Part shown: positions 1-64,000 of the stretch, one piece after another
How the letters are laid out: each line of letters starts with the position of its first letter
Position numbering within the stretch: the stretch's first letter is position 1
DNA from: Bacteroidales bacterium
GTDB taxonomy: Bacteria; Bacteroidota; Bacteroidia; Bacteroidales; Marinilabiliaceae
Reading direction: 5' to 3'
DNA length: 64,000 bases
Assembly (NCBI GenBank): GCA_024401355.1
Contig: JAKSLF010000008.1
Span: 1 to 64,000 of the forward strand
Translations under genes and position numbers: made by a program
The notes under the pieces: model-generated
Told to the model about the DNA's origin: nothing
The model's input: only the letters and a program-made list of their open reading frames with translations
The model's database searches: none

Positions 1-2
1 TC

Positions 3-134
3 TATTCGTTATATGACTTCAAGGATTTCCGTGAGAATATGGATGCAGAGAAAGGCTATATTCAGGGACGTTTCGACGCTGTTCCATACGTCGATTCTTC
101 TGTTGAAAGTATAAAACAATTATTGGAGGGATAA
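3..134 (+). CDS. C-terminal end of an AAA-family ATPase (RloA-like), cut by the window edge
   Basis: Only the last 43 codons are present. They include YSLYDFKDF near the start and YIQGRFDAVPYV close to the end; this YD-x-F plus GR(F/Y)GA-IP pattern is what I know from the C-termini of RloA-type AAA/ABC-like ATPases (inference from memory of the family, not a search). The stop lies two bases before the start of the RloB-like gene, and the last codons contain its ribosome binding site (TTGGAGGG, 123-130), so the two were translated together. In this family the ATPase is the energy-using partner of RloB, and such pairs are described as abortive-infection (AbiL-like) or restriction-linked defence modules. 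Whether the ATPase itself is intact cannot be seen here. Confidence 0.6.
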   Translation, partial: YSLYDFKDFRENMDAEKGYIQGRFDAVPYVDSSVESIKQLLEG

Positions 135-136
135 CC

Positions 137-569
137 ATGGCGAGCAGAAGAGAAAAGGCACCCGATAAAAGGATGCGAAGAATTGCCTTGGTGATCTGCG
201 AGGGTGAAACCGAGGAAAATTATATCAACCTATTGAAGAGGTGGTATAAATCCCCTGTACGCATTATATCTCATATTGAAGGAACTAAGATCAATCAGTC
301 GCTTGTAGATAAACGCACGAAGGAGCTTAAGATTTCTGCACTAGACAAAGTTGATACATTCCTGATGTATGATATGGATGTCACTGCCGTCAATGAGAAA
401 GTAACGGCATGCAAAGCAGAACTCCTATTGAGCAATCCATGTTTTGAAATTTGGTTGCTTCTACAATACAGAGGTTGCTCTTGCAAGAGCCAAGAAATTG
501 ATTGAGTTCCAAAATCCTTCAACGAGCATTTACAAATTGATTGAGATGCTGAAAGATTCTGCTCGCTAA
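137..569 (+). pseudogene. RloB-like TOPRIM-type protein, broken by an internal deletion with frameshift
   Basis: The first 111 codons read as the N-terminal half of a RloB protein (PF13707-like): the nucleotide-binding motif VICEGETEENYI at residues 16-27, the acidic YDMDV motif at about 78-82, and SNPCFEIWLLLQY at about 98-111. After QY the frame runs into unrelated residues and stops at 505. From about base 468 a second frame reads TEVALARAKKLIEF and PSTSIYKLIEML and stops at 567-569; this is the normal RloB C-terminus. Intact RloB proteins are around 200 aa, so roughly 50-70 central codons appear to be missing and the two ends are joined out of frame. A sequencing error could explain a shift but not the missing block. 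Upstream is the ATPase partner with a good ribosome site. The module is probably inactive. Confidence 0.75.
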
Positions 570-735
570 TAATTAGAAATTGTTATATAACTTCACTAGT
601 CAAACATATTATCGAGTAAGAAACACAAGGTCGGCCTCATACAAACCAGTATATAGCCGACAAAATTCCACCTACCCCAACTTTCCCCAAGACAACTAAA
701 ATTTCCCCAGTGTCCACTTTTTTATACTGCCACAA

Positions 736-766
736 TTGTAAAATACTACCATAACTATTAAATTTG
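736..766 (+). promoter_or_regulatory. Bacteroidetes-type promoter of the Sel1-repeat gene
   Basis: The -33 TTG (736-738) and -7 TAAATTTG (759-766) are 20 bp apart, matching the TTTG / TAnnTTTG consensus known for this phylum. Transcription would begin near 773, leaving a leader of about 50 nt before the ATG at 823. The rest of 570-822 is AT-rich, with two TTTCCCCA direct repeats (690-715) and nothing else I can name. Confidence 0.7.
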
Positions 767-822
767 CAAAATGAATCTTTAACGACACAACGATAAATAC
801 AAAACTTAAACACAACATAAAG

Positions 823-2715
823 ATGAACACTAGAATTCTATCAACTTTTATCGCCACGGCATTCTTCATGGTGAGTGCTCATGCGCAGATAACTAATCTG
901 AAGGGCGGATTCAAGACTAGCGAGGCAAAGCCTATGATGCATCAGGGTGTTGCCACACTATCTTCTGACGGGTCAAAGAAACAGAACGAAAAGCTCTTCG
1001 AACAATTCAAGACACTTGCCGATGGCGGAAGCAAAGAAGCCCAGAACAATCTCGGATACTGTTTCCAGACTGGCCAGGGCACCAAGAAAAACGAAGACAT
1101 GGCAGCAACATGGTATCACACAGCATCTGTCAACGGAAGCGCTGTTGCAAGCTATAACTTGGGACTCTGCTATCTCTATGGCAATGGTGTAAAAAAGAAC
1201 AAGGAGACTGCCATCGAATATCTTCGCAAAGCATCAGATGCTGGTTATGCAGAAGCATCGGCTGCTCTGGGCACTATGTACTATACCGGCAATGGTGTAA
1301 AGAAAGACAAAGACCTTGCGATGAATATGTGGCTCAAAGCTGCACAGGACGGTTTTGCCGAAAGCCAATGGAACATGGCTGTAGGATATCAGAACGGCGA
1401 GCACGTTCATGCCAATGAGCATAGTGCTGCAGAATGGATGGAAAAAGCTGCCAACAACGCCATCGCAGAGGCACAGTATAATATAGGTGTTTACTACACT
1501 ACTGGCCGTGGCGTTTCGAAAGACGAAGCAAAGGCTGCTCGCTATTTCGAAATGGCTGCAAACAAAGGTATTGCGGAGGCTCAATATAATGTCGGACTAT
1601 GCTACCGCGACGGTAATGGTGTGAGCAAAAATGTACAGACTGCCGCCACTTGGTTCGAGAAAGCTGCAAAGAATAAAATTCCTGAGGCGATGTTCTGCCT
1701 TGCTATTGCCTACGAAAAGGGCGAAGGCGTGAAGACTGACAAGGAAGATGCTTTGAAATGGATGGAGAAGTCTGCTGACAATGGATTAATCAAGGCTATG
1801 TATCACACAGGATACTATTATAAGTATGGTATCGGCACAAAGGTCAACTACGACAAAGCTGTAAAATGGCTTTCTAAATCTTCAGAGACTGACATTGTTG
1901 AAGCAAAAGCAGAACTTGCTAACTGCTATTTCCTCGGACTCGGCACTAAGAAAGACTACGAAAAGGCTTTCAAGTTATTGAAGGAGCCCGTGAAGGCAGA
2001 GATAGCTATGTCACAGCACAACATGGCTCTGTGCTACAAGAATGGCTGGGGCACAGACATGGATGCTCACAAGGCTTTCAACTTGCTTGACAAGGCTGCC
2101 GACCAGAAGTACGCACCTGCCCAATACGAACTTGGTGTTCTTTACCTCACTGGCGTCGGAACTGAACAAGACAACCACAAGGCATTCAAATGTTTCACTC
2201 TCGCAGCCGACCAGAAATTGCCAGAGGCACAGGTTGCTGTAGGCAACTGCTACAAAGACGGAGTTGGCACAGGTATAGAAGAGAGCAAGGCTTACAGAAG
2301 CTATAATCTTGCTGCAGAGCAGAAGTATCCAGAAGGTCTTTTTGCGGTTGCTAACTGCTTCATGAATGGCATAGGTGTTGAGAAGAACGAAAAGAAAGCT
2401 CTGTCATATTATGAAAAGGCTGCTGACTTCGACCATGCTGAGGCAGAATATGCCGCAGCCAACTGCTACCGTTTTGGAAACGGCACAAAGCAGGATCTTG
2501 GCAAAGCTATCAAGTATATAGACAAGGCTATTGAGCACTCTGTACAAAACACAAAATATATCGACTCAAAGGGCCAGATTCTTACAGCTCAGGGTCAGAT
2601 GGACAAGGCGCTAGAGCAGTACAACAAGGTGATTGCTATTGACGCCAATTACTACAACGTGAATAAATCCCCTCTGAAGCAGGAACTAATCTCTGCAAAC
2701 AAGATTCAGGAATAG
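823..2715 (+). CDS. Secreted Sel1-like (SLR) tetratricopeptide repeat protein
   Basis: A 630-residue protein with a signal peptide (residues 1-21, ending SAHA) followed by an almost unbroken solenoid of about 14 Sel1-like repeats of 36 residues, each with the pattern AQYNLG-YY--G-GV-KD---A--W--KAA. The last about 60 residues switch to a TPR-like unit (GQMDKALEQYNKVIAID). Sel1 repeats form alpha-alpha superhelices that bind proteins; some are known in envelope or host-interaction roles, but no catalytic domain is present and the ligand is unknown. The start is the ATG that opens the signal peptide. It is a single-gene unit, with its own promoter upstream and a strong terminator at 2732-2787. 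The regular repeats make the family call certain; the function is not. Confidence 0.9.
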   Translation: MNTRILSTFIATAFFMVSAHAQITNLKGGFKTSEAKPMMHQGVATLSSDGSKKQNEKLFEQFKTLADGGSKEAQNNLGYCFQTGQGTKKNEDMAATWYHTASVNGSAVASYNLGLCYLYGNGVKKNKETAIEYLRKASDAGYAEASAALGTMYYTGNGVKKDKDLAMNMWLKAAQDGFAESQWNMAVGYQNGEHVHANEHSAAEWMEKAANNAIAEAQYNIGVYYTTGRGVSKDEAKAARYFEMAANKGIAEAQYNVGLCYRDGNGVSKNVQTAATWFEKAAKNKIPEAMFCLAIAYEKGEGVKTDKEDALKWMEKSADNGLIKAMYHTGYYYKYGIGTKVNYDKAVKWLSKSSETDIVEAKAELANCYFLGLGTKKDYEKAFKLLKEPVKAEIAMSQHNMALCYKNGWGTDMDAHKAFNLLDKAADQKYAPAQYELGVLYLTGVGTEQDNHKAFKCFTLAADQKLPEAQVAVGNCYKDGVGTGIEESKAYRSYNLAAEQKYPEGLFAVANCFMNGIGVEKNEKKALSYYEKAADFDHAEAEYAAANCYRFGNGTKQDLGKAIKYIDKAIEHSVQNTKYIDSKGQILTAQGQMDKALEQYNKVIAIDANYYNVNKSPLKQELISANKIQE

Positions 2716-2731
2716 GAATACTGAAATAACT

Positions 2732-2787
2732 AGACAGCCATCAGACACGAAATATATCGTTTTCGATGGCTGTCTATTTTTATTTTT
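2732..2787 (+). terminator. Rho-independent terminator after the Sel1 gene
   Basis: Perfect 11-bp stem AGACAGCCATC (2732-2742) / GATGGCTGTCT (2765-2775) with a 22-nt loop, followed by a U-rich run (ATTTTTATTTTT). It separates the Sel1 gene from the alpha-2-macroglobulin gene. Confidence 0.85.
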
Positions 2788-2830
2788 GTAGCTTTGGCAT
2801 ATTATTTGTTATACCATTAAATGACAAGAA

Positions 2831-5800
2831 ATGAAAACATCGAAAAGACAATATATTATGCGAAAGCTATTCTTCATATTATTTGTTGCGGCAGCATCGG
2901 CAGCCACATACGCACTTCACAGACCACAGGCTAAAGTGAAGTCGCTGACTGATGCAGAACTCATGCATTGCATCGACTCATGCATTAAGAATGATATTCC
3001 ACTATCAGCAGAACCATTCTTCACAGAAGCCAAGCAGAGGGCATCACTCGTCAAGGACACACGAGCCATGCTTGACCTCATCGACAAAGAAATCGGACTC
3101 AACTGCCGCAGGCTTGAAACTGTCGAGGAAATAAACAAAGCCATTGACAAAGAGATAGAAGGTGCATGGACACCGCTAAGGGAGATGCTATGGATTCGCA
3201 AAGCGGTGCTCAACTTCAACAAGCCCACGATAGATGATGTCAAAGAAAACATCTGCAGCAAGGCCGATGAATTAAGAAGCATTTCGGCATACAGCATAAC
3301 AGATTCCAATGATGTCATCATTCCAATGTCAGCTTACGACTACATCATGCTGACCATCAACAACAGCAACATCATCAAAGAAGAACAAAGGAAAGAATTG
3401 TACAAAAGCTGGCATACCAATGGTGACGCAACATCACGCATCTTATACGAGGCATCAACACTCAACAACGGCATCAGCCGTGATCATGGACGTGAGAAAG
3501 TCGCCATTATAGATTCACTTGCTTTCTCCCCAGAAACACATGCCATGGCAGATCTTGCTTGGGGAATGTACTACCAATGGAAAGCTTTCGACACAAAACG
3601 TGAAGCCCTAAAATCAAATGCATACGCCGACACAGCTATAACTCGCTACAAGGCTATCAACACTTCTTTCAAAGTTCTCAGTGACATAGCAAAACTCCGC
3701 ATCGAAAACATAGACAGCAAAGGACTCCAGATTGAGACGGAGAATCCAATCATGCCAGAAAAGTACATACCACTTCAAATCAGAACCAAAAACATAGGAG
3801 AAGTCTGTGTCCGAATCTTTAACAACACAGCCAATTTTGATGTAAACAAGAATGAACCTATAAAGACATACAACATCACCATTCCTAGCCACACAGGAAA
3901 AATAGCGACCCAAACTACTTATACAGAATTAGACGGACTTCCTGTTGGAGAGTATATCATTGCAGTATCCGCTGACGACCTTATAGACATCCAATCGGTG
4001 CACTCGACAAACATAATGCCAGCGCACATTTCAAGCATTGAATCCGACTATCTGGCTATTCTCAACGCAACCAACGGAAGCGCACTCACCACAGCCCAAG
4101 TCAACAACAAGCCACTGGACGATTACGCGATGTTCGACATAACAAGCAGAACCAAATCGGGAACAAACCACAAACTAAACATCCAGAATGGCAATGACAA
4201 AGTAAAGTTCGAGACATACACTAGCAAGAGCTACAAGCCTCGCAATAACACGTCATCCAGAATGAACATACTGACTGACCGTTCCATCTACAGACCTGGT
4301 CAGACAATATACTTCAAGATATGGAATTACAAAGCCGACACAGAAAGAATGTGGGCAGACTCAACACGCAAAGCTGTTGATGTGACACTCAAAAGCCATA
4401 ATGGCACAAAAATAGCGTCGGCAAATGTTAGTGTCAATAGATTTGGAACCGCCAGCGGCGAACTCAACATACCTGATGATGTCGACCTTGGAATGGCAAC
4501 AATAATTGCCGACAACTACAAGGGGTCAACCAATGTCAGAATAGAAGAATACAAAAGATCGGGCAACAAACTTTCATTCGATCCAATTCGCGAGGCATAC
4601 CTCGTCGGCGATTCTATCACTATCAAGGGCAAAGCCACTTCTGCCGATGGCAAACCTATAGCGAACGCTAACATCATAGTAAACGACACATCGACTATCA
4701 CAACAGACGAAAAAGGACTATTCAAATACGCATATCTCGACAAGAGCAAAAATCTGTTTGATAGTCATACTAATATACATTTCAAGATGACAGACCTGGG
4801 AGGTGAGACCACCGAGGCAGATCAATCTGTACACTTAAACACGAAAGGAAATGTCTTGGACATAAGTGCCAAAGGTTATATAAAGAAAACAGAGAAAGCC
4901 AACATCGACATCACATCATCCAACACCAACGGCCAACCATACAAAGCTAATGTCACCTATGTTATCGAGCGTCTCAAGCATAGAGACGAATATTTGCCTA
5001 GCACAAACTTTTTCCCCGACACAATTGTCGGGAAATATAGTCTTGACATACATCACCACAACTACTCATATATCGTTGTTGATACAATCATGCAGCAGAC
5101 CGTCATAGTAGACAGCCTGCTATCATTGCCTATTGATGTAGACAAACTAACTACAGGTCTATACCGCATAAAGGCGAAGACTCAAAGCCACAACGGGAAA
5201 AGAAACGGCACGAAAGACTTTGACGTCAGAAGCGAGGCTGAATTTACAATTATAGATGTCAACGGCAAAAATGACATCAACGATGCATTGTTCCTAACGT
5301 ATTACGAGAACTTCACCCCTGGCAAACCTGCTACTTTCTATGTAGGCACACGAATCAAAGATGCTAACATACTTGTAGTTGCTGAATTTGCTGGAGAAAT
5401 ATTCAACCGCCAGTATGTTCATTGCTCAGAAGGTATAATGCCTATAACCATAGACGTACCTAAATCAAAACAAAACTATACGCAACTACATGTATTTGCC
5501 ATTCTGGTGAACAATAACAGATATTACACCCAAAATATCACCATGCCAATTGCTAATGTTGTCGACACCGATTTGAAACTGCAGCTAGAGACATGGCACG
5601 ACAAGTCTGCACCAGCAGCAGAAGAGACTGCTACACTCATAATCAAGGCTGACTCGACAACTCCGACAGAAATTGTTGCGTCTATGTATGACGCACGTCT
5701 CGACCGTATATGCAACAACACATGGAATAACAGGCGTTTCTACAAAAACACTCTTTCTTCGTACAGCTACGCATCAAGAATGTACATACCTAGTCCATCC

Positions 5801-8404
5801 ATACAATTCAAAAATGGATATTACCAGGAAAACAACGGACATATATACGACGATAGTAATAATAGATATAACGAACTCGTCAGCAATTTGGCAAAAAGCA
5901 AGTTAAAGGATATATACAATGAGTTTGAGATTCTGTACCCTTGGAATTCTCTCGACGAAATGGTTGTTGTTGGCTATGGAGTAAAACGCAGCCGTAGTAA
6001 TGGACTGAAGCAAAAGGCTATGGCTACTATGGAAGCCGCCGCCGTTGAGGATCATAGGATAGTTGTTAGAGGTACTTCACCAATGGTCATGTCAGAAAAT
6101 GTATCGTATGATTCAGCAATGCCAGAACCATCACCCGAAGCAGAAGAGGAAGCAGCAGAAACAGAAGATGACGAAGAACTGGACGATTCACAACTTCGTA
6201 CAGACTTCCGCGAAACAGTTTTCTTCTACCCTAACCTCACGACAGATACAAATGGACGAGCTACATTTACATTCCGTATTCCAGACAATATAACAACATA
6301 CAATTTCAGAGCCATCGCCCACAACAAAGACATGCATAGTGGATATGTCACATCAACAATGGCCGTCACAAAGCCATTGACTGTCAAGGCTTGGGTCCCA
6401 AGAGTTTTAACCGAAGGTGATACAATCAACGTTGGAATGGCTATATCATCAAAGACACCAGAAGATAGCATAACGACACGTCTGACATGCAAAACCATAT
6501 CACTCGCTGGCAATATTACAGCAAAAATAATTGACATAGATAAAACACATTGGTCAATTGTTGTCCCTAACGATATCGACACTCTTCAGATAGCATTCTC
6601 TGCCACTGGAGGCAATTTCACAGATGGCGAGCGTCACTCTATTCCTGTACGTCGTCGCTACCAGGAGATTACCGAGAGCCAAAGCTTCATGCTTATGACT
6701 GCAGGAACATTCGCTATTGACAATCCATTTGCTTCTGACCCTGTCTACGCCAACCGGAACACAACTTTCAGTTATACAGCCAACACCTGGCCAGAAGTTC
6801 TCAGAGCGTTACCACATCTCTACAATTGCATTTACCCGTCTTCAGATAACTATCTCGGACAAATCGAATCATCTGCTATCGCAATGATGCTCATGAAACG
6901 TGATGATGTCAAGTATTGGGTCAAAACAATGTCTACAACGAAAGACAATGTAGAGTCTCATCACTTAGACGAGAAATCACCATGGAAGTCATATAACTCA
7001 TTCCTTGAGAAACATGACGCAGAAGTTGTCAAGATGCTCAGTGGCAACAATTCAAGAAAGACATACGAGAAAGCACTTCGCAATCTTCGCAAGATGCAAC
7101 TATCCGACGGATCTTTCCCATGGTTCAAAGGTATGGATGGCTCGGATTTTATCACCCGACACATACTCTCGACGCTTGGTCTCCTAGTCCGTTATGGGAT
7201 GGTGCCATCATCAGACGTTAGTGACATTTGCAGAAAGGGCCAAACATATCTTGAAAGCAACATAGCAAAGGAGGTCAAACGATGGGAAAAAGAAAAGGTC
7301 AAAGAACTAACGACTGACTATACTATGCTACATGAGCTATATACTATATCATGCCTTTCATCTATAAATCTCAAAGATGAAAACATTTCAAAGGCTATCA
7401 AGGCAATACCTTCAGCATCCGTGCTGCGCGACCCAGCAAAGAAACTGATGGCATCACTCATATATAACCGCATTGGACGAAAGAGCGAGGCACAGCTTCT
7501 ATTGAAGTCTATTACCGAGAATCTTGTTCGTCCTGACGACTATACGGCCCACATTAGTCTTGTTGGACATTTCTGGTATACAAACCACATGTTCGTTCAT
7601 TCAATGCTAGTCATGTCAATAAACGAACTCGACCCAGACAACGGAGATAAGTACCGCATCATCAACTGGCTTTTGAAGGAGAAGAGAACCACGCACTGGA
7701 ACGACACACAAGCCACATCACGCGCAGTACTATCTCTGCTCACTCAAACAACAGACAACCGTCAGACAGATACACTTAAGGTCAACTACACGACTTCGGA
7801 ACTTACAGGCGAGACAAAAGAAACGACAAAACAAAAGGTCACAATTCCAATGTCTATCACAAGCCAAGACATCTCCTCTGTTGTAATAGACCACACAGGG
7901 AAGATGCCATCATGGGGTTCGTGGAAACGTAATGCACTCATGCCGACTGACGACATGAAAGCACATTCCAGCGATGACATATCCGTCACTCGCAATATCA
8001 CGGCAATCACATCCAACGGGAAAGCCATAGACAAAAAGCATTTCGACATTGGAGACCGAGTAAGAATTACACTAACAGTCAAGACATCTGTTGACATGGA
8101 TTTTGTTAGAGTTAGCGACTTCAGACCAGCTGCATTTGAACCTATCGACCAAGTCAGTGGCTACCGAGGCTGGTGGTGGCTCCGCAATACTCTGATACCA
8201 GACTGCTGCTGTCATTATTTCTCGCCCAATGATGTTTCAGTCGACTTCTTCATCGAACGACTTCCACGTGGCATCCACACTTTCTCGTATGAGTGTTACG
8301 TAACAAATAGTGGACAGATGAATGCCGGTTACGCCGAAGCCGTATGCCTCTATACTGACGGATTTGAAGCACACACCGAAGGTTCACGCATTACTACAAA
8401 GTAA
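2831..8404 (+). CDS. Giant alpha-2-macroglobulin family protein with an embedded TonB-plug-like segment
   Basis: 1857 residues with a signal sequence near the N-terminus (RKLFFILFVAAASAATYA); a second possible start at Met10 (base 2858) would give a cleaner signal peptide. Domains in order: an alpha-helical/MG N-terminal part; an MG2-type domain (TDRSIYRPGQTIYFKIW, about 485-502); a further Ig-like MG domain (about 575-650); a segment LDEMVVVGYGVK (about 1041-1052) and IVVRGTSP (about 1077-1084) that resembles SusC/TonB-receptor plug sequence; an acidic linker; the A2M domain (FFYPNLTTDTNGRATFTFRI, about 1137-1156); an alpha/alpha-toroid complement-like domain; and the C-terminal receptor-binding-like domain (YRGWWWLRNTLIPD). 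Bacterial A2Ms are thought to trap proteases in the envelope. The expected CxEQ thioester near residue 1330 is absent. It is transcribed alone. Confidence 0.9.
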   Translation: MKTSKRQYIMRKLFFILFVAAASAATYALHRPQAKVKSLTDAELMHCIDSCIKNDIPLSAEPFFTEAKQRASLVKDTRAMLDLIDKEIGLNCRRLETVEEINKAIDKEIEGAWTPLREMLWIRKAVLNFNKPTIDDVKENICSKADELRSISAYSITDSNDVIIPMSAYDYIMLTINNSNIIKEEQRKELYKSWHTNGDATSRILYEASTLNNGISRDHGREKVAIIDSLAFSPETHAMADLAWGMYYQWKAFDTKREALKSNAYADTAITRYKAINTSFKVLSDIAKLRIENIDSKGLQIETENPIMPEKYIPLQIRTKNIGEVCVRIFNNTANFDVNKNEPIKTYNITIPSHTGKIATQTTYTELDGLPVGEYIIAVSADDLIDIQSVHSTNIMPAHISSIESDYLAILNATNGSALTTAQVNNKPLDDYAMFDITSRTKSGTNHKLNIQNGNDKVKFETYTSKSYKPRNNTSSRMNILTDRSIYRPGQTIYFKIWNYKADTERMWADSTRKAVDVTLKSHNGTKIASANVSVNRFGTASGELNIPDDVDLGMATIIADNYKGSTNVRIEEYKRSGNKLSFDPIREAYLVGDSITIKGKATSADGKPIANANIIVNDTSTITTDEKGLFKYAYLDKSKNLFDSHTNIHFKMTDLGGETTEADQSVHLNTKGNVLDISAKGYIKKTEKANIDITSSNTNGQPYKANVTYVIERLKHRDEYLPSTNFFPDTIVGKYSLDIHHHNYSYIVVDTIMQQTVIVDSLLSLPIDVDKLTTGLYRIKAKTQSHNGKRNGTKDFDVRSEAEFTIIDVNGKNDINDALFLTYYENFTPGKPATFYVGTRIKDANILVVAEFAGEIFNRQYVHCSEGIMPITIDVPKSKQNYTQLHVFAILVNNNRYYTQNITMPIANVVDTDLKLQLETWHDKSAPAAEETATLIIKADSTTPTEIVASMYDARLDRICNNTWNNRRFYKNTLSSYSYASRMYIPSPSIQFKNGYYQENNGHIYDDSNNRYNELVSNLAKSKLKDIYNEFEILYPWNSLDEMVVVGYGVKRSRSNGLKQKAMATMEAAAVEDHRIVVRGTSPMVMSENVSYDSAMPEPSPEAEEEAAETEDDEELDDSQLRTDFRETVFFYPNLTTDTNGRATFTFRIPDNITTYNFRAIAHNKDMHSGYVTSTMAVTKPLTVKAWVPRVLTEGDTINVGMAISSKTPEDSITTRLTCKTISLAGNITAKIIDIDKTHWSIVVPNDIDTLQIAFSATGGNFTDGERHSIPVRRRYQEITESQSFMLMTAGTFAIDNPFASDPVYANRNTTFSYTANTWPEVLRALPHLYNCIYPSSDNYLGQIESSAIAMMLMKRDDVKYWVKTMSTTKDNVESHHLDEKSPWKSYNSFLEKHDAEVVKMLSGNNSRKTYEKALRNLRKMQLSDGSFPWFKGMDGSDFITRHILSTLGLLVRYGMVPSSDVSDICRKGQTYLESNIAKEVKRWEKEKVKELTTDYTMLHELYTISCLSSINLKDENISKAIKAIPSASVLRDPAKKLMASLIYNRIGRKSEAQLLLKSITENLVRPDDYTAHISLVGHFWYTNHMFVHSMLVMSINELDPDNGDKYRIINWLLKEKRTTHWNDTQATSRAVLSLLTQTTDNRQTDTLKVNYTTSELTGETKETTKQKVTIPMSITSQDISSVVIDHTGKMPSWGSWKRNALMPTDDMKAHSSDDISVTRNITAITSNGKAIDKKHFDIGDRVRITLTVKTSVDMDFVRVSDFRPAAFEPIDQVSGYRGWWWLRNTLIPDCCCHYFSPNDVSVDFFIERLPRGIHTFSYECYVTNSGQMNAGYAEAVCLYTDGFEAHTEGSRITTK

Positions 8405-8432
8405 ATATATAGTGATATTATCGATTTATTGC

Positions 8433-8440
8433 TATCTTTG
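8433..8440 (+). promoter_or_regulatory. -7 element of the nfo operon promoter
   Basis: TATCTTTG matches TAnnTTTG. A -33 TTG is not visible at the right distance (GTG at 8412-8414). Predicted transcription start near 8447, leader about 32 nt to the nfo ATG. Confidence 0.55.
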
Positions 8441-8478
8441 CGTAAACAAGGAAGTCGTATAACTAAAGCATTACTACA

Positions 8479-9327
8479 ATGGCTAAATATATCGGTGCAC
8501 ATGTCAGCGCAAGTGGAGGTGTCCAGAATGCCCCACAAAACGCATCAAATATAGGAGCAACAGCTTTCGCACTTTTCACTAAGAACCAGAGACAATGGAC
8601 TGCCCAGCCTCTTTCAGAAACTGAAATAGCTGCATTCAAAAGCACATGCGACAAATTATCCTATACTGCAGACCAGATTCTTCCTCACGACAGTTACCTT
8701 ATAAACCTTGGTAATCCAACAGAAGAAGGACGCGACAAGTCGCTCAATTCATTTATCCACGAACTTGAGCGCTGCCATGCACTCGGACTCACCATGCTCA
8801 ACTTTCACCCAGGCAGTCACTTGAAAGAACTGAGCGAAGACGATTGTCTCAAACGAATTGCCGAAGGCATCAATGTAGCATTAAGTCGCACAACGGGTGT
8901 CACAGCTGTTATCGAAAACACCGCAGGACAAGGCACCAACCTCGGATATAAATTCGAACATCTGCGACGAATAATTGACCTGGTTGACGACAAGTCACGC
9001 ATAGGAGTCTGCATCGACACATGCCATGCTTTTGCAGCAGGATATGATTTTCGCGACAAAGATTCCTACGAGGCTATGTGGCATTCATTTGATCAAATAG
9101 TTGGACAACAATACCTGAAGGGTATGCACCTCAACGATGCTATCAAACCTCTCGGAAGCAAAGTCGACCGTCACGACACTCTCGGACATGGAGCCATAGG
9201 TCTCGATGCATTCCGTCTTATCATCGAGGATCCGCGAACAGACAACATGCCTCTCATCCTAGAAACTCCTGACGAATCGCTATGGGCATCTGAAATAGCA
9301 ACTCTCAAGAGCTTCATCAAGGGATAA
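8479..9327 (+). CDS. nfo: Endonuclease IV (AP endonuclease)
   Basis: A 282-residue TIM-barrel enzyme of usual family length. It cuts DNA 5' to abasic sites and removes blocked 3' ends in base-excision repair in the cytoplasm. The N-terminus [13 protein letters not shown] is the classic Nfo opening. The zinc-ligand motifs of the family follow in order: LNFHPGSH (about 112-119), [10 protein letters not shown] (about 138-147), [14 protein letters not shown] (about 176-189), MHLNDA (about 217-222), [11 protein letters not shown] (about 231-241) and LILETP (about 259-264). All are intact. First gene of an apparent three-gene operon with the DUF4294 gene, whose ATG overlaps its stop by one base (TAATG at 9325-9329), and the outer-membrane protein. 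Confidence 0.96.
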
Positions 9328-9926
9328 TGCGAATTGTCAATGTCGTCATATTACTGATTCTTCTACTTTCGGTTGAATCATGGAGTCAAACATCAGGCCA
9401 AAGTCTGGTGATAACTCGTGCTGTGGTTATCGACGGCGACACAATACCTCACATCAGACTCGGAGAGATTAATTGCTGGGGCAACTTACGTTTCAAGTCA
9501 AAGAGAGCACGCGAAAGATATACACGTCTAGTTCACAATGTAAGAAAGACGCTCCCCTACGCACGCATTGCCGCACAACGCATCACAGAAATCGAAGACA
9601 GCCTAAGCAAATTGCCAACGAAGAAACTCAAAGAACAATACATCAAAGAATCTGAAAAGAAACTCTTTGCCGAATTTGAGAAACCACTCAAGCATTTGAC
9701 AATCTCACAAGGACGTATTCTCATCAAACTGATTGACCGCGAAACAGGCAACACAAGCTACCAGCTTATCAAATCGCTCAAAGGCAGTTTCTCTGCTTTC
9801 CTTTGGCAAGGCGTTGCCCGACTTTTCGGTTCTTCCCTAAAATCGGAATACGACGCCGAAGGTGATGACAAGGCAATTGAATATATTGTCAATGCCATAG
9901 ACAACGGAGCTTACGACGACTATTAA
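9327..9926 (+). CDS. DUF4294 family exported protein
   Basis: 199 residues with an N-terminal signal peptide (about 1-20, LLILLLSVESWSQ). The conserved stretch VVIDGDTIPHIRLGEINCW (about 33-51) is typical of DUF4294, a Bacteroidetes family of unknown function. It is followed by a charged, probably helical region (about 55-130) and a predicted compact C-terminus. The ATG overlaps the nfo stop codon, and the next gene begins 11 bases downstream, so co-translation with both is likely. Its neighbour is an outer-membrane barrel, which together with the signal peptide suggests an envelope role, but this is inference; no catalytic motif is recognised. Confidence 0.8.
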   Translation: MRIVNVVILLILLLSVESWSQTSGQSLVITRAVVIDGDTIPHIRLGEINCWGNLRFKSKRARERYTRLVHNVRKTLPYARIAAQRITEIEDSLSKLPTKKLKEQYIKESEKKLFAEFEKPLKHLTISQGRILIKLIDRETGNTSYQLIKSLKGSFSAFLWQGVARLFGSSLKSEYDAEGDDKAIEYIVNAIDNGAYDDY

Positions 9927-9937
9927 CCCTAGCATAC

Positions 9938-11200
9938 ATGACTATCACATCTATAATACGACGCATCACATGCTTCATCTCAACGATGATGGTAGCCATT
10001 TCCATGCATGCAGGTAACGTACATGAACAACATAACTCCATCGAGGCTTCTGCAGACACTACATATCACCCCATAACGTCATATAGCCAACTTGAGCAAA
10101 GCGATACAACAAATTATGCCTCACTAATATTCAATACTGCTGTGGCAAATGCCGAAAAGATTCTCGATGCACTTACAATAGACCACGACAAATGGAGCCT
10201 TGCTATCTATCCAGCCGCATCATACTCCGGACAAAGCGGTTTCGCTATAGGACTTATGCCGATGCTGACACTCGACAGTAAACTCACTGAAAGCACAACC
10301 ATCATCACCCCATCTGTCCTGGTGTCGACCAAAGGAATGTGGGAGGCACAATGTGATGCTGACATATACCTAAAACATCGGCAGACAATAACTGCCAAGG
10401 CTGAATTCTTTTATCAGCCAGACAAATACTATGGACTAGCTTCAACATACAACGGTAGCAAAAAAGCAGAATACAATATCTACCGTTTTCAAATCACAGC
10501 TAGTTACCAAAAAGAATTTACACACGGATTCAAACTTGGTCCAGCCGTCGATTTCTCAAATCACCACTTTCGAAAAATAAAAACTTTATCCACCTCAATA
10601 GCCGATTCTGTTTCTATTGTTGGAGACATCTTGGCATCTGAGGGCTGGGACAATGCCATTGGACTGTGTGCGTCGTATGACTCGCGCGACAACTTGCTAT
10701 ATCCACATTCAGGATGGTATATCATGATTAAGGCCTTGACATACCAGAAATTCATTGGATCAGATAGAACTTTCAACACTATCACACTCGACGCTAGAAA
10801 ATATGCACCCTTAGGCGAAAAGTCTGTATTGGCATTCCAACTATATGCAAGTGGCATAAGCAACAACAAGGCGCCATACCATAAAATGGCAACTTTCGGA
10901 GGCACTCGTCTTGGCAGAGCTATTCCCCACAACCTGAAATATGCTGATCGATATGCAGCCCTATTTCAGGGAGAAGTACGTTTCCCACTCTTCTGGCGCA
11001 TAGGAGGAACATCATGGATTGGAGCAGGAAGTGCCTCCCACAATATAAATAAAGAAATCATCGACAACACACAAGGCATGGCCGGCATAGGATTACGCTT
11101 CAAAGTTTTTCCCGAAAAAGGACTTAACATGCGCCTCGACGGAGGCTTGTCAACAAAAGGAGAGAAAGCCATCTATTTCAATATCAGAGAGGCGTTCTAA
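9938..11200 (+). CDS. Omp85/BamA-TamA-like outer-membrane barrel protein
   Basis: 420 residues with a signal peptide (about 1-25, ending SMHAGN) and then a region that fits the C-terminal barrel of the surface-antigen D15 family: YDSRDNLLYPHSGWYIMI (about 247-264), TLDARKYAPLG, a GGTRLGRAIP-type loop (about 325-334), YAALFQGEVRFPL and a final strand ending in aromatic Phe (IYFNIREAF), as expected for BAM-inserted barrels. No POTRA domains are visible, so it is not BamA or TamA itself; it resembles stand-alone barrels of the BamA/TamA superfamily found in Bacteroidetes. Third gene of the nfo operon; substrate or function unknown. In 11201-11331 I see only a palindrome at 11294. Confidence 0.8.
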   Translation: MTITSIIRRITCFISTMMVAISMHAGNVHEQHNSIEASADTTYHPITSYSQLEQSDTTNYASLIFNTAVANAEKILDALTIDHDKWSLAIYPAASYSGQSGFAIGLMPMLTLDSKLTESTTIITPSVLVSTKGMWEAQCDADIYLKHRQTITAKAEFFYQPDKYYGLASTYNGSKKAEYNIYRFQITASYQKEFTHGFKLGPAVDFSNHHFRKIKTLSTSIADSVSIVGDILASEGWDNAIGLCASYDSRDNLLYPHSGWYIMIKALTYQKFIGSDRTFNTITLDARKYAPLGEKSVLAFQLYASGISNNKAPYHKMATFGGTRLGRAIPHNLKYADRYAALFQGEVRFPLFWRIGGTSWIGAGSASHNINKEIIDNTQGMAGIGLRFKVFPEKGLNMRLDGGLSTKGEKAIYFNIREAF

Positions 11201-11293
11201 AAAAAGACCGGACAACAATTAATGTTTTTTAATCATTCTCTTTCATTTATAAAAAAAAGTTACTACATTGCACATGGCAATAGTGTGCCACAA

Positions 11294-11308
11294 ATGATTA
11301 TTAATCAT
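11294..11308. promoter_or_regulatory. 15-bp palindrome, possible operator before the SLC13 gene
   Basis: ATGATTA-T-TAATCAT is a perfect inverted repeat with 7-bp arms, 23 bp before the permease ATG. Its symmetry and position suit a dimeric repressor site. The regulator is unknown, and I see no clear TAnnTTTG in this gap. Confidence 0.4.
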
Positions 11309-11331
11309 CAGAAAAAGGAACTATAAAAAAA

Positions 11332-12804
11332 ATGAGCTCTTCACTAGTAAAAGGATTTAAAATATCCTTTGTAGTACTCGTCACTCTCATCATTTGGCTT
11401 CTACCAACGTCCGCTCTCGGCATTGATGGTTTGACAATTATTCAGCAACGAATGATTGCTATCTTCGTATTCGCAGCACTTATGTGGATTCTTGAAGGAG
11501 TCCACGCTTGGGTCACATCTGTGCTGATTATTCTGATAATGCTGTTTACTGTATCGGACAGTGCAATTGTCCAACTTATAGACCCTTCTTATTTCCCATC
11601 AGACCAACTTGCAGAGAATTCTAAAGGCATAATGGTTCCTGTCGGACTCATTAGCTACAAGTCAATAATCGCATGTTTTGCTGACCCAACAGTCATGCTC
11701 TTCCTTGGTGGCTTTGTTCTTGCACATGTAGCATCCAAGAGTGGCGTCGACATTTCTTTGGCTCGTGTTATGCTTAAGCCTTTTGGAACAAACTCAAAAA
11801 CTGTGCTTCTTGGATTTATCCTTGTTACAGCCATATTCTCAATGTTCGTATCCAACACAGCAACTGCCGCTATGATGCTGACTTTCCTCACACCAGTTCT
11901 CAAGGCTATGCCCGAGAGCGAACGTGGACGCATTGGACTAGCACTGGCCATCCCTATCGGATGTAATGTCGGTGGTATTGCAACACCTATCGGAACTCCT
12001 CCAAACGGCATTGCCCTAGGTGGACTTAAGGAGATTGGTATCAACATAGGTTTTGCAGAATGGATGGCTGTCATGTTCCCACTTATGATTGTCATACTCT
12101 TGATTTCATGGGTACTTCTTCTCAATGTATACAAGTTCTCATCAAAGAGAATCGAATTCAAGATTGAAGGCGGTGCCAAGAAAGGCTGGGAGACAACAGC
12201 TATCTATATTGTCATGGGCATGACTATCCTTCTTTGGATGCTTGAAAAAATAGTTGGAATCAACTCATACGTTGTTGCTCTCTTCCCTGTTGGTGCTTTC
12301 TGTGCATTGGGTATTGTCACTTCACAAGACCTCAAACAGATAGAATGGTCAGTACTTTGGATGGTTGCTGGTGGTTTTGCACTTGGTGTAGGAATGAAAG
12401 ACTCAGGTCTTGCTAAGGCACTTGTCGAGTCAATTCCTTTCGGTTCATGGAATGTAATGGTTGTGCTTATAGGCAGCGGACTTATCTGCTGGTTCCTTTC
12501 TACATTCATCAGCAACTCTGCATCGGCAGCTCTCATGGTGCCTATTCTTTCCGCAGTAGCTAAGGGTATGACAGAACAACTTGCACCTATAGGCGGTGTA
12601 ACCACACTTATTGTCGGACTTGCACTTTCTGCCTCATTTGCAATGGCTCTGCCTATATCTACACCACCTAATGCCATAGCATATTCAACAGGTCTTGTAA
12701 CAACCTCGCAAATGGCTAAAACAGGTGTAATAATTGGTCTCATATCATTTACACTAGGATATATAGTTCTGATCTCAATTGGTCAGATGGGTATATTCGG
12801 ATAG
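11332..12804 (+). CDS. SLC13/DASS-family anion:sodium symporter
   Basis: 490 residues, about 12 membrane helices, usual length for the divalent anion:Na+ symporter family that imports dicarboxylates, sulfate or similar anions through the inner membrane. Two inverted-repeat halves each carry the Ser-Asn-Thr/Ser signature that binds substrate and sodium: SNTATAAMML (about 174-183) and SNSASAALMVP (about 392-402). The matching second-half loops GGIATPIGTPPNGIALGG (about 214-231) and ALPISTPPNAIAYSTG (about 440-455) are also present. The family call is secure; the substrate cannot be read from sequence. Single-gene unit ended by a strong terminator, with a palindrome upstream that may control it. 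Confidence 0.92.
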   Translation: MSSSLVKGFKISFVVLVTLIIWLLPTSALGIDGLTIIQQRMIAIFVFAALMWILEGVHAWVTSVLIILIMLFTVSDSAIVQLIDPSYFPSDQLAENSKGIMVPVGLISYKSIIACFADPTVMLFLGGFVLAHVASKSGVDISLARVMLKPFGTNSKTVLLGFILVTAIFSMFVSNTATAAMMLTFLTPVLKAMPESERGRIGLALAIPIGCNVGGIATPIGTPPNGIALGGLKEIGINIGFAEWMAVMFPLMIVILLISWVLLLNVYKFSSKRIEFKIEGGAKKGWETTAIYIVMGMTILLWMLEKIVGINSYVVALFPVGAFCALGIVTSQDLKQIEWSVLWMVAGGFALGVGMKDSGLAKALVESIPFGSWNVMVVLIGSGLICWFLSTFISNSASAALMVPILSAVAKGMTEQLAPIGGVTTLIVGLALSASFAMALPISTPPNAIAYSTGLVTTSQMAKTGVIIGLISFTLGYIVLISIGQMGIFG

Positions 12805-12826
12805 AGAGAAACGGAACACAAACAAC

Positions 12827-12868
12827 AAACCCACTCAAGTCTACACTTGGGTGGGTTTCTATTTTTAT
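12827..12868. terminator. Terminator between convergent genes
   Basis: A 12-bp stem ACCCACTCAAGT (12829-12840) / ACTTGGGTGGGT (12845-12856) with loop CTAC and one G-U wobble, followed by TTCTATTTTTAT. On the minus strand the stem is followed by a T-rich run too, so it can serve both the permease and the minus-strand gene that ends at 12885. Confidence 0.85.
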
Positions 12869-12884
12869 ATGAAGAATTACTGTG

Positions 12885-13265
12885 TTACGATGCTAGCATC
12901 TTACGGAACACGTAGTCTCGTGCATCAGGAAATGATATACCAGCGCATACCATCTTTACATCACAATAATACATAGCCAAAGCTATCTCACGCCACATAT
13001 CAAAAGTAATCCTATTCTCCCATTCCGGATCTTTCAAAAGTCCATTGTCATACATATTGACAAATTCCTTTAAACCAGCCAAACCAGGTTTTGAATAGTA
13101 TTTTGGAGTACCCATGTGGTTGTTCCATATATATTCAGATTCTGTCTCCTTAAGATTTCTGCTTGGGTCTTCCTTTCCTTTGGCTAACGAATTATCCATT
13201 GAAGAGATTCGTGCTTTTACAAGTCGATAAATCTCCGCCACCCATGCTGCATTTAAAATTTCCAT
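12885..13265 (-). CDS. Small conserved-looking protein of unknown function
   Basis: 126 residues, no signal peptide and no membrane segment. It starts MEILNAAWVAEIYRLVKAR, probably an amphipathic helix, and ends with a hydrophobic-aromatic segment (MWREIALAMYYCDVKMVCAG). A longer reading from 13301 is possible, but a -7 promoter element (TATATTTG, 13306 to 13299 on the minus strand) lies exactly on that first ATG, so the Met at 13265 is preferred. I do not recognise the family. It stands alone between two convergent or divergent neighbours and shares the terminator at 12827-12868. That it is a real gene rests on its promoter, its shared terminator and its plausible composition. Confidence 0.6.
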   Translation of the reverse strand: MEILNAAWVAEIYRLVKARISSMDNSLAKGKEDPSRNLKETESEYIWNNHMGTPKYYSKPGLAGLKEFVNMYDNGLLKDPEWENRITFDMWREIALAMYYCDVKMVCAGISFPDARDYVFRKMLAS

Positions 13266-13298
13266 AGCTATTAATTTTTGTCCTTTAATATCTAAATG

Positions 13299-13306
13299 CA
13301 AATATA
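13299..13306 (-). promoter_or_regulatory. -7 element for the small unknown gene
   Basis: TATATTTG on the minus strand (CAAATATA on plus). The nearest upstream TTTG-like box (13332-13335) is 25 bp away, longer than usual. Predicted start near 13292, leader about 27 nt. Confidence 0.5.
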
Positions 13307-13422
13307 AAATTGTTTTGCGATATTAGGCACACAAAATAGTAATAAATAATCTTTATATGTCAAGATAAGTTGTAAAAACGTAAAAAAACAGCCACAAAAA
13401 ACCAAAACAACAATTTATAATG

Positions 13423-13430
13423 TACCTTTG
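13423..13430 (+). promoter_or_regulatory. -7 element for the DUF5686 gene
   Basis: TACCTTTG directly follows the first in-frame ATG (13420), so transcription should begin near 13437 and that ATG cannot be used. No matching -33 TTG is visible. Confidence 0.55.
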
Positions 13431-13452
13431 CAAAAGCAATAGACATTATGAA

Positions 13453-16011
13453 ATGAAAACTGCATTTGCAAGATTACTGCTTGTTCTTTTCGTCTTGGCA
13501 ATATCCTCGTCGATGTCGCCCAATGTCCTATTTGCACAGTCAAAACGTCAATCAGTCAAGAAATCACAGCCCACGAAGCAGCAAACGCTCTCTACTAAAG
13601 AGCGAACAATTGTAGGCATCATAATGGATAGTGACACACGCGAGCCTATCCCCTTTTCCAACGCATATATCAAAGGCACACTCATAGGCACCGTCAGCGA
13701 TTTCGATGGCAATTTCAAAATCAAAACTCCTGCCGGCACAGATAGTTTGTCATTCAACTCAATGGGCTACATAGACATGTCTATGCCCCTCAGCGCACTT
13801 GGCAACGACACCAACCGCATCTACCTCAAGTCCAACACCATTGCCATCAACGAAATCAAAGTCACTCCCGACGATGCGCCACGACGTATAGTCAAAGCCA
13901 CAATACGAAACAAGAGCCGAAACAACCCAGCAAAATACGACAGAACAAAGTTCGAAAAATATGTCCGCTGGGAATATGCCATCAACAATATTGGCGAGAA
14001 AAACTGGCTCCTCAAAGGTGCCAATGACCTGATGAAACTAGACGAAGATTCCAACAGATACCTTCCTGTCTATTTCTCAGAAACACTATCACTCAACGAA
14101 ACCCAAAAGAAACCAAAGAAAATGCGTTCGACTATCATTGCAGATGAAGTCAAAGGCATCGATGTGTTCAAACAATACGAAATCGGCGGTTTTTCATCTG
14201 CACTTGACCAAGAAGTCTCTTTTTACGATGACATAGTCAAGATGTTTGGAGTTGGATTCGTAAGTCCTATAGCAGACAACGCGTTACAATATTACAAATA
14301 CTATATCGTCGACTCCGCCTATACAGATGTCGACTCAACCATGATATACACTATCAAATACAGACCAAAAAACGAGGGAGACAAGACTTTTATTGGAACA
14401 ATGGACATTGAAACAAAACACTTCTCACTCATGAGAGTCGATGCCGAAATGCCCAAATACACCAACATCAACTTCGTTAAAAAACTCCTGATCAACTCGA
14501 CATATAAGTTCGTTAACGACACTATTCCATTCTACGGAACAAACGAGATGGAAATGCATATCGACTACATGCCGGTCAATTCCGACAAAAAACGCCTTGA
14601 GATAAAATGCCACATGTACAACTCCCAAGACAAAATAGAAGTCAATATGCCCGGCGAACTCGAACTTTCAGCCAAAGCACTCCAATATGAGACAATCAAG
14701 TTGCCTGGCTACAAGCAGCGTGACGCCGACTTCTGGGACGAACACCGTCACAATGAACTATCCGAAAAAGACAAGGACGCAAACAATTCCATCGACTCGC
14801 TCAACAATGTAGGCAACGTCAAGAAGTTCAACCTCCTCGCAAAACTTGCACTCACAGGTTTCCTCGACTGCGGAAAATGGGAAATCGGTCCATACACAGA
14901 AGTCTTCAACACCAACAAGATAGAAGGCGTACACCTTGGTGTGGGCATCCGCAATAGCAAGGAAATCAGCGAACAATGGATGCTTATGGGAGTTGTCGGA
15001 ATAGGATGCAAAAACGGCAGACCGACATATCAAGCTGGCATGGGCTACCGCTTCAATTCACCTATGCGCCGTGCTATCGAAGCTTCATACTATGACCGTT
15101 TGGTCAAAATAGGAGAGAATGAAAACATACTCTACCTCTACGAAAACATGCTGACCACATCAGAAACCAACATCATCGCCCAAATATTCAAACGCGAAGC
15201 AATTGACGAACTGATGTACGAACGACAAGCAAGAATAAAATACGACCACGAATGGATCACAGGAATATCGTCAAAATTCGGAATCAACGCACGTTGGCAA
15301 TACTCGCCTAAATTCTATCCGTTCAAACAAGAAGGTAGAGAGATATATCGCGTCATGCAACAAGAAATATCTATCGATACCCGTTTCAGCTTCAACGAGA
15401 AGTACATCGACGACGGTATGCAACGTGTCTACATGTCAACAGACTACCCTATCATTCACATCACACTTGCAGGCGGACATACAATTGTTGACGAAAAAGA
15501 AAGCAACTACGCCCGCATCCACTCCACTCTTAAACACCAAAGCTACATAGGTCAAACCGAACTCGACTATGCTGTCGAGGGAGGACTATTCATAGGACAC
15601 CTGCCATACTCTGTCCTCGAGATGCCACGAGGCAACAAGACATACGGATTCTACCGCTACGACTTCAACATGATGGACTACCTCGAATTCGTCGCCGACA
15701 AATATCTGTACACTTACGTCGATTGGTACTTCAACGGACGCATTCTCCACAACATACCTAAAGCCAACAGAACCGGCCTGCGTGAAGTCATAGGATTCAA
15801 GGCAATGATTGGTTCATTCAGCAATAAGAACCTAGAAATGCTCGACCTCCCAGAAAAAACATCGGGCGTCAACAAGCCATATCTTGAAGTAAGCGCTGGC
15901 CTCGACAACATCTTCCGATTCTTCAGGGCCGACTGCGTCTACCGTGTCACAGACTCAAAGACAGGAGCCCCACGCGTAGGCCTACGCCTGCAGTTCAACT
16001 TCAAGCTATAA
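13453..16011 (+). CDS. DUF5686 outer-membrane protein with carboxypeptidase-regulatory-like domain
   Basis: 852 residues from the promoter-supported Met. A signal peptide (MKTAFARLLLVLFVLAIS onward, cleaved after LFAQ) is followed by a CarboxypepD-reg-like Ig domain (TIVGIIMDSDTREPIPFSNA, about 51-70, to about 125). Then comes the DUF5686 region, starting near APRRIVKATIRNKSRNNPAK (about 143-162), with a C-terminal beta-barrel that ends in the strand LRLQFNFKL. The architecture is that of TonB-receptor-like outer-membrane proteins without a plug. It is common in Bacteroidetes, usually in many copies, with no established substrate. Transcribed alone. The family assignment is good; the function is unknown. 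Confidence 0.85.
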   Translation: MKTAFARLLLVLFVLAISSSMSPNVLFAQSKRQSVKKSQPTKQQTLSTKERTIVGIIMDSDTREPIPFSNAYIKGTLIGTVSDFDGNFKIKTPAGTDSLSFNSMGYIDMSMPLSALGNDTNRIYLKSNTIAINEIKVTPDDAPRRIVKATIRNKSRNNPAKYDRTKFEKYVRWEYAINNIGEKNWLLKGANDLMKLDEDSNRYLPVYFSETLSLNETQKKPKKMRSTIIADEVKGIDVFKQYEIGGFSSALDQEVSFYDDIVKMFGVGFVSPIADNALQYYKYYIVDSAYTDVDSTMIYTIKYRPKNEGDKTFIGTMDIETKHFSLMRVDAEMPKYTNINFVKKLLINSTYKFVNDTIPFYGTNEMEMHIDYMPVNSDKKRLEIKCHMYNSQDKIEVNMPGELELSAKALQYETIKLPGYKQRDADFWDEHRHNELSEKDKDANNSIDSLNNVGNVKKFNLLAKLALTGFLDCGKWEIGPYTEVFNTNKIEGVHLGVGIRNSKEISEQWMLMGVVGIGCKNGRPTYQAGMGYRFNSPMRRAIEASYYDRLVKIGENENILYLYENMLTTSETNIIAQIFKREAIDELMYERQARIKYDHEWITGISSKFGINARWQYSPKFYPFKQEGREIYRVMQQEISIDTRFSFNEKYIDDGMQRVYMSTDYPIIHITLAGGHTIVDEKESNYARIHSTLKHQSYIGQTELDYAVEGGLFIGHLPYSVLEMPRGNKTYGFYRYDFNMMDYLEFVADKYLYTYVDWYFNGRILHNIPKANRTGLREVIGFKAMIGSFSNKNLEMLDLPEKTSGVNKPYLEVSAGLDNIFRFFRADCVYRVTDSKTGAPRVGLRLQFNFKL

Positions 16012-16116
16012 TAGTCCTAGCACCACCTCTCTACACCCCACATGCCCAACTTACAAAAAATATCAAAACACGACTTTTTACTTACAATCAACCTTCTCCA
16101 AACTACCCGTATTTCA

Positions 16117-16149
16117 ACGGAGGGATAACGGAAGCATAACGGAGGATTA
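16117..16149 (+). repeat. Three 11-bp tandem repeats, family shared with 33036-33052
   Basis: Units ACGGAGGGATA, ACGGAAGCATA, ACGGAGGATTA. The stretch 16112-16128 matches the reverse complement of 33036-33052 at 16 of 17 positions. The 11-bp period is one helical turn. Confidence 0.6.
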
Positions 16150-16284
16150 CCCTACCACAACCGAACCTACAAATTGCAACCTCAAACGCCATTTCTGCTT
16201 ACATTTCATCATATCAGCAACCCATCAACAACTAGTTAAAATAGTAAAAAAAAGACCAGCCAATATCATTTAGAGCAACTCATT

Positions 16285-16316
16285 TTTGCCTATACCAAAA
16301 ACATTGACTATTTTTG
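16285..16316 (+). promoter_or_regulatory. Promoter of the cvfB-rlmN-rnpA-recX operon
   Basis: -33 TTTG (16285-16288) and -7 TATTTTTG (16309-16316), spacing 20 bp: a near-perfect Bacteroidetes promoter. Start near 16323, leader about 50 nt to the ATG at 16375. Confidence 0.75.
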
Positions 16317-16374
16317 CATAAATGTATATGGACATAAAACACCCATATCATTGTGTGTGAGAAAGAAGAAAAAT

Positions 16375-17235
16375 ATGAAAGACGCAAACAACAAGGTAGC
16401 CATAGGAAGGTACAACACGCTCAAAATTGTCAGAAAAGTTGATTTTGGCGTATATCTCGACGACGGCAATGGCAGCGACATCCTGATGCCTCAAAAATAT
16501 GTGCCAGACAACGTAGGCATAGGTGACTTTGTTGACGTCTTCGTCTACGCCGATTCAGAAGACCGACTTGTAGCCACCACAGAAAAACCAAAGGCTATAG
16601 CCGGAGAATTTGCATACCTTCCCGTTAAAGCAATTTCTCGTTTCGGAGCTTTCCTCGACTGGGGACTAACAAAAGACCTCCTTGTGCCATATAGCGAACA
16701 GCGCGACAGAATGGAAATGGACAAGAGCTACGTGGTCTACATCTATGTCGACAAGAACACTCACCGCATAGCTGCGTCCGAAAAGATTAGCAAATATCTC
16801 GACAACATCGCACCTCGCTACGAGCAGGGCGACGAGGTCGACATCATGATATGCTCTATCACCAACCTTGGATACAAGGCTATCATCAACAACACTCACA
16901 CCGGCATCATCTACCGCACCGAGACCTACAAGCCACTTGCCATAGGACAACGCATGAAGGCCTACATCAAAAAAGTGCGCGAAGATGACAAGATTGACCT
17001 GTCAATAGGCAAACTCGGTTATGAAAAAGTCGACTCACTCAGAGATACGATCATCCAGAAACTCAAAGAAAACGGCGGAAGGATGGCCATTGGAGACAAA
17101 ACCGACCCCGAAATCATCAAATTCGCTTTCGGGTGCAGCAAGAAAGCCTTCAAGATGACAATCGGCTCAATGTACAAAGACGGACTAATAAGCATTGATC
17201 CTGAGGGCATCAAACTCATGAGGAACGACAAATAA
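16375..17235 (+). CDS. CvfB-type S1-domain RNA-binding protein
   Basis: 286 residues from the ATG at 16375; an upstream in-frame TTG (16351) adds only a lysine-rich leader and is not needed. The ribosome site is the purine run GAGAAAGAAGAAAAA. Repeated S1-like beta-barrels: GRYNTLKIVRKVDFGVYLDD (about 11-30), a second with AISRFGAFLDWGLTKDLLVP (about 88-107), a third around 145-200 (ICSITNLGYKAIINNTHTG), and a C-terminal winged-helix (KTDPEIIKFAFGCSKKAFKM, about 243-262). This is the domain order of CvfB/YitL proteins, which bind RNA and affect gene expression in Firmicutes; the exact role here is unknown. First gene of a seven-gene operon, 38 bp before rlmN. Confidence 0.85.
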   Translation: MKDANNKVAIGRYNTLKIVRKVDFGVYLDDGNGSDILMPQKYVPDNVGIGDFVDVFVYADSEDRLVATTEKPKAIAGEFAYLPVKAISRFGAFLDWGLTKDLLVPYSEQRDRMEMDKSYVVYIYVDKNTHRIAASEKISKYLDNIAPRYEQGDEVDIMICSITNLGYKAIINNTHTGIIYRTETYKPLAIGQRMKAYIKKVREDDKIDLSIGKLGYEKVDSLRDTIIQKLKENGGRMAIGDKTDPEIIKFAFGCSKKAFKMTIGSMYKDGLISIDPEGIKLMRNDK

Positions 17236-17273
17236 ACTACGTCAACAACACATTTGCATTAACAACATAGAAA

Positions 17274-18314
17274 ATGACACCTCTATTTGGCAAGACACTA
17301 TCAGAACTCAACGAAGTAGCAACTTCCGTAGGACTACCCAAATTTGCAGCAAAGCAGATGGCAGACTGGCTCTACAAGAAGAACGTGGCTTCCATCGACG
17401 AGATGACCAACCTTCCTAAGGTCGGCCGCCAGCGTCTTGCCGAGCAATATGAGGTGGGGCGTAAAAACCCTATTGATGTTGCAACATCAATCGATGGCAC
17501 CAAGAAATACCTTTTCGCCGTCAATGGTGCAAACGGCCGACAAGGCTATATTGAGACCGCATTCATCCCTGACGACGACAGAGCAACACTATGCGTCTCT
17601 TCGCAGGTCGGATGTAAAATGGCATGCCAATTCTGCATGACAGGCCGACAGGGATTTGGTGCAAACCTAACCTCTGGCGAAATACTCAACCAGATGGCTT
17701 CGATAGCAGAACGCGAAACGCTGACCAACATCGTATACATGGGAATGGGAGAGCCGATGGACAACCTTGAAGAGGTCATCAAGAGTGTAGAAATCCTCAC
17801 CTCCGCATGGGGATATGGCTGGAGCCCACGCCGAATCACAGTATCAACGATAGGCGTCACACCGGCACTTGTGCAGTTTATCGAAAGATGCGAGGCACAT
17901 GTTGCAATCAGCCTGCACAACGCTATCTCTGAGCAGCGCCTCGAACTAATGCCTTCAGAAAAGGCATTCCCTATAGCAAAGACTATCGAGGCACTCCGCA
18001 AATACGACTGGACAGGACAAAGACGACTCTCGTTTGAATATACAATGTTTGAAGGTAAAAACGACACTCCAAGCCATGTCAGCGCAATAACAAAGTTGTT
18101 GGCTGGCATCAGATGTCGCATCAACATAATTAATTTCAATCAGATTCCTGACTCAGACCTCAAGGGATCATCACGACAGAAGATGGAACGTTTCCGCGAC
18201 TCACTCAACGACAAGGGATTCACAGCAACTATACGAAACTCAAAAGGTGGAGATATATTTGCCGCATGCGGACTCCTCAGTACAAAAGAACAGATGAAAG
18301 GGATCTCTAAGTAA
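17274..18314 (+). CDS. rlmN: Dual-specificity rRNA/tRNA adenine-C2 methyltransferase RlmN
   Basis: 346 residues, usual length. Radical-SAM enzyme that methylates C2 of A2503 in 23S rRNA and A37 in some tRNAs. The cluster-binding motif CKMACQFCMTGRQG sits at about 114-127; the SAM-binding GMGEPMDN at about 157-164; VSTIGVTP at about 191-198; and the methyl-carrying cysteine in the C-terminal FAACGLL (about 331-337). The N-terminal helical domain (about 1-75) binds RNA. All catalytic residues are present. In the operon after the cvfB-like gene and 26 bp before a lipoprotein gene. Confidence 0.97.
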   Translation: MTPLFGKTLSELNEVATSVGLPKFAAKQMADWLYKKNVASIDEMTNLPKVGRQRLAEQYEVGRKNPIDVATSIDGTKKYLFAVNGANGRQGYIETAFIPDDDRATLCVSSQVGCKMACQFCMTGRQGFGANLTSGEILNQMASIAERETLTNIVYMGMGEPMDNLEEVIKSVEILTSAWGYGWSPRRITVSTIGVTPALVQFIERCEAHVAISLHNAISEQRLELMPSEKAFPIAKTIEALRKYDWTGQRRLSFEYTMFEGKNDTPSHVSAITKLLAGIRCRINIINFNQIPDSDLKGSSRQKMERFRDSLNDKGFTATIRNSKGGDIFAACGLLSTKEQMKGISK

Positions 18315-18340
18315 AAACTATCATAACATACTCTAAATAT

Positions 18341-19192
18341 ATGAATTCAATTCGACGCTACATATCATCCATACACAGCATGGCAATTCTGCTCATGCTA
18401 TGGGCTGTCATAGTCAACTCTGGATGCTCTATTCCACGAGAGAAGTTGGCTCAACAGACCTTCGACGAAGCGGTCGATGCCTACATGAACAAACGGTTCA
18501 ACAAGGCAAAACTACTTCTCGATAGTGTGCTTTTTACATATCCAGACCTCAAGCAAGTAGTCCGCGAGAGCAAGGACATGCTCGAAATAATATACAAGAC
18601 CGAACAGGAACGCAACCTTCTGTTCCTCGACAGCCTCCTCAACATTAGAGAACAGGAGATAAAACCTCTCATGGCACTCTTCGAGGCAGAAAATTCAGAT
18701 GCCGACGACCCTATTCTGGTGCATAAGAAACAGACTCCAAACAGGGCTTGGGACCGTTCATACATCAAGGCACATGTCGATAAGAACGGAACTTTCTATA
18801 TCTCCAGTCACTACACTGGTTCCAACTTTATCAACCATTATGCCATCAAGGCTTCTGTCGACGAATCATACCAAGAGACCGACAGCATATCAGACGAAGC
18901 ATACATACACCGCTTCGACAACGAAGGCTCTGTATGGGAGATTGTCAAGTACAAAAATGGCAGCGACAATGGCGTCGGAAGTTTCATTGCAACAAATTTC
19001 GACAAACCTGTCGATATCACTTTCATTGGCACAAGCAAATACAAGATAAGACTCACCGACACCGACAAGCAGGCATTCCGCGACACATACCAGCTTGCGC
19101 TTATGCTTCGCGAGACTGTACAGATAAAGAGCCAGATTCGCAATGTCAAGATGGCAATGAGAAAGAAGCACCCAGAACGTAGCGAAGAATAA
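18341..19192 (+). CDS. Lipoprotein of unknown function in the rlmN-rnpA operon
   Basis: 283 residues. The hydrophobic signal ends in a lipobox with the acylated Cys29 (VNSGC), so it should sit in the cell envelope. Residues about 35-105 are helical and TPR-like (AVDAYMNKRFNKAKLLLDSV), followed by a coiled stretch and a predicted beta-rich domain (about 135-240, with HVDKNGTFYISSHYTGSNF). I recognise it as a conserved Bacteroidetes-type lipoprotein but not as a named family. Its stop overlaps the rnpA start (TAATG), so it is translationally coupled to RNase P and YidD. Whether that reflects a common function or only gene order is not known. Confidence 0.7.
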   Translation: MNSIRRYISSIHSMAILLMLWAVIVNSGCSIPREKLAQQTFDEAVDAYMNKRFNKAKLLLDSVLFTYPDLKQVVRESKDMLEIIYKTEQERNLLFLDSLLNIREQEIKPLMALFEAENSDADDPILVHKKQTPNRAWDRSYIKAHVDKNGTFYISSHYTGSNFINHYAIKASVDESYQETDSISDEAYIHRFDNEGSVWEIVKYKNGSDNGVGSFIATNFDKPVDITFIGTSKYKIRLTDTDKQAFRDTYQLALMLRETVQIKSQIRNVKMAMRKKHPERSEE

Positions 19193-19632
19193 TGAATATG
19201 GAGAATTGCGCAATAGAAACAAAGTTGTCCGCATCACTTCCCAAGGCCGAGAAATTGTGCAGCGAGAAGGAGACTGCCCAACTGTTTGCGAACGGGAAGT
19301 CGTTCGTAAAATATCCGTTGCGCATAGTCTATTCTCAACCTCAACCATCAGACACCGACGTACGGTGCCAAATCTTGACCAGTGTGCCTAAAAAGAGATT
19401 CAAGAGAGCTGTCAAGAGAAACCGTATCAAACGACTGATGCGCGAAGCATACCGACTCAACAAACACATCCTGACCGACACAATCGACAATGGATGCAAG
19501 ATGAACATCGCATTCGTATATATCGACACTACCCTGCCGACATTTGCCAACATGCAAAAATCCATGATAGCGGCACTCTCTCGTATAGCCAAGTCAATAA
19601 CAGAAAGCAAGACTGAAAATGAGACTGCCTAA
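19192..19632 (+). CDS. rnpA: Ribonuclease P protein component
   Basis: 146 residues, slightly longer than usual at the N-terminus; a Met at 19198 is an alternative start. RnpA binds the RNase P RNA and helps it cut the 5' leader from pre-tRNAs. The basic RNR helix is clear: [20 protein letters not shown] (about 65-84), preceded by [18 protein letters not shown] (about 21-38). The start overlaps the upstream lipoprotein stop, and its end overlaps yidD by 14 bases. The rnpA-yidD pair is conserved in bacteria, but here it lies in an operon without rpmH, yidC or mnmE, which is the more usual company. Confidence 0.93.
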
Positions 19633-19858
19633 GGCCATACGTGACGCTATACTTTGGATAATGGTAGGTATGATACGCATCTACCAGAAATACATTTCTC
19701 CACTCACTCCGCCCGCATGTCGCTACACGCCAACATGTTCACAATACACTCTCGAAGCACTAAAAAAATATGGTCCGCTTAAAGGGTTATGGCTTGGCAT
19801 CAAGCGTATATGCCGTTGTCATCCATGGGGTGGACACGGATACGACCCTGTTCCTTAA
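19619..19858 (+). CDS. yidD: Membrane protein insertion efficiency factor YidD
   Basis: 79 residues with the whole YidD signature: an N-terminal amphipathic/hydrophobic helix ([20 protein letters not shown], about 19-38), [14 protein letters not shown] (about 39-52), and the terminal [14 protein letters not shown] (about 66-79). YidD is a small membrane-associated protein thought to assist YidC-dependent insertion. It overlaps the end of rnpA, the standard arrangement. Confidence 0.95.
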
Positions 19859-19870
19859 CTTTATGTAGCC

Positions 19871-20338
19871 ATGGACGAAAAAACAGCACTCAACTACTAC
19901 GCCGCACTTTGCTCAAAAAGCGAGCATTGCGAATTTGACATCCGTGAAAAGATGCGGAAAGCAGACCTTGACGAAGAAGTTCAAGAACGTGTCATATCAT
20001 ACCTCAGAACCGAGAAGTTCATTGACGACCAAAGGTATGCTGAAGTATTCGTCCACGACAAGGCAATGTTCAACGGCTGGGGACCAATAAAGATACGATT
20101 CGAACTTAATGCTCGACACATCAAGTCTGACGCCATTGAAGATGCGCTCGATGCTATTGACGACACAATTTTTGACCAACAGTTGCGAAAGGCTATCGAG
20201 TCGAAAATGCGAAGCACAAAGAAAGATGATTTCATGAAACTCAAGGCTTCATTGTTAAGATATGGAGGTTCACGAGGCTTTGCGTTCGACCATGTTTCTT
20301 TCGTTGTAAAAGATATTCTGAAAAAAAACTCTGACTGA
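19871..20338 (+). CDS. recX: Regulatory protein RecX
   Basis: 155 residues of helical three-repeat architecture: YYAALCSKSEHCEFDIREKM (about 9-28) with the family's EFDIREKM repeat motif, IDDQRYAEVFVHDKAM (about 50-65), GPIKIRFELNARHI, and a C-terminal repeat ending LLRYGGSRGFAFD. RecX binds RecA filaments and limits recombinase activity in the cytoplasm. It lies 12 bp after yidD and 2 bp before the DUF445 gene, so it shares their transcript rather than that of recA, which is not in this window. Confidence 0.9.
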   Translation: MDEKTALNYYAALCSKSEHCEFDIREKMRKADLDEEVQERVISYLRTEKFIDDQRYAEVFVHDKAMFNGWGPIKIRFELNARHIKSDAIEDALDAIDDTIFDQQLRKAIESKMRSTKKDDFMKLKASLLRYGGSRGFAFDHVSFVVKDILKKNSD

Positions 20339-20340
20339 CC

Positions 20341-21252
20341 ATGATTCAATATTTTCTCATTCCAGCCATGGGAGGCATCATTGGCTACTTCACCAATGAC
20401 CTTGCTATACGAATGCTATTCAGACCATACGAAGCAAAGCACATATTTGGCATGCGCGTGCCATTTACACCAGGTCTTATTGCTAAGAGAAAATCTGACC
20501 TCGCCATAGCTATGGGACGAACTATCAGCAACCGCCTGATGAATCCAGAAGTATTACAGAAGACACTTCTTTCTGATTCTATCATCAACAAACTGAGAAG
20601 TTCTATCAACAAATTCATCGACAAGCAGAAAACAAGTGACCAGACATTACACGATTTCCTTTCGCAATATCTCACCGAAGCAACTGTCGATGCCACAGCC
20701 CATCATATCACAGGAAACATTGCAGATAGCATAAAACAACACCTTGCAGATTCAAACATTGGTGCAAACATAGCCCACAAGGCTGTCGTATACCTTAAAG
20801 ACTATCTCAAAAATGGTGGCGGAATGCTAAGTCTCATAGGTGGCATCGCTGAAACAATGACCGAAAAAGCCGAATCCGTCTTCACAGAACACATCAATTC
20901 ACTCATCGAGAAAGAGGCTCCTGAGATGGCCAAGAACATGGTAGGTTCGCAAATAGACAAACTGCTATCAACTAAAATGAAGAACTTGTGTGAAGGACAC
21001 GACAAACAGCTTCAGCAATTGACCGAATCAATAATAGCATTTTACCGTCGCATCATCATGGGTCGTCTTCCCGGAATGCTAAGTACCATCAACATCAGCA
21101 GAATGGTAGAGACACGCATAAACGAGATGAGTGTCGAAGAGACAGAAAAGATGGTTTTAGATGTAATGCGAAGGGAATTGAGAGCTATAGTATGGCTTGG
21201 TGCCGCACTTGGAGCCATCATGGGATGTGTCAACCTGTTCTTTATTCAGTAA
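20341..21252 (+). CDS. DUF445 family membrane protein
   Basis: 303 residues. It starts IPAMGGIIGYFTNDLAIRML (about 7-26), the diagnostic DUF445 opening with a short membrane segment, then FRPYEAKHIFGMRVPFTPGL (about 27-46), a long helical middle part, and a C-terminal membrane helix with LGAALGAIMGCVNLF (about 286-300). Members are inner-membrane proteins of unknown function. Last gene of the cvfB operon. Its final 11 bases overlap the end of the convergent ydcF-like gene. Confidence 0.88.
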   Translation: MIQYFLIPAMGGIIGYFTNDLAIRMLFRPYEAKHIFGMRVPFTPGLIAKRKSDLAIAMGRTISNRLMNPEVLQKTLLSDSIINKLRSSINKFIDKQKTSDQTLHDFLSQYLTEATVDATAHHITGNIADSIKQHLADSNIGANIAHKAVVYLKDYLKNGGGMLSLIGGIAETMTEKAESVFTEHINSLIEKEAPEMAKNMVGSQIDKLLSTKMKNLCEGHDKQLQQLTESIIAFYRRIIMGRLPGMLSTINISRMVETRINEMSVEETEKMVLDVMRRELRAIVWLGAALGAIMGCVNLFFIQ

Positions 21253-22033
21253 GAGCATTTTCTACAACATTCCTATTGGGCTTAGGCCAACTATGTCCCA
21301 TATAGGCCACATAGCCTATCCACTCATGAGCCAGTTTCATCCATTCATCAAGTGTATTGAAATTGGGCACCCACTCTTCCCAATTGAGTGGAACTGTAGT
21401 GTTTATATCGACCGTATAGTAGTCACATTCAAGTCCGACTGTCTCACAACATAGCATTGTTCGTCGCATATATCTGGCCGAATTTATTACAAGAATCTTC
21501 TTGCCAGCCATCTGGTCACCGAACTGTTCTATTGTCAGAATGAAGTTCTCCATTGTATTCTTGGCTCTGCGTTCTATCAAGACTCTTTCAGGAGAAATGC
21601 CATAGACCTCTTGCATGTGACGGCGGAAAAATGTTGTATCGCCACTCATGCACGACGCACCGTCGCCAGTAACAATCATCTTGTCCACCACTCCAATATT
21701 CATCAGCCAAGCACAATCGACAATTCTGTCGGCAGCTTCACCATATTCAACTCTCCACCTCAGCGTATCAACCCCAGTCATTCCTCCTGGCAATATAGCA
21801 TAGTCATAATGCTGGGTAGTATCTATATTCCAGACACAACCATCACACCACGCCTTGTTGGCGGCAAAGAACAACGGTCTATTTGTCGAAAGCAGGAACA
21901 ACACTACTGCCCCAACAACCATTCCAATACGCAAACCTTTTTTTCGAGTATAAAGAGCGATGCCGAGCATTGCTAATATATATAATATAGGACTAGCCAA
22001 ACACGCTAGAAGACGAGACAAAATATAGAACAT
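21242..22033 (-). CDS. YdcF/ElyC-like DUF218 membrane protein
   Basis: 263 residues from Met at 22033. A longer reading to 22120 exists, but a TACCTTTG element (22070 to 22063, minus strand) lies inside it, and the family normally begins with ML/MFYILS-type residues, so the shorter start is chosen. Two membrane helices (about 5-25 and 33-55) precede the DUF218 domain: DYAILPGGMTG (about 79-89), the family's GEAADRI motif, KMIVTGDGA, and AKNTMENFILT (about 175-185). ElyC-type proteins act in envelope polysaccharide metabolism in E. coli; the role here is inferred only. Alone between asnB and the DUF445 gene, whose tail it overlaps. Confidence 0.8.
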   Translation of the reverse strand: MFYILSRLLACLASPILYILAMLGIALYTRKKGLRIGMVVGAVVLFLLSTNRPLFFAANKAWCDGCVWNIDTTQHYDYAILPGGMTGVDTLRWRVEYGEAADRIVDCAWLMNIGVVDKMIVTGDGASCMSGDTTFFRRHMQEVYGISPERVLIERRAKNTMENFILTIEQFGDQMAGKKILVINSARYMRRTMLCCETVGLECDYYTVDINTTVPLNWEEWVPNFNTLDEWMKLAHEWIGYVAYMGHSWPKPNRNVVENALTE

Positions 22034-22062
22034 CAAAATAAGTATTACACAATTATACGATG

Positions 22063-22070
22063 CAAAGGTA
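22063..22070 (-). promoter_or_regulatory. -7 element for the ydcF-like gene
   Basis: TACCTTTG on the minus strand; start predicted near 22056, leader about 23 nt to Met at 22033. No good -33 box. Confidence 0.45.
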
Positions 22071-22151
22071 ATAAAAACAACAAAAAAAGCAGCCATGACC
22101 GTAGTCACAACCGCTTTCAAAAAAAGGAAATATTAGAATAGTACCACTTTA

Positions 22152-23744
22152 TTATTCTCCACTCTTGCCGTAGTTTGGCAAAACTCGAGCAGAAGGATCG
22201 TTTACATTACAGTTTTCCCACTCCTTGTTTGGCATCCAGAAATCCTTGATAGTCTCTGCTCTGCCAGGGAAGTGTTCCTCGAATATCTCACGATAGAGAA
22301 GAGACTCCTTAGAGATTGGTGGAACATGAGTATACTTCTTGCGCTTCTCTTCAAACTCCTGATCAGTATAGTAGTTTTCAGCGAACTGCTTGAGATACTC
22401 AACCGAGCTATGTCCTACAGCATCAGAGAATGCTGCCTTCTCACGCCAAAGAATCTCCTCAGGAAGGTAATCGCCATCAAAAGCCTTACGGAGAATATAC
22501 TTACCCATACCACCTGTAATTTCCTTCTTATTCATCTTGCGTTCAGGTGGAATAGACATCACATACTTCACGAAGTCGATATCACCAAATGGGACACGAG
22601 CCTCGAGGCTGTTGCTTGAAATGCATCGGTCGGCACGTAGAACATCGTACATATAAAGTTCGCGAACTCTCTTTGCTGCTTCCTGCTGGAAAGCTTCAGG
22701 CGATGGAGCAAAATCAGTATACTTGTAACCGAACATCTCGTCACTTATCTCGCCAGTAAGGAGAACCTTGACATCAGTCTTCTCACGGATATACTTACAG
22801 ATAAGATACATACCCATAGAAGCTCGTATAGTAGTGATATCAAAAGTCTCGATAAGATAGATAAGATGATGGAGCGAGTTGAAAATATCATCCTTAGTGA
22901 AAAGGATTTCTGTATGATCAGAGTGCAAATAGTCTGCTACAATCTTTGCATACTTAGTATCAATAGGTCCATCTTCAATGCCGATAGCGAAAGTCTTAAT
23001 AGGCTTCTTAAGCAGACGAGCAGCGATAGCACAAACAAGTGAAGAATCGAGACCACCCGAAAGAAGGAATCCTACAGGTACGTCGCTCTGAAGACGCTTC
23101 TCGACACCCTTGGTCAAGAGTTCATTAATCTTCTTGTACATTGTATCATAGTCATCGTCGTTGTACTTTTCAACAGCAGCGATGTCTATATATGGCTTAA
23201 TGCTCTCGCCGTCATAGTAGTGTCCAGGAGGGAAAGGCATCACCTCTTTGCAACACTTATGAAGAGCCTTCATTTCTGAAGCGAAGCAAATATCGCCCTC
23301 AGCTGTATAGCCATAGAACATACCACGGATGCCAATTGGGTCACGAGCAGCCAAGAACTTATCTAGCTTAGCATCATAGATGACAAGAGCAAACTCACCA
23401 TCAAGATCCTTGGCCATTCCTTCAATACCCTTAGCCATGTAGAGAGGAATGATTGACTCACAGTCACTAGTAGACTTAAAAGGGAAATCGCGATACTTCT
23501 CTCTGAGCTGAAGATTATTATAAATCTCACCGTTACATGTCAGATGCACATTCTGATAAATGAAAGGCTGATTACCAGCCGCTGAAGTATCCATAATGCT
23601 GAGACGGTGGAACGACATCCATCCACGTGGAAAATCCACAGCGTATGAGTTGTCTGGACCACGATGCTTAATTCTGTATGTCTCGTGTGCTATCTCAAGT
23701 TTTGTCTTAGCAACACTACCAGTGTAAACGGTAAAACCACACAT
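22152..23744 (-). CDS. asnB: Asparagine synthase B, glutamine-hydrolysing
   Basis: 530 residues. Makes asparagine from aspartate, ATP and glutamine in the cytoplasm. The N-terminal class-II amidotransferase domain starts with the catalytic Cys2 (MCGFTVYTG) and contains HRLSIMD (about 47-53) and CNGEIYN (about 70-76). The C-terminal synthase domain has the ATP-binding PP-loop FLLSGGLDSSLV (about 226-237), GIEDGPIDTKYA and LLTGEISDEMFGY (about 331-343). All signature residues are intact, and the length fits the bacterial AsnB group. Preceded by a strong promoter at 23861-23891 with a leader of about 110 nt. The ammonia-dependent enzyme asnA is also in the window. Confidence 0.95.
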   Translation of the reverse strand: MCGFTVYTGSVAKTKLEIAHETYRIKHRGPDNSYAVDFPRGWMSFHRLSIMDTSAAGNQPFIYQNVHLTCNGEIYNNLQLREKYRDFPFKSTSDCESIIPLYMAKGIEGMAKDLDGEFALVIYDAKLDKFLAARDPIGIRGMFYGYTAEGDICFASEMKALHKCCKEVMPFPPGHYYDGESIKPYIDIAAVEKYNDDDYDTMYKKINELLTKGVEKRLQSDVPVGFLLSGGLDSSLVCAIAARLLKKPIKTFAIGIEDGPIDTKYAKIVADYLHSDHTEILFTKDDIFNSLHHLIYLIETFDITTIRASMGMYLICKYIREKTDVKVLLTGEISDEMFGYKYTDFAPSPEAFQQEAAKRVRELYMYDVLRADRCISSNSLEARVPFGDIDFVKYVMSIPPERKMNKKEITGGMGKYILRKAFDGDYLPEEILWREKAAFSDAVGHSSVEYLKQFAENYYTDQEFEEKRKKYTHVPPISKESLLYREIFEEHFPGRAETIKDFWMPNKEWENCNVNDPSARVLPNYGKSGE

Positions 23745-24110
23745 ATTACTTTTCTTATTAATAACAAGGAATCACATGTTATAGTTATTTTGCTTCTGCG
23801 GCTATCATTTTATAATCGTAATCCCTTATTCTGTTTATAACTATTTCTTTTTTGACGATGCAAAGTTACAATTAATAACTACAATTACAAACGATAATTA
23901 CATTTTTTCGCTTCTAAAGGCAAAAAAATTTCATTTTATAATGATTTGGTGGCTATTTTCAGCAAATACAAAGGTTATTTCACTCTTTTCAATCTCATAT
24001 CAGCACACATCACAATAAAAGAGAGGTAACATGATGCAAGTATCGGCAAAAAATGCGATATTTGCACAATATAAGATTACACTTAAAAACAAACAAATAC
24101 CTTAATATAA
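23745..24110. other. 366-bp divergent intergenic region between asnB and metY
   Basis: Holds the asnB promoter (23861-23891) and a possible weak metY -7 element GATATTTG (24057-24064). I see no recognisable SAM riboswitch, tRNA or small ORF; the rest is AT-rich. Confidence 0.55.
23861..23891 (-). promoter_or_regulatory. asnB promoter
   Basis: Minus strand: -33 TTTG (23891-23888) and -7 TAACTTTG (23868-23861), spacing 19 bp. Start near 23854. Confidence 0.75.
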
Positions 24111-25388
24111 ATGGACAAGAATCTTGAAACCATCTGCATCCATGGAGGATGGGAACCTAAGAAAGGCGAGCCACAGATGCTTCCTATCTACCAAAGCACA
24201 ACTTTCAGATATGAGACAAGTGACCAGATGGCACGTCTCTTCGACCTCAAGGACGAAGGATATTTCTATACGCGTCTTGCAAACCCAACAAACGATGCGG
24301 TAGCAAAGAAAATCAATGCGCTTGAAGGTGGTGTAGGCTGCGTCTTGACATCATCGGGCCAGGCAGCAAACTTCTATGCCGTATTCAACATTTGTCAGGC
24401 AGGCGACCATTTTATCACATCAAACACCATATATGGTGGAACATTCAACCTCTTCGGTGTCACAATGAACAAACTCGGCACCGAATGTACATTTGTAGAT
24501 CCAGAATGGGATGACGCACGCATCGAGAAAGAGTTCCGTCCAAACACAAAATGTTTCTTTGGCGAAACAATATCAAACCCAGGAGGCAACATCTTCGACA
24601 TAGAGCGATTTGCAAAAATGGCTCACAAACATGGTGTACCTCTTATTGTCGACAACACATTTGCTACACCAATCAATTGCCGTCCATTTGAATGGGGATG
24701 CGACATCGTCACACACTCTACCACTAAATATATGGATGGTCATGCCACTCAAGTTGGCGGATGCGTAGTAGACAGCGGCAACTTTGACTGGGAGAAATAC
24801 GCCGACAAGTACCCAGGACTCTGCACACCAGATGAGAGCTACCATGGTCTTACATACACAAAGGCATTTGGCAATAAGGCATACACAACAAAACTCGTCA
24901 GCCAGTTGATGCGTGACCTTGGTTCAATACCAGCACCACAGAACTCATTCCTCCTCAACCTTGGCCTCGAAACTCTTCATCTTCGTATGCCACGCCACTG
25001 CGAAAATGCACTTGCAGTAGCCGAGTGGCTCGAGAAGAATCCAAAAGTAGGTTGGGTGAACTACGCAGGACTCAAGAGCAACAAATACTACCCTCTTGCA
25101 CAGAAGTATATGCCAAACGGCACATGCGGTGTGATAGCCTTTGGCTTGAAGGGCACACGTGAGGATGCAATTAAATTCATGGACAACCTCGACTTCATAT
25201 CAATAGTTACACACGTTGCTGATGCACGTACATGCGTACTTCACCCAGCAAGTCACACACATCGCCAGATGAGTGATGAGCAACTTCGTGAAGCAGGCGT
25301 TGCCCCAGACCTTGTACGTCTTTCGGTAGGTATCGAGAATGTAAACGACATCATAGCCGACTTGCAGCAGGCAATGGACAAAATGTAA
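24111..25388 (+). CDS. metY: O-acetylhomoserine sulfhydrylase / cysteine synthase-type PLP enzyme
   Basis: 425 residues, typical of the MetY branch of the Cys/Met PLP family. It forms homocysteine from O-acetylhomoserine and sulfide (methionine assembly) in the cytoplasm. Motifs: [20 protein letters not shown] (about 32-51), [10 protein letters not shown] (about 53-62), [13 protein letters not shown] (about 82-94), [20 protein letters not shown] (about 180-199), the PLP-lysine in [13 protein letters not shown] (about 202-214), and [11 protein letters not shown] near the end. All are intact. Related O-succinylhomoserine enzymes cannot be fully excluded, but the insert around 220-250 and the length favour MetY. 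Single gene with a terminator at 25423-25460. Confidence 0.92.
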
Positions 25389-25422
25389 TAAATAGGACAA
25401 TAGAAATATTGGTCCAAAGCTA

Positions 25423-25460
25423 AAAAAGAATCTCCTAGCAAAGCTATGGAGATTCTTTTT
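25423..25460 (+). terminator. Terminator after metY
   Basis: GAATCTCC-TAGC (25428-25439) pairs with GCTA-T-GGAGATTC (25443-25455) with one bulged T, followed by a long T run; a preceding A-run may extend the stem. Confidence 0.8.
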
Positions 25461-25471
25461 TTATTTATTTC

Positions 25472-25502
25472 TTTGTTTTATTGCTATTATCTACTATATT
25501 TG
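25472..25502 (+). promoter_or_regulatory. Promoter of the TlpA-like gene
   Basis: -33 TTTG (25472-25475) and -7 TATATTTG (25495-25502), spacing 19 bp. It overlaps a possible upstream start at 25481, so translation must begin at 25526 with a leader of about 17 nt. Confidence 0.8.
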
Positions 25503-25525
25503 CCGTAGATAAAAAAAACTACTAT

Positions 25526-27673
25526 ATGAAAAAGTACTATCTTATAGCCCTGATTGCCTTGATACCATTGACATCAATGGGTCAGAAAGCCACTATCGAA
25601 AACCCGACATGGGAGAAAAGAGGCATCAGCTCATCGAGCATCGCCATCGAAAAAGTTCAGACCACCCCAAAGGCCACAACCCTCTACTTCAAATGCTGGC
25701 TCGGATACGCCGAAGGCACAATGAGAATTGCAAAAGACAGCTACATCTTGGTCGACGGCAAAAAGCTAACGCTCACCAAGGCTGATGGAATTCCGCTCGA
25801 CGAATTATTCAAGCCCAACGCCGAGGGATTCACAAGAACTTTCTCGCTCACTTTCCCGGCCGTAAACAAGAACACCCAGTACATCGACTTCATCGAGGGT
25901 GAAGATGTCAACTACTTCAAGTTCTTTAACGTACCTGTCACTAAAGCAGCCGACAAGAAGAATAAAGAAATCCGCAAGAAGGCCGACGACGAGTATGCTC
26001 AGGCAGCCAACGTAACCGACGACGGCAAACCATTGCCAGACAACAAACTCGCACTCGGCACATCGAAGCTGAAAGGCCAAATAATCGGATACACACCCGA
26101 AATCTTCAATGGTCAGAAAATCCGCATAATGTGCTACATCAACAATCCAATTTCAGGAGCCCAAGACGAGGTTTGGGGCGACTTGGATTCAGATGGCAAA
26201 TTTGAGATGGAACTTCCGCTCACAAGCCAGTATCAGACCGTAGGTATCCAGACAAGAGATGCTGGCTTGGTAAACGAGATATTCCTTGCCACAATAGGCG
26301 GCACGGTGGAATTCATTTACGACATAGACAGATACGCTGAATACAGATACGACAAGCCAAGCAAATACATGTGCTTCAAGGGCGACAATGCCGACATCAA
26401 CAACGCCATCGCCCAGATGGACAGGAAGGCGAGAAACTTTGATTACGATGAGGCTATTAATTTCAAAGGCACATCAGCCATGGATTTCAAGGGCCACATC
26501 TACGAGCTCGCAAAGAGGTCCGAGCAGAACATCAACAATTCTAGCATGCCTCAGAAGGCTAAGGAATACGCCAAGATAAAATTAAAAAGCAGCGAAGGAT
26601 ATTTCCTCGGAATGGCCGATTATTTCATAGCAGAGGCATACCGCAGAGTTCACAACATCAACGACCACCGTGCGGAAATGCCGGAAGACTACCAACGTCC
26701 TGAATTCACCGAGGAATACGCTAAATACGTTCAGGAACTCAATCTCAACGACATGCAGATGCTATACAGCGACGAGTACCAATACTGCATTAATGAACTC
26801 AATTTCCTGATACAAAGGATAGGTCTCTCGGGAATGGATTTGAATATGGCAATATTCAAACAGATGATGGATGAGCACAACAACGACGAAGTAATTGCCA
26901 ACCTTTACAATATGTTAACGGAGTTGGCTAAGTTGAAAGAATCCAGACCATACACGGAATCAGAAATAGCCATTATCCAAAAATTCAACAAAAAATACGC
27001 TCAGGAATACGACAAGATCTCCAATCAAATCGCCCAAAAGAAAAGAGATAACATTCTGGGTACCGACAAGGGCATAATTGTTGACCTCATGAAATCTCAG
27101 CCTTTGATGAGAGCGTTCGAGAGCCGTCACGTTCTCGGAGAAATGGAGATGAAGGCCGTGGAGGAAATCGGAAATCAAACAATCACCGAATACGCCAAGC
27201 AGGGCAACGCCAAGATTCAGGCAGAGATCGAAGCCGACAAAATCCGTGGCGGATACTTTCAGCATCAGACCAACGAGACCGAGGCTGACGCCATTCTCGT
27301 TGACATTCTCAAAAACCACAACGGCAAAGTTGTTTACGTGGATATATGGGCCACATGGTGCGGACCATGCCGTGCAGGCATTGCAGCCATGAAGCCTCAT
27401 CACGAGGAGCTTGCCGAAAAGGGCGTGGATTTCGTCTACATTACTGACGAGACCTCTCCCGAGGATGAGTACAACAACATGATAGCCGGAATGCAGGGTG
27501 ACCACTACCGCCTAACAATGGATCAGATGAGCAAGCTCAAGGAGAAATTCCACATAACAGGAATTCCATTCTACCTCTTCATCAACAAGAAAGGCGAAGT
27601 AGCCGAGACCCAGAGTGGCTGGGGTGGCGAGCAGAGAGTAATCGACATGTTGGGGAAACTAATGAGTGAATAG
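25526..27673 (+). CDS. Exported TlpA/thioredoxin-fold protein with long N-terminal domain
   Basis: 715 residues. A signal peptide (MKKYYLIALIALIPLTSMGQ) is followed by a beta-rich N-terminal region (about 21-150), a charged linker, an Ig/DUF4369-like stretch (about 195-290), a long helical region (about 300-580), and a C-terminal thioredoxin domain with the redox motif WCGPC at 611-615 and the cis-proline loop GIPFYLF (about 676-682). TlpA-like proteins in Bacteroidetes reduce or exchange thiols in the periplasm; the substrate is unknown. Transcribed alone from a near-perfect promoter and ended by a terminator. Just after the stop are three 9-bp direct repeats (27672-27698). Confidence 0.88.
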   Translation: MKKYYLIALIALIPLTSMGQKATIENPTWEKRGISSSSIAIEKVQTTPKATTLYFKCWLGYAEGTMRIAKDSYILVDGKKLTLTKADGIPLDELFKPNAEGFTRTFSLTFPAVNKNTQYIDFIEGEDVNYFKFFNVPVTKAADKKNKEIRKKADDEYAQAANVTDDGKPLPDNKLALGTSKLKGQIIGYTPEIFNGQKIRIMCYINNPISGAQDEVWGDLDSDGKFEMELPLTSQYQTVGIQTRDAGLVNEIFLATIGGTVEFIYDIDRYAEYRYDKPSKYMCFKGDNADINNAIAQMDRKARNFDYDEAINFKGTSAMDFKGHIYELAKRSEQNINNSSMPQKAKEYAKIKLKSSEGYFLGMADYFIAEAYRRVHNINDHRAEMPEDYQRPEFTEEYAKYVQELNLNDMQMLYSDEYQYCINELNFLIQRIGLSGMDLNMAIFKQMMDEHNNDEVIANLYNMLTELAKLKESRPYTESEIAIIQKFNKKYAQEYDKISNQIAQKKRDNILGTDKGIIVDLMKSQPLMRAFESRHVLGEMEMKAVEEIGNQTITEYAKQGNAKIQAEIEADKIRGGYFQHQTNETEADAILVDILKNHNGKVVYVDIWATWCGPCRAGIAAMKPHHEELAEKGVDFVYITDETSPEDEYNNMIAGMQGDHYRLTMDQMSKLKEKFHITGIPFYLFINKKGEVAETQSGWGGEQRVIDMLGKLMSE

Positions 27674-27711
27674 AGCAAACAGAGCGAATAGAGCGAAAAA
27701 GCATCATACAG

Positions 27712-27745
27712 AAATTTCACCTCTGAAAAGGGGTGAAATTTTTTT
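27712..27745 (+). terminator. Terminator after the TlpA-like gene
   Basis: AAATTTCACCTC (27712-27723) pairs with GGGGTGAAATTT (27730-27741) around a TGAAAA loop, then a T run. It abuts the end of the convergent SpoIID gene. Confidence 0.8.
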
Positions 27746-27746
27746 A

Positions 27747-29114
27747 TCAATTCCACCACTTCTCTATAACAGCGGCTCTGAAATAGTGGAGAAGTATAGC
27801 CTTAAAGCCAAAACCACGATGACTCATAACGGCGGCACCAATCTGACATAGTCCGACACCATGTCCCCATCCGGAACCATGGAGAATGAAACCATCAGTC
27901 GTCTTATGAACCATGAAGGCAGAGCTATAGAGGTGTGACTCAGATAGCGACCTACGAATCTCGAGTTCCTTGCCAATAATATAAGAGCACTTGTCACCTA
28001 TAATCTGGAGGCGAGAGATACGTCCGGAACGACCACGTGTAAGTGGGACAAGATCTGTGATGCGGCCGAAATCGATACCAGTACGGCGAGCGACAAGTTC
28101 GCTAAGCTGTTCGGTGGTATATTCGACCTTCCAACGGTAGAAGTCGGCAGTTTCCTGGTCGTAGCTGTTGAGTACCTGGCGAAGAATTGTTGCATCCTGT
28201 GTATTGCAGAACGAGTCAGGATTGGACTCGATCCATGCCTTGGCATTATCCTCTATACTAAGATCAACAGGCAAGCCACCGGGACGATGAGTAAAATCGG
28301 GGAACGACTGCAAATAGCGATGAGGCGTAGAGTCCCAACAAGTCTCGTAGAGTTCGGTTACTCCGCCGCAGCACTTTGAGAAACGGGCATCGCACACCTC
28401 GCCCAATCCGCCCGGAGCCTGCCCCGGCTGTCGTGAAATGAGGAGCATACCACGAGTTTCGTCGATAGCCTGACGGACGAGCGCAGCGCATTTGGGAGCA
28501 CGATGCAATATCTTGGTAGAAGAATCGGACTGCATAACACGAGTAAGACCCTGATAGCGCTGACAATGGTCATCGGCACAGACATCGAAGAGATGATGGT
28601 CGTCGCGGTCATACCACTTGACAAGTTCTTCACCGGTACGAAGTTCGATGCGGCTTTGGTCGTTCTTGCGTTGCAACTGAGCGATAAGCCAAGAACGGGA
28701 AGTTATAGCATGTGCCTTGAGCAATTCGAGACTTGACGTAGCGCTCATCTCGGATGCGATGACACAGAAAAGATAATCTTCGATAGGCAGACGGTTGACG
28801 GCCCAAAGTTTGTCTCCATCGACGATGATGGATAGAGAACCAGAGAAAGTCTGCGTTTCGTTGCGTTGCCAATGGAAATTGATACCGATAGTCACATCAT
28901 GGAGCGAGAAAGTAGCACCATCAGAAGGGATGAAATCGAGACATTCGAAACGACGTCCCTCATATTCCACAAGACCGTCGACCAGACGCACAGAATGAAG
29001 ACCAGACACGGAAGTTCCATCGACATTGAAAGAGCCATTAAGTGTAAAAGAGATAGTTACACCAGACATGACTCCTACCGAGATAAGTGGTTCTTGATTC
29101 TTGCGTAGTTCCAT
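27747..29114 (-). CDS. SpoIID/LytB-domain protein
   Basis: 455 residues without a clear signal peptide. A beta-rich N-terminal region (about 1-100) is followed by the SpoIID core: VNRLPIEDYLFCVIASEMSA (about 106-125), LLKAHAITSRSWLIA (about 131-145) with the conserved KAQA-R-like patch, DCxx-like region (about 175-195), CCGG (about 250), and the C-terminal GSGWGHGVGLCQIGAAVMS (about 417-435). SpoIID is a lytic transglycosylase and LytB is an amidase enhancer, so a role in cell-wall glycan processing is likely. The absence of an export signal is odd for such a role. Last gene of the rlmD-GT2-DUF4922 operon, 7 bp after DUF4922. Confidence 0.85.
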   Translation of the reverse strand: MELRKNQEPLISVGVMSGVTISFTLNGSFNVDGTSVSGLHSVRLVDGLVEYEGRRFECLDFIPSDGATFSLHDVTIGINFHWQRNETQTFSGSLSIIVDGDKLWAVNRLPIEDYLFCVIASEMSATSSLELLKAHAITSRSWLIAQLQRKNDQSRIELRTGEELVKWYDRDDHHLFDVCADDHCQRYQGLTRVMQSDSSTKILHRAPKCAALVRQAIDETRGMLLISRQPGQAPGGLGEVCDARFSKCCGGVTELYETCWDSTPHRYLQSFPDFTHRPGGLPVDLSIEDNAKAWIESNPDSFCNTQDATILRQVLNSYDQETADFYRWKVEYTTEQLSELVARRTGIDFGRITDLVPLTRGRSGRISRLQIIGDKCSYIIGKELEIRRSLSESHLYSSAFMVHKTTDGFILHGSGWGHGVGLCQIGAAVMSHRGFGFKAILLHYFRAAVIEKWWN

Positions 29115-29121
29115 TGGAAAA

Positions 29122-30015
29122 TCAGATTATAGAGTTGAAACAGACCTGCGAAAAAATAGAGGCGACATCGTCGCTAGTAATCTTATTGAAATGCTCTTCA
29201 ACAGGTGTAATAAGAATTCCACCGACCTCGACAGATGCAGGGCTCACAAGCAATTGAGCATCACCTTGAGCGGAATATTGCCAAGGGCGGAAAGCCTTGC
29301 GCGGGATGACATATACAGCCTGATTAGCAATAATGACATTAACCATATCGTCGGCACGGTCATGCGACTTGAGGATATCTGACATTTCATCAAAGATGCG
29401 GTCAGAATCATCGCCCACAATCTTGTAGACCAATCGTCCGGGCACAGAGCAAGACACCTCTACCCTATCATCATGACGAAGCACACGAGGATTGGCGCGT
29501 TCGAAGTCGGCAAACAAAGGCCACTGCAAAGCATCAGCAGCCTGGAAGTGCATGTGATCGGGAGCAGAAGCTCCACAATGAGCGCCATTGAAAAAGACCG
29601 CCATATCAGGGAGAAGCCATGACAACTCGACCATAGCACTCAGACAAGGCTTAGACAACAGCTGCTGAGGCACAAGGGAGGCGCGCACAATAGTAAGGTG
29701 GCGACGAAAAATAGGATAAGGATTAACGAGAATAGAGAACTGGAGACCATCGGACGAGACAAAAGGCAAAGCCATCTGCTCGACAGGACGATTGTCGGCA
29801 CAGAGGAAGCATGGACGCTTGGCGATATCCTTGGCAGAAACTGAAGCCAAAGTGGACAATCGACGTGTATAGTTACATTGTAGGATAACACGACAAGTCC
29901 CCATGTCAATCGAGCGCTGACGAGCAGTCGCAAGTGCTTCGTAGTTCATGCGAGCCAAAGGCCAAGCAGAAAGCTGGTCAGAGATAAAGTTATCGATTGA
30001 CGTAAAATCTTCCAT
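29122..30015 (-). CDS. DUF4922 HIT-like phosphorylase/nucleotidyltransferase-type protein
   Basis: 297 residues, cytoplasmic. Contains CFLCADNRP (about 69-77), a Cys-containing motif, ILVNPYPIFRRHLTI (about 94-108) and the active-site-like HMHFQA (about 153-158), the His-x-His-x-Gln pattern of galactose-1-phosphate uridylyltransferase, ATP adenylyltransferase and GDP-sugar phosphorylase relatives of the HIT superfamily. I assign DUF4922 from memory of this Bacteroidetes family. Its reaction is not established; a nucleotide-sugar or dinucleotide reaction is the reasonable guess given the glycosyltransferase upstream. Its ATG overlaps the GT2 stop by one base at 30015. Confidence 0.75.
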   Translation of the reverse strand: MEDFTSIDNFISDQLSAWPLARMNYEALATARQRSIDMGTCRVILQCNYTRRLSTLASVSAKDIAKRPCFLCADNRPVEQMALPFVSSDGLQFSILVNPYPIFRRHLTIVRASLVPQQLLSKPCLSAMVELSWLLPDMAVFFNGAHCGASAPDHMHFQAADALQWPLFADFERANPRVLRHDDRVEVSCSVPGRLVYKIVGDDSDRIFDEMSDILKSHDRADDMVNVIIANQAVYVIPRKAFRPWQYSAQGDAQLLVSPASVEVGGILITPVEEHFNKITSDDVASIFSQVCFNSII

Positions 30016-31400
30016 TACTCACCACGTTTCATATTGAGCGCAACACGGGCACAGACCTCGATGGTACGCATAGAATCCTTATAGTAATTATTTCTGTTGA
30101 TGTGCTCCTGGTCGAGATGCGAATCGGAGTTGCCGGTCCACCTGCGGCAGAGGTAGAGAGGTTCGAAAATGCGTCCGATATTATACTCGCGACAGAAGCG
30201 GAGTCCTTGAGCATAGTCTTCGCCATAGCTTACGTTGGCGAATGGATTTTCGCGAAGCAGAGACGTCACAAAAGCTCGAGGAGCACCCAGTCCGTTGACA
30301 CGGAGAGCGTTGTTGCGTCCGTTGTCGGGAGTCCACTCACGATGGTCTATAGTACCAGGTGGAAGCAGGCTGAGGTTGAAGTCAACCATATTATAGGCGC
30401 CGACAACCATAGCACAATTTTCGCTACGGAACTTATCGACAATCTTCTGCAAAGTATGCTGGTCGATATAGAGGTCATCGGAGTCGAGCTGCACGACAAA
30501 ACGTCCGCAGAGATGGCTGAAAACAGCCTCGTTCCAGCATCCACCGATGCCGAGATCGGTACGAGATGGAACGATGTGGACCAACTTGTCGTTGGCAGCC
30601 TTGACAAGTTCGGCAAGAATCTCGGTTGTGCGGTCGGTGCTATGATTATCGACCACGATGACATTATATTTGAAATCGGTCTGCTGCATGAGAGCCGAGG
30701 CAACAGCATCGGCTACAGTAGACTCACGATTGAACACAGGAATGACGACCGACACCTCGACAGGGAACGAACCATCATAGGAACACTGACTAATTGTTGA
30801 AGGTTCGATAAACGCACCGATAGACTTGAGATAGTCGGTACACACCTGTTCGTTTTCGATCTGCACATTGCGGTTGCGAGGGTCGACATAGTCGAACTGC
30901 TTGACGCCAGAAGCTCGAAGATCCTTCTCTTGCTTAGTGTAGAGGAACTCGGGCAGATGATATATATGTCCGAAGCGAGCCAACTTGAGACGCATGTCGT
31001 AGAGAGCGGCAAAATCGTAGTAGTGGTCCATCAGTTCGGCAGCGATACGCAAAGCTTCAGCCTTGACGAGGAATACTGGTCCGAACTCAAAATCGTCGCG
31101 GATGCTACCAGCCTGATACATTATGAGCTGGTGGTCGTACTTGATGCCACCTTTTATTTCACGATAGTCAGAATAGACCATAGCGGAACCTGTCTGCCTT
31201 GCGACAGAGACAAGACGAGCGACAGACTGTGGATCGATCTCGACAGGATCGGGCGTGGTGATGAAGAGGACATAGTCGGAAGCGACCATGACAGCAGCAT
31301 TCATCAGTCCACGAGTGGTGTGCATGTCGGGAGCCTCAATATGGTGCGAAGCTCCATCGATATGGACAGGAGCTAGAGAAAGGACGTCAAACATAGTCAA
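30015..31400 (-). CDS. Two-domain glycosyltransferase, family 2 fold
   Basis: 461 residues. The C-terminal part (about 210-460) is a clear GT-A family-2 domain: VSVVIPVFNRESTVADAVAS (about 212-231), VIVVDNHSTDRT (about 242-253), and the metal-binding VVQLDSDDLYID (about 294-305). The N-terminal 200 residues read as a second, degenerate GT-A domain (ASDYVLFITTPDPVEIDP, MVYSDYREIKGGIKYD) that may have lost catalysis. Donor and acceptor are unknown. No membrane helices. The product is probably a glycoconjugate; the operon partners are a HIT-like enzyme and a SpoIID-type protein. Starts 17 bp after the rlmD stop. Confidence 0.85.
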   Translation of the reverse strand: MTMFDVLSLAPVHIDGASHHIEAPDMHTTRGLMNAAVMVASDYVLFITTPDPVEIDPQSVARLVSVARQTGSAMVYSDYREIKGGIKYDHQLIMYQAGSIRDDFEFGPVFLVKAEALRIAAELMDHYYDFAALYDMRLKLARFGHIYHLPEFLYTKQEKDLRASGVKQFDYVDPRNRNVQIENEQVCTDYLKSIGAFIEPSTISQCSYDGSFPVEVSVVIPVFNRESTVADAVASALMQQTDFKYNVIVVDNHSTDRTTEILAELVKAANDKLVHIVPSRTDLGIGGCWNEAVFSHLCGRFVVQLDSDDLYIDQHTLQKIVDKFRSENCAMVVGAYNMVDFNLSLLPPGTIDHREWTPDNGRNNALRVNGLGAPRAFVTSLLRENPFANVSYGEDYAQGLRFCREYNIGRIFEPLYLCRRWTGNSDSHLDQEHINRNNYYKDSMRTIEVCARVALNMKRGE

Positions 31401-31417
31401 GTGAATTAGAAAATAAA

Positions 31418-32824
31418 TTAGCGGCGCTCGAGGCAGACGACGGACTCAACATGATGAGTGTGAGGGAACATGTCGACTGGCTGCATCTTTGTAACGCGAT
31501 AATCCTTGTCGAGAAGATTGATGTCGCGTGCCTGTGTAGCCGAGTTGCAGCTGACATAGACGATGCGTCGTGGTGAAGCCGAGAGGATAGTCTTGATGAC
31601 ATCCTCGTGCATACCGGCGCGAGGAGGATCGACAATCATCACATCTGGTACACCATGCTTAGCAATAAAGTCCATCGAAAGCACGTCTTTCATGTCGCCA
31701 GCATAGAAAATAGTATTTTCGATGCCGTTGATTTGTGAGTTGACCTTAGCGTCTTCGATAGCCTCGGGCACATACTCGATGCCGATTACACGCTGACACT
31801 TGCGTGCAACGAAATTGGCGATAGTGCCGGTGCCGGTATAGAGGTCGTAGACAATCTCGTCGCCCTTGAGATCGGCAAACGAGCGTGCTACCTTATATAG
31901 TTCATAAGCCTGAGCGGAGTTGGTCTGGTAGAAAGACTTTGGCCCGACCTTGAATTTGATGCCTTCCATCTCCTCCATGATGTAGTCGTTGCCAGCGAAC
32001 GTCTGCACTTCAAGATCACCAATTGTATCGTTGGCTTTAGGGTTGATAACATAGAGAAGTGAAGTAATCTGTGGGAAAGTCTTGTGGAGCTCAGAGAGCA
32101 TAGCCTCGCGGACAGGTTTATCATCGCGGTAGAGCGAGAAGAGGACCATGAGATCGCCAGTTGATGCAGTACGGATGGTCAGATTGCGGAGGAAACCCTG
32201 CTGAGTGCGAAGGTCGAAGAACTCGAGACCATGCTCAACAGCATAATTGCGGACCCATGAACGGATAGCGTCGGAAGGGTCGAGCTGGAGATGACATTCT
32301 TCGATATCGACAACCTTGTCGAAGAGTCCAGGAATGTGGAAACCGAGTCCGGGCTGTCCGAGTCCGTCGCCATTCTGCATCTGCTCCTTAGTGAGCCAAC
32401 GCTTATTGGAGAAAGTAAACTCGAGCTTATTGCGATACTTGCGATTTTCCTTTGAGGCGAGAATAGGCATTTGTTCAGGGAGCTCGACCTTGCCGATGCG
32501 GCGAAGATTCTGGAGCACCTCACGAGCCTTGAACTCGAGCTGCTTCTCGTATGGTATGCTTTGCCATTTACAGCCACCACAGACACCGAAGTGTTTGCAG
32601 AAAGGCTCGACACGCATGTCGGAATATTTATGGAAGAAAACGGCGTCGCCCTCGTAGTAAGAGGAACGCTTTTTAGTCACCTGTATGTCGACAACATCGC
32701 CAGGCACAGCGCCATTGACGAAGACCACGCGGTCGTCCACGCGGCAAAGAGCCTTACCTTCGGCTGCGACGTCGGTCACTTCGACGTTGAGGAGGAGAGG
32801 CTTATTATTTCTAGATCTGCCCAC
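31418..32824 (-). CDS. rlmD: 23S rRNA (uracil-C5)-methyltransferase RlmD/RumA-type
   Basis: 468 residues. An N-terminal TRAM domain (about 8-65, VEVTDVAAEGKALCRVDDRV) is followed by an Fe-S cysteine cluster (CKHFGVCGGCKW, about 76-87), and then the Rossmann methyltransferase domain with YDLYTGTGTIANFVA (about 328-342), VDPPRAGMH (about 394-402) and the catalytic Cys in VSCNSATQARD (about 420-430). It methylates a uridine C5 in 23S rRNA (U1939 in E. coli); the exact target among the TrmA/RlmC/RlmD group is inferred from the cluster and length. First gene of a four-gene minus-strand operon. Confidence 0.92.
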   Translation of the reverse strand: MGRSRNNKPLLLNVEVTDVAAEGKALCRVDDRVVFVNGAVPGDVVDIQVTKKRSSYYEGDAVFFHKYSDMRVEPFCKHFGVCGGCKWQSIPYEKQLEFKAREVLQNLRRIGKVELPEQMPILASKENRKYRNKLEFTFSNKRWLTKEQMQNGDGLGQPGLGFHIPGLFDKVVDIEECHLQLDPSDAIRSWVRNYAVEHGLEFFDLRTQQGFLRNLTIRTASTGDLMVLFSLYRDDKPVREAMLSELHKTFPQITSLLYVINPKANDTIGDLEVQTFAGNDYIMEEMEGIKFKVGPKSFYQTNSAQAYELYKVARSFADLKGDEIVYDLYTGTGTIANFVARKCQRVIGIEYVPEAIEDAKVNSQINGIENTIFYAGDMKDVLSMDFIAKHGVPDVMIVDPPRAGMHEDVIKTILSASPRRIVYVSCNSATQARDINLLDKDYRVTKMQPVDMFPHTHHVESVVCLERR

Positions 32825-32853
32825 TTTAAAGAGTCGTTATATAATTATAGGTA

Positions 32854-32861
32854 CAAAGTTA
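32854..32861 (-). promoter_or_regulatory. -7 element of the rlmD operon promoter
   Basis: TAACTTTG on the minus strand; start near 32847, leader about 23 nt. The -33 region has TTTCG (about 32885) instead of TTTG. Confidence 0.55.
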
Positions 32862-32938
32862 CGGAAACCTTTTGGATTAATCGAAAACTGGCGGTTGATA
32901 ATTGCTAACAAAAGTTAAGAAAAAAGGCAAAAAACGAG

Positions 32939-32963
32939 TTTGACAACTTTGACCATGACCATT
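32939..32963 (-). repeat. Left arm of a 25-bp inverted repeat
   Basis: Read on the minus strand, it matches 33190-33214 at 22 of 25 positions and contains GGTCAAAGT followed by TGTCAAACT-like sequence. Confidence 0.6.
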
Positions 32964-32996
32964 GTTAAAGTGAGTTAAAAAAAAGTATATTACAAA

Positions 32997-33035
32997 GGTA
33001 AAGTAAGGGTATAGTAAGGGTACGGTAAGGTTATC
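32997..33035 (+). repeat. 11-bp tandem repeat array
   Basis: GGTAAAGTAAG, GGTATAGTAAG, GGTACGGTAAG and a partial fourth unit. Immediately after it, 33036-33052 is the inverted copy of the repeat stretch at 16112-16128. Confidence 0.65.
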
Positions 33036-33189
33036 TTATCCCTCCGTTAAAATGAAGTCGAAACAAGTAGAGTCAAAAGCAAAAGATAGTTAAATCGCAA
33101 TCAAATAAATACACATATATTAACAAACGAAATTGGCATTTTAAGAGTAAAGGGAACGAAACGTTTGGAGCATAACGCAGAAAAAGTAG

Positions 33190-33214
33190 AATGGTCGCGG
33201 TCAAAGTGGTCAAA
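33190..33214 (+). repeat. Right arm of the 25-bp inverted repeat, with perfect 9-bp tandem GGTCAAAGT
   Basis: GGTCAAAGT occurs twice without a gap at 33199-33216. Partner arm at 32939-32963. Confidence 0.65.
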
Positions 33215-33425
33215 GTTGAAATTACGGGTAACAAGGAGGCAAAAAGAGAATTTTGCAACATACGAATAACAAATTTCACAAATAATAGACAATCGAAATA
33301 ACAAAAAGAGAAAAAAATTGGAAAGCGGAGATTACAATCCAAACGTTTGCGCAATTTAGTATTATTCTAAAGAATACAAGCATAACACTAAATATCAATC
33401 AATTATGAGCCAAGAGTATAGAAAT

Positions 33426-33441
33426 ACGTTATTTATAACGT
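33426..33441. promoter_or_regulatory. Inverted repeat ACGTTA-TTTA-TAACGT upstream of rseC
   Basis: Perfect 6-bp arms, about 45 bp before the -7 element (33485), a typical operator position. Binding protein unknown. Confidence 0.35.
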
Positions 33442-33484
33442 GTTTAAATTGAAAACAAGTGTTCCATAATTGAAACGGGAGTTA

Positions 33485-33492
33485 TAATTTTG
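33485..33492 (+). promoter_or_regulatory. -7 element of the Rnf operon promoter
   Basis: TAATTTTG fits TAnnTTTG; start near 33499, leader about 35 nt. No good -33 box is seen, which would fit an activated promoter. Confidence 0.5.
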
Positions 33493-33533
33493 ACGTAAAT
33501 TTACAAGGCCAAGTAAGGCACAAGACCGACACA

Positions 33534-33953
33534 ATGGGAAACGACAAGAGCATAGAGCACGAAGGCATCGTGAGAGCTATCGAAGGGCGTAATGTGAAAG
33601 TAGAGATACTGAGCAAATCGGCCTGTTCGGGATGTTCGGCACGTTCGTTATGTTCGTCGTCGGAGCAGAAAGTGAAGGAGATAGACGTAGAAACGAGTGA
33701 GGGAGAGAGATATGAAGTGGGAGAGAATGTGACAGTTGTAGGCATGGAATCGATGGGATTGATAGCAGTAATGATATGCTATGTTGTACCGGTGGTGCTG
33801 ATGGTGGCGACGATGGGAGTGCTAACGCGAATGGGGAATGAAGACACGATAGTGGGCCTTGCGGGTCTGGGTGTTCTTGTTCCTTATTTTATTATAGTAT
33901 ATCTCATGAGAGAAAGATTAGGTAGACGCTTCAAATTCAAAATCAAAAAATAA
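33534..33953 (+). CDS. rseC: RseC/SoxR-reducing-type membrane protein heading the Rnf operon
   Basis: 139 residues. The N-terminal domain has the cysteine motif SACSGCSARSLC (about 29-40), then two adjacent membrane helices (about 78-100 and 106-125), the RseC/MucC architecture. In Bacteroidetes this gene regularly opens the rnf operon; RseC-type proteins are linked to SoxR reduction and sigma-E control in proteobacteria, so here a role in Rnf assembly or cofactor handling is inferred. The start is the ATG at 33534; 24 bp before rnfB. Confidence 0.88.
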   Translation: MGNDKSIEHEGIVRAIEGRNVKVEILSKSACSGCSARSLCSSSEQKVKEIDVETSEGERYEVGENVTVVGMESMGLIAVMICYVVPVVLMVATMGVLTRMGNEDTIVGLAGLGVLVPYFIIVYLMRERLGRRFKFKIKK

Positions 33954-33977
33954 AAAACAAAAAACTAAAAGAATAAT

Positions 33978-34931
33978 ATGGAAGCTGTTTTAATAACGAT
34001 TGCAGTGTTGGCTTCGCTGGGCTTAACGGCAGCGTTTATACTTTATTTTGTATCGCAGAAATTCAAGGTCTATGAGGACCCAAAGATTGGCGAGGTAGAA
34101 GAAGTGTTGCCGGGTGCCAACTGTGGCGGATGCGGTTTTGCGGGATGCCATGCGATGGCTGAGGCATTGGCCAAGGCGGACGACATCTCGGGACTAGTAT
34201 GTCCGGTAGGTGGTTCGGCAGTCATGAGCCAAGTGGCGACAATACTTGGCAAGAGCGTTGCAGAGTCGGCTCCAAAAGTGGCAGTAGTGCGTTGTGCAGG
34301 CTGCACGGTAGGCGAATCGGCAAACCGTCAGAAGACATTGGACTATGACGGAGCGAAATCGTGTGCGATAGCATCGACACATTTTGCAGGTGACACAGCA
34401 TGTTCATACGGATGTCTTGGACTTGGAGACTGTGTAAAAGTGTGCCAGTTCAATGCGATCAAGGTGAACGAGGCGACAGGACTAGCAGAAGTGGACGAAG
34501 CGAAATGTGTTGCATGTGGAGCATGTGCGAAGGCATGTCCGAAGCAGATAATCGAGATACGCTACAAGGGCCGAGTAGTAAAAGACGTAGCACGCCGAGT
34601 ATGGGTAAGCTGCGTGAACAAGGACAAAGGAGCAGTAGCGATGAAGGCATGCAAGGCATCGTGCATAGGATGCGGCAAGTGTGCGAAAGTGTGCAAGTTT
34701 GAAGCAATCACAGTAGAGAACAATGTTGCTCACATCGACATGGAGAAGTGCAAGGCCTGTGGCTTGTGCATGAACGAGTGTCCAAAGAATGCAATAGTAG
34801 CGACATTCCCAGCTCCACCAAAGCCAGCTCCTAAACCAGCGGCAGTTGAGGCGACAGGAACAGCCATTCCGAAACCTGCAGAACAACCGAAGCCAGTAGA
34901 GGTACCGGTACAGGCAGACAAACAACAATAA
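33978..34931 (+). CDS. rnfB: Rnf complex subunit B, iron-sulfur electron entry subunit
   Basis: 317 residues. An N-terminal membrane helix (about 5-27) is followed by the 4Fe-4S motif GANCGGCGFAGCHAMAEAL (about 47-65, with a further Cys near 75). Then come several ferredoxin-type clusters: CSYGCLGLGDCVKVC (about 142-156), CVACGACAKACP (about 177-188), CIGCGKCAKVC (about 230-240) and CKACGLCMNECP (about 259-270). It passes electrons from reduced ferredoxin to the rest of the complex at the inner membrane. The proline/alanine-rich tail (about 275-317) is a low-complexity extension. Second gene of the operon; spacing to rnfC is 18 bp. Confidence 0.96.
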   Translation: MEAVLITIAVLASLGLTAAFILYFVSQKFKVYEDPKIGEVEEVLPGANCGGCGFAGCHAMAEALAKADDISGLVCPVGGSAVMSQVATILGKSVAESAPKVAVVRCAGCTVGESANRQKTLDYDGAKSCAIASTHFAGDTACSYGCLGLGDCVKVCQFNAIKVNEATGLAEVDEAKCVACGACAKACPKQIIEIRYKGRVVKDVARRVWVSCVNKDKGAVAMKACKASCIGCGKCAKVCKFEAITVENNVAHIDMEKCKACGLCMNECPKNAIVATFPAPPKPAPKPAAVEATGTAIPKPAEQPKPVEVPVQADKQQ

Positions 34932-34949
34932 AGATTAATCGAGGAACTT

Positions 34950-36329
34950 ATGTTGAAGACATTTAAAATAGGCGGCATACATCCAGAGGAGAACAAACTC
35001 TCGGCAGGAAGTGCACTCAAGCAGTTCCAATTGCCAGCCGACATCAAGGAAGTCAAGATACCTGTAGCTCAGCATATCGGTGCTCCAGCCCAGCCAGTTG
35101 TCGCAGTAGGTGATGACGTAAAAGTTGGTCAGGTAATAGCTCAGGCAGGAGGATTTGTTTCAGCAAACATACATTCACCATTCTCGGGCAAGGTTAAGAA
35201 AATAGAAGCCACAACAGGCGACGACGGAAAACCAGCCATGATGATAACGATCGCGATTGAGGGCGACGAATGGGTAGAGACAATAGACCGTTCGACAGGC
35301 ATCAAGCGTGAGATTACCCTCTCGGCAGAAGAGATCGTGAAGAAGATTGGCGAGATGGGTATCGTAGGCATGGGTGGTGCACGCTTCCCTGCACAGGTGA
35401 AACTTGCTGTAAAGCCTGGTCAGGCACAGGCGCTCATCATCAATGGTGTGGAATGTGAGCCATACTTGACAGCAGACCACCGACTGATGCTCGAGAAGAG
35501 TGAGGAAGTGCTTATAGGCATCAAGATACTGATGAAAGCCATTGGCGTAACAGAAGCATACATTGGCATCGAGAACAACAAGAAAGATGCGATAGAGTTG
35601 TTGACAAAACTGTCGGCAGGATATCCAGGCATCAAAGTACAGCCACTGAAGATGAAATATCCTCAGGGCGGTGAGAAGCAGTTGATAGACGCATGTATCG
35701 GACGTCAGGTGGCAAGTGGTGCACTACCTATATCAGTTGGTGCAGTAGTGCAGAACGTAGGTACAGCATTTGCAGTATATGAGGCAGTACAGAAGAACAA
35801 GCCACTGATAGAGCGAGTAGTTTGCGTCACAGGCAAGCCATTGCAGAATCCATCGAACTTCTGGGCAAGAATAGGCACACCAGTCAAGGCTCTCATCGAA
35901 GCGGCCGGCGGAATGCCAGAAGACTGTGCGAAGGTGATTGGTGGTGGTCCGATGATGGGCCGAGCATTTGCGACACTCGACGTACCAATTCACAAGGGAT
36001 CGTCGGGTATATTGCTGATGAACAACCAGGAATCGAAGCGAGGCGAGATAGCGAACTGCATCAGATGTGCTAAGTGCGTGTCGGTATGTCCGATGGGTCT
36101 TGAGCCATTCTTGCTGTCGAAAGTATCGGCAAAGCAGCTTTGGGACATGGCAGAGGAGAATCACATCGCCGACTGTATAGAGTGTGGTTCATGTAGCTTC
36201 ACATGTCCATCGAACCGTCCACTCCTCGACTACATCAGAAGAGGCAAGAGCACAGTGATGGGCATCATGAGGGCTCGTGCGGCAGCAGCCAAAGCAGCGG
36301 CAGAAGCAGCAGAAGCAAAGAAAAACTAA
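34950..36329 (+). CDS. rnfC: Rnf complex subunit C, NADH- and FMN-binding
   Basis: 459 residues. Domains: an N-terminal barrel/lipoyl-like region (about 1-110, PVAQHIGAPAQPVVAVGDDV); the Rossmann-like FMN/NAD domain with GMGGARFPAQVKLA (about 140-153) and NGVECEPYLTADHRLML (about 166-182); a SLBB-like region; and two 4Fe-4S clusters, CIRCAKCVSVCP (about 371-382) and CIECGSCSFTCP (about 410-421). It exchanges electrons with NAD+/NADH on the cytoplasmic side. The short alanine/lysine-rich C-terminus (about 437-459) is much shorter than in E. coli RsxC. Confidence 0.96.
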   Translation: MLKTFKIGGIHPEENKLSAGSALKQFQLPADIKEVKIPVAQHIGAPAQPVVAVGDDVKVGQVIAQAGGFVSANIHSPFSGKVKKIEATTGDDGKPAMMITIAIEGDEWVETIDRSTGIKREITLSAEEIVKKIGEMGIVGMGGARFPAQVKLAVKPGQAQALIINGVECEPYLTADHRLMLEKSEEVLIGIKILMKAIGVTEAYIGIENNKKDAIELLTKLSAGYPGIKVQPLKMKYPQGGEKQLIDACIGRQVASGALPISVGAVVQNVGTAFAVYEAVQKNKPLIERVVCVTGKPLQNPSNFWARIGTPVKALIEAAGGMPEDCAKVIGGGPMMGRAFATLDVPIHKGSSGILLMNNQESKRGEIANCIRCAKCVSVCPMGLEPFLLSKVSAKQLWDMAEENHIADCIECGSCSFTCPSNRPLLDYIRRGKSTVMGIMRARAAAAKAAAEAAEAKKN

Positions 36330-36350
36330 AACAGAAAACAGATAATCACA

Positions 36351-37310
36351 ATGAATAATTTAACCATAGCACCATCACCACATGTGCATAGCAGCGACTC
36401 AGTGAAGCGCAACATGTATTTGGTTGTCGCAGCTCTGCTTCCGGCCCTGATTGCATCGGTGTATTATTTTGGATTGGGCGCCCTATCGGTAGTTGTAACA
36501 TCGATAGTATCGTGCGTACTGATAGAGTTTCTCATACAGAAATTTGTCCTAAAAGTGCCAACGACCATAACAGATGGTTCGGCAGCAGTAACAGGTCTCA
36601 TCTTATCGTTCAACCTGCCAGCAGGACTTCCATTGTGGATAGTAGTTGTTGGTGCGCTAGTAGCGATAGGCATAGGCAAGATGACCTTTGGTGGTCTTGG
36701 CCAGAACATAGCGAACCCAGCAATATTGGGACGAGTATTCCTGCTTGTCTCATTCCCAGCACAGATGACCACATGGCCAGTGCCACAAGGAGCTGACGGT
36801 GCGACAGGTGCGACACCACTCGGACTGTTGAAAGAAGGTGGTGTAGGTGCACTTGCAAACATACCGACATCGGACCTTTTGTTTGGAAACATTGGCGGTT
36901 CGCTTGGTGAGATTTCGGCGCTTCTGCTTATCATTGGTGGAATAATCCTGCTGGTGACAAGAGTGATTACATGGCACATACCAGTGAGCATACTTGCGAC
37001 AGTAGCGATCTTTGCTGGCTTGATGTGGGGCGTTGACCCAACGCAGTATGCAGATCCATTGTTTCACATATTGACAGGTGGTATGCTTCTGGGTGCAATA
37101 TTCATGGCAACCGACTACGTAACATCACCAATGTCGCATTCGGGCATGATAGTATATGGTGTAGGCATTGGCCTTATAACAATGCTCATCCGTACATTCG
37201 GAGCATATCCGGAAGGAATGTCATTCGCTATTCTGATAATGAATATCGTGACACCACTTATCAACACCTATTGCAAACCTAAACGATTCGGGGAGGTAGT
37301 AAAGAAATGA
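36351..37310 (+). CDS. rnfD: Rnf complex subunit D, flavin-bearing membrane subunit
   Basis: 319 residues with about ten membrane helices. The start region (SPHVHSSDSVKRNMYLVVAA, about 8-27) and TDGSAAVTGLILSFNLP (about 75-91) are family-typical. The GADGATGATPLG stretch (about 147-158) contains the Thr that carries covalent FMN. It forms part of the ion-translocating membrane core. Its last 4 bases overlap the rnfG start. Confidence 0.96.
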   Translation: MNNLTIAPSPHVHSSDSVKRNMYLVVAALLPALIASVYYFGLGALSVVVTSIVSCVLIEFLIQKFVLKVPTTITDGSAAVTGLILSFNLPAGLPLWIVVVGALVAIGIGKMTFGGLGQNIANPAILGRVFLLVSFPAQMTTWPVPQGADGATGATPLGLLKEGGVGALANIPTSDLLFGNIGGSLGEISALLLIIGGIILLVTRVITWHIPVSILATVAIFAGLMWGVDPTQYADPLFHILTGGMLLGAIFMATDYVTSPMSHSGMIVYGVGIGLITMLIRTFGAYPEGMSFAILIMNIVTPLINTYCKPKRFGEVVKK

Positions 37311-38038
37311 AAAAGCTAGAATCAACATTGCCAAACATGCTGGCAGTCCTAACATGCATCTGCATCATAGCAGCAGCACTCCTCGGCATGATGAACGAGG
37401 TCACTAAAGACCCTATCGCCCAGATAGAGCAGAAGAACCTCGAAGAAGGCATCAAGAAAGTGATATTGGGAGCCAATGCGAGTGGCGACCTCACGGTGAG
37501 CAAGATAGACACCATCGTCGAAGACAAGCAGGTATATATAGTATATACTGCAGAGCAGAACGGCAAGGAACTTGGCAAGGCAGTAAAAACTGCAGTACAG
37601 GGATTCTCGCCAGACTTGACAGTGCTTACAGGCTTTGATGCCGAAGGCAACGTGATGGGCTATGAGATATTGAAGCATGGTGAAACTCCAGGACTTGGTG
37701 CACAGGCTCCAGAGTGGTTCAAGGACAAGGAGAACAATCCGAAGAGCTACATCATCGGAATGAATCCTGGCAAGAACAAGATGACAGTGAGCAAAGACGG
37801 CGGTGAGATAGACGCCATCACAGCATCAACAATCACCAGCCGTGCATTCTTGAAAGCTATCAACATGGAATATAACACCCTCTTCAAGGGCAACGCCGAG
37901 ACAGGTGCGACAAAAAAAGCCGAGCCAGCATCATGCGACTCGACAGCAGTTGCGACAAACGACTCGACAGCCGTAGCAGAAAAAGAAGCTCAGCAAGGCG
38001 GTGCATTAACTATCAAGGTAGTTGAAGTAGAAGAATAA
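37307..38038 (+). CDS. rnfG: Rnf complex subunit G, covalent-flavin subunit
   Basis: 243 residues. One N-terminal membrane helix (about 8-30) and an FMN-binding domain outside the membrane. The flavinylation motif reads DAITASTITSRAF (about 169-181), a slight variant of the usual D-x-(S/T)-G-A-T; the acceptor Thr is kept and the Gly is replaced by Ala. GYEILKHGETPGLGAQ (about 116-131) is conserved. A low-complexity Asp-Ser-Thr-Ala tail (about 205-243) extends the protein beyond the usual end. The ATG overlaps the rnfD stop by four bases. Confidence 0.95.
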   Translation: MKKLESTLPNMLAVLTCICIIAAALLGMMNEVTKDPIAQIEQKNLEEGIKKVILGANASGDLTVSKIDTIVEDKQVYIVYTAEQNGKELGKAVKTAVQGFSPDLTVLTGFDAEGNVMGYEILKHGETPGLGAQAPEWFKDKENNPKSYIIGMNPGKNKMTVSKDGGEIDAITASTITSRAFLKAINMEYNTLFKGNAETGATKKAEPASCDSTAVATNDSTAVAEKEAQQGGALTIKVVEVEE

Positions 38039-38070
38039 AAGGGTTACTCAACCAAAAAAAGAACTAGAAA

Positions 38071-38652
38071 ATGAATAAGTTTAAGATAATACTCAACGGA
38101 CTTGTCAAGGAGAACCCTACATTTGTACTTCTCCTCGGTATGTGTCCGACACTTGGTACGACAACGTCGGCCATCAATGGTATGGGTATGGGACTTGCGA
38201 CGACATTCGTACTCATCTGTTCGAACGTCGTATTGTCATCAATAAAGAAGATAGTGCCAGACATGGTGCGCATACCATCGTTCATCGTGGTTATCGCAAC
38301 ATTCGTGACAGTGCTCCAGATGCTGATGCAGGCATATATGCCATCGCTTTATGCATCGCTCGGTCTCTTCATTCCACTGATTGTTGTGAACTGTATCGTG
38401 CTTGGCCGTGCAGAGGCATTCGCAGTAAAGAACACACCATTCGACTCTATGCTTGACGGCATTGGCATGGGTTTGGGCTTCACCATAGCGCTCACATTGC
38501 TTGGTGCCTGCCGTGAGTTGCTCGGTTCGGGCAACATCTTTGGTATCGACCTGTGGAGCAAGGAGTATGGAGCACTGGCATTCGTGCTTGCACCAGGAGC
38601 CTTCATAGTATTGGGCTACCTCATCGCCATCGTCAACAAACTCCGTAATTAA
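38071..38652 (+). CDS. rnfE: Rnf complex subunit E, membrane subunit
   Basis: 193 residues, about six membrane helices, homologous to RnfA. Signature GLVKENPTFVLLLGMCPTLG (about 10-29), with the membrane Cys that helps bind the intramembrane Fe-S centre, and NCIVLGRAEAFA (about 108-119). Part of the ion-translocating core. Confidence 0.96.
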   Translation: MNKFKIILNGLVKENPTFVLLLGMCPTLGTTTSAINGMGMGLATTFVLICSNVVLSSIKKIVPDMVRIPSFIVVIATFVTVLQMLMQAYMPSLYASLGLFIPLIVVNCIVLGRAEAFAVKNTPFDSMLDGIGMGLGFTIALTLLGACRELLGSGNIFGIDLWSKEYGALAFVLAPGAFIVLGYLIAIVNKLRN

Positions 38653-38674
38653 TTAAACTCAAAAGAAAAGAATT

Positions 38675-39268
38675 ATGGAATATATACTTATAGTCATATC
38701 GGCAATCTTCGTCAACAACGTTGTATTGTCGCAGTTCCTCGGCATTTGCCCTTTCCTTGGAGTTTCAAAGAAGGTGAGCACAGCCGCAGGCATGGGTGCA
38801 GCAGTAACATTCGTGCTGACACTTGCCACAATCGTGACATACCTAGTACAGAAGTGCATACTTGAACCATTCGACCTCAAGTATCTGCAGACAATAGCAT
38901 TCATCCTCATCATCGCAGCCCTTGTGCAGATGGTAGAGATCATACTCAAGAAAGTGTCGCCATCGCTCTATCAGGCACTTGGTGTATTCTTGCCACTTAT
39001 CACAACAAACTGCTGTATCCTTGGTGTAGCAATAATGGTAGGTGACGGAACATACAACGCGATGGGTCTTGAGCCAACATTGTTGAGTGGTGTAGTTTAT
39101 GCAATAGCAACAGCCATAGGCTTTGCACTTGCCCTCATCCTCTTCGCAGGTGTACGCGAGCATCTCGAACTCATGGATATTCCAGAGGGAATGAAAGGCA
39201 TGCCAATAGCACTCATCGTGGCAGGCATCATGGCCTTGGCATTCATCGGATTCTCGGGTCTGGTATAA
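38675..39268 (+). CDS. rnfA: Rnf complex subunit A, membrane subunit
   Basis: 197 residues, about six membrane helices. NNVVLSQFLGICPFLGVSKK (about 14-33) and TNCCILGVAIM (about 110-120) contain the cysteines that bind the shared intramembrane [2Fe-2S] centre with RnfE. Last gene of the operon; a terminator follows at 39291-39324. Confidence 0.96.
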   Translation: MEYILIVISAIFVNNVVLSQFLGICPFLGVSKKVSTAAGMGAAVTFVLTLATIVTYLVQKCILEPFDLKYLQTIAFILIIAALVQMVEIILKKVSPSLYQALGVFLPLITTNCCILGVAIMVGDGTYNAMGLEPTLLSGVVYAIATAIGFALALILFAGVREHLELMDIPEGMKGMPIALIVAGIMALAFIGFSGLV

Positions 39269-39290
39269 AACGACAAAAGAATAAGAAGAA

Positions 39291-39324
39291 AAAAGAGGCG
39301 TTGCGATGTGACGTCTCTTTTTTT
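39291..39324 (+). terminator. Terminator of the Rnf operon
   Basis: AGAGGCGT (39294-39301) pairs with ACGTCTCT (39311-39318, one G-U) followed by seven T. The next promoter element begins four bases further. Confidence 0.75.
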
Positions 39325-39327
39325 GTA

Positions 39328-39335
39328 TATATTTG
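39328..39335 (+). promoter_or_regulatory. -7 element of the DUF6057 cassette promoter
   Basis: TATATTTG directly after the Rnf terminator; start near 39342, leader about 27 nt. The only upstream TTG is 24 bp away (39301-39303). It overlaps a possible start at 39333, so Met at 39369 is used. Confidence 0.55.
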
Positions 39336-39368
39336 CGCTACGGAATCTTACCTCTGAATATAAAACTG

Positions 39369-41183
39369 ATGAATAACCTTTTTCACAAAATCACAACAGC
39401 CATATTTGCAATCATTGTATTCGCATTCTGGCTGGTTGGTCACCCTGAGGCATTGTCATTTCAAGAGCAATACCAGATGTTTCTGCTCACGAAAGGATAT
39501 TTCGCTGAAAGGATGGCTGTAGCCGGCGGACTAGCAGACTACGTGGCCGAATTCCTGACCCAGATGTACTACTTTCCTGCATTGGGTGCGGGCATACTGG
39601 CAATTGTTATCACACTGATACAAATAAGCACATGGACATTAGCCAAGAGAACTGGTGGTAAGGGAATGCCTGACACGCACTATGCGTTGAGCTTCATCCC
39701 GGCAATAATGACATTGTGCCTGATGGGTGACGAAAACATGATGCTGGAATTTGCGGTAGCAACACTGATGGTCTTAGGTGCGACGATAGGTTATACATAC
39801 GTCAGGGAATATCAATGGGCAGTACATCTAGCAGCAATACCACTACTCTACTGGCTTGCCGGACCTATAGTAATTATATATATTATAGCGACAGCCATTT
39901 ATGACATTAGGATGCGTGGGACAGGCAAAGCCGTTGTTGGAGGGATAGCATTGGGCATTGTCATTTGGATAGCAACAATGACAATAGCAGCCATGACATG
40001 GCTCGTGCAGTACACACCGACCGACATAGCCTTTGGAATAAACTACAACCGTCTGAGACAAGTGGTTCCACCAATGATGATAGCAACTGAAGCTGCGACA
40101 GCACTTATACCACTTGTGATAGCACTGATGCCACAGATGAAGTCGACGGTGGTACTAACAGTAGAATGGGTAATAATAGCCATAGCAGGAATAGCCGGAG
40201 TGGAAGCAAGCTATGACAAAGCAAAATATAGCACCATAGAATACGATTACCTCGTAAGAAGCGAGAGGTGGGATGCGATAATAGAGAAAGCCAAGAAAGA
40301 CAGACCACAAAACGACATGGATCGCGTCTGCATAAACCTTGCGCTTGAGATGAGAGGAGAATTGCTGGAGAGAATGTTTGAATTCAACCAGAATGGAGCG
40401 AAAGGATTGCTTGCGCCAGCAAAACGAGACCAGTTGACATGCCTTTCGACAGCTGAAGTATTCTACAGACTTGGCATGGTCAACGAAGCACAGAAATATT
40501 TCTTTGACATACAGGAATCGATAATAAATTGCCGCAAAAGCAGCCGATGCACAAAGAGGATCATAGAGACAATGATCGTGAACGGTCGCTACGAAGTGGC
40601 AAGGAAATACATCGACAGATTGAAGAACACCATGTTCTATGCAGGATGGGCAAAGAATGCGGAGAAATATCTATACAACGAAGAGGCAGTCAACACACAT
40701 CCGATATGGGGACGCATGAGGCAGCTGAGATACAAAAACGACTTCTTGGGGAACTACTACGAAATGGACAAGATGCTGGGAATGCTATACCTAACCAACA
40801 CAACTAACAGGATGGCCTTTGAATATTTCGTTGCACAAAACCTACTGCTGAGAAACATGAAAGGCGTATACAGCGCCATACCATGGTTCATAGAACAAAA
40901 ATACGCGCAGACGCCACGTCACATAGAAGAAGCCATAAGCATGATATGGTCGCAAGGTCACTCAAGTTTTGACGGAATGCCTATAGAGGTGAGCCAACAG
41001 ACAAAGAACGACCTGATGAGATTTGCCAAGATATACTCGACAAATCCGAAGGACAGACAACTGGAACAGGATAATTGGAAGAAGACATATTGGCACTACT
41101 GCCTAATTGAAAAGCCACGTGAGAATGTGGACGGCAAGAGTGGTGCAACAAGCCTAAACAGCGACGAAGAACAAAAAAGGTAA
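39369..41183 (+). CDS. DUF6057-type polytopic membrane protein, first copy
   Basis: 604 residues from the promoter-supported start. The first 300 contain about nine membrane helices and the conserved marks ALSFQEQYQMFL (about 33-44), VAEFLTQMYY (about 59-68), LSFIPAIMTLCLMGDENMML (about 115-134). Residues about 300-590 are soluble and helical, TPR-like (RWDAIIEKAKKDRPQND, FYRLGMVNEAQKYFFDI). DUF6057 is a Bacteroidetes family of unknown function. A second copy, also exactly 604 residues, lies at 43261-45075 with the same marks, so the pair arose by duplication. Each copy is followed directly by a CxxCH beta-propeller gene; a membrane partner for those lipoproteins is the likely role (inference). 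Confidence 0.82.
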   Translation: MNNLFHKITTAIFAIIVFAFWLVGHPEALSFQEQYQMFLLTKGYFAERMAVAGGLADYVAEFLTQMYYFPALGAGILAIVITLIQISTWTLAKRTGGKGMPDTHYALSFIPAIMTLCLMGDENMMLEFAVATLMVLGATIGYTYVREYQWAVHLAAIPLLYWLAGPIVIIYIIATAIYDIRMRGTGKAVVGGIALGIVIWIATMTIAAMTWLVQYTPTDIAFGINYNRLRQVVPPMMIATEAATALIPLVIALMPQMKSTVVLTVEWVIIAIAGIAGVEASYDKAKYSTIEYDYLVRSERWDAIIEKAKKDRPQNDMDRVCINLALEMRGELLERMFEFNQNGAKGLLAPAKRDQLTCLSTAEVFYRLGMVNEAQKYFFDIQESIINCRKSSRCTKRIIETMIVNGRYEVARKYIDRLKNTMFYAGWAKNAEKYLYNEEAVNTHPIWGRMRQLRYKNDFLGNYYEMDKMLGMLYLTNTTNRMAFEYFVAQNLLLRNMKGVYSAIPWFIEQKYAQTPRHIEEAISMIWSQGHSSFDGMPIEVSQQTKNDLMRFAKIYSTNPKDRQLEQDNWKKTYWHYCLIEKPRENVDGKSGATSLNSDEEQKR

Positions 41184-41198
41184 CAGGAGGAGAGAAAG

Positions 41199-42656
41199 AT
41201 GAATTACATAAAATATATAGCCATAATGGCAATAGCTACTGCCTGTACCGAACATCCGGAAAATGCAATGAAGCTGACAAGTGAGCCACCAATATATCCA
41301 GACTATAAAGGCGTAACAATACCAGCAGGCATAGCACCAATGAACTTCAACATAGACGGAGCGGAAATAGTTGACGTCAGTGTAAAGGGGAGCATAGTCG
41401 GAGAGATGCATGCGAATGGCGAATGGGCCGACTTTGACATAGAAGAATGGCATAATATAACGGAACAGAACAAAGGTGGTGACCTAGTATTCAGAGTATC
41501 GGCCAAGAATGACGGGAAGTGGGTTGAATATGCAGACTTCAAGATGCACGTAAGCAACGACCCACTTGACGACTACGGACTGACATACAGGAAACTGGCT
41601 CCAGGATATGAAGTATTCAGCGACATAGGCAACTACCAGCGTGACATACACACATTTGACGAAGAAGCCATACTGGCAAGCACAGCAGTGCCAGGACAAT
41701 GCATGTCGTGTCATACTGCGAATCGGACAAATCCTCGCCAACTGACAGTACACCTGAGAGGCAAACATGCAGCCACACTGGTTCAGATAGACGGGAAACG
41801 CACATGGCTGACGACCAAGACGGACTCGACAATATGCAACTGCATGTATCCGTATTGGCATCCATCGGGCAACTATTGCGCCTACTCGCTCAACAAAGTG
41901 CACCAGAGCTTCTATGTCGGGAACAAACGTTTTATAGAAGTATTTGACGATGCCTCAGACGCGACAATACTCGACGTCAGGACCAACGAACTTATACTCT
42001 CGCCACTGCTGCAGACCAAAGACTGCGAAACATATCCGACATTCTCGGCAGACGGCAAGACAATATACTACTGCACATCCAAGGCACACAGAGTGCCAGC
42101 CGAATGTGAAAAGATGCGCTACGACCTATGCACTATAGACTTCGATGCAGAAAGCGGACGCGTAGGCAACACAGTGGATACGATACTAAAAGTGTCGGAT
42201 AAAGGGCACAGCATAACCTTTCCTCGTCCGTCATACGATGGCAAATACTTGATGTACTGCTTATCAGACTTCGGCTATTTTCCGATAGACCATAAGGAGA
42301 GTGACCTATGGCTGATGGACCTTAGAAGTGGCGAGACAAGAGCTATAGATGAAGTGAACAGTGAAGACACCGAGAGCTTCCACAATTGGAGTTCGAACTC
42401 TCACTGGTTTGTCTTCAGTAGCCGACGCGAAGACGGACAATATAGTCTGCTCTACATCGCCAACATCGACAGCGAAGGTAACATAGGCAAGCCATTTGTC
42501 ATGCCACAGCGTAACCCAAGAGAATATTACCGAGCATCACTCCACTCATATAACGTACCTGACTTCACGCTGACAAAAGTTGAACTCGACGCAAGAGCGG
42601 CATACGAGGAAGTGTTCTCGGATGAAAGAATACAAGTAGGAATAAAGAAACAATAA
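41199..42656 (+). CDS. PD40/TolB-like propeller lipoprotein with one CxxCH haem motif, first copy
   Basis: 485 residues. Lipoprotein signal ending AIATAC (Cys16). An Ig-like beta domain (about 30-120) is followed by a linker with a single c-type haem motif CMSCH (168-172). Then WD40/PD40-like beta-propeller repeats follow: YPYWHPSGNYCAYSLN (about 213-228), YPTFSADGKTIYYC (about 280-293), FPRPSYDGKYLMYCLSDF (about 344-361), and HNWSSNSHWFVFSSRREDG (about 397-415). Covalent haem on the envelope side is inferred; it would need a cytochrome maturation system not present in this window. The paralogue at 45072 keeps the motif. Begins 15 bp after the DUF6057 gene. Confidence 0.82.
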   Translation: MNYIKYIAIMAIATACTEHPENAMKLTSEPPIYPDYKGVTIPAGIAPMNFNIDGAEIVDVSVKGSIVGEMHANGEWADFDIEEWHNITEQNKGGDLVFRVSAKNDGKWVEYADFKMHVSNDPLDDYGLTYRKLAPGYEVFSDIGNYQRDIHTFDEEAILASTAVPGQCMSCHTANRTNPRQLTVHLRGKHAATLVQIDGKRTWLTTKTDSTICNCMYPYWHPSGNYCAYSLNKVHQSFYVGNKRFIEVFDDASDATILDVRTNELILSPLLQTKDCETYPTFSADGKTIYYCTSKAHRVPAECEKMRYDLCTIDFDAESGRVGNTVDTILKVSDKGHSITFPRPSYDGKYLMYCLSDFGYFPIDHKESDLWLMDLRSGETRAIDEVNSEDTESFHNWSSNSHWFVFSSRREDGQYSLLYIANIDSEGNIGKPFVMPQRNPREYYRASLHSYNVPDFTLTKVELDARAAYEEVFSDERIQVGIKKQ

Positions 42657-42669
42657 GAAAACAGACAAC

Positions 42670-43251
42670 ATGAACATCATAAGCAAAACATTAGCAGCCA
42701 TAGCATGCATCGCGGCTCTCACAGCATGCACCAAGAACCAAGAATGCAGAATACACGGCACAGTGCCGTCAGACCAATATGATGACAAATACATATTTCT
42801 GGTCCCTATCTATAAACCAGATAGTGTTGGCGTTGATTCGGTCAAAATAAAAGGCAGAACATTCGAATTTGTAACCGAGAAGAACATCGTGGCAGACATA
42901 CGCCTTGGGTACAGATACAGATTTGGCACACAGAATCTGCTGATTGTAACCGAACCAGGCGACGTATATGCCGAAATAGATTCAATAAGCAAAGGATGGG
43001 GCACGCCACAGAACGACTATCTACAGGAGTGGAAAGAGAACACCGAATCAAAGACAAAAGCAATCAGAGCCTTGACAAAAGCAATCAACGCAGCCAAGGC
43101 CGCTGATGACAACCAGTCGGTTGACGAATTGAGGCACCAGGTACAGGAGATACAGGGCAGTTACATGGAAAAAACAATGAAACTGAAAGAGACACTCAAA
43201 GAGGGACCACTATTCGATTTTCTCGACAAGATATATCCATCAAAGCAATAG
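42670..43251 (+). CDS. DUF4369-like lipoprotein in the middle of the duplicated cassette
   Basis: 193 residues. Lipoprotein signal with Cys20 (AALTAC). The beta domain RIHGTVPSDQYDDKYIFLVP (about 27-46) and SVKIKGRTFEF (about 57-67) fits the DUF4369 domain that Bacteroidetes often place before thioredoxin domains. Here the thioredoxin part is absent, and the C-terminal half is a charged, probably coiled-coil helix (about 120-180). It separates the two membrane/CxxCH gene pairs and has no duplicate. Function unknown; a thioredoxin-less envelope partner of the haem lipoproteins is a guess. Confidence 0.72.
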   Translation: MNIISKTLAAIACIAALTACTKNQECRIHGTVPSDQYDDKYIFLVPIYKPDSVGVDSVKIKGRTFEFVTEKNIVADIRLGYRYRFGTQNLLIVTEPGDVYAEIDSISKGWGTPQNDYLQEWKENTESKTKAIRALTKAINAAKAADDNQSVDELRHQVQEIQGSYMEKTMKLKETLKEGPLFDFLDKIYPSKQ

Positions 43252-43260
43252 GACAAAGCA

Positions 43261-45075
43261 ATGAAAAACATTGTAGGCAAATATTGGCAAAGTCTGTTGA
43301 CACTGACATTTGGAATAGGAGTATTCATATTCTGGTATATCCTTTATCCGTATGCTCTCTCATTCCAGGAGGAACTGCAGTTGTTCATCTATGACAGCCA
43401 GTATCTGATAGAAAGACTGGGCTATTCGGGAGGCGTATCGGTATACATAGCCGAGTTCCTAACCCAGTTCTACACATCACTTACGGCAGGCGCCATAATA
43501 CTGGCAGTCATATTTGTCATACTGCAACAACTGACATGGAAAGTTGCGAAAAATGAGGGGGCAGACGACAGGCACTACCCTCTCTCGTTTGTGCCTGCAG
43601 TATTCTTGCTATACAGCATGGGTGACGAGAATATACTGCTGGGGTTGGTTGTTGCTACAATAATTGCATTGTCAGTCAACCTGCTATACACAAAGATAGA
43701 AACAAATAGATGGAAGATTGCGGCTATTGCCATTGGTCTGCCTATTCTTTTTTGGATAGCAAGTTCGGCCGCATACATAACAGTTGGATATATAATAATT
43801 AGGGAGATAAGAAAGAATGGAATCAACAAGGAGAGCATATTACTCAGCATAGGCTTGATAATCTACATGATAGCGATTATCATTGTGTGCTATAGAATGT
43901 CTCCATACCAGTTCTACAGAGTGGCGTCCGGCATCAACTTCTACAGATACAGACATATCGTAAGCAAAGCAGAGATTGCCATACTGCTAATATTTACAAT
44001 TACTCCAGCAATAGCAGGCTTCATTACAAAATGGCAAAATGAGAAGTGCGTCTCTGCAAGCAAGAACAATAGCAAGACGAAAGGGAACAATTGGATAACT
44101 CGCACAGAAACATTGGAAGCCATAGCCATAGCGCTATGCTGCATATTCGTCGTCAGAACTGGATATGACGAGAGGAAGTATGACATCATGGAATACGACA
44201 TGCTGCTGCGAAGACATTCATGGGATAAAATAATAGAGAAAGCAGAAAAGAAGCAGGCTACATCTCCAACAGAAGTAAGCACAATAAATTTTGCACTGGC
44301 CATGGAAGGCCGCCTGACAGACAGGATGTTTGAATTCTACCAGAAGAACTCTGAAGGTCTCATGCCGCTATACAAGCGAGAACTGACATCGACACTAATG
44401 GCCAACGAGATATACTTCCGCATAGGAATGATAAATACGGCACAACGATTTGCATTTGAGTCACTAGAGTCAATCCCCAACCACCAGAAAAGCGGAAGAA
44501 TCATGAGGCGACTTGTAGAAACCAACATGATCAATGGTCAGTATGAGGTGGCAGAAAAATACATCAAAATATTGAAAAAAACATTTGCATATCGCAGATG
44601 GGCTAACGAGATGGAAGGATATCTCTATAACGACGAAAAAATAGACAAGCATCCGTTCTATGGCGAAATGAGACGATTCAGAGTGACAGAGGACTTCCTC
44701 TATAGCGACAACGAAATGGACCAAATGCTGGGACTGCTATTTATGCATAACAACGACAACAGAATGGCTCTTGAATATCTGCTGGCATGTGAACTTCTAA
44801 CAAAAGATATTGGTCACTTCATGGAGTACTACCCTCTCACCAGCAATCTGAAAGGATATCCTACTGTTCCTCCTAGGTCATTCCAGGAAGCCATGATATA
44901 TGCATGGATTAACCAAGGAAAGAAAATACAGGATTGTCCGTGGCCTGTCAGTGACTTTGTCAAACAGAACATGGCTAAGTTTGGCCAGATATACATGGCT
45001 GACAAAAACAGCCAACAGTTACAGGAAGGATATTTTGCAACCTCATACTGGAACTACCTATTTTTTGAAAGATGA
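43261..45075 (+). CDS. DUF6057-type polytopic membrane protein, second copy
   Basis: 604 residues, the same length as the first copy. Shared marks in the same order: ALSFQEELQLFI (about 34-45), IAEFLTQFY (about 61-69), LSFVPAVFLLYSMGDENILL (about 105-124, following DDRHYP), the soluble helical half beginning near DMLLRRHSWDKIIEKAEKKQ (about 316-335), and LLFMHNNDNRMALEYLL (about 495-511). Overall identity to copy one is clearly partial, so the duplication is old. It starts 9 bp after the DUF4369 gene, and its TGA overlaps the ATG of the next gene by four bases (45072-45075), indicating tight coupling with the CxxCH partner. Confidence 0.82.
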   Translation: MKNIVGKYWQSLLTLTFGIGVFIFWYILYPYALSFQEELQLFIYDSQYLIERLGYSGGVSVYIAEFLTQFYTSLTAGAIILAVIFVILQQLTWKVAKNEGADDRHYPLSFVPAVFLLYSMGDENILLGLVVATIIALSVNLLYTKIETNRWKIAAIAIGLPILFWIASSAAYITVGYIIIREIRKNGINKESILLSIGLIIYMIAIIIVCYRMSPYQFYRVASGINFYRYRHIVSKAEIAILLIFTITPAIAGFITKWQNEKCVSASKNNSKTKGNNWITRTETLEAIAIALCCIFVVRTGYDERKYDIMEYDMLLRRHSWDKIIEKAEKKQATSPTEVSTINFALAMEGRLTDRMFEFYQKNSEGLMPLYKRELTSTLMANEIYFRIGMINTAQRFAFESLESIPNHQKSGRIMRRLVETNMINGQYEVAEKYIKILKKTFAYRRWANEMEGYLYNDEKIDKHPFYGEMRRFRVTEDFLYSDNEMDQMLGLLFMHNNDNRMALEYLLACELLTKDIGHFMEYYPLTSNLKGYPTVPPRSFQEAMIYAWINQGKKIQDCPWPVSDFVKQNMAKFGQIYMADKNSQQLQEGYFATSYWNYLFFER

Positions 45076-46571
45076 TGACAAGAAAACATAGCAATATAGG
45101 CATCGCAATGTGCGCAGCCGCACTGATGATGACAATGACAATGTGTAGCGAGACTCCACAGAACATAAAGGACGTCAATGCCGAGGCAAAGATATATCCC
45201 GACTACGCAGGAGTCACAATACCATCCAACATAGCACCACTGAACTTCTGTATCGACAACGATAGTGTGACATGCCTAGACGTCACAATAAAAGGCTCAA
45301 AAGGTGGGGAAATCGAGTCGAACGGCCAGTATACAGACTTTGACGTTGATGAATGGCACAAGCTATGCGAGGCCAACAAAGGAGACAGTCTGACTGTCAG
45401 CGTAATAGCCAAGAAGAATGACATCTGGACAAAGTACAAGGATTTCAGCATATACATAAGCGATGACACGATGGAAGCTTATGGACTAACATACCGACGT
45501 ATAGCTCCAGGCTATGAAGTATACGGTCACATGGGAATATACCAGCGTAACTTGTCCAACTTTGAAGAAGAGTCAATAATGGACAATAACGAAGTGTATG
45601 GAGCATGCTTCAACTGCCATACAGGCAACAAGACTAGCAACCAAGACTATCTGTTCCATGTCCGTGGCGACAACGCAGCTACTATAGTGAACCACAATGG
45701 GAAGACCGACATACTGAATACAAAGACCGACAAGACTATCGGTTCACTTGTCTACCCGTACTGGCATCCTGATGGACGTTATGTTGCATTCTCATCAAAC
45801 ACAACAAGACAGTCATTTCACATGACGAGAGACACTAGAATCGAAGTGTTTGACAACGAGTCTGACATCATGGTATATGACACAGAAAAACAAGAAATAC
45901 TCTTCACTCCACTGACTAACAATACCGATTCGACTCTAGAGACCTTTCCTGCCTTTTCGGCCGACGGCAAAGATATATTCTTCTGCGCAGCATCGAGCAA
46001 TTACAACCCGGCTTCGATGAAGGATCTGTGGTACGACTTGTGCAAGATTAGCTTCGATGCGGAAAAGAGAAGTTTCGGAAGCAAAGTAGATACCGTGATA
46101 AAAATGTCTACACATGGGAAGAGCATATCTCACCCACGTCCATCGTATGACGGACGCTACCTAATGTTCACAGTAAGCGATTTCGGAACATTCCCTATAT
46201 GGCATAAAGAGGCCGACTTATGGATGCTAGACCTTCAGACTGGCAAATACTGGCCAATGGACAATGCGAACAGCGACAATACTGACAGTTACCACAACTG
46301 GAGCATCGATTCGCACTGGTTTGTCTTCACAAGCCGCAGAGACGATGGATTATACACACGCCTATACATAGCGCATGTTGACAAAAATGGCAAATCTAGC
46401 AAGCCATTCCTGCTGCCACAAAGAAATCCGAAAAGATATTATGACGCACTGCTAGACTCATATAATACTCCGGACTTCCTCATCGCAAAGATAAGCCAGA
46501 ATCAGAAAGCCTTGGCTAGCAAACTGCTGTCACCGGAAAGGACGAACATTGAGGCTGTCAATGTAGAGTAG
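45072..46571 (+). CDS. PD40/TolB-like propeller lipoprotein with one CxxCH haem motif, second copy
   Basis: 499 residues. Signal sequence ending TMTMC (Cys25), a weaker lipobox than in copy one. Ig-like domain, then the haem motif CFNCH (179-183), then propeller repeats parallel to copy one: YPYWHPDGRYVAFSSN (about 226-241), FPAFSADGKDIFFC, HPRPSYDGRYLMFTVSDF and HNWSIDSHWFVFTSRRDDG (about 411-429). The conservation of exactly one CxxCH in both paralogues, in the same place between the Ig and propeller domains, argues that the motif is used. Last gene of the cassette; the gene at 46588 is convergent. Confidence 0.82.
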   Translation: MMTRKHSNIGIAMCAAALMMTMTMCSETPQNIKDVNAEAKIYPDYAGVTIPSNIAPLNFCIDNDSVTCLDVTIKGSKGGEIESNGQYTDFDVDEWHKLCEANKGDSLTVSVIAKKNDIWTKYKDFSIYISDDTMEAYGLTYRRIAPGYEVYGHMGIYQRNLSNFEEESIMDNNEVYGACFNCHTGNKTSNQDYLFHVRGDNAATIVNHNGKTDILNTKTDKTIGSLVYPYWHPDGRYVAFSSNTTRQSFHMTRDTRIEVFDNESDIMVYDTEKQEILFTPLTNNTDSTLETFPAFSADGKDIFFCAASSNYNPASMKDLWYDLCKISFDAEKRSFGSKVDTVIKMSTHGKSISHPRPSYDGRYLMFTVSDFGTFPIWHKEADLWMLDLQTGKYWPMDNANSDNTDSYHNWSIDSHWFVFTSRRDDGLYTRLYIAHVDKNGKSSKPFLLPQRNPKRYYDALLDSYNTPDFLIAKISQNQKALASKLLSPERTNIEAVNVE

Positions 46572-46587
46572 GCAAATCTTGCCTATG

Positions 46588-47310
46588 TCAAGAGAAGAGA
46601 GCCTTGATAGAGAACCAGATTACAGGGACAAGAAGTGACGGCAGAAGATTAACCGTCTTGCAGTCCTTGATGGAAAGTATGGACAGCCCAGAACTGACAA
46701 TGAGTACACCTCCGACAATGCTCAATTCTACACGCATCGGCTCTGGCATAGCCTCTCCAAAGAAATAAGCGATGTAATAGAACATAGCCTGCCAGCAGAA
46801 TAATGCTGGAGCCGCGAGAAGCATTATCCATCCATACGAAGCAGAAAGAACGGCTGAAGTCACCAAATCCAATGTAGCATTGGTATATAGATACGTATTT
46901 CCGGGTTCACTCAGCGCCCACCCTTGGCTTGGAGACAGACACGACAATACAGGTCCGACAATGCTGAAGGTGCCTATTGTGTACAGCAATATACCCGTCA
47001 CCAGTCCGTTTATGCTGTTGTTTTCCTTACCTGACTTGGCATTAAGTCTTGCATTCAAGCGGTCAATGCGACCGGAAAGATCGAGTTTCGTGCCCACAAC
47101 ACCTCCTATGGCTAGACTAAGGATAAACAGCACCGGATATTCACTCTTTGCCATGTTGGGCAATGCCGCATTGACTCCCAGTACAAGACATGCCAGTCCG
47201 AGAGCATTAAAAAGAGCCGACTTGTACTTATCACCTATACCCTCACGGACAATGGCGCCAAAGGCTCCTCCAACAAGTATTGTACATGTATTTACTATCG
47301 TCCCTAACAT
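46588..47310 (-). CDS. DUF554 membrane protein
   Basis: 240 residues, about six membrane helices. The opening MLGTIVNTCTILVGGAFGAI (1-20) and GGVVGTKLDLSGRIDRLNAR (about 69-88) are diagnostic for DUF554 (YdfK/YqgA-like) inner-membrane proteins of unknown function. It is downstream of the serine hydrolase gene by 15 bp and probably shares its transcript. Confidence 0.9.
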   Translation of the reverse strand: MLGTIVNTCTILVGGAFGAIVREGIGDKYKSALFNALGLACLVLGVNAALPNMAKSEYPVLFILSLAIGGVVGTKLDLSGRIDRLNARLNAKSGKENNSINGLVTGILLYTIGTFSIVGPVLSCLSPSQGWALSEPGNTYLYTNATLDLVTSAVLSASYGWIMLLAAPALFCWQAMFYYIAYFFGEAMPEPMRVELSIVGGVLIVSSGLSILSIKDCKTVNLLPSLLVPVIWFSIKALFS

Positions 47311-47325
47311 AATACGATCATTTTT

Positions 47326-48429
47326 TTAGAGGGCTGGCAAGAGATATTGCCAGATAATCTCCATATATGGCTGATAAAGCGATGATGACGTGGTAAGAAC
47401 CAATACAGCATCTTTCTTTGGGAATACCATAATATACTGTCCGGCGTAGCCATCGGCACGGAATCCCTCACCATTGCGAGTGACCCACATCTGATAGCCA
47501 TAGCCTTGAGCCCATTCGTTGTTATCCTTGTTGATGCCAACCTTCTCAAGATCCTCGAAACGAGTGCCAGACGGAGCTGAAGGCACCTGATATTTTGACA
47601 TTTCTTCAAGCCACTGCGATGAGACTAACTGATGGTCGTTCCACTTTCCATGCTGAATAAAGAGTTGACCCATCTTGGCCATATCTTCTGTTGTCAGGTG
47701 CAGACCCCAACCGCCACAGCAGATGCCCTGAGGACTTTCGTCCCATTCTGGTCGTGCAATATGAAGTGGCTGGAAGAGACGGGTATCGAGATAGTCAATA
47801 AGTTTTTCTCCAGTAGCTTTCTGAATGATAGCAGAAAGCATATATGTGCCAAAAGAATTGTAGAGGAAATAATCACCCGGTTTATGTTCAACTGGCCATG
47901 CGAGGAAACTCTTCACCCAATTGACATCAGGAGAATCGACATTATCAGGGTCTAGGAAGCGAGATATCTGTGGTTCGGTGTCATGTCCACAGGTCATCGT
48001 CAGCAGGTCGCGAACAGTCATGGCAGCAAGATTGTCGCTTACTGTTTCAGGAAGCAAATCAGGGAAGAACGAGACAACCTTATCATCGAGTTTGAGCTTG
48101 TTTTCATCGATAGCCATACCTATGGCTGTGGCAGTAAAGGTCTTGCTGACCGAATACATTAGATGTGGAGTCTGAGGGGTATGCCCATTATACCAACGCT
48201 CAAGAAGTACCTGACCGTGCTTGATTACCATAATGCTATGAAGAGAAATGGAGTCAGGGGCTACTGGCTGCGTTTGTGTAGCGTGGTAGAACGAATCTAC
48301 TGCGGCCTCCAGCGAAGGAACCGATTCGCCACGAGGAAGGCTTATAATATCGTCACTCTGTGTCTGTGGTTTGTTGCAACCGACTATCATCAATGTTGTC
48401 AGGAATGCATAAGAGAATATTTTCTTCAT
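47326..48429 (-). CDS. Serine beta-lactamase/DD-peptidase-like hydrolase lipoprotein
   Basis: 367 residues from Met at 48429; the in-frame start at 48462 adds 11 residues before the signal. Lipobox IVGC with Cys18. Penicillin-binding fold of the class C beta-lactamase family: catalytic YSVSKTF (Ser-x-x-Lys, about 92-98), the YNS motif LYNSFGTYMLSA (about 180-191), and a later YGYQMWVTRNGEGFRADGYAGQ-type region that replaces the KTG box. Members are esterases, peptidases or beta-lactamases; the substrate is not known, and drug resistance should not be assumed. In tandem with asnA upstream and DUF554 downstream. Confidence 0.85.
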   Translation of the reverse strand: MKKIFSYAFLTTLMIVGCNKPQTQSDDIISLPRGESVPSLEAAVDSFYHATQTQPVAPDSISLHSIMVIKHGQVLLERWYNGHTPQTPHLMYSVSKTFTATAIGMAIDENKLKLDDKVVSFFPDLLPETVSDNLAAMTVRDLLTMTCGHDTEPQISRFLDPDNVDSPDVNWVKSFLAWPVEHKPGDYFLYNSFGTYMLSAIIQKATGEKLIDYLDTRLFQPLHIARPEWDESPQGICCGGWGLHLTTEDMAKMGQLFIQHGKWNDHQLVSSQWLEEMSKYQVPSAPSGTRFEDLEKVGINKDNNEWAQGYGYQMWVTRNGEGFRADGYAGQYIMVFPKKDAVLVLTTSSSLYQPYMEIIWQYLLPAL

Positions 48430-48453
48430 AGTAAAAATGGTTATTAGATATGA

Positions 48454-48486
48454 GATAAGCATTGCTCAAATATGGCAATGCTTATC
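48454..48486. other. Perfect 12-bp hairpin between asnA and the serine hydrolase gene
   Basis: GATAAGCATTGC (48454-48465) / GCAATGCTTATC (48475-48486) with a 9-nt loop. No U run follows on either strand, so it is not a normal terminator; an attenuator, RNA processing site or operator is possible. Confidence 0.5.
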
Positions 48487-48508
48487 CAGATATTCAAGTA
48501 TTCAAATG

Positions 48509-49546
48509 TTAGATCAATGGAATGTTGTTCTCCGAACAAGTCTTGCGCATGTCGTCTGGCCAGATGCTAGCCTGAATTTCACCGATATGAGCCTTGCGGA
48601 GGTAGAACATGCAGAGACGGCTTTGACCAATGCCACCACCTATTGAGAGAGGCAGAGAACCTTCGAGAAGGCGCTTGTGGAAATAGAGTTCCTTGCGCTG
48701 TTCCTGTCCCTTAATCTTGAGCTGACGTTCGAGCGAATCTTTGTCTACGCGTATACCCATAGAACTGATTTCGAATGAACGCTCGAGCACAGGATTCCAA
48801 ATGAGGATATCACCATTGAGTCCCTTGAAGCCATCAGAGTTTTCTGTAGACCAGTCATCATAGTCTGGAGCACGGCCGTCATGAGGTTCGCCATTGCTCA
48901 ACTCGCCACCTATTCCCATGATAAAGACTGCACCATAAGCCTTAGCAGCCTTGTCTTCACGCTCTTTTGGAGTGAGATTTGGATATAGACGGAGAAGTTC
49001 TTCAGCATGTACGAAATGAATATCGTCTGGCAACTGAGGAACCAACTGTGGATAACGCTCGAAAACCACATATTCTGTGCGCTTGATAGCACCATAGATA
49101 CGGCGAACCACCTGCTTTAGGAAATCAATGCTACGCTGCTCCTTGCTAATTGTCATTTCCCAGTCCCACTGGTCAACATAAAGAGAATGTATATTGTCGA
49201 GTTCCTCATCAGAACGGATTGCGTTCATATCTGTATAGATGCCGTATCCCTCTTCGATAGAATAGTCGGCAAGAATCATACGCTTCCACTTTGCAAGAGA
49301 ATGAACAACCTCAGCCTTCTGGTCGGCCAAATCCTTAATAGGGAAGGTAACAGGACGTTCTACACCATTAAGGTCGTCATTGAGGCCAGTACCCTTCATA
49401 ACAAAGAGCGGTGCAGTCACACGGCGAAGGCGGAGTTCAGCTGCAAGATTGTGCTGAAAGAAATCTTTGATAAACTGAATGCCGAGCTCAGTCTGGCGCA
49501 AATCGAGTGCTGGTTTATAGCCCTTGGGTATGAATAACTTTCCCAT
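48509..49546 (-). CDS. asnA: Aspartate-ammonia ligase AsnA
   Basis: 345 residues, usual length. Makes asparagine from aspartate, ATP and ammonia in the cytoplasm with a class-II-tRNA-synthetase-like fold. Motifs: LRLRRVTAPLFVMKGTGLND (about 39-58), LNGVERPVTFPI (about 60-71), VHSLAKWKRM (about 80-89), YTDMNAIRSDEE (about 101-112), VDQWDWE (about 119-125) and the C-terminal GGGIGQSRLCMFYLRKAHIG (about 309-328). All present. Its own promoter element lies at 49634-49641. With asnB also here, the organism has both ammonia and glutamine routes. Confidence 0.96.
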   Translation of the reverse strand: MGKLFIPKGYKPALDLRQTELGIQFIKDFFQHNLAAELRLRRVTAPLFVMKGTGLNDDLNGVERPVTFPIKDLADQKAEVVHSLAKWKRMILADYSIEEGYGIYTDMNAIRSDEELDNIHSLYVDQWDWEMTISKEQRSIDFLKQVVRRIYGAIKRTEYVVFERYPQLVPQLPDDIHFVHAEELLRLYPNLTPKEREDKAAKAYGAVFIMGIGGELSNGEPHDGRAPDYDDWSTENSDGFKGLNGDILIWNPVLERSFEISSMGIRVDKDSLERQLKIKGQEQRKELYFHKRLLEGSLPLSIGGGIGQSRLCMFYLRKAHIGEIQASIWPDDMRKTCSENNIPLI

Positions 49547-49633
49547 GATTATTTATAGTAATTTGTATTGTTCTACTTAATGTTCAAAAGTCAGTTCAAC
49601 TTAGACATTTTAAATTCTAAGTCCAAAACGACG

Positions 49634-49641
49634 CAAATGTA
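49634..49641 (-). promoter_or_regulatory. -7 element of the asnA promoter
   Basis: TACATTTG on the minus strand; start near 49627, leader about 80 nt. A TTTCG box lies 22 bp upstream in place of TTTG. Confidence 0.5.
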
Positions 49642-49726
49642 TTACTTTTTTATTTTATAAACACGAAAAATCGAGTTTTTTTCTCGTTATAATTATAAAA
49701 TCCGTAATTAAGCATACAAAAATGCT

Positions 49727-49734
49727 TATATTTG
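49727..49734 (+). promoter_or_regulatory. -7 element for the gene at 49824
   Basis: TATATTTG; start near 49741, leader about 83 nt. It is divergent from the asnA promoter within 90 bp; no -33 TTG at proper distance. The rest of 49547-49823 is AT-rich without other signals. Confidence 0.5.
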
Positions 49735-49823
49735 CAAAGTTTGATGTAGAAAAATACAAAACAACAAAGACAACCCTAACAATGATGGGGTGATAATTCA
49801 AAAAAAACTAAAATAGAATTGTA

Positions 49824-50387
49824 ATGGACGCACAACAGATAGCTTTTCTCGATCAATACGAGCAAAATTTGACAGACAACATGATATCTGCAAGTAGGTC
49901 GAATCAATATTTTGACGGTGTAATTCTGGAGACTCCCGACATTGATGACAAATGGAAAGAGATGTCAGCAGCCTACGTTGCCGATGCTGTCAAGGAAATT
50001 GCAAACTATCCTCAGGTCGCATTAGGCTGGGCTATGTATATGGGCATGGCTGTGGCTCAGATGTGGGATCAGGACTGGGAGAAATATGCGTCACGCAATG
50101 ATATATATGAATCAATAAGAGACAAGCGAGGATTTGACTACCTCGATGAAGTGGTGCGTAGTGAGATACTCGGACTGGAAGGTACCGACTTCAAAAAGGC
50201 TGAAAACATGGTCAGAGAATATTCGCAGATGGCTCTTGACGCTATAAGACACGAACAGATTGAGCCACAAAGTCCGTTGGCTTTCTATGTCTACGCACGA
50301 AGCATAAAGGTGCTCTATAAGATAGGTGCAGCGATATGGCTGTCACAACTTGGCTACAAGATGTCTACAGAAATGAACAACAACTAA
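49824..50387 (+). CDS. Conserved-looking helical cytoplasmic protein of unknown function
   Basis: 187 residues, no signal peptide. Almost entirely helical and acidic at the N-terminus (DAQQIAFLDQYEQNLTDNMI), with an aromatic-rich middle segment (QVALGWAMYMGMAVAQMWDQ, about 64-83) that is probably an amphipathic or buried helix, and a C-terminal hydrophobic helix (VLYKIGAAIWLSQLGYKM, about 163-180). I do not recognise the family. It has its own promoter and ends with a 4-bp overlap with the convergent lipoprotein gene at 50384. Confidence 0.65.
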   Translation: MDAQQIAFLDQYEQNLTDNMISASRSNQYFDGVILETPDIDDKWKEMSAAYVADAVKEIANYPQVALGWAMYMGMAVAQMWDQDWEKYASRNDIYESIRDKRGFDYLDEVVRSEILGLEGTDFKKAENMVREYSQMALDAIRHEQIEPQSPLAFYVYARSIKVLYKIGAAIWLSQLGYKMSTEMNNN

Positions 50388-51253
50388 AGTCTTGCTTTAA
50401 CTTCACGTATTTCCGCTGAAACTGGATAGGCCTCTGTGATATTACCCATCCTCCAGATGTTCCAGTAGAGTCCGCTCAGACCTTCATCATCCTTGAGGTT
50501 CAACATATAACGAATGTCACTCATAAAGCAACGGTATGTAACATCTCCAACGCCACTGACAGGTATATAGCGACATGGTATCTCAGCCTCCATTATATCG
50601 GCCAAAGAACATATTATACCTATGCTCCAGTTATCCATCGACATGATTTTGCCATTGTCATCAAGCGCGGTCAGTTCACCTTCTGCCCTATAGTTGAATT
50701 CTACTATGGCATCGTCAGAGAATCCATCAAACTGTTCAGCTGATATAAAACCATTCACAACTTCAAGTTGTTTAGGCTCTGCATAACGCACCTTATGTGC
50801 AAGATATGCATCGGCTATACGAACAGACCCCACACGGCTACTCTGAATATATATTTCGCGTATATGCGATTTATTTTCTTCATCCAAATCTGCACGAAGA
50901 GTCATTTTCTTGTCCACTACAGGAGAGACAACCCAAGTGGAAACATCTGTATTAGTATACTGAATAGACATGCCTATCTTGGTTATTCCATCACTAATGC
51001 TGTCTATCTCGACCACTACTCTGTCGTAGTCACGAAAGTCTGCCGATGTTCCTTTCTGGCCGTCATCGCCATACCACCATCCATGGCCAACCCACTTATC
51101 ATTAAAGGTAATCACATTGGTTGTCGAGTCATAGCTGCTGTTCCATCCGAAGGTCATGTCGCCCAGCTGCAATCGTTCGGGCTTCTCGCACGACGTGAAC
51201 GCCATCAGCAACGATACTATCGGGAATAATATGGCAAACCTATAAACACTCAT
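50384..51253 (-). CDS. Lipoprotein of unknown function
   Basis: 289 residues. Signal with lipobox FTSC (Cys22). The rest is predicted beta-rich: LQLGDMTFGWNSSYDSTTN (about 29-47), a tryptophan/glycine patch (KWVGHGWWYGDDGQKG, about 53-68), FRDYDRVVVEIDS (about 73-85) and VSTWVVSPVVDKKM. The jelly-roll-like pattern recalls carbohydrate-binding modules, but no family is recognised. It has a near-perfect promoter at 51281-51312. Transcribed alone. Confidence 0.68.
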   Translation of the reverse strand: MSVYRFAILFPIVSLLMAFTSCEKPERLQLGDMTFGWNSSYDSTTNVITFNDKWVGHGWWYGDDGQKGTSADFRDYDRVVVEIDSISDGITKIGMSIQYTNTDVSTWVVSPVVDKKMTLRADLDEENKSHIREIYIQSSRVGSVRIADAYLAHKVRYAEPKQLEVVNGFISAEQFDGFSDDAIVEFNYRAEGELTALDDNGKIMSMDNWSIGIICSLADIMEAEIPCRYIPVSGVGDVTYRCFMSDIRYMLNLKDDEGLSGLYWNIWRMGNITEAYPVSAEIREVKARL

Positions 51254-51280
51254 ATTTGATATCTATTCTGTTTTATGGGA

Positions 51281-51312
51281 CAAATCTACAACCAAATGAC
51301 GAAAAAAACAAA
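51281..51312 (-). promoter_or_regulatory. Promoter of the lipoprotein gene 50384-51253
   Basis: Minus strand: -33 TTTG (51312-51309) and -7 TAGATTTG (51288-51281), spacing 20 bp. Start near 51274, leader about 21 nt. It overlaps the terminator tail of the upstream gene. Confidence 0.7.
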
Positions 51313-51350
51313 TAAAAAAAGCGAATGATGTACTAAAAACACCATTCGCT
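51312..51350 (-). terminator. Terminator after the DUF3078 gene
   Basis: Minus strand: AGCGAATG (51350-51343) pairs with CATTCGCT (51327-51320) around a 15-nt loop, followed by a run of T. Confidence 0.75.
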
Positions 51351-51413
51351 GATATATTCAACAACGGTAACTTGTCAAACTATCCGACATGACAAGTCAT
51401 GTTGTCCGTACTA

Positions 51414-52346
51414 TTACCAATGGAATGCAAGACCGAAGCCGAAGAGTTCCTTGAACTGGAGGCGAGCACCACGTGTACGTGTACCAACCTGAGTTTCGCC
51501 ATTCTCATCAACAAATGAGTATGCTTCCTTGTACTTGATATCATCATCGAAGAGGATGTTGAACTTGAGGATAGCAGTGAGCCAGTCGTTGACATGGAGG
51601 TTAAAGCCTGTCTCAGCATCGATATCGATATGCTCAGGATGATCCAAGAGGTTAGAGAATGCTGTAGCAGTAAGGAAGTAGTCGACATTCTTCACAAGGT
51701 TCTTCTTGTCAACTGTCATCTTAGCTGTTGCACCATACTCGAAACGAGCCTTCTTGCCAGCATCCAAACCATAGTCAGTCGAGAAGTCTGTGTCTGTTAC
51801 AATTGTGGTACGGCCAGTGAGAGGCGAGATGTAGAGCGAGAATACATCTGATGGCTTGTAGAGCATACCGATTGACACATTGAGGTAGGCTGGAGCCATG
51901 AACTTTGATACGGTGTCTACGATAGCCGAACCATCATACTTGTAACCATAAGCAAACTGTGTCTTGAAGTCAAAGAGAGCAGAATAGAACCACTTGTGCT
52001 TGTAGGCGTTGTAGCCAAAGTTTGAAGTAAGCTGCAATTTATCTTCAGACTTCTGTACGTCTTCGCTCTTGTACTTTGTAAGACCATATCCCATATCGAG
52101 GGTGTTGTCCCATGTAACCTGCTCTGTCTTGAGGTTAGCGAATGTCTTGAAAAGGAATGTACCTGTTACCGAGTTCTTACCACCGGCAGCCCAGTTCTTA
52201 AATGAGATCTGGTTGAAAGTGAACGAACCGTTACCACCTGTCTTCCATGCCTTTTCTGGTGCAGGAGCTGCTTCTGGTGCAGCATCCTGGGCAAAAGCGC
52301 CAGTAGTGAAAGCAGCGAGAATTGCTGCAAAGATGAATTTCTTCAT
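51414..52346 (-). CDS. DUF3078 outer-membrane protein
   Basis: 310 residues with a signal peptide (MKKFIFAAILAAFTTGAFAQ) and then a porin-like beta pattern: GGNGSFTFNQISFKNWAAGG (about 37-56), NTLDMGYGLTKYKSEDVQKS (about 81-100), LNVSIGMLYKPSDVFSLYIS (about 154-173), and a C-terminal aromatic strand FGFGLAFHW. It matches DUF3078, outer-membrane barrels of Bacteroidetes with unknown function. The start is 62 bp after the mscS stop; a separate promoter was not recognised. Followed by the terminator at 51312. Confidence 0.85.
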   Translation of the reverse strand: MKKFIFAAILAAFTTGAFAQDAAPEAAPAPEKAWKTGGNGSFTFNQISFKNWAAGGKNSVTGTFLFKTFANLKTEQVTWDNTLDMGYGLTKYKSEDVQKSEDKLQLTSNFGYNAYKHKWFYSALFDFKTQFAYGYKYDGSAIVDTVSKFMAPAYLNVSIGMLYKPSDVFSLYISPLTGRTTIVTDTDFSTDYGLDAGKKARFEYGATAKMTVDKKNLVKNVDYFLTATAFSNLLDHPEHIDIDAETGFNLHVNDWLTAILKFNILFDDDIKYKEAYSFVDENGETQVGTRTRGARLQFKELFGFGLAFHW

Positions 52347-52408
52347 TGTTGTTCTGTTGAGGTTTAATTTATAGATATTGTTATTATTTTCCTAAAATGA
52401 ATCAACTT

Positions 52409-53236
52409 CTACTTGTTGATTATATGAATGTCGCGTTGCGGAAACGGAATGGATATTCCCTGGGCGTCAAACTCCTTCTTGACAAATTCATTCATATAGA
52501 AGAATACTGCCCAATAGTCCTCCGAACGCACCCACACACGCACTACGATATTAACGCTGCTGTCGGCCAAACCGCTGACGGCCATGAATGGCTCGTGTCC
52601 GGCGTCTGACAATATTTTGTTGTTACGTCCGATGACTGCTCGAATGGCTGCATACGCCTTGTCAATGTCATCACCATATCCGATGCCGAAGGTGAAGTCC
52701 ACACGACGATCTGGCTGCTTCGAGTAGTTGACAAGCGAACCCGTTGAAAGTCCGCCGTTAGGTATTACAACTACTTTATTGTCACCAGTGGTGAGTATTG
52801 TGTTGAATATCTGTACTTCCTTCACTACTCCCGAGAAGCCCTGGGCTTCGATGAAGTCACCGACACGGAATGGCTTGAAGACGAGTATCATCATGCCACC
52901 TGCAAAGTTCTGCAGTGTACCCGAGAATGCCATACCAACTGCCAAGCCCGCTGCACCAAGTATTGCAACAAACGACGTCATCGGTATTCCGACATACGAA
53001 ATTGTCGAGACTATGAGAAGTGTCTTCAGTCCCCAGTTAATGATGCTGACAACAAAAGGCGTAAGTGTCGAGTCCACCTTACGTATTTCAAGCATTCGCC
53101 TTGTCGCTGCCGTGATTCGCTTGATCAGCCAGAATCCGACGACGAGCATCAAAACGGCAACTATCAGCATCTTACCATAGGCGAGAATGGTAGGCAGCAT
53201 TGAAATGAAAAAATCCTTGATGTTAAAGTTTTCCAT
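52409..53236 (-). CDS. Small-conductance mechanosensitive channel, MscS family
   Basis: 275 residues, three membrane helices, near the length of E. coli MscS. The pore-lining helix and neck read AILGAAGLAVGMAFSGTLQN (about 91-110), FAGGMMILVFKPFRVGDFIE (about 111-130), then the beta domain VIPNGGLSTGSLVNYS (about 156-171). Opens under membrane tension to release solutes in hypo-osmotic shock. The C-terminal part (RRVDFTFGIGYGDDIDKA) is intact. Upstream by about 100 bp is the HAD phosphatase gene on the same strand. Confidence 0.94.
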   Translation of the reverse strand: MENFNIKDFFISMLPTILAYGKMLIVAVLMLVVGFWLIKRITAATRRMLEIRKVDSTLTPFVVSIINWGLKTLLIVSTISYVGIPMTSFVAILGAAGLAVGMAFSGTLQNFAGGMMILVFKPFRVGDFIEAQGFSGVVKEVQIFNTILTTGDNKVVVIPNGGLSTGSLVNYSKQPDRRVDFTFGIGYGDDIDKAYAAIRAVIGRNNKILSDAGHEPFMAVSGLADSSVNIVVRVWVRSEDYWAVFFYMNEFVKKEFDAQGISIPFPQRDIHIINK

Positions 53237-53339
53237 ATATAATATGTTTGTTTTGTCGTTTTAAAGCACAAGCACTATCAAGTACTTCTTTCACTATTAT
53301 AGTGACATGTAGCCTAAAAGGTTACGTTTTTAGCAAATA

Positions 53340-53945
53340 TTAAACGTATATTTGATAGTAGGGCTTTACGTCAACATACATCATTCCTGCACGACGTGCT
53401 GCTTCAAAGCCCGGTTCTGCATCCTCAAACACTTCACACAATGACGGGTCAACGCCCATTCGCTCGGCACACAACAGGAAGGTGTCGGGATGAGGCTTGT
53501 GGTTGGAAACGTCATCGGCACTCACTATGCAGTCGAACTTTTCAAGCAGTCCAACATTGCGGAGCATTCGTATTGCACGTGAAGTATCGCTACCCGTGCC
53601 GACGGCCATCGGAATGCGACCATAGTTCTCATTTACCACGTTGACAACTGGGTCGATTATGGCTACATCGTCGACATGCTGATAGACATAGTTCTGCTTG
53701 AGATCCACTATCTGCTGTGGTGTCGCTGGCGTCGAATATTTATCAATGAGTATCTGGGCTATTTCAAGAGCAGCCTTTCCGGCATTCGAAAAGAAGAAAT
53801 CATGGTCCACTTCGGTTCCAAAATGTCGGAACGATGACAGCCATCCTGCCCAATGCATAGGCATGCTGTCCATGAGAGTACCATCGAGGTCAAATATGAG
53901 AGCCTTGGCTCGTGAGTCGGCACGTAATATGTTATTTTCTGCCAT
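53340..53945 (-). CDS. HAD-family phosphatase, beta-phosphoglucomutase-like
   Basis: 201 residues. HAD motif I IFDLDGTLMDSMPMHWAGW (about 17-35), with nucleophile Asp and the DxD pair; the cap domain (about 30-95); motif II VGTGSDTSRAIRM (about 114-126); motif III region HKPHPDTFLLCAERMG (about 149-164) with the Lys; and motif IV VFEDAEPGFEAARRAGM (about 172-188). Cytoplasmic; acts on a small phosphorylated metabolite, most likely a sugar phosphate, but the substrate cannot be read. A -7 element (TAATTTTG, minus strand, 53983-53976) is just upstream. Confidence 0.88.
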   Translation of the reverse strand: MAENNILRADSRAKALIFDLDGTLMDSMPMHWAGWLSSFRHFGTEVDHDFFFSNAGKAALEIAQILIDKYSTPATPQQIVDLKQNYVYQHVDDVAIIDPVVNVVNENYGRIPMAVGTGSDTSRAIRMLRNVGLLEKFDCIVSADDVSNHKPHPDTFLLCAERMGVDPSLCEVFEDAEPGFEAARRAGMMYVDVKPYYQIYV

Positions 53946-54005
53946 CGATTAGTTGTTGTTTGTCTATTTCACGACAAAATTAATCTAAAATTGCGATATG
54001 ATGGC

Positions 54006-54013
54006 TAAATTTG
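54006..54013 (+). promoter_or_regulatory. -7 element for gluQ
   Basis: TAAATTTG; start near 54020, leader about 24 nt. It is divergent from the HAD promoter about 25 bp away. Confidence 0.5.
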
Positions 54014-54043
54014 CGTTGTTTTAGGTTTTATTAAAGTTTAAGC

Positions 54044-54976
54044 ATGACAGACATGATAACGAGAGGCCGTTTTGCCCCATCACCAAGCGGAAGAATGCAC
54101 TTGGGGAACATATACTCGGCATTGTTGTCGTATGTTTCGGCAAAGCATAAAAATGGAGAATGGATCATACGCATCGAGGACCTCGACCGCCAGCGATGCA
54201 AGAGAGAGTATGCCGACAAGGTTATCGACGACCTTCATTGGATGGGGATGCGGAGCGACGCCGAGATTGTCTATCAAAGCGATAGGGATGCTATATATGA
54301 GGCTGCTCTATCGAAGCTCAGCGACAAGGGGCTGACCTACGGATGCTACTGCCGACGGGCCGACATTCTGTCAGCTCGGGCCCCTCACGAGTCAGACGGA
54401 CGTGTGGTCTATAGTGGCAGATGCAGACACTTGTCTGATGCTGAGCGGTTGGTCATGGAAGCTGAGAGGAAACCTGCTACAAGAGTGATTGTTGCCGATA
54501 AGACTATTGACTTTACCGACGGACACTACGGTCACCAGAGCATGAATCTGGCATGCGATTGCGGCGACTTCATTGTCAGACGGGCGGATGGCAATTTTGC
54601 CTACCAGCTGGCTGTTGTTGTCGACGATGCCGAGCAGGGCGTGACTGAAGTTGTGAGAGGAAGAGACCTCATGGATTCATCACATCAGCAGATATATCTC
54701 TACAATATGTTGGGTTACGATGTTCCACAATTCTATCATCTGCCACTATTGATGTCTGAGACTGGTCACCGACTGGCCAAGAGAGATGCCTGCACCGACA
54801 TGGGATTCTTAAGGGAAGCGTATACAAAGGAAGGCCTCATTGGCCACATTATGTTTTTAGCAGGAGTCATAGACCGCGATGAACCTTTGACGCTTAACGA
54901 GGCTGTTGACATGTTCGACTGGGAGAATGTCAGAAAGGACTCAGGAATAACTATTTCTAGCCAAGAATTGGCGTAA
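54044..54976 (+). CDS. gluQ: Glutamyl-Q tRNA(Asp) synthetase
   Basis: 310 residues. A truncated glutamyl-tRNA synthetase without an anticodon-binding domain; attaches glutamate to the queuosine base of tRNA-Asp. Motifs: GRFAPSPSGRMHLGN (about 8-22) with the HIGH-equivalent HLGN, RIEDLDRQRCKREYA (about 43-57), a zinc-binding set CYCRR (about 100-104) with YSGRC (about 121-125), VVRGRDLMDSSHQQ (about 204-217), and the KMSKS-equivalent HRLAKRD (about 243-249). Presence implies queuosine in tRNA-Asp. Convergent with the SpoIIE gene, 13 bp apart. Confidence 0.93.
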   Translation: MTDMITRGRFAPSPSGRMHLGNIYSALLSYVSAKHKNGEWIIRIEDLDRQRCKREYADKVIDDLHWMGMRSDAEIVYQSDRDAIYEAALSKLSDKGLTYGCYCRRADILSARAPHESDGRVVYSGRCRHLSDAERLVMEAERKPATRVIVADKTIDFTDGHYGHQSMNLACDCGDFIVRRADGNFAYQLAVVVDDAEQGVTEVVRGRDLMDSSHQQIYLYNMLGYDVPQFYHLPLLMSETGHRLAKRDACTDMGFLREAYTKEGLIGHIMFLAGVIDRDEPLTLNEAVDMFDWENVRKDSGITISSQELA

Positions 54977-54989
54977 GCCACCAATCACT

Positions 54990-57281
54990 TTACAGGCGTA
55001 TGCCTACCATGATATTGTCGTCGGTCTGCTCTGATTCGTATGGTGTACCCACACGACGCCACGCATCGACCTCTGTCTTGATACGTACCAGCTGTTCTTG
55101 ACATGGCAGTTGGTTGATTTCGTCAAGGAGATTCCTGAGCCTGCGGGCTGAGTACTTCACTTCCTTGCCACGTTGCTGGTCATAACCGAACTGGTCTACT
55201 ATGCCATCTGAAAACATATAGAGCATGTCACCTTGCGAAAAAGGCAGTTCATGGTCAGTGAACGGTGCATCGACCGACATATCACCTCCTATAGGCATGC
55301 GGTCACCATCTATTTTACTGAACACACCTTCATGATATATGTATAGCGGACGGAAGGCTCCGGCATAGTGAATTGTCTGCGTATCATTGTCTACGATGAC
55401 CAGTCCCAGGTCCATGCCATCACGGTTGCCCGTTTCTTCGCTATGCTGATGCAGGGCATCGCGTAGCATCGTTCGCAGGTCATCAAGAAAACGTCCAGCT
55501 GAGATTCGCATCGCATCATTGCTACCTGATTTCTGCTGCAGACTGCTTTCCATGCCAAAGCGTGCTACAATTTCATTAAGCAAACTCACGCCCAGCATCG
55601 ACACGAAGGCGCCAGGCACTCCATGACCCGTACAGTCGGCAACGACCATCAGCTGCCTATTGGCTCCCTGGTGCACCCAGTAGAAGTCGCCGCTGACAAT
55701 ATCCTTCGGACGGAAAAAGACAAAATGATCACCAAACACTTCGTCAAGATATCTCGACGTCGGCATGGCCGCATTCTGTATGAGGCTTGCATAGCTTATG
55801 CTATCGGTAATCTGAGAATGAGCAGTCGACAACAGATCTCGCTGATGTTCCAGGTCGTCATTAATGGCCAATATCTCCTCTTTCTGCTGTTCGAGTTCAC
55901 AATTTTTCTCATCGAGCAAGCGGTTGGCATTGCGGCTCTTGATAAAGTTGATAACGACAAGGACAAGGATGACCACCACAGCTATAATGACAATGAACAT
56001 CATCTTCGCATTGGCCTTGTATTGCAGTTCCCTTTCGAGGTTTTCACGCTCACGGGCCTGCATCTCGACATTGAAACGGGTCTCCGCCATGTTGGTGGCG
56101 GACTTGGCAGCAAAGTCATTCTGTCGGTTTTTTCTATACCAGCGATGAAACTGAGTTTTGCTCTCAAAGGCTTTCTTGTACTGACCCTTCATGCTGTATA
56201 GTTCCGAATACCATGCGTATGTATCTTCCATCTCCATGCCATGGTTAGCTACGTCGCCAGAGTAGGCACTAAACAGCGAGTCGAGATAGGTCTCTGCCTC
56301 CGCATAACGCTTCACCTTTATGAGCCATGCCAGGCGCGAGTTCTTATACATGTCAAGCAGCGAATCAAATCCGTTGTTCACGCAGATGGCATACGATTCA
56401 TCCAGCAGTACCCGGCACGAGTCAAGGAGCTCTGTCTCACGCTCGGGCTGAAGCTCCGACAACTCTGTGTAGTCCTGTACGATATATATGTCACACTTTG
56501 CTACATCAAACACCTCATTCACCGATTGCGACATTTGGCGCGACACATAGAAGTAGTCGAGACTGCGTATGAGGTATTCCATGTTTTCCGCTACAGGGTC
56601 CAGGTCATAACGGCTTCCATACGACCCACCTAAAAGGAAGTACGATTCGGCCAAGGTTCCAATATCATTACCATTGCGGCATAGATTTAGCGTTGTGGTT
56701 GCATACTCATCCGCCACATCAAACATATCGTTATTCAAGGCGTTGATGGCCATGTTGTTCATGACTCTGGCCATGCGGATGGTGTCTGACAGCTGGCTAT
56801 ATAGCTTGTAGGCTTTATTATAATAGCCGTCGGCTGTCAACGCATCGGCACGCATGCCGTATGCCGAACCTAGCGACGAATTGAATCGCGCCATCATGCG
56901 TTTATCATCAAGAGCATGCGCTATGGCCAGTCCCTCAAAGCACAAGTCACAGCATTTATCATATTCACATTGGTAGTAGTAGCAGTCTTCCAAACAGTCA
57001 CATGCCAGCATCTCATATCTTTTGTTTTCCACATCTCGTGCTTCATCATGCAGGAGCTTGGAATAATAAAATGACGAGTCGACATTCTGATTGAGATATT
57101 CATGCGACAACTGATACAGCAACGACAGCCTAGTCGTGTCATTCTGCCCAATGCGCGAACTGTTGAGCATACTCTTCAAACTGTCGATAGCCGATGACAT
57201 CTCATTGCCGGCATCTGCTGATACTGAGCAGCACATTGCGGCAAAAACGAGAACATACGATTCTATCTTCTTCAACAGCAT
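54990..57281 (-). CDS. TPR-containing SpoIIE/PP2C-family serine phosphatase with a membrane helix
   Basis: 763 residues from Met at 57281; the longer reading begins with TTG at 57311, under the -7 element, and is rejected. Signal peptide (about 1-24), helical TPR-like repeats (about 30-400; for example NALNNDMFDVADEYATTTLN), a transmembrane helix FIVIIAVVVILVLVVINF (about 426-443), a coiled-coil linker (about 450-490), then a PP2C/SpoIIE domain: RPKDIVSGDFYWVHQG (about 526-541), VVADCTGHGVPGAFVSMLG (about 548-566), and MFSDGIVDQFG (about 694-704). It reverses a Ser/Thr phosphorylation, as in partner switching. The order TPR-TM-SpoIIE suggests an outside sensor. Next to a LuxR-type gene. Confidence 0.88.
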   Translation of the reverse strand: MLLKKIESYVLVFAAMCCSVSADAGNEMSSAIDSLKSMLNSSRIGQNDTTRLSLLYQLSHEYLNQNVDSSFYYSKLLHDEARDVENKRYEMLACDCLEDCYYYQCEYDKCCDLCFEGLAIAHALDDKRMMARFNSSLGSAYGMRADALTADGYYNKAYKLYSQLSDTIRMARVMNNMAINALNNDMFDVADEYATTTLNLCRNGNDIGTLAESYFLLGGSYGSRYDLDPVAENMEYLIRSLDYFYVSRQMSQSVNEVFDVAKCDIYIVQDYTELSELQPERETELLDSCRVLLDESYAICVNNGFDSLLDMYKNSRLAWLIKVKRYAEAETYLDSLFSAYSGDVANHGMEMEDTYAWYSELYSMKGQYKKAFESKTQFHRWYRKNRQNDFAAKSATNMAETRFNVEMQARERENLERELQYKANAKMMFIVIIAVVVILVLVVINFIKSRNANRLLDEKNCELEQQKEEILAINDDLEHQRDLLSTAHSQITDSISYASLIQNAAMPTSRYLDEVFGDHFVFFRPKDIVSGDFYWVHQGANRQLMVVADCTGHGVPGAFVSMLGVSLLNEIVARFGMESSLQQKSGSNDAMRISAGRFLDDLRTMLRDALHQHSEETGNRDGMDLGLVIVDNDTQTIHYAGAFRPLYIYHEGVFSKIDGDRMPIGGDMSVDAPFTDHELPFSQGDMLYMFSDGIVDQFGYDQQRGKEVKYSARRLRNLLDEINQLPCQEQLVRIKTEVDAWRRVGTPYESEQTDDNIMVGIRL

Positions 57282-57308
57282 CGGATTGTCATTTGTATTT
57301 ACACCTTG

Positions 57309-57316
57309 CAAATATA
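57309..57316 (-). promoter_or_regulatory. -7 element for the SpoIIE phosphatase gene
   Basis: TATATTTG on the minus strand; start near 57302, leader about 21 nt. No -33 TTG at the right distance. Confidence 0.5.
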
Positions 57317-57380
57317 CAAAAAAGTGACTACAATGAAGTGATTATGCTTCATTTTTCAGCATAAGGACACTATATGGAAA

Positions 57381-57956
57381 TCAGATGTCGCGCAAATCGA
57401 CATAACCATTGAGGACGGCATATATTGTCAGTCCGGATACAGATTTGGTATGTAATTTATCTTGTATATTTTTGCGGTGGCTGATGACGGTTGTCAGACC
57501 GATGTTGAGGGTCTCGGCTATCTCCTTGTTCATGAAGCCACGCGCTATGAGGGCCAGAACCTCTATTTCACGTGGCGAAAGTTCATCTTCGCTCCTGAGC
57601 GTTGCGTTGGGATTGCTGTGGTGTCCCTGCTCAAGAATGTTCAGCAGCGAGCAGATGATGCCTTTTTCGTTTTGCGACACATCGACCGACATGGCATTGA
57701 CCACCCTACCCTCGCCCGACGCAAGAACTATGACACGGTGGCCTAGGCGGACAAAGAAGTCGACATACTCGAGGTATATGCGCTCCGAAACGAATGTATG
57801 CACAAACATCTCGGGTGTATCGTCAACATATTGGGCGAACGAGGTGAATATGCGTACAGCAACGTCGGGCACCGCATCGGCAAGGATGCTCCGCAGGCCT
57901 ATGGCGGCCAGGGTATCATTGTCGAGTATGGCGATTTCCAATGTCTGTCTATTCAT
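57381..57956 (-). CDS. LuxR-type transcription factor with degenerate receiver domain
   Basis: 191 residues. The C-terminal LuxR/FixJ HTH is clear: SPREIEVLALIARGFMNKEI (about 125-144), AETLNIGLTTVISHRKNIQD (about 145-164). The N-terminal 115 residues resemble a response-regulator receiver (IAILDNDTLAAIGLRSIL, about 8-25), but the usual phosphorylated Asp at the end of strand 3 is replaced (MFVHTFVSERIY), so phosphorylation control is unlikely. A ligand or a protein partner such as the neighbouring SpoIIE phosphatase may control it. Its ATG overlaps the stop of the upstream HIT gene (57954-57958). Confidence 0.85.
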   Translation of the reverse strand: MNRQTLEIAILDNDTLAAIGLRSILADAVPDVAVRIFTSFAQYVDDTPEMFVHTFVSERIYLEYVDFFVRLGHRVIVLASGEGRVVNAMSVDVSQNEKGIICSLLNILEQGHHSNPNATLRSEDELSPREIEVLALIARGFMNKEIAETLNIGLTTVISHRKNIQDKLHTKSVSGLTIYAVLNGYVDLRDI

Positions 57957-58381
57957 TAAAGATATTTCTTGATCTCACTTATCATTGCGCTGTATTCCTC
58001 GTCGGTGAGGTACACTTTGCCCGGATTCATCTGGAACACCCCACCGTAGTCAGGTCCGTCGACATATTTAGGTGCAAGGTGGAAATGAAGATGAGAGAGC
58101 TTGTCGGAGTATGCTCCATAGTTGATCTTCTCAGGATGGAACGCCTTGTCCATAGCACGTGTGACGCGTGTAACGTCGGCCATGAATGCATTGCGCTCTT
58201 CATCTGTGAGTTCGAAGAGGTCACTCACGTGCTTGTCGTATGCCACGAGGCAACGTCCGCGATAGGTCTGCTCCTTGAAGAGGAATACTCGCGACACGCT
58301 GAGGTGTGCTATTTCAATCATCAGATTGTGAAGTGTCTCATTGTTCTGACAATAGAGACAGTTTTGTGGATCGCTGTACAT
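57956..58381 (-). CDS. HIT-family nucleotide hydrolase/transferase
   Basis: 141 residues. N-terminal Cys pair CLYCQNNE (about 8-15), possible zinc ligands; the core FLFKEQTYRGRCLVAYDKHV (about 33-52); and the active-site histidine triad LSHLHFHLAPKY (about 94-105). HIT proteins hydrolyse nucleoside phosphoramidates or dinucleotides in the cytoplasm. Full length, all three histidines present. Coupled to the LuxR-type gene by a TAATG overlap; 33 bp after the membrane protein gene at 58415. Confidence 0.9.
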   Translation of the reverse strand: MYSDPQNCLYCQNNETLHNLMIEIAHLSVSRVFLFKEQTYRGRCLVAYDKHVSDLFELTDEERNAFMADVTRVTRAMDKAFHPEKINYGAYSDKLSHLHFHLAPKYVDGPDYGGVFQMNPGKVYLTDEEYSAMISEIKKYL

Positions 58382-58414
58382 TTTAAATTGATAATTAAGA
58401 GTTAATATTTTTCG

Positions 58415-59185
58415 TCAGTCATCATTGTCACCTGCCAGCTCCTTGCGCAGTCGGCGTCCCATGGGAAGGAACATCCAGAACGAGATAAAACCGCCGATGG
58501 ATGCACAGACAAAAGACAACAGATAGGCCATTGTCATTTCTATCGAGTTTTTGGTCACACCGATGCCGAGCCACTTGAAGACCTGCCTGATAATGTTTTT
58601 TATGGAGACGCGGAAAACCTTAACGCCTTGCCCTGCAGCCCAGCGCCCGGCCCATCCGATGCCTCGTTTTGCATTTTTCGACACCTGGTGCTTGATGAGC
58701 GTGCCGTCCATGCGCACGGCAACAACAGCCAACGTCTCATAATTGAAGTGTGCATTGTCGTAGTCGGCTTTTCTCTTGTAGAGGATATACAGTTCCTGCG
58801 AGACGACAAACACCTGCATCTGGAAGTAGATGATGTCGACAATGAGCAGCGGCCAGGTAATCCAGCTGAGCGGCAACATTGTCAGCAAGGTGCACACTCC
58901 GGCAAGGAAGGCGTGGTATCGTATGCGGCGACGCGCCACCCGGTCTACAGCTTCGCGCCCGACGACTTCAAATGGTGACGTATCGAACATGCGTTGCAGA
59001 CCTTCTTGGTCAAGATGGAAGTGACGTCGATTCATCTTGACGATGAAATCATCCGGATTCTTGTTGTAGGTATGCATTATCTTGAGTCCCAAAACCTTCT
59101 GCATCGCGACGTCATAGATGTGCATGCCCCAATCGACAATCTGCATCACCTTATCTTTTATATGTTGGTACACCATGTTCATCAA
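58415..59185 (-). CDS. Membrane protein of unknown function
   Basis: 256 residues. The N-terminal half is soluble and basic (KMNRRHFHLDQEGLQRMFDT); then a hairpin of two hydrophobic stretches (AFLAGVCTLLTMLPLSWITW and PLLIVDIIYFQMQVFVVSQE, about 91-130); then a Gly/Ala-rich segment (GIGWAGRWAAGQGVK); and a C-terminal membrane helix (YLLSFVCASIGGFISFWMF, about 222-240). It has a loose resemblance to EcsC-type proteins in the hydrophobic middle, but I would not assign it. The start may be any of three Met residues (59185, 59182, 59176). A TATATTTG element (59226-59219, minus strand) is upstream. Same-strand unit with HIT and LuxR. Confidence 0.6.
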   Translation of the reverse strand: MMNMVYQHIKDKVMQIVDWGMHIYDVAMQKVLGLKIMHTYNKNPDDFIVKMNRRHFHLDQEGLQRMFDTSPFEVVGREAVDRVARRRIRYHAFLAGVCTLLTMLPLSWITWPLLIVDIIYFQMQVFVVSQELYILYKRKADYDNAHFNYETLAVVAVRMDGTLIKHQVSKNAKRGIGWAGRWAAGQGVKVFRVSIKNIIRQVFKWLGIGVTKNSIEMTMAYLLSFVCASIGGFISFWMFLPMGRRLRKELAGDNDD

Positions 59186-59218
59186 TCCAGCATAGACAGC
59201 CTATACAATATCAATACG

Positions 59219-59226
59219 CAAATATA
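59219..59226 (-). promoter_or_regulatory. -7 element for the membrane protein-HIT-LuxR unit
   Basis: TATATTTG on the minus strand; start near 59212, leader about 27 nt. No proper -33 box seen. Confidence 0.45.
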
Positions 59227-59313
59227 TTTCATTGTCTTGAAAAATTTGTAACTTGCAAGCGAATAAATTCGTTATTCAATATAAAAGGACAAAAAGTCAT
59301 ATATAAAAAGATT

Positions 59314-60222
59314 ATGGACTACACTCACTATGCGGCAATTGACATAGGGTCGAATGCAGTAAGGCTGCTTATCAAGCGCCTTGAAAACCCAACAAAGGGG
59401 CTCTTCTCGAAGGTGGTAACTCTGCGTGTACCTCTTCGCCTAGGTCAGGATGCATTCACGGCTGGCGAGATTTCTGAGAAGAAGTCAAACGACCTGAAGG
59501 ACCTCATCAGGGCCTACGCTATAGTGATGAAGATGTATGACATCAAGAAGGGCAATTACCGTTGCTGTGCGACAGCCGCCATGAGGGAGGCACGGAACGG
59601 CAGACAGGTGCTCGAATGGATAAGCAAGACCACCGACGTCAAAATCGACCTTATATCAGGCACCGAGGAGGCTGCAATCGTCTACAACTCACACATCCAG
59701 CAGATGGACAACGGGCCACGCAATCTAGTCTTTGTCGATGTTGGCGGAGGCAGCACAGAGGTGAGCCATATCGAAGACGGTGAACTCAAGAGTACCAAAT
59801 CTTACCCGATAGGCACTCTGAGGATGCTGAGTGGCGGTGTCGACGAGGGCGAGAAAGACGAACTGCGCAGAGACATGGAACTGCTGGGAGTCGACTGCGA
59901 TGCCGAGCATTCAGGCATTGTCATTGTCGGAGCAGGAGGAAACATCAACAAGCTATATGAGTTGGCCGAAATTGAAAAACGTGTAGAAAAGAGTCTCACG
60001 AGGGATGTCCTACTTGAAATGTACGACGAGATGAGATCCATGAGCGTCGAGCAACGAGCCGAAAAGTACAACTTGAAGCCCGACCGTGCCGACGTTATTG
60101 TTCCGGCTGCCGAACTGTTCCTACTTATCGCCGATGCAGTAGGAGCCGATACTATCGAAGTGCCTTCTACTAGTCTGGCCGACGGAATAATTGACGATAT
60201 ATATAGGCGACAAAGCGAATAG
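59314..60222 (+). CDS. Exopolyphosphatase/pppGpp phosphohydrolase (Ppx/GppA), short form
   Basis: 302 residues. The two-lobed actin-like ATPase fold of Ppx/GppA: AAIDIGSNAVRLLIKRLE (about 7-24), LRVPLRLGQDAFTAGEIS (about 37-54), CATAAMREARNG (about 83-94), the catalytic Glu in LISGTEEAAIVYNS (about 114-127), FVDVGGGSTEVSHIEDGELK (about 140-159), and GAGGNINKL. It lacks the C-terminal HD-like domain of E. coli Ppx, as many bacterial short forms do. Cleaves polyphosphate or pppGpp; which one is not decided. Transcribed alone on the plus strand, divergent from 58415. Confidence 0.9.
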   Translation: MDYTHYAAIDIGSNAVRLLIKRLENPTKGLFSKVVTLRVPLRLGQDAFTAGEISEKKSNDLKDLIRAYAIVMKMYDIKKGNYRCCATAAMREARNGRQVLEWISKTTDVKIDLISGTEEAAIVYNSHIQQMDNGPRNLVFVDVGGGSTEVSHIEDGELKSTKSYPIGTLRMLSGGVDEGEKDELRRDMELLGVDCDAEHSGIVIVGAGGNINKLYELAEIEKRVEKSLTRDVLLEMYDEMRSMSVEQRAEKYNLKPDRADVIVPAAELFLLIADAVGADTIEVPSTSLADGIIDDIYRRQSE

Positions 60223-60290
60223 AAAGAAAAAAATGGTAACAAAATGCCCTTATTTGGATGCTTGCGAAAAAAATATTGAGGAATTATTAT

Positions 60291-60298
60291 TACTTTTG
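60291..60298 (+). promoter_or_regulatory. -7 element for the amidase gene, leaving almost no leader
   Basis: TACTTTTG; expected transcription start at about 60303-60305, only 2-4 bases before the ATG at 60307. No TTG at the normal -33 distance. Confidence 0.5.
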
Positions 60299-60306
60299 CG
60301 CCGCAA

Positions 60307-61305
60307 ATGAGCCTTAGATTCCTCATATTATCCATATTGACGTTGTTAGCGACCACATTCGCTTCAGCGTTGCCTGCACCCTCGGACACTCTAACGACAG
60401 ACGTACCGAAGGCTGGCGAAGGCATAGGAACATTCCTCCTGCGCAAAGGGCTCGACCCCTCGGTCTACAAAGCAGACTTCATCAAGATGAACAAAGACAA
60501 GCTCGGCAAGGACAACACGCTGAAGCTTGGTGTAAAATACAACATTCCACAAAAGCCTAAGGACGACGTCAAGGTCGAGCCTCTGCTGGGCAACGACAAT
60601 AAGTTCGTTAAAATCGAAAACCATAGTCTCAAGGGGGCAGTCTACTATCTGGTTAGCGGGCACGGAGGTCCCGACCCAGGAGCAATGTCCAAACTCAACG
60701 GGCATGACTTGTGCGAAGACGAATACGCCTACGACATCATGCTACGACTGGCCCGACAACTCCTTGCCTGGGATGCAACAGTTCATATCATCATCGAAGA
60801 CAAGGACGACGGCATCAGAGACGATGCCTACCTGGCTTACGACAACCACGAGACCTGCGGAGGCAAGGAGATTCCACTCGACCAAATTCAACGACTCAAG
60901 CAAAGGTGCGAGGTGATTAATGAGTACTACAAGAACGAGCGATCTAAATATTGCAGAGCAATCTTTATGCACCTCGACAGCCGTTCCGAAAAGGAGCGCA
61001 TCGACATTTTCCTCTACCACTATATGAAGAGTACACGAGGCGAAAGCCTTGCCAAGACCATGAGAAACAAGTTTGACGAGAAATACAAGCAGCATCAGCC
61101 TAACCGTGGATTTTCCGGCACTGTGAGTGAGAGAAACCTCTACGTCTTGAAAATGTCCAATCCCGCTGCCGTCTTCCTCGAACTGGGCAACATACAGAAT
61201 CCTAAAGACCAGCAGAGATTCATCCTCTCGTCCAACAGAGAGGCTGTGGCACGATGGATGGCCGAGGGCATCCTCGAGGAATACAAAAACAGCAAGACTC
61301 GATAA
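60307..61305 (+). CDS. N-acetylmuramoyl-L-alanine amidase (Amidase_3) with LysM-like domain
   Basis: 332 residues. Signal peptide (about 1-21, LTLLATTFASA), then a LysM-like domain (GEGIGTFLLRKGLDPSVY, about 38-55, with NKDKLGKDN and KLGVKYNIP), then the zinc amidase domain: YYLVSGHGGPDPGAMS (about 113-128) with the first zinc His, CEDEYAYDIMLRLARQL (about 138-154) with the Glu ligand, FMHLDSRSEK (about 220-229) with the second His, and the catalytic Glu in AVFLELGNIQNPKDQ (about 294-308). It cuts the bond between muramic acid and the stem peptide in the periplasm. The start is fixed by the signal peptide. Confidence 0.87.
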   Translation: MSLRFLILSILTLLATTFASALPAPSDTLTTDVPKAGEGIGTFLLRKGLDPSVYKADFIKMNKDKLGKDNTLKLGVKYNIPQKPKDDVKVEPLLGNDNKFVKIENHSLKGAVYYLVSGHGGPDPGAMSKLNGHDLCEDEYAYDIMLRLARQLLAWDATVHIIIEDKDDGIRDDAYLAYDNHETCGGKEIPLDQIQRLKQRCEVINEYYKNERSKYCRAIFMHLDSRSEKERIDIFLYHYMKSTRGESLAKTMRNKFDEKYKQHQPNRGFSGTVSERNLYVLKMSNPAAVFLELGNIQNPKDQQRFILSSNREAVARWMAEGILEEYKNSKTR

Positions 61306-61438
61306 ATACTTTTTAAGCAATAGCTGATACTATTTTATCACAAAGTAGTATTTTCGTGGCATGTGCACCACTATTATCAGAAAAAATATATTAACTTCGA
61401 TGCTGAAATGTAAAAAACCATTAACCAAAATTACTAAA

Positions 61439-63181
61439 ATGGCATTTAAGACAAAGAAAAAGGAACTGATGAAAACAGCAGTATTAGCAGGAGCATTTGC
61501 TGCTGCTTCTATGCTGACCCTTACGTCATGCAATGAGACAGAGACCCAATCGGCCAGCAAGGTAGAAATTTTCATCGACCAATGCGGCTATTTCCCTAAA
61601 TCGCCTAAAGCTGCGCTAATCAACGGCAAGGCAAAGAACTTCAAGCTGATCAACGACAATGGAGATATTGTCTATGAAGGTAAGGCTGCTGCAGCTCAGT
61701 ACTATGCCGAGTCTGACCAAACATACAAGAAGATGGATTTCTCCGACCTGCAAACAGCAGGCACATATACATTGGTTGTCGACGACACCATTAAGTCGAT
61801 GCCAATACATATCGGTGCGAATATCTACGACGATGTTGCTACCAAGGCTGTCAAGGCGTTCTACTACAACAGAGCATCTATGGAGATTAAGGAAGAGTTT
61901 GGTGGCAAGTGGGCCCGTAAGGCCGGACACCCAGACACCAACGTGCTGGTTCACAAGTCAGCTGCCAGCGCTGCTCGTCCAGAAGGCACAGTCATTTCAG
62001 GTCCTGGCGGATGGTACGATGCCGGCGACTACAATAAATATATAGTAAATAGCGGTATTTCCACCTATACGATGCTTCTGACAACCAAGCTCTACGAGAA
62101 GAAGGCTGTCAGCACTTCGCTCAACATTCCAGAAACAGGCAACCTTTTGCCAGACATTCTCGACGAGACCCTCTACAACCTCAGGTGGATGCTCACCATG
62201 CAGGACCCTAACGACGGTGGCGTATACCACAAGTTGACCGTTTTGAGCTTCGAGGACTTCATCATGCCAGACCAGTGCCAGAAGCAGCGCTATGTCGTTG
62301 CCAAGGGCACAGCTGCAGCTCTCGACTTCGCCGCAACAATGGCATTTGCTTCACGCATGTTGCCACACTATGACGAAGCAGGTGAGATGAAAGCTCTTGC
62401 CGACAGCTGCATAAAGGCAGCAACCAAGGCCTACAACTGGGCAAGAAAGAACCCTGACGTGAAGTTCAGAAACCCAGAAGACGTATCAACAGGTGAATAT
62501 GGCGACTGGATGCTCAACGACGAATGGTTCTGGGCAGCCAACGAGATGTGGCTCACTACAAAGGACGCACAATATGCAAAGGATGCAGAGGCCCACAAGG
62601 CCAAGATGACCATTCCAACATGGGGCGATGTCGGATCATTGGGATATATCTCAATGGCTCTCGAAGGCTCCGGCATGAACGAGACAGCAGCCAAAGAGAA
62701 AGTATTGACCCTGGCCGACAGCCTGCTCGTCAACGAGAGTGTTTCGCCAATCTACCTCTCTATGCAGAACTATGAATGGGGCAGCAACTCTACTGTGGCC
62801 AACTGCGGTCTTGTCAAGATGATAGCCTACAGACTCACCGGCGATGAGAAATATTTCAACTCAGCACAAAACGACCTTCACTACATCCTTGGCAGAAACC
62901 CACTCGGCGTATGCTTCGTGACAGGTGTAGGTGTCAAGTCTACTCGCAATCCACACCACCGTCCATCGGCTGCCGACGGCATCGATGACCCTGTGCCTGG
63001 ATTCCTCAGCGGAGGTCCTAACATCGCAGTCATGACCGACTGTGGCGACGACACTAGCAACCGCAGCCAGTACCCTGCCATCTCCTATGCTGACGAAACA
63101 TGCAGCTATTCAACCAACGAAATTGCCATAAACTGGAACGCTCCGCTCGTCTTCCTAACATGGAGCATTTCTGAGATGTAA
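61439..63181 (+). CDS. Glycoside hydrolase family 9 lipoprotein (endoglucanase-like)
   Basis: 580 residues from the ATG at 61439; the in-frame ATG at 61361 adds 26 residues before the signal, and Met at 61469 is another option. Lipobox LTSC (Cys31), so it is anchored in the envelope, probably on the surface. An N-terminal Ig-like CelD domain (about 43-130, IDQCGYFPKSPKAALINGKA) is followed by the (alpha/alpha)6 barrel. The catalytic base pair is in PGGWYDAGDYNKY (Asp194 and Asp197), the active-site GH9 signature NPHHRPS is at about 505, and the proton donor Glu561 is in NEIAINWNAPL. GH9 enzymes attack beta-1,4-glucans (cellulose, mixed-linkage glucan, xyloglucan); the exact substrate is not decided. 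It stands outside any sus-like locus. Confidence 0.92.
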   Translation: MAFKTKKKELMKTAVLAGAFAAASMLTLTSCNETETQSASKVEIFIDQCGYFPKSPKAALINGKAKNFKLINDNGDIVYEGKAAAAQYYAESDQTYKKMDFSDLQTAGTYTLVVDDTIKSMPIHIGANIYDDVATKAVKAFYYNRASMEIKEEFGGKWARKAGHPDTNVLVHKSAASAARPEGTVISGPGGWYDAGDYNKYIVNSGISTYTMLLTTKLYEKKAVSTSLNIPETGNLLPDILDETLYNLRWMLTMQDPNDGGVYHKLTVLSFEDFIMPDQCQKQRYVVAKGTAAALDFAATMAFASRMLPHYDEAGEMKALADSCIKAATKAYNWARKNPDVKFRNPEDVSTGEYGDWMLNDEWFWAANEMWLTTKDAQYAKDAEAHKAKMTIPTWGDVGSLGYISMALEGSGMNETAAKEKVLTLADSLLVNESVSPIYLSMQNYEWGSNSTVANCGLVKMIAYRLTGDEKYFNSAQNDLHYILGRNPLGVCFVTGVGVKSTRNPHHRPSAADGIDDPVPGFLSGGPNIAVMTDCGDDTSNRSQYPAISYADETCSYSTNEIAINWNAPLVFLTWSISEM

Positions 63182-63212
63182 GACCTTTTAAGATTATTTG
63201 TACATTATAGAG

Positions 63213-63260
63213 AGTAGAAATAGTTCTCGGATAGTAATTATTCGAAGAATTATTTCTACT
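63213..63260 (+). terminator. 15-bp hairpin after the GH9 gene that overlaps the next promoter
   Basis: AGTAGAAATAGTTCT (63213-63227) pairs with AGAATTATTTCTACT (63246-63260) with one G-U wobble and an 18-nt loop. The right arm runs into TTTTG. The last bases are also the -7 element of the downstream gene. Confidence 0.5.
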
Positions 63261-63264
63261 TTTG
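63257..63264 (+). promoter_or_regulatory. -7 element for the rlmL-like gene
   Basis: TACTTTTG; start near 63271, leader about 46 nt to the TTG start at 63317. It is embedded in the right arm of the hairpin 63213-63260. Confidence 0.5.
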
Positions 63265-63316
63265 CCTTGTTGAATAAAAAGGACAACAAAGCAATAAAAA
63301 ACTAAAGAAGATAACC

Positions 63317-64000
63317 TTGAAACTTATTGTAAAAACCCTATGTGGAGCAGAGGAGCTGCTCAGCAAGGAATTGGAGCAGTTAGGAGCGACCAACATCACA
63401 GCACAGCGCAGAGCTGTCAACTGCGAAATCGAAGACAAGAGAATGCTCTATCGTATCAACCTCTGGAGCCGTTTTGCACTGCGCACTCTCGTACCAGTTG
63501 TTGAATTCACCGCAGAGACCGACAAAGACATCTACGACGCCATATATGCCTACGACTGGCAGAAGATCATCTCGCCTGAGAAGTCTATCTTGATCGACCA
63601 CATTTCGTTCTCATCAAAATTTAACGATTCACAGTACTTGGCTTTCAAGGCCAAGGACGCCATTGTCGACAAGATTCGCGACAAGATGGGTGCACGTCCT
63701 TACGTCAACACCGAGGATCCAGACATCATGCTCAACATCCATGCTACCGACGACGGCATCACACTCTCTCTCGACGCTAGCGGTTCTTCTCTCAACCGAC
63801 GTGGATACAGAAACACCACAACACCTGCAATGACCAACGAAGTGCTCGCTGCAGCATTGGTAGAACTCTCTGGATGGACTCCCGACATGGCTCTCATCGA
63901 CCCTATGTGCGGAAGCGGCACCATCTGCATCGAGGCTGCCATGAAGGCACAGAACATCGCGCCAAACCTCTACAGGAAAGAGGTCTTTGGCTTTGTAAAC
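63317..64000 (+). CDS. THUMP-domain RNA methyltransferase (RlmL/RlmKL-like), cut by window end
   Basis: 228 codons are present; the gene runs off the window. It starts at TTG: the frame is open from 63278 to 63317 without an ATG, and homologues begin with a KxxVKTLxGxE-type sequence, here KLIVKTLCGAEELLSKELEQ-like text right after the TTG. A THUMP-like RNA-binding domain (about 45-150) is followed by the Rossmann methyltransferase with MTNEVLAAALVELSGW (about 174-189) and the SAM motif LIDPMCGSGTICIEAAM (about 194-210). It should methylate the N2 of G2445 in 23S rRNA or a similar base. It is preceded by the promoter at 63257. Confidence 0.85.
   Translation, partial: MKLIVKTLCGAEELLSKELEQLGATNITAQRRAVNCEIEDKRMLYRINLWSRFALRTLVPVVEFTAETDKDIYDAIYAYDWQKIISPEKSILIDHISFSSKFNDSQYLAFKAKDAIVDKIRDKMGARPYVNTEDPDIMLNIHATDDGITLSLDASGSSLNRRGYRNTTTPAMTNEVLAAALVELSGWTPDMALIDPMCGSGTICIEAAMKAQNIAPNLYRKEVFGFVN

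Follow-up and report, generated by a model that had tools for sequence, protein, structure and literature searches.

In the Bacteroidales, a polytopic membrane protein of the DUF6057 family and an exported lipoprotein with a single CxxCH motif are inherited together as one gene unit, and the genomes that carry this unit nearly always carry a chorismatase-like gene as well. The window, a stretch of 64,000 nucleotides from a Bacteroidales bacterium, contains two such pairs in tandem (Table 1). We read the lipoprotein as a monohaem c-type protein of TolB-like fold that would act with a dedicated membrane partner in envelope redox chemistry or sensing, an interpretation to which we give about an even chance, and which leads because the gene unit is real, the CxxCH is conserved and a cytochrome c assembly gene is present in 31 of the 32 hosts. 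The alternatives weighed below are not all exclusive of it, so that the likelihoods attached to them do not sum to one. An earlier sequence-only reading had described the cassettes; the present analysis adds the chorismatase-like companion, a neighbourhood of SusC/SusD uptake genes, the TolB fold, a conserved DUF4369-like gene and a possible GT-C likeness.

Table 1. Features of the DUF6057/lipoprotein locus and its flanks (positions in the window)
Feature	Position	Strand	Basis
Rnf operon	33978-39268	same strand as cassettes, upstream	named from sequence, no family call
DUF6057-a, polytopic membrane protein, C-terminal TPR-like region, 604 aa	39369..41183	+	PF19529 E 4.1e-153; open frame checked
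Haem-lipoprotein a, 485 aa: lipobox Cys16, beta-rich N-terminal domain, CxxCH, TolB-like propeller	41199..42656	+	
CMSCH, predicted covalent haem c site, lipoprotein a residues 168-172	41700..41714	+	motif in 254/255 aligned relatives
His395 of lipoprotein a (HNWS), candidate sixth haem ligand (putative role)	42381..42383	+	250/255, 224/228
DUF4369-like lipoprotein, third gene of tandem unit	42670..43251	+	PF14289 22.4 bits, under cut-off
DUF6057-b, 604 aa	43261..45075	+	PF19529 E 4.1e-166; AlphaFold pLDDT 95.5, pTM 0.92
Haem-lipoprotein b, 499 aa, 4-bp overlap with DUF6057-b	45072..46571	+	
CFNCH, predicted covalent haem c site, lipoprotein b residues 179-183	45606..45620	+	
DUF554 membrane protein, convergent with cassette unit	46588-47310	-	PF04474 E 1e-57

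Rechecking of the open reading frames bore out the coordinates, lengths and gene order first given for the two tandem pairs, with exactly one CxxCH in each long lipoprotein and a stop/start overlap (ATGA, 45072-45075) in the second pair. Two of the original descriptions hold in part: the small lipoprotein between the pairs is DUF4369-like, with a Pfam score below the cut-off of 25 bits, and the long lipoproteins do have a TolB-like propeller, while the N-terminal domain that had been called Ig matches no Ig family in Pfam. The notion of a duplication of two copies has to be given up, since this genome has six DUF6057 genes and six lipoprotein genes, all as adjacent pairs, the remaining four lipoproteins likewise having one CxxCH each. 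Of the other four pairs, one comes after genes that by their sequence look like sufBCD, two are arranged tail to tail and lie downstream of a SusC/SusD pair, and one has other neighbours. Among the 56 ORFs of 150 aa or longer in the window's six frames, the two lipoproteins are the only ones with a CxxCH; of 713 other genes around related pairs just 4 have one, and the motif in the lipoproteins is thus not a matter of chance.

The two genes are linked elsewhere too. In a sample of 80 related loci from titled genome contigs plus 84 stretches from the genome surveys and from this genome, 228 of 239 DUF6057 genes have a lipoprotein gene on the same strand within 400 nt (163/166 and 65/73 in the separate sets), these counts and the 228-pair residue counts below excluding DUF6057 proteins shorter than 450 aa and lipoproteins shorter than 420 aa; one of the 11 unlinked genes (L222) has its lipoprotein tail to tail. 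With a stricter gene picker, which missed lipoproteins that are present in L169, L220 and L225, DUF6057 precedes the lipoprotein in 57 of 64 pairs, the order is reversed in six and one pair is convergent. Tree distances of the two families are correlated (r 0.78, 60 pairs), a value reached by none of 2000 permutations, and when lipoproteins are shuffled only within their own genomes the mean r falls to 0.39 and none of 5000 shuffles reaches the observed one. Both results show that each lipoprotein travelled with its own DUF6057; the two genes form a real unit. A relative of the DUF4369-like lipoprotein recurs in 63 of the 80 loci and stands immediately upstream of a DUF6057 gene in 46, which marks the five-gene tandem as an old arrangement. 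A third pair, with a lipoprotein of the CMNCH...MMYVRG type, is a frequent tail-to-tail neighbour of the tandem pair in many of the loci L020-L096. Lone haem lipoproteins with no DUF6057 nearby were seen in two genomes of one genus (L187 and L188), in a shared gene context.

CxxCH is the attachment motif for c-type haem, and its two Cys and His are kept in 254 of 255 aligned lipoproteins, a figure inflated by relatedness because 183 proteins from the 80 closest loci were pooled with 72 diverse ones (proteins of 450 aa or less being dropped); among the 72 diverse lipoproteins alone the motif is kept in 71. The full-length lipoproteins that lack it are those of L193 and of L169, the latter outside the 255-protein alignment and still accompanied by its DUF6057, and both could serve as natural controls for the role of haem. 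Fragments and frame-broken copies without the motif (L065, L093, L192 and L201) were not scored as losses. A Cys at the lipobox column, the export signal, is present in 252 of 255. Other residues are close to invariant: Arg187 (255/255), Trp84 (254/255) and His395 (250/255, and 224/228 in the second set of pairs). His395, whose counterpart in a distant family, the His of SWHSWS, is found in 6/6, is the best candidate for a second axial haem ligand. His185 was rejected as a universal ligand, because 100 of the 255 lipoproteins have Gln or Tyr in its place; the CMNCH...MMYVRG lipoprotein has Tyr at this place, and His221 is Ser in about as many lipoproteins as have the His185 change, as judged from column counts rather than protein by protein.

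A CxxCH alone is no proof of haem, and the haem would be covalently attached only if the host can assemble c-type cytochromes. DUF6057 is present in 32 of 246 genomes of the order and near full-length lipoproteins in 31 (one of the 32, G340, has only a C-terminal DUF6057 match). Across a phylum-wide sample of 392 genomes DUF6057 turned up in six, of which four belong to this order. PF01578, the cytochrome c assembly family, is found in 31 of the 32 DUF6057 genomes, and in 201 of the 246 overall. In this genome the assembly gene is a CcsBA-type fusion with a ResB part (L200:6683-8761). NrfA was considered and set aside as the reason for CcsBA, being found in only 10 of the 31 lipoprotein genomes and not in this one. 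The surveys scored few candidates per genome (for example five, six or four), so that copy numbers are lower bounds, and absences can be assembly gaps since most of the genomes look like MAGs or drafts. It is very unlikely that the CxxCH is instead a disulfide, a metal site or a thiol-redox motif: such a reading would suit G572, which has the lipoprotein and where the search for PF01578 gave nothing even at E 1, but it runs against the near-constant retention of the His together with both Cys, the assembly gene in the other hosts, and a related family that combines a C-G/A-NCH motif with the same companion gene.

That related family (LIPdist; L194-L198), an outgroup present in 5 of the 246 genomes, consists of propeller proteins with one CxxCH, mostly CGNCHS, and all five host genomes also have the chorismatase-like gene. 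Its members share with the lipoprotein the single motif, a PD40 propeller, the SWHSWS His and, by eye, a similar N-terminal stretch, but they are larger (about 560-920 aa), some have TPR in the same chain, and no DUF6057 lies within the stretches retrieved around their genes. In the AlphaFold model of the lipoprotein the N-terminal domain is beta-rich and the whole model aligns best to TolB. Membership of the Tol-Pal system can be dismissed, as the lipoproteins score just 23.9 and 23.5 bits with NCBIfam TIGR02800, whose cut-off is 343, and unlike TolB the lipoprotein has a CxxCH together with a lipobox. Cytochrome cd1, RoxA-like proteins and the alpha subunit of hydrazine synthase combine a haem c site and a propeller in one exported protein; the lipoprotein resembles them in this layout, but none is listed among its relatives by sequence. 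Enzymes of the cytochrome cd1 kind do not appear in the fold tables, which excludes nothing.

For DUF6057 the model matches hint at a possible likeness to GT-C enzymes (STT3, protein mannosyltransferases, TMTC), albeit weakly and with no sequence relation found. DUF6057 might accordingly be pictured as a GT-C-type glycosyltransferase whose TPR region binds an acceptor, a bacterial counterpart of TMTC for which the haem lipoprotein would be acceptor, escort or redox switch and not a carrier of electrons; we consider this improbable. An acidic residue of the first outer loop, Glu37, which would be the catalytic one on this view, is kept in 205 of 228 pairs and in 59 of 79 proteins of a diverse set and is not invariant.

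Of 76 DUF6057 genes, 24 have SusC or SusD within three genes; the figure for background genes is 10 of 403, and for companion genes 2 of 39. The background was taken from stretches around companion genes, including one (L241) in which a pair is also present. It is therefore the pairs, and not the companion, that go with outer-membrane uptake loci. The proposal of an envelope redox or sensing module fed perhaps from the quinone or Rnf side survives in its first part, through the linkage, the conserved CxxCH and the assembly gene in the hosts, and fails as far as Rnf is concerned. None of 80 related loci has Rnf nearby (the 8 kb upstream of the matched lipoprotein is complete in 58 and truncated by contig ends in the others), which makes the Rnf position local to this genome and removes Rnf as the electron source; relatives of the window's RnfA/E, either Rnf or Nqr, occur in the survey loci only in L167 and L229. 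The gene maps show no redox gene that is constant beside the pairs.

The absence of a constant donor or acceptor beside the pair, together with a single haem site, would also suit a sensor or structural haem, the propeller reading redox state, NO, O2 or CO and signalling through the TPR membrane protein to the uptake genes, and the SusC/SusD linkage and the several paralogues per genome fit input-specific sensors. However, DUF6057 has no output domain in Pfam or NCBIfam, and no regulator recurs beside most pairs in the gene maps as inspected by eye; we think this specific scheme unlikely. Within the leading reading of an envelope haem unit, sensing in place of electron transfer may equally well be the function.

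The companion is a gene of about 390 aa that lies beside, or one gene away from, DUF6057 or its lipoprotein in L163, L166, L182, L183, L205, L207, L215, L237 and L241, of which L182 and L183 belong to genomes outside the order; it is present in 6 of the 80 closest loci and also adjoins the distant CGNCH propeller family (L197 and L198). The protein is RidA-like, with FkbO/Hyg5 matches under the family cut-off (NCBIfam TIGR04444, 37 to 111 bits against 325 for five companion proteins), and its best relatives in the PDB are the Hyg5 chorismatase (5AG3/5A3K; E 1.8e-41) and FkbO. Catalysis by Hyg5 has been assigned to Glu334, and Gly164, Gly231 and Cys318 of Nat-hyg5 described as the mark of the 3-hydroxybenzoate type (PMC7170507); given the offset of nine between the two Glu numbers, these three correspond to Gly173, Gly240 and Cys327 of Hyg5. 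Each of the 46 companion proteins, collected with a profile made from 12 of their number, has all four residues and also Arg328. The companion thus shares the key positions of the CH-II (Hyg5) chorismatases, from which it differs in scoring under the NCBIfam cut-off and in having cytochrome genes in about half of 39 contexts. It resembles the 3-hydroxybenzoate-forming enzymes, and its product would be derived from chorismate. A ubiquinone-like quinone as that product was rejected: UbiA-family genes are present in 243 of 246 genomes, and by eye their copy numbers look no higher in companion genomes.

The companion is found in 46 of 246 genomes, usually as one gene each, and its distribution follows the haem propellers closely: 32 of 33 genomes with either propeller family have it, against 14 of 213 others (Fisher P about 5e-28, genomes being taken as independent). 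Of the DUF6057 genomes, 30 of 32 have it, the exceptions being G340, with its partial DUF6057 match, and G509, which has the pair but gave no chorismatase-like match at E 1e-20. A companion genome is found in every one of the 19 families with DUF6057; the companion itself occurs in 30 families. We examined 39 companion contexts, 37 from 36 of the loci L242-L279 (38 in all) and one each from L200 and L241, the companions of L248 and L254 being absent from this set. A CxxCH gene lies within three genes in 19 of the 39 (that of L260 may be a spurious ORF) and CcsBA within four in 13, while 17 have neither; these last speak against a role in one operon only. The typical operon encodes a porin, an imelysin, a di-haem oxidoreductase, a second porin, a one-haem PSCyt1 lipoprotein, the companion and CcsBA; other operons encode haem proteins with a hydrazine synthase alpha domain or of cd1/RoxA-like type, or else have PSCyt2/PSD1/DUF1501 genes. 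On contig C69 of this genome a single short ORF separates the companion from CcsBA (L200:4897-8761), and a di-haem oxidoreductase, an imelysin and a porin are close by; operons like this are found in other Bacteroidales too, also where DUF6057 is absent. In L274 the companion has near it a gene (L274:8273-12268) for a 1332-aa protein that combines two CxxCH motifs with a middle domain of the hydrazine synthase alpha type, an FGE-sulfatase domain and an NPCBM domain, and relatives of this protein occur in L242, L246, L271 and L275 (domains were scanned for the L274 copy).

Operons of this kind raise the question of whether companion and haem propellers share hosts only through an iron- or haem-limited lifestyle with CcsBA, and no common pathway. 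Genes BT2473-82 of B. thetaiotaomicron, reported to be up about 63- to 324-fold under iron depletion (PMC10434189) in passages that name no companion gene, are of the same kinds, and by gene content would be the same type of operon. The 14 of 46 companion genomes without either propeller family, the 17 contexts with neither CxxCH gene nor CcsBA and the frequent placing of the companion in the imelysin/di-haem oxidoreductase/porin/PSCyt1/CcsBA operon lend this account weight. It does not readily explain the companion beside or one gene off DUF6057 in several families, including the two cases outside the order, or beside the distant propeller family, nor a co-occurrence with propellers far stronger than that of PF01578, and we hold it to be doubtful.

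On the leading reading, CcsBA, the system II synthase encoded elsewhere in the genome, would load haem onto the CxxCH of the exported lipoprotein, which would dock on its own polytopic DUF6057 partner in the inner membrane, a protein whose C-terminal TPR-like region we place in the periplasm. The work of the unit, in the periplasm or at the outer membrane, might then be one-electron redox chemistry or the sensing of redox state, its haem passing or sensing electrons for a process that in some cases is linked to the uptake system encoded alongside. Because there are one to at least six units per genome, about a third of them near SusC/SusD, we take them to be substrate-specific versions of one device. 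The units may depend on the chorismatase-like gene, usually one per genome, whose product would support them; one shared supply with several substrate-specific users fits the SusC/SusD contrast. An aromatic acid could serve many haem proteins as carrier, as ligand or in iron chemistry. A speculative extension, which we judge rather unlikely to be right, is that a set of c-type haem proteins, mainly the lipoproteins with DUF6057 partners, in fact uses a small chorismate-derived aromatic compound as its carrier or ligand; electrons could then reach haem proteins of the outer envelope without a dedicated quinol dehydrogenase, in a manner fitted to specific uptake systems.

Each part of this combination has a known relative, and we know of no described system that joins DUF6057, a haem lipoprotein and a chorismatase-like protein, which is why we call the combination new. 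Literature searches, from which most subscription journals were outside, found nothing on DUF6057 or PF19529, and nothing joining Bacteroidetes, polysaccharide utilization, a c-type cytochrome and a propeller; by title, 3-hydroxybenzoate synthase with cytochrome c returned only hydroxybenzoate production in Corynebacterium, and chorismatase with Bacteroidetes returned other subjects. What is new here is the near-constant chorismatase-like companion in genomes with haem propellers.

If the leading reading is true, gut bacteria use covalent haem in a device of which one genome can have at least six copies and which is partly linked to nutrient uptake; a chorismatase would then have a role beside cytochromes. 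The finding would also bear on how such organisms move electrons to haem proteins of the outer envelope.
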